DNA of 35,416 bases, from positions 1-35,416 of the forward strand of contig JANQLZ010000074.1 of NCBI GenBank assembly GCA_028280325.1, given 5' to 3'. Below the pieces are notes generated by a model. It ran no database searches. It saw only the letters and a program-made list of their open reading frames with translations, and had not been told where the DNA came from. Position numbers and translations under genes: made by a program. Each line of letters opens with the position of its first letter. Within the stretch, counting starts at the first letter, position 1. Positions 1-35,416 of this stretch are shown here, in pieces. This stretch comes from Bacillota bacterium (GTDB taxonomy: Bacteria; Bacillota; UBA994; PWPR01).

Positions 1-1
1 G

Positions 2-208
2 GTTTTTAACCTGATACAGAATATCAGTGAGATTTCTGCTGCTCTTTGGTAACTAACTAAGTGTTTAACTGAAGCAGGTATATTAAAGTTAAGTTTAATG
101 TGTAAAATTTTATAATCGAGCTTTATCCGGTATGATATCGAAGAGCTGGTAGGTAGCTGTTTTGAATCAACTCTCAATAACTATTCAGATAATCCTGTCT
201 GTAATTAA
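2..208 (+). pseudogene. Possible decayed or partial coding frame at the left edge
   Basis: One frame stays open from the window edge except for TAA codons at 50-52 and 113-115, ending at 206-208. Its segments read like protein, for example IRYDIEELVGSCFE near 122-163. I recognise no family. Two stops in 69 codons is fewer than expected in DNA this AT-rich, which suggests a decayed gene or the tail of one entering from the left. Chance is a real alternative. The rest of the spacer up to 425 is AT-rich and shows nothing else I can support. Confidence 0.2.
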
Positions 209-425
209 ATTTTTATTAAATTATTTGTTAATAAGTGCCTTTATAGTTCATTTAAATTATGTCCCAGTATTGTTCATCGGCAATTTATCACAAAATATTA
301 ACTTATTTTTTAATTAATTATTATTTTATGTTAATTTTATTAACTCTACTCTGCTTCAGCATTACTATTAGCCAACGGCAATTTGATCTTTGCTTTAATC
401 TCTGTTTGTTAAGCAATTTTCAGTC

Positions 426-457
426 AAAAAGGGGCCAAAGTTGTTGGCCCGTTTTTT
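426..457. terminator. Bidirectional intrinsic terminator after cheW
   Basis: GGGCCAA (432-438), loop AGTTG, then TTGGCCC (444-450) form a 7-bp GC-rich stem. Six T follow on the plus strand (452-457) and five T follow on the minus strand (426-430 are A). It can therefore end the cheW transcript and anything arriving from the left on the plus strand. Confidence 0.8.
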
Positions 458-465
458 AGGCTTGT

Positions 466-972
466 TTAACTAACCAGTGCAGAACTGGCTGTGACATTAT
501 TGTAGCTGGCCTTGTCGTGTTTAACTATCTCATTGCTGTTTAACAAGATTATTATCTTTCCGTTAATTTTGACTACACCTTTAATAAAGTTATTTTCAAT
601 ACCATTGTCGAACTCCGGGACAGCAGCAATATCATCTTCTTTAATATTTACCACCTCGGTCACTCTATCAACGATAATGCCAATGGTAATATCATTAACA
701 TCCAGGATAATGATGCATGTGCGATCGTCATAAGGAATTTCATCCTCTTTAAAACGCTGGCGGATGCTGATAATCGGTATTATCTGGCCCCGGAGATTAA
801 TAATGCCCTTAACATATGCCGGCTGCTTGGGCACTTTCGTGATGTTTTGCAGACCGATTATTTGACGTACATGACCGATATCAAGGCCATATATTTTTTT
901 GCCTAACGTGAAGGTCAGTTTCTTTTCCTCCTGTAAATCCATATCAAATAAAGACCTGGCTTCATTAACCAT
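466..972 (-). CDS. cheW: Chemotaxis coupling protein CheW
   Basis: This 168-residue protein has a CheW-like fold from about residue 15 to 150. Recognisable parts are the opening strand LTFTLGKKIYGLDIGHVRQI, the motif YVKGIINLRGQIIPII, and the closing region FIKGVVKINGKIIILL. CheW bridges receptors to the histidine kinase CheA in polar arrays. The ATG follows AAGGAGAG at good spacing. It is the last gene behind two chemoreceptor genes on the same strand and is followed by a strong terminator, so it is probably co-transcribed with them and serves those receptors. No cheA, cheY, cheR or cheB lies in the window, so the rest of the pathway must be elsewhere. The C-terminal 20 residues are not conserved in the family as I know it. 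Confidence 0.93.
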   Translation of the reverse strand: MVNEARSLFDMDLQEEKKLTFTLGKKIYGLDIGHVRQIIGLQNITKVPKQPAYVKGIINLRGQIIPIISIRQRFKEDEIPYDDRTCIIILDVNDITIGIIVDRVTEVVNIKEDDIAAVPEFDNGIENNFIKGVVKINGKIIILLNSNEIVKHDKASYNNVTASSALVS

Positions 973-1019
973 TTACAACTCTCCTTCTGTATGTGCTTAG
1001 TACCGGCCTTGGCTGGTGT

Positions 1020-4019
1020 CTACTTCTCTTTATTCCAGAGATTTAGCTTGTTTTTAAGTTTTTTGCCCAGATCCTGTAATCTTTTTTTAGTGTCATTTCC
1101 TGTGCTGCTGTCGGTTTCAACTTCTTTCTGGGTAAAGCTATTACCGGTTAGATTTTGCAGGAAAGCCTGAGCATTATCGTTTTCAAGATAATCTAAGGTC
1201 TGATCCTGTTCCGGCTCGTCCTCCTGATCAACTTCATCTATAATTTCAATATCTTCCTCATCTAAAACAAGATCATTCTGTTCAGTTGCCGCTTGCCGAT
1301 CAGTTTCATTGATATTATCGATCTCTTCTGCTAGTTCATCTAACTCGTCACCGAATTCAGTAGCTGTCGGATCACTTTCTGTGGTACTATTCTCCTCCGT
1401 CGTCAGGCTGTCTGTTTCAACATCCTCATTATCAGATTGCTGCTCTGCTTCATTTCCACTATTCAGATCGTCAACTACCGCTACTTCTGACAAAGCTGTC
1501 TGTTCCTCCTGAATGGCAGATAATTGGTCTCTGTCAATTTCGTTGCTCTTTAACGTGAACTGGCCGACTAAGTCGTTGAGAAGTTGAGCCTGCGAAGACA
1601 TCTCTTCACTGGCAGCTGCACTCTGTTCTGCGGTGGCAGTATTAGCTTGAGTCACCTGAGAAACCTGCATAATACCCTGACTGATCTCTTCAATGGCAGA
1701 TGCCTGTTCGTTAGAAGCTTCAGCAATCTCCTCCACAATTTCACCTGCAGCAGTTATCTGAGTAACAATTTTATCTAAGGCTTCAGCTGTGGCATTAGCA
1801 ATAGCAGTTCCCTCATTTACTCTTTTCAAGGTATCATCAATTAAATCAGTCGTTTCCTGGGCAGCGTTGGTACTTCTGGCCGCCAAGCTTCTGACTTCTT
1901 CAGCCACTACTGCAAAGCCCTTGCCATGTTCACCAACCCTGGCAGCTTCAACGGCTGCATTCAAAGACAGGATTTTGGTCTGGAAAGCAATACCATCAAT
2001 AACCCTGATTATCTTAGAAATATTGTTTGACGACTGGCTGATACCATTCATGGCCATGAGCATGTCTTTCATCTGTTGATTGCCCTGTTCAGCCATAGAC
2101 TTGGCTTTTACGGCGATATCATTGGCTTCATTGGCATTGAGAGCATTCTGCTTTGTCTGACTGGATACCTGCGTAATGACAGCGGAGATCTCTTCAACTG
2201 CGCTGGCCTGCTCGGCAGATCCCTGGGTTAAAACTTGACTGGTGTTGGCTACATCAATGGCTCCGGACTCAACCTGCTCTGAGGTGTTTTGCAGCTCAGA
2301 AGCAACAACATTAAACGAATCACTAATATTGTTAATAGATAATTTCATTTGATTAAAGTCACCCAAATACTCTCGAGTAATATGAACATCCAGGTTACTT
2401 TCGGCCATCTTGCTTAAAGCATCAGATATTTCAGCAATATAGCTCTGGAGCTCTTGCCCGGTAGTATTAACTGCTGTTTTAATTTTGGCAAAATCACCTT
2501 GATAATTGCCGATCATTCTGGCTCCCAGGTTACCCTGCTCTATCCTGCTCAGCACCGCCGTGGCCTCATTGATCGGGGTACCCATGGCATCGAGGGTATT
2601 GTTGAAACCAGCAACAATATCTTGGTAGCCACCTCTAAAGATAGCTTCATTGCCTCGAGTAGTCAGGTCACCTTTGACCGCAGCTTTAGTTAGAGTTTCA
2701 GCTTCAGCCACCAGTTTATTCAGGGTTTGAACCACATATTGCATGCTCTTTGAGAGTACGTCCTGATCAGAACGGGGCTTAATTGCTATTTTTAAATTAC
2801 CTCTGGCAATCTGCTCAGCATATTTGGCCTGCTGCTTGATATTCTTTACTAATGACTGGAAAGATCGCATTAAATCGCCTAACTCGTCTTTAGACCGGGT
2901 ATCAATTTCTAAATCAGTTTTGCCCATTGCTAGTTTATTGGCCTGCTGAACAAGATTAGAGATAGGCTTGGTAACTACCTTGGAAACGACAAAAACTATT
3001 GAAACGGCCATTGCAATAAGTACCAGTAGGAAGATTGCGATTAAAAGTATGATAGTACCATTAGACTGGGCAGTTAATTCGTCCATTTCTACCACAAAGC
3101 CAAAAGCCCAGGGGGCATTAATATTGCCAATCTTGACCGGAACAAATGTATACCAGCACTTTGAGAAAATTATTGTGCTTTGACTCCTAAAGCTGTGTAC
3201 CTCTCCCGCATTGATTGCCTCAAACACCTCTGAGGCCTCATCGCCACTGGAGCCAATCTCTTTAAAATTCCTTCCTACATAATCTTCTTGGTGAATCACA
3301 TACTGCCCATTGTTAGACATTAAAAAATAGTAGTAATCGGTGTATTCTCCAAAGCTGAACTGGAGCGACTGCAAGGTATCCAAAGCCATATCTACGCCGG
3401 TGACCCCCATCACCCGCCCATTGGCGTCTTTTATCGGCACCACCAGAGAAGTGACCAATTTCTTTTGCCCGTCAATCTCTAATTCGTAGGGATCAAGGGC
3501 CAACTCATTGATGACCATAAATTGATTGTAACTGCTGATATTGGTACTATCATAGAGTTGCAAAGGCCGAACTTTTATTCCAGATGAGCTTCTGATCCAA
3601 TGAGGGGCAAATGCCCCTGTTTTGTCGTGCCCTTCGGTGTTTTTATATTCATTGTCCAAATCATCGAGGGCATATGGTTTCCAGCGGGTCCAGGCTCCAA
3701 GCATTTTTTCATCGGATTCAACTACCTGCTTCAGGATTGAGTTATAATACTCTCTCCGATCCTGCGGTGCAATATTTTCGTACCCACTCATTACCTGAGC
3801 CAGGATTCTGGCTGTATCCAAAGCGCTTTCCAGCTCGGCTGCAGCGACAGAAGCATTATCCTTAGCTAAAGCTTCACTGTATTTATAAGCTGATTCCAGT
3901 TCACTGCCTCTGACATATGACACGATGTAAAATGTCAGACCAATGAATATGACAGCGGCTACAATAACAGTTAAAAAGCTTATTTTAGCTCCTAGCTTCA
4001 TGTTACTTAAATATTTCAT
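1020..4019 (-). CDS. Methyl-accepting chemotaxis protein with five HAMP modules and an acidic tail
   Basis: This 999-residue transmembrane receptor starts with a membrane helix (about 10-33), followed by a dCache-type extracellular sensor (about 35-325) and a second membrane helix (about 325-350). Five HAMP or HAMP-like modules follow in tandem to about residue 576, each with a pattern such as GNL...GDF. The signalling hairpin has its tip near residue 682, where the usual [19 protein letters not shown] reads [19 protein letters not shown]. After residue 825 comes about 150 residues rich in Asp and Glu, then a basic amphipathic end ([18 protein letters not shown]). The start has GGGAGAAG upstream. 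It lies between a paralogous receptor and cheW. The ligand cannot be read from the sequence. The altered tip may change how it packs with CheA and CheW. Confidence 0.93.
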
Positions 4020-4100
4020 TTTTCTTCTCCCGTTTTTATCTTTTTGTTATCTCATACACGTAAAAACTAGCCATTTTTTTTGACTCTTGGAGCAGACTGT

Positions 4101-6710
4101 TTAGTATTTACCAAAATCTTTATCATCAAGTGAGATTTCCAGCTCCGGCTTGCGCCTGTTTTGCTCTGAGGTTGCTGCTGCTTCTTTAACAGCAATACGG
4201 TTAACTGGATTAACTATTTCCTCCTGCTGCCTGAGGCTAAACTGCCCCACCAGATTTTGCAGCGCCTCTGCCTGTGAGGCCATCTCTTCACTGGCTGAAG
4301 CACTCTCTTCAGCAGTTGCTGTCGTAGCCTGGGTTACATCAGAGATTTGAATAATACCATCGCTGATCTGAGCCATCGCCGAGGCTTGCTCATTAGAGGC
4401 TTCAGCAATGTCCTCCACTATTTCTCCAACCTCTGTAATGCTTGAGACGATATTCTCTAAAGCCTGCGCCGTTTCATTGGCAATTGAGGTGCCATCATTG
4501 ACCTTTTCAATAGAGTTTTCAATCATATCAGTGGTTTCCTTAGCTGCTTCTGCGCTTCGGGCCGCCAAGCTACGCACCTCTTCAGCAACCACGGCAAATC
4601 CTTTGCCATGCTCCCCAGCTCTGGCGGCCTCGACTGCCGCGTTGAGAGCCAAAATATTGGTTTGAAAGGCGATATCATCAATCACTCTAATTATTTTTGA
4701 AATACTGTTCGAAGACTCATTAATATCGGTCATAGCCATCAGCATATCCTTCATTTGCTCATTACCACGCTCCGCCAGTGTTTTGGCCTTAACTGAGATG
4801 TCATTGGCTTTATTGGCATTGACCGCATTGAGCTTGGTCTGTTCAGCAACCTGGGTAACTGTGGCAGAGATTTCCTCAACAGAGCTGGCCTGTTCCGTAG
4901 ACCCCTGGGATAAACTCTGACTGGCATCGGAAACCTCCTGCGCGCCAGCCCCGACCTGTTCTGCAGACTGTTGAATCTCACCAATGATACTGTTAAAAGA
5001 ATCCACTATGTAATTGATAGACTGCTTCATCTGGTCGAAGTCACCGAGGTAGTCCCGGTTAATCTCTACATCTAAATTGTTTTTGGATATTTCCTGCAAT
5101 ACATCAGAGATTTCTGCAATATAGCTCTGTATTTCGGACCCGGTCATGTTGACAGAGTTTTGAATTTCAGCAAAATCCCCCTGATATTCGCCATTTACCC
5201 GCGCTTCAAGATTACCCTGGGCCAGTTGATTCAGAGCCTCCATAGATTCGTTAACAGGCCCGGCAATGGCGTCAAGGGTATTGTTGACTCCCTCAACTAT
5301 TTCCTGATATCCACCACTGAATGAACTGGCGTCCCCTCTCAGCTTGATATCGCCGGTTATTGCTGATTTAGTCAGCATATCAGTTTCTGAGACCAGACCG
5401 TTCAGGGTATCTACCACCCGCTGCATGCTCTTTGCCAACATATCCTGCTCAGATTTAGGTTTAATCTTCAAATCTAAATTGCCTCTGGCCACCTCTTCAG
5501 CTATATCAGACATCAGCTGCAGGTGTTCAATCAAGCCTTCAAAAGCCCGCATCAGGTCTCCTATTTCATCCTCTGACTCCGTGTCTATTTCTAAACCTGT
5601 ATCACCCACAGCCAGTTTGTTGGCCTGGTCAACCAATCTGTTAACTGGTTTGGTAATTATTTTTGTTACTGAAACTACCGTTGCGATACCGATGGCCACC
5701 AGTACGCCCAGCGCCAGGAGTATTAATATAAAACCGTTTTCCCGTGATGCTAAAACTATTTCCTCCATATCGACAGTCATGCCGACAGCCCACGGGGTGG
5801 AGGTATTGCCAATTTGCATCGGTGCAAATGCCTTCAATACTGTAGCACCTGAGTCGATGCCTTCATCCTCATATTTGTGAGACCTGCCTTGGGCTATGCT
5901 ATTTAGAACGTCAGACAACACCTGCTGATCCTGTTCAATCTCAGCCAGGTTGCGGCCAACTAAATCAGCTTGACTGTGGGTGACAATATAGCCCTGATTG
6001 GAGAGCATAAAAACACTTGCCGACTTATAATCTCCGGTATCAAAGGCCAGGCTGCTCAGGGTCTCTAAAGATAAATCTATGCCGGCAACTCCCACTATTT
6101 TTCCACCGGCATCTCTGATCGGAGCAGCAATACTGGTAATCAAAACCTTTTTGCCGCTAATCTTATATTCATAAGGCTCCAATATTGTCTCTTGACCGGA
6201 GTCTCTGGCAATCAGATAATAATCTCCTAAACCAGGGGTTTCATAATCTAACAGTGGCTCAATAATAATGTCGTTATTGGCCTTAACCCAATACGGGATA
6301 TATCTGCCGGTTTCATCATGCCCGGGCTGGTTCTTATAGTCATTGTCGAGTTTGTCCAGAGCATCAGGCTCCCAACAGGCCCAGACCCCTAGAAACTGAT
6401 CATTATTCTCGACGAGTTGCTTCATCATAATATTAAAATAATTGCGTCTGTCAGCGGGGTTAATGCCTTCAAAGCCACCCATTATCTGAGACAGGGCTCG
6501 AGCGTTATCCAGGCCATTTTCTAATACCGACTTGGCCGTAGCAGCATTATCATGGACTAAAGTTGTCGTTAAATTTTCTGCGTTTTGAACCAAGGTATCC
6601 TTTTGGGTGAAAATTAAATAAGCGAAAGTACAGACCAAGATAATAGCTGTCAGTAAAACTGTGGTGAAACTTACCCTGGCACCAATCTTCATTTTTTTCA
6701 GTAGTTTCAT
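4101..6710 (-). CDS. Methyl-accepting chemotaxis protein with five HAMP modules
   Basis: This 869-residue receptor is a paralogue of the next gene downstream, with the same layout: membrane helix (about 10-32), dCache-type periplasmic or extracellular sensor, membrane helix (about 322-350), five concatenated HAMP modules (about 350-590) and a signalling hairpin. Its tip is canonical, [37 protein letters not shown], with N685 where the sister protein has Lys. It ends soon after the signalling domain without the acidic tail. It should sense an extracellular ligand and regulate CheA through CheW. GGGAG precedes the ATG. It is first in the receptor-receptor-cheW set, with 81 bp to the next gene, so an operon is likely. 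Confidence 0.94.
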
Positions 6711-7346
6711 AGCATCGCGCTCCCGTGTATATTTTTTTACTAAGGTAATTGCTAATCAAGCTTTTTAGATTTTTTAGTCATGTGGATATGTACTGGTTAT
6801 AATTTAGCTTTTTTATTCTGAACAGAATCTTCCTTTCTTTGTATCCTAATTTTGAGATTATCTTTTTCCACTGATAAAGATTCAAATATTCAAGCTGCTT
6901 TCAAAATAATAATCTCTGACCACCATGAGTTGCTTTATGGCTGCAGAGAAATGCCGATTTTTTTTATCTAGTATTACTAAACTGTAACCGTTTATAAAAC
7001 TAACCTATAAAACAAACCTAATTAATAATCTCTCATTAATTAAATCGGAAAATATTTAAAATAATTAACCGTAGTCCTGTTAAATTTTATGTTTTTTTAA
7101 AGAATAAATCTGAAAAACTACAAAGCTAATTACCTAATTTAGGATTCAGCAAGAAGACTAGTCTTTGCAGACAATATCTAACAGGTGAGACTTCGATATG
7201 CAATTATTTTGGGGATAAATATGATGATTCTGAAAGGTGGTAGGAGAAGTGCCATGTTAATAATAAGTCAGCAAACCAAGGGTTCAGCTATTATCCAAAC
7301 AACTGTACCACTATCGCCGGACTGCTGCTCCTATTACTTTATACGG
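6711..7346. other. AT-rich spacer between the flagellar and chemosensory blocks
   Basis: No supported gene lies here. The promoter of the receptor-cheW operon is probably in this stretch, but I cannot pick one motif with confidence. A small plus-strand ORF (7253-7385, 43 codons) has TAGGAGAA in front of its ATG, but it runs antisense into the end of fliM and resembles nothing I know. A 12-bp palindrome AAGACTAGTCTT lies at 7154-7165. No T-tailed terminator follows fliM. Confidence 0.5.
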
Positions 7347-8336
7347 TTAATTGGCGGATTCCTGAGCTATATCGGTAATTTTTAAAGAAAACTTCTTATT
7401 GTTTGATCCGGGACTCCCCTCAAATTTTAGATAGTTATTAACATAAATTGGAAGTCTATCATTAATATTGGTGTTCAGAGCAATAATATCTCCTATTTGC
7501 AGATTGATTACCTCATTAAACGTCACTTTGGCTGTCCCCAATGAGGCCTCCATAGTGACCTTTGTTCTGCTGGCCTTCATTTCAACCTGCTTTCTTGTTT
7601 CCACAGCAAACTGTTTGCTCTCAGCAGAAGAAAACCACAGCTTGGCATTTAGCCTGGGCATGATCGACTCTATTACGATATGGGGATAACATAATGTTAT
7701 AATGTCATCCACACCACCCACAGTAGTTTTAAAAGTTACCAAGATTATCATTTCATTTGGAGATGTGACCTGGGCCAATTCTGGATTGGTCTCTATTCTT
7801 TCGAGCTTGGGACTTAATCCGATGACATTTTTCCAGGGCTCTTTCAGCTGTTTGACAAATTGCTGAATAACGCCATTAATAGTAGACAGCTCAATAGCAG
7901 TAAAGTTTTTGACAACTTCAGAAGAACCACTTGCTCCTCCCAGAAGCCGGTCAATAATCGAATACACAATACTGGGCGGCATATTGAGAACTATGGAGCC
8001 CTTCAGTGGGCTCAGATCTATAAGAGCCAGAATAGAAGGATTAGGTACAGCCTTGTCAAAATCCAAATAAGTAAGCGGTTCAATACTAACTACCTCAATC
8101 TGAAACGAGGTTCTGAGATATCTGGTCAGAATATTGGAAACAAACTTACTGTAGTTTTCATGAATTATTTGCAGGGTGCGAATGTGTTCCTTGGCAAATT
8201 TACTGGGTCGGCGAAAATCATACTTGGATATCTTTTTCAGCTGCTCTTCCTGTAGTAAATTATCTAAATCAGCCTCTCCAGAATTTAGGTTTTTCAGCAG
8301 TGCATCTATCTCTGCTTGCGATAGTATTTCATTCAT
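7347..8336 (-). CDS. fliM: Flagellar motor switch protein FliM
   Basis: FliM forms the middle of the C-ring and binds phosphorylated CheY to set rotation direction. The N-terminus MNEILSQAEIDALL is the conserved CheY-P binding segment. The CheC-like middle domain covers about residues 40-225. The C-terminal SpoA/FliN-like domain includes NLQIGDIIALNTNINDRLPIYVNN. I use the ATG at 8336 because AGAGGTAAG stands just upstream. A GTG six codons earlier is in frame but has no spaced ribosome binding site. It is 329 residues, normal for the family, and begins 4 bp after fliJ. Being the last gene after the export ATPase genes is unusual, since fliM commonly sits with fliY or fliN and fliL. Confidence 0.95.
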   Translation of the reverse strand: MNEILSQAEIDALLKNLNSGEADLDNLLQEEQLKKISKYDFRRPSKFAKEHIRTLQIIHENYSKFVSNILTRYLRTSFQIEVVSIEPLTYLDFDKAVPNPSILALIDLSPLKGSIVLNMPPSIVYSIIDRLLGGASGSSEVVKNFTAIELSTINGVIQQFVKQLKEPWKNVIGLSPKLERIETNPELAQVTSPNEMIILVTFKTTVGGVDDIITLCYPHIVIESIMPRLNAKLWFSSAESKQFAVETRKQVEMKASRTKVTMEASLGTAKVTFNEVINLQIGDIIALNTNINDRLPIYVNNYLKFEGSPGSNNKKFSLKITDIAQESAN

Positions 8337-8340
8337 AATC

Positions 8341-8802
8341 TTACCTCTTAACACTTGTTATAGTTTTTTTATAGTACTTATAACTGTTATTTTCATCGTT
8401 TGTTTTCTGCTCTTCAGCCATCAGCTCGTATTTGTAGGTGGCAAACTCCTTCTCTTCCAGCTTAATCATAGTTTGCTTCTCCTTGGCGGCAATGGTCAGC
8501 TCCTGAAGAATACTGTTGACTGACAGTTGAATCTCGGCCATTCTTTGCTGATGCAGGCTGACCTTTTCGTCTAAAACAGCTAAATACTCATAACAACTCA
8601 TTATTTGACAGATACTTGTATGATTACTATTGTTTTTTTCATAACTAATTACAAATTGCTTCCTGCTATCTATATAATCGTCTAAAATAGCTTTTTCTGA
8701 ATTCAATTTGCTAATTTCATTAGCCAGCCTGTTTTTTAGATTCTGTTCCAACTGCTTTTTCAGGTTAAGCACCGTTTCAAGCTTGAACTTATATTTTTTC
8801 AT
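8341..8802 (-). CDS. fliJ: Flagellar export chaperone FliJ
   Basis: This 153-residue, highly charged protein is almost entirely predicted coiled coil, beginning KKYKFKLETVLNLKKQLEQN. FliJ is the central stalk-like partner of the FliI ATPase ring and links it to FlhA. The sequence is poorly conserved, so the call rests mainly on size, coiled-coil character and position: it starts 2 bp after fliI and ends 4 bp before fliM. FYQ-type N-terminal patterns of FliJ (FKLETVLNLK) support it. It is almost certainly translated together with its neighbours. Confidence 0.85.
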   Translation of the reverse strand: MKKYKFKLETVLNLKKQLEQNLKNRLANEISKLNSEKAILDDYIDSRKQFVISYEKNNSNHTSICQIMSCYEYLAVLDEKVSLHQQRMAEIQLSVNSILQELTIAAKEKQTMIKLEEKEFATYKYELMAEEQKTNDENNSYKYYKKTITSVKR

Positions 8803-8804
8803 GA

Positions 8805-10109
8805 TTACTGCAACACCTGCCTCAGTAAACTGGCAGTCTCGTCATAGGTGACATTTTCGGTTATACCCTGTTCCAAAAAACGGTATATTTTGTTGATACG
8901 ACTTATGGCATAGTCGATGCTGGGATTACTGCCCTTGACATAGGCTCCAATGTTAATCAGGTCTTCAGATTCTCGATAAACAGCTAAAATTTTTCTCAGT
9001 TTAGCTGCTGTTTGGGAATGTTGTTCAGAAACGACATCTTTCATAACCCGACTGACACTATCCAATACATCTATGGCCGGATATCTGTTTTTACTGGCAA
9101 TTTTGCGAGAGAGCACAATATGTCCATCCAGAATACCTCGGGCCGCATCAGTAATCGGCTCGTTAAAATCATCACCATCGACTAAAACTGTATAGATACC
9201 GGTAATTGAACCCTGCTCAGTCTGCCCAGCTCTCTCCAGCAGCCGAGGCAGTACATCAAAAACAGAAGGTGTATATCCCCGAGATATCGGAGGTTCTCCT
9301 ATGGCCAGGCCAATCTCTCTTTGAGCCATCGAAAACCTGGTCAGGGAATCCATCATCAGCAGCACATCACGGCCCTGATTGCGAAAATACTCAGCAATAG
9401 CTGTTGCTACAAACGCAGCTTTTAATCTAACCAGAGCAGGCTGATCAGAAGTGGCTACCACAACCACAGAACGAGCCAGCCCCGCTTCGCCCAGATCTCG
9501 CTCCAAAAATTCTTTAACCTCTCTGCCCCGTTCGCCAATCAGCGCAACTACATTGATGTCTGCCGTGGTGTTGCGGGCAATCATGCCTAAAATAGTGCTT
9601 TTCCCAACCCCGCTGCCGGCAAAAATACCGACTCGCTGCCCTTTGCCCAATGTTATCAGGCCGTCAATAGCTTTAATTCCCAGCGAGAGCGGTTGCTCAA
9701 TTCTTGTTCTGGTAAGGGGATGGGGCCCGGTTCTGTCAATGTCATAAAAGTCTCTGCCAGCAATTGGAGGGCCGTCATCAATCGGGTCTCCCAAACCATT
9801 AAGTACCCTACCCATGAGATTGTCTCCTACCTTGACTTTAAGAACCTCTCTGGTAGAAACTATTTTATTGCCAAGTCCAATTCCACTCATTTTACCCAAC
9901 GGCATGAGCAGCATATTGTTCTCATTAAAACCGACTACCTCGGCGCGTACCACCTGATTCTGGGAGGAGTGGATATGGCAGAGATCGCCAATATTGACTT
10001 CAGGTCCCTTAGAGCCGATGGTTAAACCGACTACCTTGGTAACTTTGCCATGATATTCTATAAAATCAGATCCATTTAAAACCCTTAAATATTTATGAAA
10101 TCTAGTCAA
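8805..10109 (-). CDS. fliI: Flagellum-specific type III export ATPase FliI
   Basis: FliI is an F1-beta-like ATPase that feeds flagellar subunits into the export gate. The Walker A loop AGSGVGKST lies near residues 164-172 with its lysine at 170. The Walker B region LLMMDSLTRFSMAQREIGLAIGEPP and the downstream GSITGIYTVLVDGDD are typical. I choose the TTG at 10109, because AAGGGAGG sits 7 bases upstream. An in-frame TTG at 10139 would add ten residues and overlap fliH by 4 bp, but has no site of its own. The 434-residue length matches the family. It lies between fliH, its regulator, and fliJ, its stalk partner. Confidence 0.95.
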   Translation of the reverse strand: MTRFHKYLRVLNGSDFIEYHGKVTKVVGLTIGSKGPEVNIGDLCHIHSSQNQVVRAEVVGFNENNMLLMPLGKMSGIGLGNKIVSTREVLKVKVGDNLMGRVLNGLGDPIDDGPPIAGRDFYDIDRTGPHPLTRTRIEQPLSLGIKAIDGLITLGKGQRVGIFAGSGVGKSTILGMIARNTTADINVVALIGERGREVKEFLERDLGEAGLARSVVVVATSDQPALVRLKAAFVATAIAEYFRNQGRDVLLMMDSLTRFSMAQREIGLAIGEPPISRGYTPSVFDVLPRLLERAGQTEQGSITGIYTVLVDGDDFNEPITDAARGILDGHIVLSRKIASKNRYPAIDVLDSVSRVMKDVVSEQHSQTAAKLRKILAVYRESEDLINIGAYVKGSNPSIDYAISRINKIYRFLEQGITENVTYDETASLLRQVLQ

Positions 10110-10135
10110 AATAAAACCCTCCCTTATAGCGCTGG

Positions 10136-10873
10136 TCAATCCACTTTAGCTGTTAAAACCCGCTTAAACTCTTCCTCAATTTTTGATAGCCGCAGATTAA
10201 TGCTGGAATCCACACTGCCGTTTAAGGTCTCTACTATACAGCTGCCCACTTCCAGATTGTCTTCAGCAATTATCTTTAACTCTCCGATACCGCTGATGCC
10301 CGAAATTAACTTGTCTTTGTTGTCGACCAGATACTGATAATCCTGGGCTGCAACCCTGATCCGCAAATCCTCTCTCTGGCTGCAGCTTAATATTGTTTGC
10401 TTGACCAGCTTGATCACTTCTTCTCTGTGGTCAGCTACATTGTCCATGATCAGCTTTCTGGCCACAGCCATGACAATTTCTATCATATCCTTTTCAGCAT
10501 CAATCAGGTATTTACTGTATTTCTGATGGGCATCTGCCCGGAGTGTTTCAAGATCCTTTATCAAGGCCTCGTATCGCTGTTTTCCATCTAACAGACCCTG
10601 ATCGAAACCGGCCTGAAAGCCCTGTTCACGGGATGAGGACTTTAACTCTGCGGCAGCCTGCTGAGCCTCTTCCATAATCGCTTCAGCATCGAGTTTTGCT
10701 TTACTGACCATCCTTTCGGCCTCTTGAATCATTTGATTATACTCTGATTCCCGTTGAGCTTGGTCAGAGCTGCCTTCCTCGCTACAGTCTGTATTATCAG
10801 CAGACTTATTATTAGAGATGACCACCTTTAAGGGAGAATCTGCATCTATTAGATTCCTTTTAATTATTCCCAC
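10136..10873 (-). CDS. fliH: Flagellar export ATPase regulator FliH
   Basis: FliH binds FliI and anchors it to the C-ring through FliN. The protein has a long charged coiled-coil first half (about residues 35-120, rich in Glu, Ala and Gln) and a C-terminal V-ATPase E-subunit-like domain, including ADHREEVIKLVKQTILSC and ending GSVDSSINLRLSKIEEEFKRVL. The start is uncertain. GTG at 10885 overlaps the AGGAGG site (10885-10890), so I prefer the GTG at 10873, 11 bases downstream, giving 245 residues. Its position directly before fliI is the standard order. Confidence 0.88.
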   Translation of the reverse strand: MGIIKRNLIDADSPLKVVISNNKSADNTDCSEEGSSDQAQRESEYNQMIQEAERMVSKAKLDAEAIMEEAQQAAAELKSSSREQGFQAGFDQGLLDGKQRYEALIKDLETLRADAHQKYSKYLIDAEKDMIEIVMAVARKLIMDNVADHREEVIKLVKQTILSCSQREDLRIRVAAQDYQYLVDNKDKLISGISGIGELKIIAEDNLEVGSCIVETLNGSVDSSINLRLSKIEEEFKRVLTAKVD

Positions 10874-10923
10874 AACTGACTCCACCTCCTTAGATTTTTA
10901 TAATTGCAGTGGCTGACTGCACC

Positions 10924-11988
10924 CTAATATAGTCTTTTTTTCTTTAAAGAGTACACATGCGCTAAAATTTCAGCGACTGCGGTAAAGAATTCCGGGAGTA
11001 TCTGATCTCCGAGCTCGGTAGTTGAATACAGGGCCCTGGCCAGATCTTTGCTCTCCACTATCTCAACCGAATTCTCTTTTGCTATTTCTTTAATTCTCAA
11101 GGCGATATGATCAGCACCTTTGGCCACAACTATCGGGGCGCTGTTCTTTTTGTTATCATATTTTAAGGCAATAGCAAAATGAGTAGGGTTAGTTATTATT
11201 ACATCCGCCTCTGGTACTTGCTGCATCATTCGAGAGGCTGCTAACTGCATTTGAATATTCCTGATTCGGGATTTAATTTCCGGGTTTCCTTCAGTGTTCT
11301 TGTATTCGTCTTTTACTTCCTGTTTGCTCATTTTTAGTTTTTTCTCATTCTCAAACCATTGGAAGACATAATCGATTAAAGAAATAGCAACCATAATCAG
11401 ACAGAGCTTAAGGGCGATGTTAATCATCTGGCTGGCACCGTAATTTATTGAATCATAGATATCTGTATCTATCGTATGAACTGTTTTCATAATTAAAGGC
11501 TGAAATGAGGTGTAGGCCACCAGAATACAGGCCCCGATTTTCAGCAGTGACTTAAGCAGATTTTGCACTGTTGTTACCGAAAATAATCTCTTTAAGCCGC
11601 TGAACATGTTTATTCTGTTTAATTTGGGCATAATGGCTTTGGGGGTGAACAAAAAACCCACCTGCAAATAGTTGCTGGCTACACCCGCAACCATAATCAG
11701 CAAGATAAGCGGGCCAGCTACAGAAAAAATGGTCTGCAAAGCCACATAGGTGAGCCCGCCGAGAGAGGCCACATCATTTGATCCAAATGTTTGATAGCCA
11801 TTGGTGATAATCCGCACAAAAAACTTGAGCAGGTACTCAAACATGTACCGCCATAACAGGGCCATTGCCAGAATGGCACTGATCATGGTAATACTGTTAT
11901 TGACCTCTCTGCTCTTTAAAACATTACCTTCTTTGCGAGCATCCCTTCTTTTCTTGGGCGTCGCCTTTTCGGTTTTCTCACCTGCCAT
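10924..11988 (-). CDS. flhB: Flagellar export gate protein FlhB
   Basis: FlhB is the substrate-specificity switch of the flagellar type III secretion gate. The N-terminus EKTEKATPKKRRDARKEGNV is characteristic. Four membrane segments lie between about residues 30 and 210. The autocleavage motif NPTH is at residues 267-270, followed by the FAIALKY signature, so the protein should cleave itself normally. It is 354 residues, as expected. It begins 16 bp after fliR. The ribosome binding site (AAGGTAGTGG) is weak, suggesting coupling to fliR translation. Confidence 0.96.
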   Translation of the reverse strand: MAGEKTEKATPKKRRDARKEGNVLKSREVNNSITMISAILAMALLWRYMFEYLLKFFVRIITNGYQTFGSNDVASLGGLTYVALQTIFSVAGPLILLIMVAGVASNYLQVGFLFTPKAIMPKLNRINMFSGLKRLFSVTTVQNLLKSLLKIGACILVAYTSFQPLIMKTVHTIDTDIYDSINYGASQMINIALKLCLIMVAISLIDYVFQWFENEKKLKMSKQEVKDEYKNTEGNPEIKSRIRNIQMQLAASRMMQQVPEADVIITNPTHFAIALKYDNKKNSAPIVVAKGADHIALRIKEIAKENSVEIVESKDLARALYSTTELGDQILPEFFTAVAEILAHVYSLKKKRLY

Positions 11989-12004
11989 TACAAACCACTA
12001 CCTT

Positions 12005-12775
12005 TTAGACATACAGTCTGGACATGTAATCAAACAGCGCTGTAAAAATATTATCTAAATACCTGATAAACGGCTCAATCAAAAAAATAAAGGAAAATAT
12101 GCCAACCACAATCTTTAGTGGTATACCTACGGCAAATATATTGAGCTGGGGTACAAATTTTATCATTGTTCCCAGTATTACATTAGTAAATAAAACAATG
12201 AGGATTATTGGCAGGGTTATCTTAAAAGCTATTAAAGCTGAAAAAGAGAATGAACTGACTACCAGAGTATAGATGCTTTCAATCGATAAACCGCTCCCTA
12301 TTTGATTTAAAGAGTAGGAATTAGCAATGATGTTTATCATCTGCAGGTGACCATTCAAATACATAAATACTATCAAGGCTCCGATATTTAATATTTTGGC
12401 TGCCTGAGACACCTTTACCCCATAATTTCTATCTAAGATGCCGCCGGTTTGAAAACCCATATGGAGATCTATGATCTGCCCGGCCATCAAAAACATGGAG
12501 AAAAAAATGCTGCTCAAAAAACCAACCAACATCCCTTTAACGGTTTCCAGGATACACACCAGAACATACTGGCCCAAGCCTAAGGGCATGGCCTGCATTT
12601 CGACTCTTCCGGATAAGATCATCACATAGGCAAAGTAAACACAGAAACATATCTTAAATATATTTTGAACCTCTTTCCGTCCCCAAAACGGCGAAATAAA
12701 GATAAAACCTGAAATCCTTAACAGGATCAGGATAAACAAATCAACCTGATTTAAGATGTTATTAATAGCTGTCAT
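12005..12775 (-). CDS. fliR: Flagellar export gate protein FliR
   Basis: FliR is an integral membrane subunit of the flagellar export gate, assembled with FliP and FliQ. The sequence is strongly hydrophobic with about six membrane segments and the family signatures RISGFIFISPFWGR near the N-terminus, GQIIDLHMGFQ in the middle, and PQLNIFAVGIPLKI near the C-terminus. The ATG at 12775 is preferred over an in-frame TTG at 12781, because TTAAGGAA lies 5-7 bases upstream. It heads the gene set fliR-flhB-fliH-fliI-fliJ-fliM. fliP, fliQ and flhA, its usual neighbours, are absent here. Its leader can fold so that the ribosome binding site is hidden. Confidence 0.94.
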   Translation of the reverse strand: MTAINNILNQVDLFILILLRISGFIFISPFWGRKEVQNIFKICFCVYFAYVMILSGRVEMQAMPLGLGQYVLVCILETVKGMLVGFLSSIFFSMFLMAGQIIDLHMGFQTGGILDRNYGVKVSQAAKILNIGALIVFMYLNGHLQMINIIANSYSLNQIGSGLSIESIYTLVVSSFSFSALIAFKITLPIILIVLFTNVILGTMIKFVPQLNIFAVGIPLKIVVGIFSFIFLIEPFIRYLDNIFTALFDYMSRLYV

Positions 12776-12780
12776 GACCA

Positions 12781-12851
12781 ATTCCTTAACTGATATTTGC
12801 CTTTAACCACTATTAAGGAATAAATATGTAACAATCATCGGGCAAATCAGT
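12781..12851 (-). promoter_or_regulatory. Bistable leader upstream of fliR
   Basis: On the minus strand two stem pairs compete. Pair A is ACTGATTTGCC (12851-12841) with GGCAAATATCAGT (12801-12789), 11 bp with a two-base bulge. Pair B is ATTCCTTAA (12821-12813) with TTAAGGAAT (12789-12781), nine perfect bp that bury the fliR ribosome binding site. The order is A, B, A', B', with A' touching B', so both cannot form together. A would leave the site free and B would close it. The function is inferred. Confidence 0.5.
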
Positions 12852-12896
12852 ATTTTTCTTTCAATTTGTTCATATAAGATAGTTAATAGCACTTTA

Positions 12897-12905
12897 ATTA
12901 TACCA
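12897..12905 (-). promoter_or_regulatory. Extended -10 promoter for the fliR operon
   Basis: The minus strand reads TGGTATAAT, a sigma-A extended -10 element (TGnTATAAT). No good -35 is present, which is tolerated with extended -10 sites. It lies 122 bp before the fliR ATG, so the transcript would carry the whole leader at 12781-12851. The rest of the 12782-13030 spacer is very AT-rich. Confidence 0.5.
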
Positions 12906-13030
12906 AAACAAGGGTAAATTGGCTTGTATTTTTTATATTTTTATTAAATTAGTTAATAATAATTTAAAACTATTATTAAATTAAGTTTAAAATAATATTT
13001 AATTTCTGACAATGAACTGTATGTATACTA

Positions 13031-15358
13031 TCACCCGATCTCTTGCCCAGCAACTATCCGTTGCGGCTGGTTATCAGAGGTAATTATACCCAGCAAGATT
13101 TCAACAATCTGGGGATCAAACTGTTTACCGGCATTGCGCTGCAGTTCAGCTGCTGCCTGATCCTGGCTTAAAGCTGGCCGATAAGGCCTGTCACTTAACA
13201 TCGAATGATAGGCATCGGATACCGCTACTATTCTGGATAACAGCGGAATACTATCCTGTGTTAATCCCTGAGGATAGCCATTACCATCCCATCTTTCTCT
13301 GAGACAAAGCAGTTCTTCAGCAATAATCGATAACTCGGAAACTGCTTTGACAATCCGGTAGCCGATCTCAGGATGGCGCTTCAGTTTATTCCATTCGTCT
13401 TTAGTAAGTTTGCCCTGTTTCAGGAGTATTTTTTTGTCAATAGATATCTTGCCAATATCGTGATACTCGGCCAGGGTTTTGAGCTGATTCATCTTGCCGG
13501 CTGAAAGCTTAAAGTAGGCACCGATTTGACTGCTTGTCCTGACAATGTCGGCGATATGATCCTGGGTTTCAAAGGTTTTCTGATACAGCTTTTGTCGCAT
13601 AGAGCCAATTATTGTACTGCGTAGCACCTTTCCATCTAAGAGCTTCTTTTTGTACATAAAATCTTCGGCATGCTTAAAAGCCACTATAATGTCCTGGTCT
13701 GTGTCGTGTACCGTTGCATATCCGAGCGAGATACTGTACGGCCATATGTACTGCTCCGGCTGATGACATTTGTCTTTAATCTCCTGGCAGATGCTTTGAG
13801 CCTGATGGGTAGTGGTATTCAACAGCAGGGCCACAAACTCATCCCCTCCCCATCTGGCCACAAAACCACTATCTTGGCAGGTCTCTTCAATTACACCTGC
13901 TATTGTCTTCAGTAAAATATCTCCCTGGTCATGACCGAAGACATCGTTAGTTAACTTAAGGCCGTTGACATCGCCGACAATTAAAGACAGTGGGTAATTC
14001 TCCGGCAGATCATGCTGCACAATAATCTGCTCAAAATATCCTCGATTGTAGAGCCCAGTCAAACTGTCTCTGGTGCTGAGGTGTCTTATTTTATTCTCTC
14101 TTTTAACGTTTTCAGTCTCATCCCTGAAAACTAAAACAGTACCAATAGTCTGCTTCTCATTGTCTCTGATCGGAGCTGCACTTTCCGAAATGAATACCTC
14201 GGTATTGTCTTTGGCAAGAAGCACACTGTTAGTTTCAGATTTAACAAACTGTTCAGACTTTAAGGCTCTTTCAACCAGGTTTTCACAGATACTGCAATCT
14301 TTATCGTCGAGTATTTTGTAGATCTGTGACAGCGGTCGATGGAGGGCTTTTTGATGCTTCCAGCCGGTTATCTTTTCGGCTGCTTTGTTCATCATGGTTA
14401 TGTTACAGTCATTATCAGTGGTGATAACTCCATCACCTATCGATAAGAGAGTTACCCGCAGCAGTTCCTTCTCTTTATGGAGCAGCCTTTTGCTCTGCTT
14501 TTGCTCAGTGACATCAAAACCTATTTCAAACCTGATTCGCTTTCCGTCCGGTAATTTTATTAAGCGATCTACCAGAAAAAAATCTTTATCAAGCTTTTCG
14601 TTGTAGTACTCCCAGCAATAGGGCTCATCACTATCTAAAATATACTTGTTAGTGCAAAATGTACACGGCCAATCTTTGCCCTGAAGCACCTCATAACATA
14701 TCTGTCCTTCCAGCTCATTATCGTACAGGTTTTTAAGCTCCTTATTAGCGTAAACTATTCTGTAGGTTTCAATATCTATGGCATAACTTAACCCCCCGAT
14801 ATTGTCTATCAGGGTCAGCAACTGCTGATGTTCTCTATTGAGAACCTCCTCCAGTAATTTTTCCTTGACACCCTGAGAAATCATAATTGCCAGGGTATAG
14901 AGAATATACTCATCCTGATCACTCCAGCTCTTTGGAACCCTGCTTTGGTTAAAAGCAACAAAACCATTCAGTTTGTCGTTAACATATACTGGTACCACCA
15001 TTACTGATTTAATTTGCTGCTCTAACAGCACTTTCCGAACCTCGGGATTGGGAATTTCTGCAACATCATCATACCTCAACACATTTTTAGAGATCAACTT
15101 ATGATACAGCCATTTGACATCGCCAAATGAAATAGCCTGCAGCCTGGGTGACTCTGACTGAGAATTTTGCACCCAATCATACAAGTTAATGGCCTGATGA
15201 GACTGAATATCATAAGTAAAATAACAGATTCTCTCAAGCCCCAAAGCATGGCCAATTAAACTAAAGCTTTTCATCAAGAATTTATCAATCTTTGCTTCGC
15301 TCCCCGCAATGGTGGTAATATCGTACATTAAAGCCTTATAGTCAATACCAATACTCAT
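13031..15358 (-). CDS. GAF-PAS-PAS-GGDEF-HD-GYP signalling protein with degenerate HD-GYP
   Basis: This soluble 775-residue regulator has a GAF domain (about 1-170), a cysteine-bearing PAS domain (about 180-290, with CTFC at 232-235), a second PAS (about 295-410), a GGDEF domain with intact GGDEF at 504-508, and an HD-GYP domain. GGDEF domains make c-di-GMP and HD-GYP domains degrade it. The RxxD inhibitory site five residues before GGDEF is missing (QDSG). The HD-GYP keeps HDIGKI (H633-D634) and GYP (694-696), but the conserved HHE before RWDG reads L686-R687-E688, losing two metal-ligand histidines. It may therefore act mainly as a cyclase, or as a receptor. AAGGAGGAAG precedes the ATG. It lies beside the flagellar genes, where c-di-GMP control would make sense. 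Confidence 0.9.
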   Translation of the reverse strand: MSIGIDYKALMYDITTIAGSEAKIDKFLMKSFSLIGHALGLERICYFTYDIQSHQAINLYDWVQNSQSESPRLQAISFGDVKWLYHKLISKNVLRYDDVAEIPNPEVRKVLLEQQIKSVMVVPVYVNDKLNGFVAFNQSRVPKSWSDQDEYILYTLAIMISQGVKEKLLEEVLNREHQQLLTLIDNIGGLSYAIDIETYRIVYANKELKNLYDNELEGQICYEVLQGKDWPCTFCTNKYILDSDEPYCWEYYNEKLDKDFFLVDRLIKLPDGKRIRFEIGFDVTEQKQSKRLLHKEKELLRVTLLSIGDGVITTDNDCNITMMNKAAEKITGWKHQKALHRPLSQIYKILDDKDCSICENLVERALKSEQFVKSETNSVLLAKDNTEVFISESAAPIRDNEKQTIGTVLVFRDETENVKRENKIRHLSTRDSLTGLYNRGYFEQIIVQHDLPENYPLSLIVGDVNGLKLTNDVFGHDQGDILLKTIAGVIEETCQDSGFVARWGGDEFVALLLNTTTHQAQSICQEIKDKCHQPEQYIWPYSISLGYATVHDTDQDIIVAFKHAEDFMYKKKLLDGKVLRSTIIGSMRQKLYQKTFETQDHIADIVRTSSQIGAYFKLSAGKMNQLKTLAEYHDIGKISIDKKILLKQGKLTKDEWNKLKRHPEIGYRIVKAVSELSIIAEELLCLRERWDGNGYPQGLTQDSIPLLSRIVAVSDAYHSMLSDRPYRPALSQDQAAAELQRNAGKQFDPQIVEILLGIITSDNQPQRIVAGQEIG

Positions 15359-15512
15359 TTCTTCCTCCTTATCTAATCTATATATCTTTTTTAAATGACA
15401 GCTTACCTGTAAAACATGTTCTACTTTTCATCTTTATTAAGCTTAAAATAAGTTAAAATACAGCGATATCATAATTTCTCTCATTATAACATACCCGAGT
15501 TGTCAGCCACCC

Positions 15513-15546
15513 ACACACGGCACTCAATGTCGTGTGTTTTTCTCTT
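15513..15546 (+). terminator. Plus-strand hairpin with T tract
   Basis: ACACACGGCA (15513-15522) pairs with TGTCGTGTGT (15528-15537) around loop CTCAA, with one G-T pair, and TTTTTCTCTT follows at the end of the stem. This is a good intrinsic terminator on the plus strand, although no plus-strand gene lies upstream of it. Confidence 0.6.
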
Positions 15547-15637
15547 CAGGCTAATTTGCAAAACACTGCTTCAAGCTCTCAAAGTCTTTATAATTTATCT
15601 ATCCAAAGTTGAAGTCAATATCAGCTGCGGTATTTAC

Positions 15638-15680
15638 AGTGCACTTTGAAATCCCCAGTACTGGAATACTTAAGTGCATT
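15638..15680. repeat. Nested inverted repeat upstream of the orphan gene
   Basis: AGTGCACTT (15638-15646) is mirrored by AAGTGCATT (15672-15680) with one mismatch. Between them lies the perfect palindrome CCAGTACTGG (15655-15664). It sits about 40 bp before the likely -10 element and could be a regulator binding site. No T tract follows. Confidence 0.4.
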
Positions 15681-15768
15681 AGAGCAAGCGACTGGACTTT
15701 ATAGAATGAGTAAGTGTAGTATATAATACAAGTAGTTTAACCAAGAAAACTGAAGAGGAGAGTAAACT

Positions 15769-17049
15769 ATGGATAGCAGAAAAGAAGGTGAATTGGTTTC
15801 TTTTGATCTAGTATCACCTGGATGGGAAGCTGAGTATGTGGGTATAAATGATTTATCTTTGGTTGAATCTAACGAATATTTGAGTTATAGCGTTGACAAT
15901 GAAGGTTTTGTGCTGGGGAGATATTCACTGTGGGGATTCTCCCATTTAAGAGAAGAAGACTGGAATGATGAAATCAGGTATATAAACGCAATGCAAACAC
16001 AGCTTGGATTCCTCGATGAGAACACTCGAAGGATTCGCCGGCATATTGCAGGTCTGGTTTGCTGCGACAGTGGTGTGCCGGTAACGATTGATGAAATCTT
16101 GAATACTATCGGTACAGGTCGTCTGCCTGAGCCGTTATTTCATACTGGCTGTTGGATAGGCGGTGGAATGAGAAGTACTCAACCTTGTCATCTTGAAAGC
16201 ATGATATTAATTGAGGATGTTTTAAAAGGTTACCTTGATGGAAAATCAAAAGAAGAGTTCATTGTGAAGTATCCGCATGCCAAAGGTTTCATCGGACGAA
16301 CTTACAAGTGGCTTAAACCCATTGAGAAGTTGACAAAGCTACAAAGATTAACGATCGATCGTATGCTTCTTCCTTTCGATTATTTTACGATGCGCAATGA
16401 AGATATAACTGCTTTAGACAACAACTTGATTGTAGAAGGCTCTAGACTCGATATGCAGATTTCCAAATTGGCTGGATTGCCAAAGATATATCCCATAAAT
16501 AATGAAGAATACAAGGATAGGTTAAATACTATTTCTGATCCGGCTAATAGAGAAATCTATAAGATATGTGGGAATATATCATTCGGCATCCATGGGATCG
16601 CAGACTGCCATCATAACGTTTTTCGTATAATTGAAAAATGGATTCATGGTATTGGTACACTAAGATGGAATATTCCAACGCGTATTAAGTCATCTGAGAG
16701 AAACCGCCTTGGTCGTCTTCTATTTGCTTATGCGCTTGGGCTTGATAGGTGGCTGCAAAATATTCCCCATCAATTTCTCTTATTGGATTTAGGGCACATT
16801 GATCTTGGATTTGACCCCAAAAATGAGATTCTTAGAGTTTATGCTTATCTTGGCGATAAAAGAACACCCATTAATAAATGGCTTGCAGCCTGCATGTGGT
16901 ACAAACTTACGCTTGACCCGTCTGCAGGTCTTTATAATTGGGGAAATAGTCATAATGAACTCATTCAGAATGCAAAAAGAAATGGGATAGACGTTTCTGA
17001 GTGGATGAATTCGGTCCTTGAAACGAGTCCAAACGGAAGCAACATATAG
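15769..17049 (+). CDS. Orphan protein of unknown function, 426 residues
   Basis: I do not recognise this protein. It is surely a gene: a long open frame with GAAGAGGAGAG before the ATG and a TATAAT upstream. It has no signal peptide or membrane helix and looks like a globular soluble protein rich in Trp and Tyr. Conserved-looking Cys and His residues cluster: C98-C99, H125-x2-C128, C140-H141 and C280-H281-H282, which could bind a metal. Notable stretches are HTGCWIGGGMRSTQPCH and LLDLGHIDLGFDP. It stands alone on the plus strand with about 400 bp of spacer on each side, next to a gene remnant on the other strand, which fits a transferred gene. It could be an enzyme or a viral or mobile-element cargo protein, but nothing in the sequence decides this. 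Confidence 0.85.
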   Translation: MDSRKEGELVSFDLVSPGWEAEYVGINDLSLVESNEYLSYSVDNEGFVLGRYSLWGFSHLREEDWNDEIRYINAMQTQLGFLDENTRRIRRHIAGLVCCDSGVPVTIDEILNTIGTGRLPEPLFHTGCWIGGGMRSTQPCHLESMILIEDVLKGYLDGKSKEEFIVKYPHAKGFIGRTYKWLKPIEKLTKLQRLTIDRMLLPFDYFTMRNEDITALDNNLIVEGSRLDMQISKLAGLPKIYPINNEEYKDRLNTISDPANREIYKICGNISFGIHGIADCHHNVFRIIEKWIHGIGTLRWNIPTRIKSSERNRLGRLLFAYALGLDRWLQNIPHQFLLLDLGHIDLGFDPKNEILRVYAYLGDKRTPINKWLAACMWYKLTLDPSAGLYNWGNSHNELIQNAKRNGIDVSEWMNSVLETSPNGSNI

Positions 17050-17249
17050 CAAAAGTGGTTTGATGATAGCGATTCTCTGCATACCTTCACTTGTACTTAT
17101 TATCTCTTTGGAATGATTAACAGCCCCTTCTAATACTAATTTCTAAAATATGTTCTGCCAGTTTTATTAAAAATACTCTCTTAATTTCCATAAATTAGCC
17201 ACAGAGATTTTACCTTAAATATTTATGAGTGCCATGTTTGGTAGGTTTC

Positions 17250-17396
17250 CTAGTCAGCTTTCAAGCTTAATTTACAGTCTTTACCAACACAACGAATGCC
17301 CCAGATTACTTTAATAATTTGCTCACAGTTCTCCTCTGTACCAGTTTGACACTATTCGTCAATAAACCCCTTAATTTTATGATCAAATGCGCTGCT
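17250..17396 (-). pseudogene. Gene remnant with an in-frame TAG
   Basis: On the minus strand a frame with no start codon reads SSAFDHKIKGFIDE, then TAG (17352-17354), then CQTGTEENCEQIIKVIWGI and RCVGKDCKLSLKAD before a final TAG. The composition and the four cysteines (CQ, NCE, RCV, DCK) look like genuine protein, so this is probably the C-terminal remnant of a lost gene. I cannot name the family. The rest of 17050-17496 is AT-rich. I see no terminator behind the orphan gene and no convincing promoter for the downstream sulfatase gene. Confidence 0.35.
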
Positions 17397-17496
17397 TTAA
17401 TGTTAAAATAGTAAGAAAGTCAGTACTTTTTTTGGTATTGAATATCATCTGTAAAGATGGCTAAATTAAGTAGGCAAAAGCAAAGGAGTTTTTATA

Positions 17497-19485
17497 ATGG
17501 CCAAAGCTAAGCTTAGCCAGCTAATTAACAATTTAACTTTGATTCTTAAAAACAGGCTCTTTATCTTTCTGGTGTCATCTATCATCTACCTGGAATTGGC
17601 TTATTGCCTGTTTGTTTATAAACAAGTCAGCCTACACTTTGTTTTTCCAATATTGTTTTCATTTACAGCAGGCGCCTTTTTCTACCTGCTGATGAATAGT
17701 TTTCAGACCAGCATCAACAAGTATTTGATGTTGGCTTTTACTGCTTTTTTAAGCTTAGTTTACAGCTTTTATCTGCTCTATTTCAGAGTTTTCAAAGCAA
17801 CCTTTTCCATCTACTCTTTCGTAGGGGCCAAGGATGCCCTGCAGTTTAGCAGCATAATTAAAACAGCTGTTGCCGATAATCTGTTAGCTATAATTATTTT
17901 GACAGCACCTGTTTTATTTCTGATAACTAATATTAAGCTGTTTAGCTTTGACAGGCTGGCTAGAAAGTTGCGCCTGTCCTTAGTCGTACTCGTAGTTTTT
18001 AGCTTTATGGGTTCGGTCCTTTTACTGCAAACAACTGATCAGAGAACAAATTCTCATTACATGCTGTATCACAGGATTTCAGCACCTCATCTGATGGTTA
18101 AGAAACTGGGGTTGCTGACTACTATCAGGCTGGACATTAAACGATTATTATTTGGCCATAAACTGCACAATATTGAAATCAGTTATCGTGATGAACAATT
18201 TTTAGAAACCCTGTTTCCTCAAAAAGCAGTCCGGAAATTACCTAAAATTGAAACTATCAAAAACTATAATATGATAGAAATTCCCTATATCGACCTTATT
18301 GCTAACGAAAAAAATCCTGACCTGCTTGATATGCACAGATATTTTAGCGGTGTTAAACCGACAGCACAAAACCAATATACAGGAATATTTCGTGGACACA
18401 ATCTAATATTACTGACAGCTGAAGCTTTTTACCCCTATGTCATCAGCCCTGAACTAACTCCGACCCTGTACAAAATGGCCACTGAAGGTTTTATTTTCAA
18501 CAATTTTTACAATCCTTTATTTAGCGTCAGCACCTCAGATGGCGAATATGTAATCTGTACCGGATTATTGCCAAAAGCGGGGGTCTGGAGTATGTCTCAG
18601 TCCGGAAAGAACAATATGAGTTTCAGCCTGGGAAATCAATTTAAAAAACTGGGCTATACTACCAAAGCCTATCATAACCATAGCTACAACTACTATAACA
18701 GACATATCTCTCATCCTAATTTAGGCTATGATTACCAGGGAATCGGCAATGGTCTGGAGCTTACCCCGGCCTGGCCGTCCTCTGACCTGGAAATGATTGA
18801 AGCTACAACCGATGAATACATCCATAACAGTCCTTTTCACAGCTACTATATGACAGTCAGTGGGCATTTTGAGTATAATTTCATCGGTAACCATATGGCG
18901 ATTAAGAATCAAAAGCATGTTCAAGACCTGCCCTACTCCGAGCAGTCCAAAGCTTATTTAGCCTGTAACTTAGAACTAGAATTTGCTGTGGCCGAGTTAG
19001 TAAAAAGGCTGGAAGCAGCCGGCATAGCTGAAAAAACCGTGATCGCTATCAGCCCCGACCACTATCCTTATGGCTTGTCAAAAAAAAGTATTGATGAGCT
19101 GGCCGGCCATCCTGTTGAAGGTAATTTTGAGATACATAAAAGCAAATTCATATTGTGGAAAAAAGGAATGACCCCTATTACAGTAGACAAACTGTGTGCC
19201 AGTATTGACATTCTGCCAACCCTTTCCAACCTGTTTGCCCTGAAGTATGACTCACGATTAATGATCGGACAGGATATTTTATCCACTGCCAAACCATTAG
19301 TGATTTTCGCTAACAGGAGCTGGATAACTGAAAAAGGACGCTACAACGCCTTAACTGACAGCTTTAACGGTGAACTTAAAGACGCATCAGCATATGTAAC
19401 TGCTGTCAGTAAAGAGGTGGAAAGCAAGTTTTTTTACTCCGCAAAAATTCTGGAGAAGGATTACTATCAGTGGGTAATGCCCTAA
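17497..19485 (+). CDS. LtaS-like sulfatase-fold phosphoglycerol transferase
   Basis: This 662-residue protein has about five membrane helices in its first 200 residues, then a sulfatase-fold catalytic domain outside the membrane (about 290-600). It keeps the LtaS catalytic set: metal ligand E309 (LLTAEAF), nucleophile T346 in SVSTSDGEY, H457 in SGHFEYN, and D521-H522 in SPDHYPYG. LtaS-family enzymes move glycerol phosphate from phosphatidylglycerol to polymer or glycolipid acceptors. AAAGGAG precedes the ATG. The gene stands alone and converges on cobO with 6 bp between stops. The palindrome TAAGCCGGCTTA spans both stop codons. Its exact acceptor (lipoteichoic acid, a modified glycan, or another lipid) cannot be read from the sequence. 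Confidence 0.9.
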   Translation: MAKAKLSQLINNLTLILKNRLFIFLVSSIIYLELAYCLFVYKQVSLHFVFPILFSFTAGAFFYLLMNSFQTSINKYLMLAFTAFLSLVYSFYLLYFRVFKATFSIYSFVGAKDALQFSSIIKTAVADNLLAIIILTAPVLFLITNIKLFSFDRLARKLRLSLVVLVVFSFMGSVLLLQTTDQRTNSHYMLYHRISAPHLMVKKLGLLTTIRLDIKRLLFGHKLHNIEISYRDEQFLETLFPQKAVRKLPKIETIKNYNMIEIPYIDLIANEKNPDLLDMHRYFSGVKPTAQNQYTGIFRGHNLILLTAEAFYPYVISPELTPTLYKMATEGFIFNNFYNPLFSVSTSDGEYVICTGLLPKAGVWSMSQSGKNNMSFSLGNQFKKLGYTTKAYHNHSYNYYNRHISHPNLGYDYQGIGNGLELTPAWPSSDLEMIEATTDEYIHNSPFHSYYMTVSGHFEYNFIGNHMAIKNQKHVQDLPYSEQSKAYLACNLELEFAVAELVKRLEAAGIAEKTVIAISPDHYPYGLSKKSIDELAGHPVEGNFEIHKSKFILWKKGMTPITVDKLCASIDILPTLSNLFALKYDSRLMIGQDILSTAKPLVIFANRSWITEKGRYNALTDSFNGELKDASAYVTAVSKEVESKFFYSAKILEKDYYQWVMP

Positions 19486-19491
19486 GCCGGC

Positions 19492-20031
19492 TTACCGTTC
19501 GATTCCTTTCCTGGCCTCAATGCCGTTATGATAGTAGTGTTTAATCTCCGTCATTTCAGTCACCAAATCGGCAGCTTCAATCACCTTCGACGGACAATAC
19601 CGGCCGGTAAAAATAATTTCAACATGCTGAGGCCGATTTCTGGCAACAGCCAGCATTTGCTCGACAGAGATTAAATTATAATAATGAGCTACACAAATCT
19701 CATCCAAGACGACAATATCGTACTCTCCGGAATTCATCATCTTTATACAGCGCTGCAAGCCACGCTGGGCCATTTGCACATCGAGCGGATCGGCAGGGTT
19801 TTGAACATGAACAAAGCTGTCTCTGCCAAACTGTTCAATAGTAATATACCGCGACAGTAGTTCTGCTGTTTTCAATTCACCATAAACCTGCCCCTTCATA
19901 AACTGTCCGATATAGGTTTTTAAGCCGTGACCAGCTGCCCTGAAGGCCAAACCCAAAGCAGCTGTAGTTTTGCCTTTACTGTTTCCGGTATAAACCTGAA
20001 GATATCCGCTTTTCAAACTATATTTTTGCAT
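19492..20031 (-). CDS. cobO: Corrinoid adenosyltransferase CobO
   Basis: CobO (BtuR/CobA type) transfers the adenosyl group of ATP to cob(I)alamin or its cobyrinic precursor, the step that makes coenzyme B12. The 179-residue protein has the P-loop GNSKGKTT at 16-23, the central VVLDEICVAHYY, FTGR followed by YCPSKVIEAADLVTEM, and the family-specific end IKHYYHNGIEARKGIE. GTGGAGGT stands before the ATG. It is a single-gene unit, converging with the LtaS-like gene and divergent from the ECF operon. No cobalamin riboswitch features are visible in its 236-bp upstream spacer, and no other B12 genes are nearby. Confidence 0.94.
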   Translation of the reverse strand: MQKYSLKSGYLQVYTGNSKGKTTAALGLAFRAAGHGLKTYIGQFMKGQVYGELKTAELLSRYITIEQFGRDSFVHVQNPADPLDVQMAQRGLQRCIKMMNSGEYDIVVLDEICVAHYYNLISVEQMLAVARNRPQHVEIIFTGRYCPSKVIEAADLVTEMTEIKHYYHNGIEARKGIER

Positions 20032-20209
20032 ACCTGACCTCCACTTTACATATTACCAGCCTAAAACTCTCAACATTATTTTTCATGCCAGGGTTTGGGT
20101 TACGAATTACGATAATTTTTCTCAGGGTGTGATGACCTGAACAGCATAGTTGAGTTGAATACATTTTAGCCTAAAGCAATTTAAAAGTACAATGAATATA
20201 TAGCTAAAA

Positions 20210-20237
20210 TGTAACCTTTTCAGATTACTGACGAATA
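20210..20237 (+). promoter_or_regulatory. Candidate ECF sigma-dependent promoter
   Basis: TGTAAC (20210-20215), a 16-base spacer with a T-rich start, then CGAATA (20232-20237) resembles ECF promoters of the TGAAAC-N16-CGTA type. It lies 30 bp before the ECF sigma start codon, as expected for autoregulation. The match is partial. Confidence 0.45.
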
Positions 20238-20267
20238 AATAGATGCAGGGTAAGGGAGGGAGCATAT

Positions 20268-20798
20268 TTGCGTGATGATAAAACTCTCATAGCCAGCTTC
20301 CAGGCTGGTGATGATCAGAGCTTTGAGGAGCTAATACTAAAGCACCGAAAAAATGCTATCTCTTTTGCGTTTAAATATTTGAGAGATTTGCATTTAGCGG
20401 AAGATATTGTACAAGACAGTTTTGCAGATATTTATGTGTATAAAGACCGATACAAACAAAAATATTCTTTTAAAACGTACCTATACACAATAATACGAAA
20501 CAAGTCGATAGATCAGCTGAGAAAAAAGAAACCTGTAATTGCCCAAGAAAAAGATATTGTTGATCCAAAATCACCGGAAATCTGTTTATTAGAAAGTGAA
20601 CAGAAGAACATGATAGCTGCAAAACTTAAGGACTTAAAAGCAGAATATCGTGCTGTACTGTATCTATCCCAATATGAGCAGCTCAAATACAAAGATATAG
20701 CCAAAATAATGGGCAAAAATGTCGGCCAAATTAAAATACTGGTCTACCGGGCCAAAAAAAAGCTTAGACAACTAATTGAAATGGAGGTACTTGAATGA
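20268..20798 (+). CDS. ECF-type RNA polymerase sigma factor
   Basis: This 176-residue sigma-70-family protein has only regions 2 and 4. Region 2 (about 10-85) includes HLAEDIVQDSFADIY and YLYTIIRNKSIDQLRKKKP. Region 4 (about 115-172) includes LSQYEQLKYKDIAKIMGKNVGQIKILVYRAKKKLRQL. It directs RNA polymerase to a small regulon, probably including its own operon. The start is TTG with GGGAGGG eight bases upstream, and no ATG is available nearby. Its stop overlaps the start of the next gene (ATGA). Five genes follow without gaps: a small membrane protein, an ABC ATPase and two permeases. This resembles the Bacillus subtilis sigY-yxlCDEFG operon in layout. Confidence 0.92.
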   Translation: MRDDKTLIASFQAGDDQSFEELILKHRKNAISFAFKYLRDLHLAEDIVQDSFADIYVYKDRYKQKYSFKTYLYTIIRNKSIDQLRKKKPVIAQEKDIVDPKSPEICLLESEQKNMIAAKLKDLKAEYRAVLYLSQYEQLKYKDIAKIMGKNVGQIKILVYRAKKKLRQLIEMEVLE

Positions 20799-21091
20799 AA
20801 CCCCTGAGCCTCAGCGAAAAAAAGTTTATTAATTGTGTATGGAAAAAAATACACTTGCTGGAATTTGAAAAACATGAGCAGGAGCTCGTAAATCACAACA
20901 AAGCAAAATACTTTAAGCAAAGCCTTAATCTGTTTATGGTTTTCATTCTAGGGCCGTTACTGGTTTCGACGCTGGTAATTTTAATACTGGGATTAGATCA
21001 CTTTACCCTGATGATCATCAGTGTACTGCTGTTGAGTACCAGTACAGCCCATGAGTTTATTGCTGATCAATATTTGACAGGAGATAATTGA
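20795..21091 (+). CDS. Small two-helix membrane protein, candidate anti-sigma factor
   Basis: This 98-residue protein has a charged cytoplasmic head of about 44 residues (rich in Lys, Glu and His) and two membrane helices (about 46-68 and 70-90). It has no zinc-binding anti-sigma motif (HxxxCxxC). Its start codon overlaps the sigma gene's stop, so the two are translationally coupled. By position it matches YxlC, the anti-sigma factor of the Bacillus sigY operon, which is also small and membrane-bound, but I see no clear sequence motif to prove it. It could instead be an accessory subunit of the ABC transporter encoded next. Confidence 0.7.
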   Translation: MKPLSLSEKKFINCVWKKIHLLEFEKHEQELVNHNKAKYFKQSLNLFMVFILGPLLVSTLVILILGLDHFTLMIISVLLLSTSTAHEFIADQYLTGDN

Positions 21092-21092
21092 G

Positions 21093-21959
21093 ATGGAGAT
21101 TAACATAAGTAACCTGCAGAAAAAATACGGCTCTAATACAGCTCTTCAGGATATTAACTTGACGATAGGAAAGGGCATGTTTGGTTTACTGGGGCCTAAT
21201 GGAGCAGGTAAGACAACTCTAATGAGAATATTGGCAACTCTACTGGATAAATCGGCTGGAGATATCACTATAAATGGAATTGATATAGCTAACCGGAAAG
21301 CAATCAGAAACATCATTGGCTACCTTCCTCAGGAATTTTCATTTTACCCAAAAATGACAGTATATGAAGTAATGGACTATCTTTCAATATTAGCAGGAAT
21401 TAGATCTGCCGGGTATCGTCGTCAAAACATTATCAGCCTGCTGGAGCAGGTCAATCTTCAGAAATTTTTACGAACTAAGGTCAGATCGCTGTCCGGAGGC
21501 ATGAAGCAGCGACTGGGTATTGCGCAGGCCTTGATTAATAAGCCTCAACTCTTAATCGTTGACGAGCCCACTGCCGGTCTTGACCCTGAGGAAAGAGTTC
21601 GTTTTAGAAACCTGCTGGTCGACTTTGCTAAAGATAGAATAGTAATCTTATCAACTCATATTGCCGGAGATATAGAGTTTACCTGTAGCAGACTGGCAAT
21701 TCTTAAACAAGGACTTATCGCCTATGAGGGCAAAATCAGTGATCTATTGAAACAAGCGGCAAACAGCATTTGGACATTAGTGATTGACCGGAATGATTTA
21801 GCCGCTTTAAGAGAAAAAGCAACTATCCTCACTTCGGTATCCGAAGGCAGCAAAATAAGCTTAAAGCTGCTGGCCGATCAACAGCCTTTCCCCCGAGCCA
21901 CACCAGCTCAACCGACAATAGAAGACGCTTACATGAAAATTATGAAAGGGATTCCGTAG
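21093..21959 (+). CDS. ABC transporter ATP-binding protein
   Basis: This 288-residue ATPase of the CcmA / ABC-2 exporter type has Walker A GPNGAGKTT (34-42), the Q-loop region YLPQEFSFYPKMTVYEVMDY (77-96), signature LSGGMKQR (133-140), Walker B LLIVDE followed by PTAGLDP (153-165) and the switch histidine in LSTHIAGDIE. The C-terminal 70 residues are a typical small regulatory extension. AGGAGATAATTGAG precedes the ATG, and the next gene starts 2 bp after its stop. It should power export with the two membrane proteins that follow. The cargo is unknown. In sigY-like operons, toxin or bacteriocin immunity has been suggested. Confidence 0.93.
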   Translation: MEINISNLQKKYGSNTALQDINLTIGKGMFGLLGPNGAGKTTLMRILATLLDKSAGDITINGIDIANRKAIRNIIGYLPQEFSFYPKMTVYEVMDYLSILAGIRSAGYRRQNIISLLEQVNLQKFLRTKVRSLSGGMKQRLGIAQALINKPQLLIVDEPTAGLDPEERVRFRNLLVDFAKDRIVILSTHIAGDIEFTCSRLAILKQGLIAYEGKISDLLKQAANSIWTLVIDRNDLAALREKATILTSVSEGSKISLKLLADQQPFPRATPAQPTIEDAYMKIMKGIP

Positions 21960-21961
21960 TT

Positions 21962-23410
21962 ATGTTTTTTAAACTTACTCTACATGAGATAAAATATCAG
22001 TTAAAAAGTATTACCCCTTATCTATTGTTAATCATTATTTTTGCTTTCTATACAACCCAGTTTGGCACGGAATTATCATGGCTTGAAAACAATGATTTAA
22101 AACCCCTCAGCGAGGTTGAATTTATGTACAACTACCTAGATTCTGCTTTGCAAAAAGGTTCCATCCTGAAGCCAGATTCTGCTACTGTTCAACTGACTGC
22201 TGCTCAAAAAGCAGTTATCGAGAATGCTCTGCTATTGCTAAAAAAGTTTGCTGATCGGGATAATACCTTGTCTGCCTCTGAGAAACAGGAATACTATGAA
22301 ATCATCAGTGATATCGATTTTAAGCTTGGGGGTAACACTTATTTAGGAGACAATTACCGAGAACAGTTGTTGAAGCAGATCAACTATGGGAGTAAGCAAC
22401 TTACAGACAAAAACCAAAAAATGCATATTATGTTCAGCAAAATGAGCTCAGATTACCATTTAGAAGCAATTATAACCTATCCCTTTGGTTTTTCTAAAAC
22501 CGTTAAACTGACTGGCGAGCGCCGCCAGGCCTTTAAAACTGCGATGGACAACATGGTTGTCAATGGCAGTCAATATCTTGATACTAGACTGGTTGTTCCA
22601 GCTGACTTAGATTTTAGCTGTACCTTTGAGAAATTTCAAAGCATTTTGCATCAACTGGACCAGGCTTTAGGTGGAGGCAGTCCGTACAGCGAACACCTGC
22701 GCGACAGATATTTCAGAGTTGGCAGGAGCTATGAAGATGCTTTAGTGGAATATAGAAGCATTGTCAATGAAGACAGGATTTCCAATGCTTACGCCAGGCT
22801 CTACTCCGACTATATGGGGATTACTGCCAGCCTGTTTCCGATTTTTTTGGCAGCCTTTGTTCTGCCCAGAGACCGCAGATTCAGCATGACTGGAATTGTC
22901 AACAGCAAACAGTTTAAAGCCAGCTTCTATGTATTCTCAAAATATCTGGCGTTAATCGTGCTAATCACAACCAGTTATCTGATAGTCGCCAGCTATGCCA
23001 CCTATCAATTCATCAGTATTGCTCAGGCTAATAACTATGTGATCGACAATTTGGCGTTTTACAAGCACACCATCATTTGGATTCTACCAACAATAATGGT
23101 GGTTACTGCTGTTGGCCTGTTGGTTTCTACAGTTTTCAAGAATGGAGTTATAGCCATTCCACTTCAGTTTATTCTAAGTTTCAGATCGATGCTGCCGTTG
23201 TCGGGGGACTACCGGTTATCAAAATATTTTATAAGACTTAATAAAGTAATCAGCCATCAGGAGTTTCAGCAGTGGAGCTCACAGATCTTAACCAATAGAA
23301 TCTTTTATGCAGTACTTTCAGTAGTCTTAGTCACAATTACAGCATTGATCTGGTCAAGAAACAGGGGTGCTAATTATGGTTCGCCATTATCTCAATCTGG
23401 TAAAGTATAA
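21962..23410 (+). CDS. ABC-2 type permease with large extracytoplasmic domain
   Basis: This 482-residue membrane protein has one helix near residues 17-35, a long hydrophilic stretch to about 275 that should lie outside the membrane, then a cluster of about five helices (about 280-470). This matches ABC-2 permeases with a large loop between the first two helices. It starts 2 bp after the ATPase gene and overlaps the next permease gene at its end, so the three products probably form one complex. The extracytoplasmic part shows no motif that I recognise. Confidence 0.82.
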   Translation: MFFKLTLHEIKYQLKSITPYLLLIIIFAFYTTQFGTELSWLENNDLKPLSEVEFMYNYLDSALQKGSILKPDSATVQLTAAQKAVIENALLLLKKFADRDNTLSASEKQEYYEIISDIDFKLGGNTYLGDNYREQLLKQINYGSKQLTDKNQKMHIMFSKMSSDYHLEAIITYPFGFSKTVKLTGERRQAFKTAMDNMVVNGSQYLDTRLVVPADLDFSCTFEKFQSILHQLDQALGGGSPYSEHLRDRYFRVGRSYEDALVEYRSIVNEDRISNAYARLYSDYMGITASLFPIFLAAFVLPRDRRFSMTGIVNSKQFKASFYVFSKYLALIVLITTSYLIVASYATYQFISIAQANNYVIDNLAFYKHTIIWILPTIMVVTAVGLLVSTVFKNGVIAIPLQFILSFRSMLPLSGDYRLSKYFIRLNKVISHQEFQQWSSQILTNRIFYAVLSVVLVTITALIWSRNRGANYGSPLSQSGKV

Positions 23411-23999
23411 TGCCAGGATTATCGGTGATTTAAATATTGTAGCTGCAGCAGCAATTGCACTGCTCACCCCTGTTGTTTTTAATTTGGAGTTTCTAAATTA
23501 CCGCGAAGCTGCCAGCATTGGAGAAATGTATTTAGCAGCTATTGGCATTATACTGTTTCCTTACTTGGTGGGAATTGAAAAAAGAGCCAATGTGCAAGAC
23601 ATTGTTTTTGTTAAGAAAACCAATCCAGCAATAATCCTGATTATCCGTCTGGTTTTAGCCGCATTAACAGCTTTACTGCTGATTGGTGGAGTTTTATATT
23701 GGGCAAGCTTACAACACGGTCAGTTCCCATTCCTGGAGATCTGGCTGGGAACCTGTGTTTCGGCTGTCTACCTGGGCCTGATCGGTTTAACTATTGTCAA
23801 TTATACAGGTAATATTGTCGCCGGATATTTGGTCGCCTTTGCCTATTATATTTTTGAAATAATATCAGCCGGCCAAATATCCCAAAGCCTGTATCCCCTA
23901 AGTTTATTAAAATACAGCTTTGCTGAAAAATACAATATACTGCCGGTGCTTGCCTTGTTGACTGTTCTCAATTTATCTAGAATCTTCAAAAAAAAATAA
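23376..23999 (+). CDS. Second ABC transporter membrane subunit
   Basis: This protein of about 207 residues has six predicted membrane helices and short loops, a half-size permease. I prefer the ATG at 23376, which has AGGGG eight bases upstream. A GTG three codons earlier (23367) is also in frame. Either way it overlaps the end of the preceding permease gene by about 35 bp, showing translational coupling. It ends the ECF operon, converging with the AlkZ-related gene 22 bp away. No typical terminator is visible between the stops. Confidence 0.82.
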   Translation: MVRHYLNLVKYNARIIGDLNIVAAAAIALLTPVVFNLEFLNYREAASIGEMYLAAIGIILFPYLVGIEKRANVQDIVFVKKTNPAIILIIRLVLAALTALLLIGGVLYWASLQHGQFPFLEIWLGTCVSAVYLGLIGLTIVNYTGNIVAGYLVAFAYYIFEIISAGQISQSLYPLSLLKYSFAEKYNILPVLALLTVLNLSRIFKKK

Positions 24000-24021
24000 G
24001 ACAGCTCTGGAAATTAGATGT

Positions 24022-24705
24022 TTAGCGTAGTGGTAAGCCTATTTTTTTGGCCAGCTGTTCTCTTTTCAAGGTGCTTCCCAGCTTTTGCGCTAAATCCAGT
24101 ATCAATTGCTGGGCAGCTTCAGGCTGCATGCTGGTATCGACTTCCAGCCATTCTTCAGGCAAAAAATCAGGGACCTGGGCCAGAACGGTAACTGGCCATC
24201 CATAGGGCTCCCCTCGTTTATTGAGCTTGCGAACATTGCCGGCAACTGTAATATAGAACTCACTTTGCAATTTCTTAATGCTGGCATCTACTCTGCTTCC
24301 ACCCTTTTTTCTGGTAACCCCAAGCCGCTTTCTAATCTCGCTGGTGTTTAATAATTCATTGGTACAAAATAACTGCCATAACTCCCAGGTTATTTGATCA
24401 ATGACACCAGATTGCCATCTGGTTTGCATCGACTCCCGAGGATGGTAGGCTAGATAGAAAAGTGGGTAAACTCCCTTCGCTATAAAACCCTTATGCCCTC
24501 CTATAACGCATCCATAAGCTAACTTCTTTTCAACTGCGGCTCGATCCTTCCACTGCCAGGGATCGGTATTCGGATCATTTGTGTGCCAAGACTCCCTGTC
24601 AGTTTCGCCGGATACCGAAGGTAGCCCTGGCAGAAGTTCTGATAATGGCATAAAGCCAAGTTCATTTACCCGATCAATAAAGTCGTCATAGCTCTTTAAT
24701 TTCAT
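24022..24705 (-). CDS. AlkZ-related winged-helix protein
   Basis: This 227-residue soluble protein matches a family annotated as AlkZ-related, known from Firmicutes. The features are an N-terminus YDDFIDRVNELGFMPLS, the block WHTNDPNTDPWQWKDRAA, then KKLAYGCVIGGHKGFIAK, and a winged-helix-like segment LLNTSEIRKRLGVTRKKGGSRVDASIKKL. True AlkZ/YcaQ DNA glycosylases are about 370-400 residues with three winged helices and a QxQ/QxD active site. This protein is much shorter and I do not see that motif, so glycosylase activity is doubtful. The start has GGAAAGGAAAGCAGG upstream. Short ORFs or remnants lie just upstream on the same strand. Confidence 0.8.
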   Translation of the reverse strand: MKLKSYDDFIDRVNELGFMPLSELLPGLPSVSGETDRESWHTNDPNTDPWQWKDRAAVEKKLAYGCVIGGHKGFIAKGVYPLFYLAYHPRESMQTRWQSGVIDQITWELWQLFCTNELLNTSEIRKRLGVTRKKGGSRVDASIKKLQSEFYITVAGNVRKLNKRGEPYGWPVTVLAQVPDFLPEEWLEVDTSMQPEAAQQLILDLAQKLGSTLKREQLAKKIGLPLR

Positions 24706-24812
24706 CCTGCTTTCCTTTCCATTAAAACCGATATTTGTTCTACAATCAATAATAATGAGTTGTATTTTTTAAACACTTTGCCCCACCCTGCTTTCGGCAA
24801 CCTGCTTTTCAT
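24702..24812 (-). CDS. Small ORF overlapping the AlkZ-related gene start
   Basis: This 36-codon frame begins MKSRLPKAGWGKVFKK and ends in a TGA that overlaps the ATG of the AlkZ-related gene (ATGA), an arrangement typical of translational coupling. No clear ribosome binding site precedes it and no family is recognised. It may be part of the same decayed gene as the short ORF just upstream. Confidence 0.25.
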   Translation of the reverse strand: MKSRLPKAGWGKVFKKYNSLLLIVEQISVLMERKAG

Positions 24813-24816
24813 TCGG

Positions 24817-24909
24817 TTAACTATAAATGTCATCCAACTGCTGGGCTGCTACAGCACACCGGACATAGCCTGGTCCTTCAAGCAGCCAGTCGATAATCTG
24901 CTTGTCCAC
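24817..24909 (-). pseudogene. N-terminal remnant or small ORF beginning MDKQIIDWLLEGPGYVR
   Basis: A GTG with GGGAG at good spacing opens a 30-codon frame reading MDKQIIDWLLEGPGYVRC and ending AAQQLDDIYS. The opening resembles the N-terminus (WLLEGPxWVxYRT) of larger hypothetical, prenyltransferase-like proteins that I have seen in Firmicutes and Gram-negatives, so this is probably a truncated gene. This resemblance is from memory. Apart from this and the ORF just downstream, the 24706-25089 spacer is AT-rich and shows nothing more. Confidence 0.4.
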
Positions 24910-25089
24910 AAATAATTTCTCCCTTGCTAATATTATTCCAGTTTTTATTATAAGCTTAAACTATCACAATAATTTTTAGTTTGTCAAATAACGCTTCTCC
25001 ATTAATTTTGGCTGATCAAATAAGACTACCTGTTGTCATATTATACTTGATATGATCAAACTGACGATTAAAAACTAAGGAGAAAAGAT

Positions 25090-25980
25090 ATGAAACTAAA
25101 GGTCAATGTCGAGTATTTCCGTACTCACGGATCAATTACTGATCCTGGGATCTATACTGATTTTATTAACACTCTGCCAACTGATATCAAAGAGTTGTCT
25201 GCCTCCATCAACAACCTGATGCTGATCGACTTTCTGGTTAATATGGGATTGGTAAAGGCGCCAGCGAGTCATCAAAATGACAGCCAGTTAAGAGAAATGG
25301 AATTAAAGCTGAAAACCATGCTGGCACGCGATAACTCGGTAATGGGTACGCCCCGAACAGCAGACAGTCTCTTATTGGGAAACTGCCGAGATTTAGCTTT
25401 ACTGATGTGTTCAGTACTGCGCCAGCATCGGATACCGGCTCGGGTACGCTCTGGTTTTGCCACCTTCTTTCATCCGCTGAAAAAATTTGATCATTGGGTT
25501 TGTGAGATTTGGAACTCTGATCAGGAGCGTTGGCAAAGAGTAGATCCCTGGATGCTGCAAATTAAAGCTAAAGAGAGTATCCTTTCTGATGAAATGAAGC
25601 TGGGATTGCTTAATACCGAATATAATGCCAATGAAGCCAGCAAACAGCATTTTTATTCAGGTGCTGTAGCCTGGAAAAACTGCCGGGAGCGGGGAGATAG
25701 TTTTGAGAGTTACGGTACCTATGAAGAGTATTTAAAAGGGGACTGGTTTGTACGCGACAATATGATTCGAGACCTGCTGTGCCTAGTTAAATTTGAACCG
25801 CTGCCCTGGGACTGCTGGGGGGTCATGGGTAGAGAAAACAGTAGCATTGACCGAGAGCAGCTGGATACCCTGGATCAACTGGCAGAAAAAATAGTTCTTG
25901 ATAATATTAGCGAGGACTACGCCAGAAAAACCCTGGCTGATTTGCAATTTGACGATTCGGTGTTTAATCGAATCAGGTAA
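25090..25980 (+). CDS. Transglutaminase-like domain protein
   Basis: This 296-residue soluble protein has a transglutaminase-core catalytic triad: C99 in LLGNCRDLALLMCSVLR, H135 in FDHWVCEIW, and D152 in RVDPWM. Members of this superfamily act as cysteine proteases, amidases or crosslinking enzymes. It lacks a signal peptide, so it probably acts in the cytoplasm. The ATG follows AAGGAGAAAAG. It is a single gene, converging with the ABC-F gene across an inverted repeat. The substrate is unknown. A role in protein turnover or small-molecule cleavage are both possible. Confidence 0.85.
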   Translation: MKLKVNVEYFRTHGSITDPGIYTDFINTLPTDIKELSASINNLMLIDFLVNMGLVKAPASHQNDSQLREMELKLKTMLARDNSVMGTPRTADSLLLGNCRDLALLMCSVLRQHRIPARVRSGFATFFHPLKKFDHWVCEIWNSDQERWQRVDPWMLQIKAKESILSDEMKLGLLNTEYNANEASKQHFYSGAVAWKNCRERGDSFESYGTYEEYLKGDWFVRDNMIRDLLCLVKFEPLPWDCWGVMGRENSSIDREQLDTLDQLAEKIVLDNISEDYARKTLADLQFDDSVFNRIR

Positions 25981-26006
25981 AGCATAAAACTACTGTCCTA
26001 TGATGA

Positions 26007-26039
26007 AGCTGGAACAATCATTTAACGATTGTTCCAGCT
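26007..26039. repeat. Perfect 13-bp inverted repeat between convergent genes
   Basis: AGCTGGAACAATC (26007-26019) and GATTGTTCCAGCT (26027-26039) form a 13-bp stem with loop ATTTAAC between the transglutaminase-like and ABC-F gene ends. It has no T tract on either strand. It is probably a shared terminator or an mRNA 3' stabiliser. Confidence 0.6.
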
Positions 26040-26083
26040 ATCAAAAACAGCTTTAGTAGTTGGACTAACCATAACTGTTCAGC

Positions 26084-27643
26084 TTACACCTCAGCTCCTG
26101 CACTCCAAGCTTCACAATCCCAGACTGTGGTCACAATATCCTGGTAAAACTGCGGTTCATGACAGACCAGCAGTATACTGCCCTCGTAAACCTGCAGCGC
26201 TCTTTTCAGTTCGGCTTTGGCCACCACGTCCAAGTGATTCGTCGGCTCATCGAGTACCAGAATGTTACTCGGTAAATTGATCAGTTTGCACAGCCTGGCT
26301 TTGGTCTGTTCTCCCCCGCTCAGTTTGCAAACCTGACTTGAGATATGTTTATGGGTTAAGCCACATTTAGCCAGAGCACTGCGTACCTCCCGTCTGGTCA
26401 GCTGTCGCAGACAGCTGCTGACATCATCTATTACCAGGCTGGTATTGGGGGTGTTTACCTCCTGCTCCAGATATCCCACATACTGATATTGACCAATATT
26501 TATTTGCCCGCTCAAAGGCTGAATCAGTTTCAGAAGACTTTTAAGCAGGGTTGTTTTACCTATGCCATTAGCTCCGATTAAAGCGATTTTCTGACCTCTT
26601 TCCATTTTCAGATTAAGCGGCTTAGTTAGCGGCTTCTGATAGCCAATAACTAATTCAGCTGTTTCAAAAATCAACTGAGCTGAAGGCCTGGAAAACATAA
26701 AGCTGAAGGTCGGCTGAGGACTGGTTGTGATTATTTCAATTCTTTCGATCTTATCCAGCTTCTTTTGTCTCGACTTAGCCTGTTTGGCGGTAGCAGCTCG
26801 AGCTTTGTTCCTTCTGATATAATCCTCTAGTTTGGCAATCTCTTTTTGCTGCTTGATAAACTCTGCCCTGATTTGTTTTTTATTCATCTCGTAGGACTGC
26901 AAAAACTGATTGTAATCTCCGATATATCTGACAATTTTACTATTCTCGATATGCCAAACTACATTGACAATATTATTTAAAAACCCAGTATTATGTGAAA
27001 TAATGATAAAAGCTTTTTCATACCCGGACAAAAAGGTTTTTAGCCATTGAATATGGGCTTCATCCAGATAATTGGTCGGCTCATCCAACAGCAGTATGTC
27101 CGGAGACTCCAGCAGCAGTTTACCCAGCAGCAGCTTGGTTCGCTGGCCGCCGCTCAGCTGATTGACCGGCCTGGTTAAACCCAGCTCCTTTAACCCCAGT
27201 CCCGCTGCTACTGCTTCTATTTTAGAATCGATATTAAAAAACTCATTGTTAACTAAATAATCATGCAGCTCACTGGCCTGGTGCAGGGCTTTGGTCAGGG
27301 CTGTTCCTGTCAATCTGGCGCTGGAATGATACAAGTCATTCATCACAGCTTCTTTATCATACAGCGATTGAAAGGCTGCCTGTAATACTTCTCGGATTGA
27401 TTGGTATTTGTGAAGACTAATGTGCTGGTCCAGGTAACCAAATTTAATATTATTGCTCCACTCTATTGTGCCCTGGTCAGCTAATAACTGGCCGGTTATG
27501 ATATTCATTAGTGTAGACTTGCCGATGCCATTGACCCCGACAATACCGACATGCTCGCCTCGCAGCAATCTGACAGTCGTGTCCTTAAAAATATGTTTGT
27601 CACCAAAACTATGGCTTAAGCTATTGATCGATAAAATACTCAT
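26084..27643 (-). CDS. ABC-F family ATPase (ribosome-acting)
   Basis: This 519-residue protein has two fused ATPase domains and no membrane part. The first has Walker A GVNGIGKST (36-44), signature LSGGQ (163-167) and LLLDEPTNYLD. The second has GANGIGKTT (357-365), LSGGE (441-445) and LVLDEPTNHLD. A basic coiled-coil linker (about 246-305, including RRNKARAATAKQAKSRQKKLDKIERIE) would reach the ribosomal peptidyl-tRNA site. ABC-F proteins protect ribosomes from antibiotics or rescue stalled ones. Which of these applies here cannot be told. Start context is weak (AAGAGAG). A short ORF and a hairpin lie upstream, which could form a leader. Confidence 0.92.
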   Translation of the reverse strand: MSILSINSLSHSFGDKHIFKDTTVRLLRGEHVGIVGVNGIGKSTLMNIITGQLLADQGTIEWSNNIKFGYLDQHISLHKYQSIREVLQAAFQSLYDKEAVMNDLYHSSARLTGTALTKALHQASELHDYLVNNEFFNIDSKIEAVAAGLGLKELGLTRPVNQLSGGQRTKLLLGKLLLESPDILLLDEPTNYLDEAHIQWLKTFLSGYEKAFIIISHNTGFLNNIVNVVWHIENSKIVRYIGDYNQFLQSYEMNKKQIRAEFIKQQKEIAKLEDYIRRNKARAATAKQAKSRQKKLDKIERIEIITTSPQPTFSFMFSRPSAQLIFETAELVIGYQKPLTKPLNLKMERGQKIALIGANGIGKTTLLKSLLKLIQPLSGQINIGQYQYVGYLEQEVNTPNTSLVIDDVSSCLRQLTRREVRSALAKCGLTHKHISSQVCKLSGGEQTKARLCKLINLPSNILVLDEPTNHLDVVAKAELKRALQVYEGSILLVCHEPQFYQDIVTTVWDCEAWSAGAEV

Positions 27644-27713
27644 AACTGCTCACACTCTCTTGCAATTCTAGCTGGTCATATCCCTTTACAGCTACTAAAT
27701 CATAACATCTGCT

Positions 27714-27794
27714 CTACTGCAGACTCAATTGCATAAACTCTCCAGCATCAAGATTGTTCAGCACATCCTTTTTAAATTTACAAAACCAGCACAT
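27714..27794 (-). CDS. Small ORF with a CxxC motif upstream of the ABC-F gene
   Basis: A 26-residue frame opens MCWFCKFKKDVLNNLDAGEF and ends MQLSLQ. Its composition is protein-like. The ATG lies inside the hairpin at 27783-27819, which would limit initiation, and no strong ribosome binding site is visible. It ends 70 bp before the ABC-F start. It could be a small protein, a leader peptide for the ABC-F gene, or a remnant. Confidence 0.35.
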   Translation of the reverse strand: MCWFCKFKKDVLNNLDAGEFMQLSLQ

Positions 27795-27819
27795 TTGCCG
27801 CTAAACAAATTGCTGGTTT
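27783..27819. terminator. Hairpin after the CD3324-family gene
   Basis: AAACCAGCA (27783-27791) pairs with TGCTGGTTT (27811-27819), and ATTTG with CAAAT inside, leaving a one-base bulge. ATTTTT follows on the plus strand. On the minus strand, where the genes lie, the tail is not T-rich, so termination there would be weak. Confidence 0.5.
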
Positions 27820-27823
27820 ATTT

Positions 27824-28099
27824 TTAAATATTGCATTTTTCATTCCTGATAATTCTTCTGACACTGGGCTCAGTTAAATAGTAACACAGGGCTAATTCTT
27901 TAATCGACACGCCTGCTGTGTATTTACGGTAGATTTCTCTGTTCCTGGCCTTTAACAAGCCTTTAGTGCCGCTTTTTTCTCCCCAGGACTTGCGATTCTC
28001 GCTTACTCTGGGAATGTACAGGTACGATCCGTCGATATATTTCTGAATGATTTTAATTACCTCTTCAGGTAATACACTTTGTGCATTTTTATATTTCAT
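27824..28099 (-). CDS. CD3324-family small helix-turn-helix protein
   Basis: This 91-residue protein fits the CD3324 family (Mor-like fold) common in Clostridia. It begins MKYKNAQSVLPEEVIKIIQKYIDGSYLYIP, with a conserved RKSWGEKSGTKGLLKARN block, and ends with a helix-turn-helix-like GVSIKELALCYYLTEPSVRRII. Such proteins are thought to bind DNA as regulators, but targets are not known. AGGAG precedes the ATG. A newly noticed 35-codon ORF with a good ribosome binding site lies just upstream on the same strand. Confidence 0.82.
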   Translation of the reverse strand: MKYKNAQSVLPEEVIKIIQKYIDGSYLYIPRVSENRKSWGEKSGTKGLLKARNREIYRKYTAGVSIKELALCYYLTEPSVRRIIRNEKCNI

Positions 28100-28169
28100 A
28101 ATCTTTGCTCCTATCTATTAATCTCAATCTTTTAGAAAAATTAATAAAAGCAAAAACTACTCAAAAATG

Positions 28170-28277
28170 TCAGCCTAAAACAACTTTTTGAGGTAGGCTC
28201 TGAACACGACTATGTTCTTCATTTAGATGTAGTCTTTGCTCAGAGCCTGGTACACTAGCTAAACCAGATGTATGCAT
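28170..28277 (-). CDS. Small protein of 35 residues, unknown
   Basis: A frame begins MHTSGLASVPGSEQRLHLNE and ends QSLPQKVVLG before TGA. AAAGGA lies seven bases before the ATG, and a plausible promoter is upstream (TTGTGC, 18 bases, TATGAT on the minus strand, near 28331-28360). It is hydrophilic, without signal or membrane segment. I recognise no family. An inverted repeat AGGCTCTGA/TCAGAGCCT (28195-28203 and 28240-28248) lies within it. It may be co-transcribed with the CD3324-family gene 70 bp downstream. The remainder of the 28100-28427 spacer is AT-rich. Confidence 0.45.
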   Translation of the reverse strand: MHTSGLASVPGSEQRLHLNEEHSRVQSLPQKVVLG

Positions 28278-28427
28278 ATTGATTTTCCTTTCTTAAATAA
28301 TTACTAGCCTGCAAAAGGCAGTTTACTTTACAATATTATCATAATTTCCATATTGAGAACAGCACAACCCGATATAGTTATTATAATCCAGTCTTTTTAA
28401 TGCTCTGATCCTCTCCCACTGACGCTA

Positions 28428-29339
28428 TTATTCACATAACCTACCAAGTCCTTCTTTTAATTTTTTTACCAGTTTATCCTTAACCGCCGTGGGCTCAATG
28501 ACGTTAACATGAGGAACGAAACTCAGCAGTAGTGAATAAAGCCATTCGTCTTCTGGGTAATTAACCTCTACTAATATGGTATCACCAGTATTTTTTATTT
28601 CACTCTGTTTAAAATGATCTAACAGTCTCCCCTTAACACAGCTGTTAAATTCTAAAATTATTCTAGTGGTTTTAATTCCTAAATCACTATACTCCCAAGG
28701 CTGATATTTTTCTTCTCTGATAAATCTATCACGCAGGATTTGATAGTTGACAACTCTACTTAACTTAAACAGCCGAAAACTGCTTCTTAAGGTACAGAAA
28801 GCATGCAAATACCAGGTTGATTCTTTAACAACTAATGAATAAGGTTCAGTAACTCTGCTTGTTTTATTATTGTTTAGATCTAAATACTCAATCATTAATC
28901 TTTTATTGTTTTCTATTGCTTTAGAGATAGCTTTGAGCTTAGTTATTAAATGCTCATCTTCAACCCAGGGATTCATTTGAATTTGAAGGTGCTGATTATT
29001 TACTGGTTGATCCTGAGTTTTTATAACTTGAAACTTGTGATATATATTTTTTAGACTTTCGTTGGGAACAGTCTTGTAAAGAGAATCAATAAAATTATAA
29101 AGCAATGAAGCTTCGTTCTTTTTTAAAAAACTTTTATCAAGCCGATAGTTTTCTAATAATCGATACCCGCCGTTAGGCCCTGAATCAGAATATACAGGAA
29201 CTCCTACAGTGCTTAAAGAGTTTATGTCTCTTTGTATCGTTCTAAGTGAAACCTCGAAATAGTCTGCTAATTCCTTACCTGTAATCTTTTTCTTTTCTAC
29301 CAGTATTAGTAAAATACTTATTAAACGGTCTAATCTCAT
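28428..29339 (-). CDS. WYL-domain transcriptional regulator
   Basis: This 303-residue regulator has an N-terminal winged helix-turn-helix (about 1-60, with ITGKELADYFEVSLRTIQRDINSLSTVGVP and YSDSGPNGGYRL), followed by a WYL domain (about 130-215) and a WCX C-terminal region (about 220-300). WYL regulators of the YafY type bind ligands such as nucleic acids or nucleotides through the WYL pocket. GAGGATTTATA precedes the ATG. It lies downstream of the MFS gene, separated by a terminator, so it has its own promoter. It may control the exporter, but nothing here proves that. Confidence 0.9.
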   Translation of the reverse strand: MRLDRLISILLILVEKKKITGKELADYFEVSLRTIQRDINSLSTVGVPVYSDSGPNGGYRLLENYRLDKSFLKKNEASLLYNFIDSLYKTVPNESLKNIYHKFQVIKTQDQPVNNQHLQIQMNPWVEDEHLITKLKAISKAIENNKRLMIEYLDLNNNKTSRVTEPYSLVVKESTWYLHAFCTLRSSFRLFKLSRVVNYQILRDRFIREEKYQPWEYSDLGIKTTRIILEFNSCVKGRLLDHFKQSEIKNTGDTILVEVNYPEDEWLYSLLLSFVPHVNVIEPTAVKDKLVKKLKEGLGRLCE

Positions 29340-29390
29340 TATAAATCCTCAAATTATTAATCTCTCTAAAACTATATCGTAGTATCGGTA

Positions 29391-29424
29391 AAAAGTAAAA
29401 ATAAGAGCTCAATTAAAGCTCTTA
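29391..29424 (-). terminator. Terminator of the MFS gene
   Basis: TAAGAGCT (29402-29409) and AGCTCTTA (29417-29424) form an 8-bp stem with a 7-base loop. On the minus strand the stem is followed by TTTTTACTTTTTACC, a good T-rich tail. It would end transcripts from the MFS gene before the WYL regulator. Confidence 0.7.
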
Positions 29425-29533
29425 GGTTACTCGGCTTTTAGCATATTAGTATTAAACATCTGTCCTCAGTCGCAATTACTGGCTAAAAAAGAAGCTGTGC
29501 ACTATTTTTATAATGCTCCAGCCTCTTTAATTA

Positions 29534-30706
29534 CTATATCTCTATTTTAGATTTAACTATGGTAAATAGTAAATAATAGCCAAGCGATAATATACCCAAT
29601 ACTCCAAAGCCACCGAAGATTGTGAACTTAGTAGAACAATAACCAAAGGCTAAGCCTACGACAATCGTAACGAGCTTTTGACCCAGAGATTGAAATGAGT
29701 CAATAGTGGCCCTCATACTAGAGTCTATTCTGTGATGCAAATAGCTACTTACTACTGGTTCAGCTATCCCGGAGACCATATTTATCAGTACTAAAAAAAC
29801 AATACTGACAGGGCTCCTGAAGACAGCTACAAATATGAATCCCAAACCGTAGACTAAGATATTAACAGATATGAGCTGGGCAAATCTATATCGTTTAGAT
29901 AGTTTGTCCACCATTAAACTGCCTGGAATTCTGACAAAAGTGCAGAATGCCGAATACAGACCAAAATAAATAACTGGTATATTCAATCTATCTAAATAAA
30001 TCTGCCAAAATTCATCTAAGTAATTCACAGTAGCAGCTAGAAAAACCCCTGACAAAACTGCTATACACAATGCCTTACTGTTTTTGAATACTTGAAGAGC
30101 TTGAAATACATAATCCTTGAAAGGGAGAGGCTCTGTCCTACTCAATTGCTCTATGTCTACTAAAGATAGTGTTGCACCTAAAGCAATTACTGAACTTATG
30201 AGAGACAACCAATAATTAAACTCCAGGCCAAATCTGTTTGCTAAGAAGGCCCCCGATAAGGCTGCTATTAAAGCAGCGCTAAAATCAAATGCCCTTAAAC
30301 GACCGATAGTTTTCTCAAACTCATTTTCACAGCCTGCCATTTTTAGTGAATCATATAACAGTGCATTTTGAGAACCACTGACCATAGCGTTAGATATTCC
30401 TGCCAAAAAAACTATTATAGCAAAATGCCAAAAGTTATGAGCATGAATTATCAGCAGCCATTCCATACAGGTCATTAAAGCACCGATGACCATCATTTTT
30501 TTACGACTCCATTTATCAGCAATGATGCCCGTTGGAATCTCAAATAATATAACGGTAGCAGCATATATTATCTCTGCATACACCACCATTAACACGGTCA
30601 TTCCTCTTTGCTCCCAAAATAATCGCTCAATTACATAAGCAAACATCAGGTTATGAAAAAAGATATTTAGATATAGTTTTTTAATATTATTCATGTAACT
30701 CATCAT
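29534..30706 (-). CDS. MFS efflux-type transporter with translational attenuator leader
   Basis: This 390-residue membrane protein has about 12 helices and the MFS loop-2/3 signature (GIIADKWSRKKMMVIGALM, residues about 60-78). It resembles drug-efflux members of the superfamily, but the substrate is unknown. The start is one of two adjacent ATG codons (30706 or 30703) behind GGAGG. That ribosome binding site is buried in a long hairpin, and a short leader ORF lies upstream, the arrangement of antibiotic-inducible resistance genes. It is followed by its own terminator and then a WYL regulator. Confidence 0.9.
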   Translation of the reverse strand: MMSYMNNIKKLYLNIFFHNLMFAYVIERLFWEQRGMTVLMVVYAEIIYAATVILFEIPTGIIADKWSRKKMMVIGALMTCMEWLLIIHAHNFWHFAIIVFLAGISNAMVSGSQNALLYDSLKMAGCENEFEKTIGRLRAFDFSAALIAALSGAFLANRFGLEFNYWLSLISSVIALGATLSLVDIEQLSRTEPLPFKDYVFQALQVFKNSKALCIAVLSGVFLAATVNYLDEFWQIYLDRLNIPVIYFGLYSAFCTFVRIPGSLMVDKLSKRYRFAQLISVNILVYGLGFIFVAVFRSPVSIVFLVLINMVSGIAEPVVSSYLHHRIDSSMRATIDSFQSLGQKLVTIVVGLAFGYCSTKFTIFGGFGVLGILSLGYYLLFTIVKSKIEI

Positions 30707-30707
30707 T

Positions 30708-30751
30708 GCACCTCCGATATTTTTTTAATTTCTAAAAAATATTGGTGGTGC
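30708..30751 (-). promoter_or_regulatory. Hairpin hiding the MFS gene ribosome binding site
   Basis: On the minus strand GCACC-A-CC-A-ATATTTTTT (30751-30734) pairs in exact register with AAAAAATAT-C-GG-A-GGTGC (30725-30708): 16 pairs of 18 positions with two mismatches, and an AGAAATTA loop. The GGAGG of the MFS gene (30715-30711) is wholly inside the stem. Opening of the stem would be needed for translation. Confidence 0.65.
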
Positions 30752-30772
30752 TCGTGAGTTTTTAGCTAGCTG

Positions 30773-30799
30773 TTAACAAGGAGGTCTGGCATATTTCAT
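30773..30799 (-). CDS. Leader peptide MKYARPPC upstream of the MFS gene
   Basis: An eight-codon ORF has AAAGGA nine bases upstream. Its Pro-Pro codons CCT CCT give ACCTCC (30785-30780), itself complementary to the MFS GGAGGT. Stalling at Arg-Pro-Pro is plausible. An alternative frame starts at the ATG at 30830, close to the expected transcription start, and reads 22 residues (MLHNFERIYNYEICQ, then TSLLTAS) to a stop at 30762. Only one of the two need be used. Confidence 0.45.
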   Translation of the reverse strand: MKYARPPC

Positions 30800-30836
30800 A
30801 GTTATAAATCCTTTCGAAGTTATGAAGCATAAAGCC

Positions 30837-30845
30837 ATTATATCA
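30837..30845 (-). promoter_or_regulatory. Extended -10 promoter for the MFS leader
   Basis: The minus strand reads TGATATAAT, an extended -10 element. A weak -35 (TTACCT, 30860-30865) stands 17 bases upstream. Transcription would begin near 30830, giving a leader of about 125 bases before the MFS gene. Confidence 0.55.
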
Positions 30846-30888
30846 TTTCTTGCCACTTTAGGTAAGCTCAGTTTTTAGCAATAACCCT

Positions 30889-31307
30889 TTAGTTGATCTC
30901 AAATTCAGTTGTCTCCAAATTGTGATAAAACCTACCCACTTGGCTGACAAACTTAAGTACACAGTAGTCTGGATCTGTCACCCCCAGCGGATAAAATCTT
31001 TCATCCCCGGTATGCCAGAGCCGATTCTTGATATCCTGGTCATGTAAGACCTCCATTTTACCGATTAGCATAATGCCTTTAAACTGTTTATCAATAAAAA
31101 AATACAAACAGGCTTTATCATTTTCCAAAAATTGCGAGACTCTCAGCGATGATGTATTAGTTGAAAAATAAAACTCCTCTAATCCGTTTCTATCCCGGGG
31201 TTAAGCATAGCCTTAACATTGGGATAACCATCAGCATTTACCGAGCCGACAACCGTTATTTTACTATTTTCCACAAGCTCTAAAGCTAATTGCTTAACCT
31301 TCATCAT
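30889..31307 (-). pseudogene. Frameshifted pyridoxamine 5'-phosphate oxidase-family protein gene
   Basis: The intact parent would be a flavin-binding PPOX-fold protein of about 140 residues. The first part (31307 to about 31180) reads MMKVKQLALELVENSKITVV, then NADGYPNVKAMLN. The second reads NGLEEFYFSTNTSSLRVSQF, then LENDKACLYFFIDKQFKGIML, ending GVTDPDYCVLKFVSQVGRFY. The two lie in different frames. Adding one base to the C run at 31197-31200 (minus strand CCCC) restores AMLNPRDRNGLEEFYF, which matches the family pattern. A sequencing error in this homopolymer is possible. The start overlaps the MarR stop, so the two were one operon. Confidence 0.85.
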
Positions 31308-31749
31308 AGTTCTCCTCTTCGTTTGTTAAATTAGTTAAGATGTGCGCCAGAGTTTTTTCAAACTGATCTATTTCTGCTTCTGCCAGCCCTCGATAGAATA
31401 AATCCGTCATTTCCTCGGAAACCCTTTCAAACTTATCCTGTAATCTTTTACTTTTTTCCGTTAAGGAAACAATGGTTCGACGCCTGTCTGCTGTGCTGGC
31501 CTGCTTGACAATAAGGCCGCTTTTCTCTAAACGGTTTAACATACTTGTTAGCGTAGTTTTACCCAGCGCTGTCTCCCTGGCCAGTGCACTGATTGCTATT
31601 TTGTCTTTTTGCCACAGCGAGAAAATAATTCTACCCTGAGCGCTGTTTAACTCTGAAATACCGTAGTTTTTAAGCTTTTTGTCAAAGATTCTAGCCGATA
31701 ACTGTTTAACCTTTGATATTAAGAAGCCACCTTCACGTCTCTTAGCCAA
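31294..31749 (-). CDS. MarR-family transcriptional regulator
   Basis: This 151-residue winged helix protein has the MarR layout: N-terminal dimerisation helices, recognition helix region ISALARETALGKTTLTSMLNRLEKSGLIVKQ, and the wing with STADRRRTIVSLT (Asp-Arg-Arg). I choose TTG at 31749 (MAKRREGG), because AAGGAG lies six bases upstream. The frame can be read back to 31863, but that stretch contains the promoter. The promoter's spacer is filled by a palindrome, indicating self-repression. The stop overlaps the start of the PPOX-family pseudogene, its partner gene. Confidence 0.9.
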   Translation of the reverse strand: MAKRREGGFLISKVKQLSARIFDKKLKNYGISELNSAQGRIIFSLWQKDKIAISALARETALGKTTLTSMLNRLEKSGLIVKQASTADRRRTIVSLTEKSKRLQDKFERVSEEMTDLFYRGLAEAEIDQFEKTLAHILTNLTNEEENYDEG

Positions 31750-31768
31750 AGCAATCTCCTTTCTAAAA

Positions 31769-31812
31769 GTACTATATAGGAATATTATAGTACTATATAG
31801 TACTATTGTCAA
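31769..31812 (-). promoter_or_regulatory. Consensus sigma-A promoter with palindromic operator in its spacer
   Basis: On the minus strand TTGACA (31812-31807), exactly 17 bases, then TATAAT (31789-31784) is a perfect consensus. The spacer lies within the 20-bp palindrome ATAGTACTATATAGTACTAT (31787-31806). A second half-copy AGTACTATATAGG lies at 31769-31781, near the transcription start. A bound MarR dimer would block RNA polymerase. Confidence 0.8.
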
Positions 31813-31965
31813 TGTCTTAATTACCTGGTTTAAAGCGAAAAGGGCTCGCATCAACAGAAACATCAGTTATACCAGGAAGCCTATGTAATTTAACAAACAC
31901 TTATATACTTAACGTAAATTGCAAGCTATAAGTTAGGTAATAATCCACATAAGTAACTGAGGAAA

Positions 31966-32088
31966 ATGATAAACTTTTTTAAAATGGGTTGGCAATAGGT
32001 CGGCGGTAGGTTGGCAGTTGAAGTTATTGGGGCAAAATGGCAATATTGACGCAGGGTCATGGACGACCAACTCCCTGTTGAAGATTAA
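31966..32088 (+). pseudogene. Possible decayed ORF with two stops
   Basis: From ATG the frame reads MINFFKMGWQ, stop, VGGRLAVEVIGAKWQY, stop, RRVMDDQLPVED, stop. The composition is protein-like, but two stops in 41 codons and poorly spaced GAGG upstream make it a remnant at best. I recognise no family. Chance is possible. Confidence 0.2.
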
Positions 32089-32197
32089 CTAGGAGTCCTA
32101 GATTGCTGGAAAACACTTAAAGTAAATTCTAAAGTATAATCCATTAAAAATTAGTTGACTTTATTAGCATTTTCAGTAAGGAAGCTAACTACTTCTT

Positions 32198-32322
32198 TGA
32201 GGCTGTTGAAAATGTTTGCTGTCAAGGAACCAAAAAAATGCTAGCTGAAGCTATACAAGTAGTATGCTGAAGTTAGCGTTATTTTTGAGTGACACAGAGA
32301 GCGGACTTTTTCAGCAGCCTCA
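32198..32322. mobile_element. MITE-like inverted-repeat element, 125 bp
   Basis: The ends are inverted repeats: GAGGCTGTTGAAAATGTTTG at 32199 onward and, read from the other strand at 32321, GAGGCTGCTGAAAAAGTCCG. They match at 20 of 25 positions over the full 25 bp. The inner part (AAAAAAATGCTAGC against GTTAGCGTTATTTTT) also pairs, so the whole can form one long hairpin. It codes for nothing. The ends recall those of DDE insertion sequences such as the IS1182 family, from memory. No target duplication is evident and no second copy is in the window. Confidence 0.6.
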
Positions 32323-32427
32323 GGAGTCCATTACATCTGACGAAGTAAAACCAGGTACGTTGTGGATTATTGCCGGATTATTTAAGAAAGCTAAATTCTA
32401 TTTTATTAATGCAACAGTCACTAATTC

Positions 32428-32829
32428 TTAGTGGAATATTTTTCGGGCATTTTCAGCTGTAAAGGCCTGAAACTCAAATCGGTATCCATTTGGCCCGGTG
32501 GCAAAGAAGGTCTTAATCGGCACCTCTTTCATACCGCCTATTTCCGTAATATCAGTCATATTGCTGGTTTTAATATGCTGATGCCAGTCTTCAACACTGT
32601 CTACGACTAATGAAAACAGCATATCGTGTTCCGGCAGAGATTTTAATGATCCTTGAGTGGAATCAACAGCTCCGATAAAAGCCTTGCCGGCAACCCCGTA
32701 TATTTTAGCCCAGCCCTGATCCTCAACCAACTTTAACTTGAGAGTGTTTTGAAAGAATTCATCGGCCTGCTTGAGGTCCTCAAAATACAGCCAGGTTATT
32801 TGAGAGGCAATACCCAAATTTAATTTCAT
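32428..32829 (-). CDS. VOC-superfamily (glyoxalase-like) protein
   Basis: This 133-residue protein has the vicinal oxygen chelate fold of two beta-alpha-beta-beta-beta modules. Typical parts are ASQITWLYFEDLKQADEFFQNTLKLKLVEDQG and the end KTFFATGPNGYRFEFQAF. Members include dioxygenases, glyoxalases and antibiotic-binding proteins. The substrate cannot be read here. AAAGGGGGAAA precedes the ATG. It stands alone, between the MITE-like element and a strong hairpin. Confidence 0.85.
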   Translation of the reverse strand: MKLNLGIASQITWLYFEDLKQADEFFQNTLKLKLVEDQGWAKIYGVAGKAFIGAVDSTQGSLKSLPEHDMLFSLVVDSVEDWHQHIKTSNMTDITEIGGMKEVPIKTFFATGPNGYRFEFQAFTAENARKIFH

Positions 32830-32972
32830 ACTATTTCCCCCTTTTTACTCTATTTAAGAATAGCATATAACTCTAAACTTTTGTTATAAAATGAACTTAG
32901 CTACTCACATAATGTACTTTTTACTAAGAAAACGGCCTGCTGTGAGGCTAGCTGGCTGGTAAATAACTAATT

Positions 32973-33000
32973 GGGGCTCGCCTTTGAGCGAGCCCCTTTT
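32973..33000. terminator. Strong GC-rich terminator
   Basis: GGGGCTCGC (32973-32981) and GCGAGCCCC (32988-32996) form a 9-bp stem with loop CTTTGA. TTTT follows on the plus strand. On the minus strand it stands just after the GNAT gene, with AATTAGTTATTT as a weaker tail. It most likely ends the GNAT transcript. Confidence 0.75.
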
Positions 33001-33002
33001 AA

Positions 33003-33824
33003 TTAAACTAAAAATTCAAACAACATGTATTCAAACTGTTTCTGATAACCCAGTTTAACTGCCAATGCTCGTGAAGCATAGTTGGTTTCCATACAGTCCC
33101 AATAAGGCTCTAAATTGTTAGCCTGACAATACTCTAAGAATAAACTGGCTGCAACTGTAGCACACCCTTGCTGACGATACTCTTTCAGCGTATGAATATC
33201 TAATGCCATTTGGCCTTTTTTTCTGAAACTGGTCAGACAGGTGCAGATAATTTTGGTATTATGCATAACACAAAATCCTATACCATGCTTTAAGAAATCC
33301 TCAAAAGATTCCCACCAGTTTAATATTATAGATTCAAGATGGTCATAATTACTTATATCACCAGCTAAAAGCTTTTGGTCAATTGCTTTGACCCGGTAAT
33401 TGCTTTTAAGCTGATAGTTTACCTTAAAATCCTGTAGCCTCTGATGCTTATAAACAAACTGTTTGGATTCTGCATAGCCTTTTCTACCACTAAAAATTTT
33501 AGCTAAGCTGACCTCCCAGGCCGGGTTCATTCCACTCATTTCAATCCACTTATAGTTCATTGACTTAGCTTTAGGCAATACTACCTCAGCCAGGAATGCT
33601 TCAACCTGATTATTAAAAAAACTATTTTTGGCATCCCCTGCAAAGTAGAATCCCTCCATCCCTTTAACCCAAATCAGGGCAGAACGAGGGCTATCGTAAT
33701 TATCTACATAAATCCAACCCGGGTTATAACCGTAGGCAACTCCCTGGGGCTCTAAATTGACCTTGTCACCAGTAAACAGACTAACTACTTTACTAAAATC
33801 TCTCTTGTTTAACTCCTGCAACAT
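33003..33824 (-). CDS. GNAT-family acetyltransferase
   Basis: This 273-residue protein has a divergent N-terminal half and a C-terminal GNAT domain, with acetyl-CoA loop YRQQGCATVAASLFLEYC (R/Q-x-x-G-x-G/A type) and the closing motif NYASRALAVKLGYQKQFEY. It fits the two-part GNAT_acetyltran family (Pfam PF12746), some members of which confer antibiotic self-resistance. The acceptor substrate is unknown. GAGGAGAG precedes the ATG, and a good sigma-A promoter (33893-33921) lies upstream. It is a single-gene unit. Confidence 0.86.
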   Translation of the reverse strand: MLQELNKRDFSKVVSLFTGDKVNLEPQGVAYGYNPGWIYVDNYDSPRSALIWVKGMEGFYFAGDAKNSFFNNQVEAFLAEVVLPKAKSMNYKWIEMSGMNPAWEVSLAKIFSGRKGYAESKQFVYKHQRLQDFKVNYQLKSNYRVKAIDQKLLAGDISNYDHLESIILNWWESFEDFLKHGIGFCVMHNTKIICTCLTSFRKKGQMALDIHTLKEYRQQGCATVAASLFLEYCQANNLEPYWDCMETNYASRALAVKLGYQKQFEYMLFEFLV

Positions 33825-33892
33825 TAGATTCTCTCCTCATTAAATTTGCACTTTTTCTAAGGTCAACATTTAATGGGTGTCATAATATTAGT

Positions 33893-33921
33893 ATTATAGT
33901 TTGAATACTGGAATAAAGCAA
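33893..33921 (-). promoter_or_regulatory. Sigma-A promoter of the GNAT gene
   Basis: On the minus strand TTGCTT (33921-33916), 17 bases, then TATAAT (33898-33893) lie about 70 bp before the GNAT start codon. Confidence 0.65.
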
Positions 33922-33949
33922 GAGCCGGCAACATTGCCAAACTATTGAC

Positions 33950-34948
33950 CTACAATCGCCCAACCATTGTTAAATTCTTCTCCAAAACCACTAGATCGCC
34001 TTCCCATTCGGGGATAAAGAGTCTGTTTTTATGGTAATTCATGCTACATATCAGGTTTAGCTTTAACTTAAAAAGATCGGTTTCATGGGGGTTGTTAGGA
34101 CTTTGGCTGGTAATTGAGCTATCACCAGCAATAGTTGAAATCGTATTCGTACCTCTGTGAATCATTCTAACCACGTGATTTTGAGTATCTCCAATGAAAA
34201 TATTGTTTTCCTCATCGAGCGACAGGGCCCAGGGGCCATCGAAATGGGTGCCTTCATTGCCTCCATAGGTAGCATCCAGCGCATTGCCACCATCGCCACT
34301 ATAGCCGCTGCGGCCGGTTCCCGAGACCAGCTTTACTACCCGTCGATTAATATCGATCATTCTGACAGCGTAGTTTTTACTGTCCAGCACATAAATATTG
34401 CCATCGGTGCCTTTGCGCAAATCATAAATCCAATTAAAGGCAACCTGGTCATAATCAGCATCCTCTAATTGAAAACCGGGCTTTCCCTGCCCCAGCCTGT
34501 GCAAAACACGACCATAATAATCTAACTGCCAGACTCGGCAGCCGGTTACTTCATTGATCCAGATATTGCTGTCATCATCATAAACACAGTTTCCGATGTC
34601 AGCCATTCCCAACTCATCTTTATCAAGCACTACTTCGGTTCGCTGCTGTTCAGCAAAAACTCGATAGATGTATCTCTCACCGGCAATAATCACTGAACCG
34701 TCTTGGGCTCCCGAAACATACTTTGGCTCTGTTAAATTGAGTGTAAAATGCTTAATATCCTCAGCTACCCTGCTCCGGCCGGCTGTCCAGGATAATCTGC
34801 CGTTTTCCAGACACCCAATCCAATGATTATCATAGTCAATAGTGTACTGCCTGCCATAAAAGTCATGAAAACTCACGTGAGCAAACTCCCCTTGGTAACG
34901 ATGCTGCTCACCGAAGTTAATTATTTTATGCACTCTCCAGTTAATCAT
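33950..34948 (-). CDS. NHL-repeat beta-propeller protein
   Basis: This 332-residue protein consists of NHL-type repeats, seen best in DGPWALSLDEENNIFIGDT followed by QNHVVRMI, and in RKGTDGNIYVLDSKNYAVRMIDINRRVVKLVSGTGRSGYSGDGG. The repeats should form a six-bladed propeller (about residues 50-320). No signal peptide is seen, so it is cytoplasmic, whereas many NHL proteins are exported. It probably binds a partner or acts as a lyase-like scaffold. AAAAGGGGTC precedes the ATG. No operon partner is adjacent. Confidence 0.8.
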   Translation of the reverse strand: MINWRVHKIINFGEQHRYQGEFAHVSFHDFYGRQYTIDYDNHWIGCLENGRLSWTAGRSRVAEDIKHFTLNLTEPKYVSGAQDGSVIIAGERYIYRVFAEQQRTEVVLDKDELGMADIGNCVYDDDSNIWINEVTGCRVWQLDYYGRVLHRLGQGKPGFQLEDADYDQVAFNWIYDLRKGTDGNIYVLDSKNYAVRMIDINRRVVKLVSGTGRSGYSGDGGNALDATYGGNEGTHFDGPWALSLDEENNIFIGDTQNHVVRMIHRGTNTISTIAGDSSITSQSPNNPHETDLFKLKLNLICSMNYHKNRLFIPEWEGDLVVLEKNLTMVGRL

Positions 34949-35134
34949 TTTTGACCCCTTTTCTTTAACATTAAAATATTACTCGCTTTATTATACCTGT
35001 TTAATATGACACCCCTGGTTCAAATTTATTTAAAGTCGTTAAAAATATTTCTCAATATTTAACTAATTGAGAGTGATTTTATATAAATATTAGATTAACA
35101 CTGAGACACTATGATTCCAGATACCATGTCCTAA

Positions 35135-35416
35135 TCAAGTCCGATTTTTATTGCCTAAGTACTGTGAACCAACTCCTGAAACAATGATAATCAGCCCTAT
35201 AACTGAACTGGGATGGATTTTTTCACCCAACAGCAAAGCAATATAAATTAAAGAGACAAAAGGGGTCAAATACAATAGATTGGAAATTAAGTGGGTCTTT
35301 CCTCCTTTTAAGGCCTTAAACCAGAACACGTAGGAGATGCCATTGACAAATACACCGTTGTAGATGATCCAGAGCCAGGTTCTGATACTGGGCAGCTTAA
35401 AACTGGAAAAGAAAAA
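35135..35416 (-). CDS. EamA-family (DMT) transporter, C-terminal part
   Basis: The frame is open to the right edge of the window, so only the last 93 residues are present. They contain three hydrophobic segments, including WLWIIYNGVFVNGISYVFWF and FVSLIYIALLLGEKIHPSSV followed by IGLIIIVSGVG, the typical ending of EamA/DMT permeases (EKIHPSSVIGLIIIVSG). These export metabolites or drugs. The N-terminal half lies outside the window. The 186 bp between this gene and the NHL gene are AT-rich without other features. Confidence 0.85.
   Translation of the reverse strand, partial: FFFSSFKLPSIRTWLWIIYNGVFVNGISYVFWFKALKGGKTHLISNLLYLTPFVSLIYIALLLGEKIHPSSVIGLIIIVSGVGSQYLGNKNRT

Follow-up and report, generated by a model that had tools for sequence, protein, structure and literature searches.

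How is translation of an MFS exporter gene switched on when its Shine-Dalgarno (SD) sequence is predicted to be hidden in a hairpin, and what part does the short open reading frame (ORF) just upstream play? This question is raised by a locus in a 35,416-nucleotide stretch of Bacillota DNA, analysed here as a whole and referred to as the window. A preliminary description had proposed a translational attenuator like those of drug-inducible erm and cat genes. Comparison with orthologous loci strongly supports a leader-peptide-controlled translational switch in outline, since both the leader peptide and the hairpin that hides the SD recur across Bacillota classes; how the hairpin is opened is the subject of the sections below.

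Layout of the leader, hairpin, and exporter gene

All elements of the locus lie on the minus strand. Direct reading places an extended -10 promoter element, TGaTATAAT, at 30837..30845 (a consensus match only), followed by an SD sequence, AAAGGA, at 30809..30814 and a leader ORF at 30773..30799 (ATGAAATATGCCAGACCTCCTTGTTAA; ATG AAA TAT GCC AGA CCT CCT TGT TAA). The SD-preceded start of this ORF was also found by script. The leader encodes MKYARPPC and ends at a UAA codon (30773..30775). Its position between promoter and hairpin, its own start signals, and the second anti-SD segment in its Pro-Pro codons (ACCTCC) were all as first described. A 22-residue alternative leader had also been suggested; its frame, from 30830, is present, but the frame conserved in relatives is the one ending in RPPC.

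Past the UAA, the leader frame continues through a linker, QLAKNS (CAG CTA GCT AAA AAC TCA; 30755..30772), into R-A-P-P (CGA GCA CCA CCA; 30743..30754), and meets its next stop at 30725..30727, within the hairpin loop. The R-A-P-P codons lie on the anti-SD 5' arm of the predicted hairpin (30734..30760), in which the lower stem starts from 30760 and the main stem from 30751. The 3' arm (30697..30725) carries the exporter SD, GGAGGTG (30709..30715), and the exporter start codons (ATG at 30706/30703), to which the lower stem extends. Six of the seven SD bases fall in the stem. Both the hiding of GGAGG and the count of 16 main pairs thus hold as originally claimed, but the perfect register does not: mismatches divide the pairs into runs of 5, 2, and 9. 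The folding energy corresponds to a z-score of -2.7 for 153 nt and -6.5 for the stretch beyond the leader stop. Leader and hairpin occur as one copy in their own genome, and neither the window nor ten related loci matched an Rfam family at the gathering score.

The exporter gene (29534..30706) encodes 390 amino acids and matches Pfam MFS_1 above the gathering score. The protein is weakly similar to the H+ antiporters of TIGR00900, below that model's cut-off, and a search against solved structures gave marginal MFS matches only. Upstream on the same strand lies a MarR-type regulator gene (31294-31863), near TIGR04472 (radical SAM mobile pair system) and below the model cut-off. Between this gene and the attenuator is a pyridoxamine-phosphate-oxidase-like gene remnant that appears frame-disrupted (30889-31310). 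An ABC-F ribosomal-protection-like protein (26084-27643; NF000355, just above cut-off) is a possible second ribosome-drug defence gene near the exporter; no R-x-P-x-stop leader was seen upstream of it.

Conservation of the leader peptide

Exporter relatives were gathered by protein search from three named or MAG loci, the window's own phylum, Paenibacillaceae, a Clostridia class, Bacilli, and further families and orders. Nearly all are preceded by a short SD-led ORF that ends in R-P-P-C-stop or a near variant (RPPS, RPPN, RSPC, RSPS, RAPS, RWPC, or KPPC). The resulting signal, R-x-P-[C/S/N]-stop, is retained down to about 36-50% exporter identity. Loci built like the window, which we call type I, number about 45 and come from Paenibacillaceae (the majority), other Bacilli, Clostridia, and the window's class; a variant form of the signal occurs in the type II loci described below. 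A stop codon is retained at the leader end in all loci of both types, with UAA, UAG, and UGA interchanging. Because the leader arginine is encoded by both codon families (CGN and AGR) and third positions vary, the peptide rather than the RNA alone appears to be under selection. When the last leader residue is serine, its codon is always AGY and never TCN, and asparagine is AAC, across all loci; this codon use may reflect a constraint on the P-site tRNA or simply the mutational path from TGY.

The leader peptide and the SD-hiding hairpin thus hold up in the orthologue comparison that the preliminary description had called for; homologous loci lacking both features had been named there as grounds for rejecting the reading. 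The element is absent from some exporter relatives (L007, L008, and L011). L007 (G064) and L008 (G138) are close relatives without the RPPC leader; the former is apparently coupled to its upstream gene, and the latter has a strong hairpin that leaves its SD out. The most distant type I relative (L012; about 29% identity) has the leader MYKNKGSC-stop in place of RxPC, retains RPPP in frame nine codons past the stop, and has a hidden SD.

Wider searches pointed to the same exporter loci. Among 399 genomes of the phylum, a pattern search for the RPPC leader gave no hits above chance apart from the window and its congener, and a two-motif search of 105 genomes of the Paenibacillus family matched mostly the same exporter loci. 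Sequence searches of plasmids, phages, and viral contigs found no copies of the element.

Conservation of the hairpin

The SD-hiding hairpin is more than chance according to the predicted folds. When each orthologous locus was folded separately, 42 of 45 had half or more of the exporter SD hidden (median z-score -2.9). Compensatory changes, also proposed as a check, were sought with RNAalifold: covariation was weak on the deep alignment, and in a 14-sequence clade pairing was kept in 242 of 248 cells, with double changes in only 2 of 18 pairs. The weak covariation arises because the upper stem is too diverged to align, so the per-locus folds were used instead.

Selection on the frame beyond the leader stop

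The leader frame is conserved beyond its stop codon. Of 46 type I loci, 45 carry R[A/G/S/P]PP in this frame, and none has it in either of the other two; the sole exception (L056) looks like a decaying gene. The spacing from stop to motif is 6, 7, 8, or 9 codons and changed at least seven times on the exporter tree, always by multiples of three. In-frame stops occurred in one of 45 linkers (L047, which has a second stop there), against 11.7 expected from shuffles and a minimum of three in 2000 shuffles. Fitch counts on the exporter tree gave eight changes at the first and second positions of the RxPP codons versus 67 at the third, and no residue changes in the R, P, and P. Most of the 45 loci are Paenibacillaceae, so plain sequence counts make the loci look more independent than they are; the Fitch counts remove this bias only as far as the quick tree of 80 exporters, with its several long branches, allows. 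Beyond RxPP the frame signal is gone and in-frame stops are common right after the motif, which marks the end of the amino-acid constraint. These sequence patterns indicate amino-acid selection on the frame from the leader stop as far as RxPP, which is what would be seen if ribosomes passing that stop went on translating to this motif and no further.

One rival reading is that no ribosome translates the post-stop RxPP, which would merely result from the anti-SD RNA arm (CGAGCACCUCC). The motif does overlap this arm, and an anti-SD-like sequence is CC-rich and so favours proline codons. However, base pairing fails to explain the codon pattern, because third positions are free to vary and yet are predicted to be paired almost as often (69%) as first (78%) and second (82%) positions. 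Retention of the frame through the spacing changes is likewise unexplained by RNA pairing, and in one locus (L004) the motif remains RAPP although the pairing partners of the SD lie mainly downstream of it. We therefore regard this explanation as very improbable.

The motif has a precedent in arrest peptides. RxPP with Gly, Ala, Ser, or Pro as x is a published arrest set, RAPP is resistant to EF-P, and Bacillota proteomes are depleted of RxPP (PMC12992588); how RAPP causes arrest is understood structurally (PMC10951233). The loci thus carry an arrest-type motif at the proposed stall site, but outside any continuous ORF, with a stop codon 6-9 codons ahead of it.

A stop in the +1 frame directly follows the leader stop in the window (30762-30772) and at the same place in 32 of 45 type I loci, in most as stop-NNNN-TA[A/G]; the type II loci inspected lack it. 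This conserved +1-frame stop may keep frameshifted ribosomes off the hairpin, in which case the switch would be specific for in-frame readthrough.

Position of the ribosome needed to open the hairpin

We modelled which pairing partners of the exporter start region a ribosome would cover, with its leading edge set at P-site nucleotide +15. A ribosome at the leader stop overlapped none of these partners in 43 of 45 loci and at most 29% in the other two; the mean was 1%, and half was reached in no locus. A ribosome at RxPP covered all of them in 44 of 45 loci and 85% in the remaining one (L004). Opening by stalling within the leader, the erm/cat-type mechanism first proposed, is therefore a poor fit to this geometry, and the post-stop motif is the better-placed site.

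A classical attenuator, in which a drug-bound ribosome stalls at or near R-P-P-C-stop and alone opens the hairpin, would account for the conservation of leader peptide and hairpin alike. Stalling at PPC-stop is plausible, and some arrest peptides are known to stall while a stop codon occupies the A site (PMC10987492). But besides reaching almost none of the start-region partners, a ribosome stalled there leaves the selected in-frame RxPP past the stop unexplained, and it gives no account of the type II genes, where stalling would yield no exporter. We consider the classical mechanism unlikely.

Type II loci: a stop codon inside the exporter frame

In one Bacilli family, in which 34 of 38 genomes searched have the exporter, the architecture differs. 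In every inspected locus of this family (within L068-L118), the SD-led leader, its stop, and the exporter share one frame. An example reads ATG AAA AAT ATA CGG CCG CCT TGT TAG GTT CGA CTT CGC CGG AAT ATC and on into the exporter. The interrupting signal is R-x-P-[C/S]-stop; the stop is UAA, once UAG (L084) and once UGA (L096). That the three codons swap while remaining stops indicates selection for being a stop. Protein-level conservation starts with the first codon past the stop, so that, as in readthrough genes, the same frame is open and under protein selection on either side of a conserved stop. In L082 and L108, a poly-A run stands in place of the leader start codon and may be a sequence error.

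We found no SD-preceded ATG, GTG, or TTG common to the type II loci after the stop, nor any at a shared position. Several loci have none for 15-21 codons past the stop; in L077-L083 the first possible start comes 16-21 codons in, within the first membrane segment. On these sequences, the type II exporter is apparently made only by passing the stop. Reinitiation at an unrecognised start past the leader stop would be the alternative to readthrough, and the leader stop does adjoin the exporter, as in coupled genes. The lack of a shared start position or a conserved SD, the stretches of 15-21 codons without any start, and the protein-level conservation from the first codon past the stop all speak against reinitiation, which we judge rather improbable. 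Type II exporter genes are probably mis-annotated in public genomes, either with a wrong start or as pseudogenes.

In four loci (L002, L038, L062, and L064), the readthrough frame meets no stop in the hairpin and leads on into the exporter frame; these loci are possible intermediates between types I and II. Another locus, L009, has RPYH-stop and was considered as an independent type II case; its relative L120 lacks a stop there, and we rejected it as such, leaving a second type II lineage as a weak possibility.

A readthrough-gated switch as the favoured model

We consider it probable, from the comparative sequence evidence, that the element is a readthrough-gated translational attenuator and that in type II loci readthrough yields the exporter directly. 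By default, a ribosome would make MKYARPPC and terminate at UAA, and the predicted, conserved hairpin would keep the exporter SD closed. If termination after R-P-P-C were impaired, with a ribosome-acting drug as the most likely cause, some ribosomes would read through the UAA, translate QLAKNS, and arrest at R-A-P-P, a known arrest motif here under amino-acid selection. The arrested ribosome would cover the whole anti-SD arm, freeing GGAGG for translation of the exporter. In type II loci, R-x-P-[C/S]-stop interrupts the exporter's own frame and readthrough would produce the exporter without an intervening step. As the two architectures have only R-x-P-x-stop in common, the stop following this peptide is the likely sensor.

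The inducer likely acts on the ribosome, and ribosome drugs that raise readthrough would be the predicted candidates. Aminoglycosides and macrolides raise readthrough in E. coli reporters (PMC10959953), and Paenibacillus itself makes lariocidin, a miscoding, ribosome-targeting lasso peptide (PMC11451635). Some observations count against the readthrough model: UAA is usually the least readthrough-prone stop codon (PMC10959953), one linker (L047) contains an extra in-frame stop, some relatives lack the element, and the possible second type II lineage (L009) is weak.

The main alternative within the same mechanism is a non-drug signal. Readthrough and arrest would then report on termination capacity (release factor shortage, starvation, or ribosome stress), and the exporter would serve in a stress response. 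The use of all three stops implies a sensor not specific to one release factor, in keeping with this idea, and metabolic stress is reported to raise readthrough in a work that appears in the reference list of PMC10959953. On the other hand, the gene under control encodes a putative MFS drug exporter, and the conserved feature is an R-x-P-x peptide, not merely a leaky stop. We regard such a signal as possible, if less likely than a drug.

For the broader reading, we see the case as evenly balanced on present sequence comparisons: these loci may represent a class of bacterial switches in which the conserved stop after R-x-P-[C/S/N] itself senses ribosome-acting drugs, its readthrough either feeding an SD-opening arrest motif or making the exporter directly. 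If this is true, these exporters are predicted to handle drugs that disturb termination or decoding. The element also offers a ready natural readthrough reporter.

Comparison with known systems

We found no earlier description of this element in the open-access literature, and there is a serious possibility that the stop-codon sensor merits its own class. Its nearest counterparts are the erm and cat attenuators, with which it shares a short leader ORF with its own SD, a hairpin predicted to hide the SD of a resistance-type gene, and opening by a ribosome. Unlike in those systems, a ribosome at the leader stop is modelled to reach almost none of the start-region partners: the proposed opening site lies beyond the leader stop, with R-x-P-[C/S/N]-stop followed by an in-frame RxPP. 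The sister type II architecture, which has neither such a hairpin nor a separate start, also sets it apart.

The RAPP/RxPP arrest peptides (ApdA, ApdP, SecM-like peptides, and the CruR uORF) similarly place R[A/G/S/P]PP so that the stalled ribosome exposes or protects downstream RNA. They are found upstream of protein-localization genes or in copper sensing (CruR), with RxPP in an ordinary ORF, whereas here a stop codon precedes the motif and the peptide that holds it has about 18-20 residues.

In 2013, Gupta et al. reportedly described how macrolides induce frameshifting at the ermC leader. There too, recoding carries the ribosome past the leader stop into the hairpin; the difference is that the frame shifts at ermC, while here it stays the same, and the selected frame past the stop runs up to an arrest motif. 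Frameshifting under ketolides raises ermC expression (mentioned in PMC10959953). Human AMD1 (PMC13025110) likewise combines stop-codon readthrough with ribosome pausing downstream, but it is eukaryotic, the pause occurs at a second in-frame stop, and it is not an SD-hiding switch. If the proposed model is true, the RxPP arrest motif would become tied to drug sensing, and translational attenuation would gain a further sensing principle: regulated stop-codon readthrough as the on-switch of a putative resistance gene.
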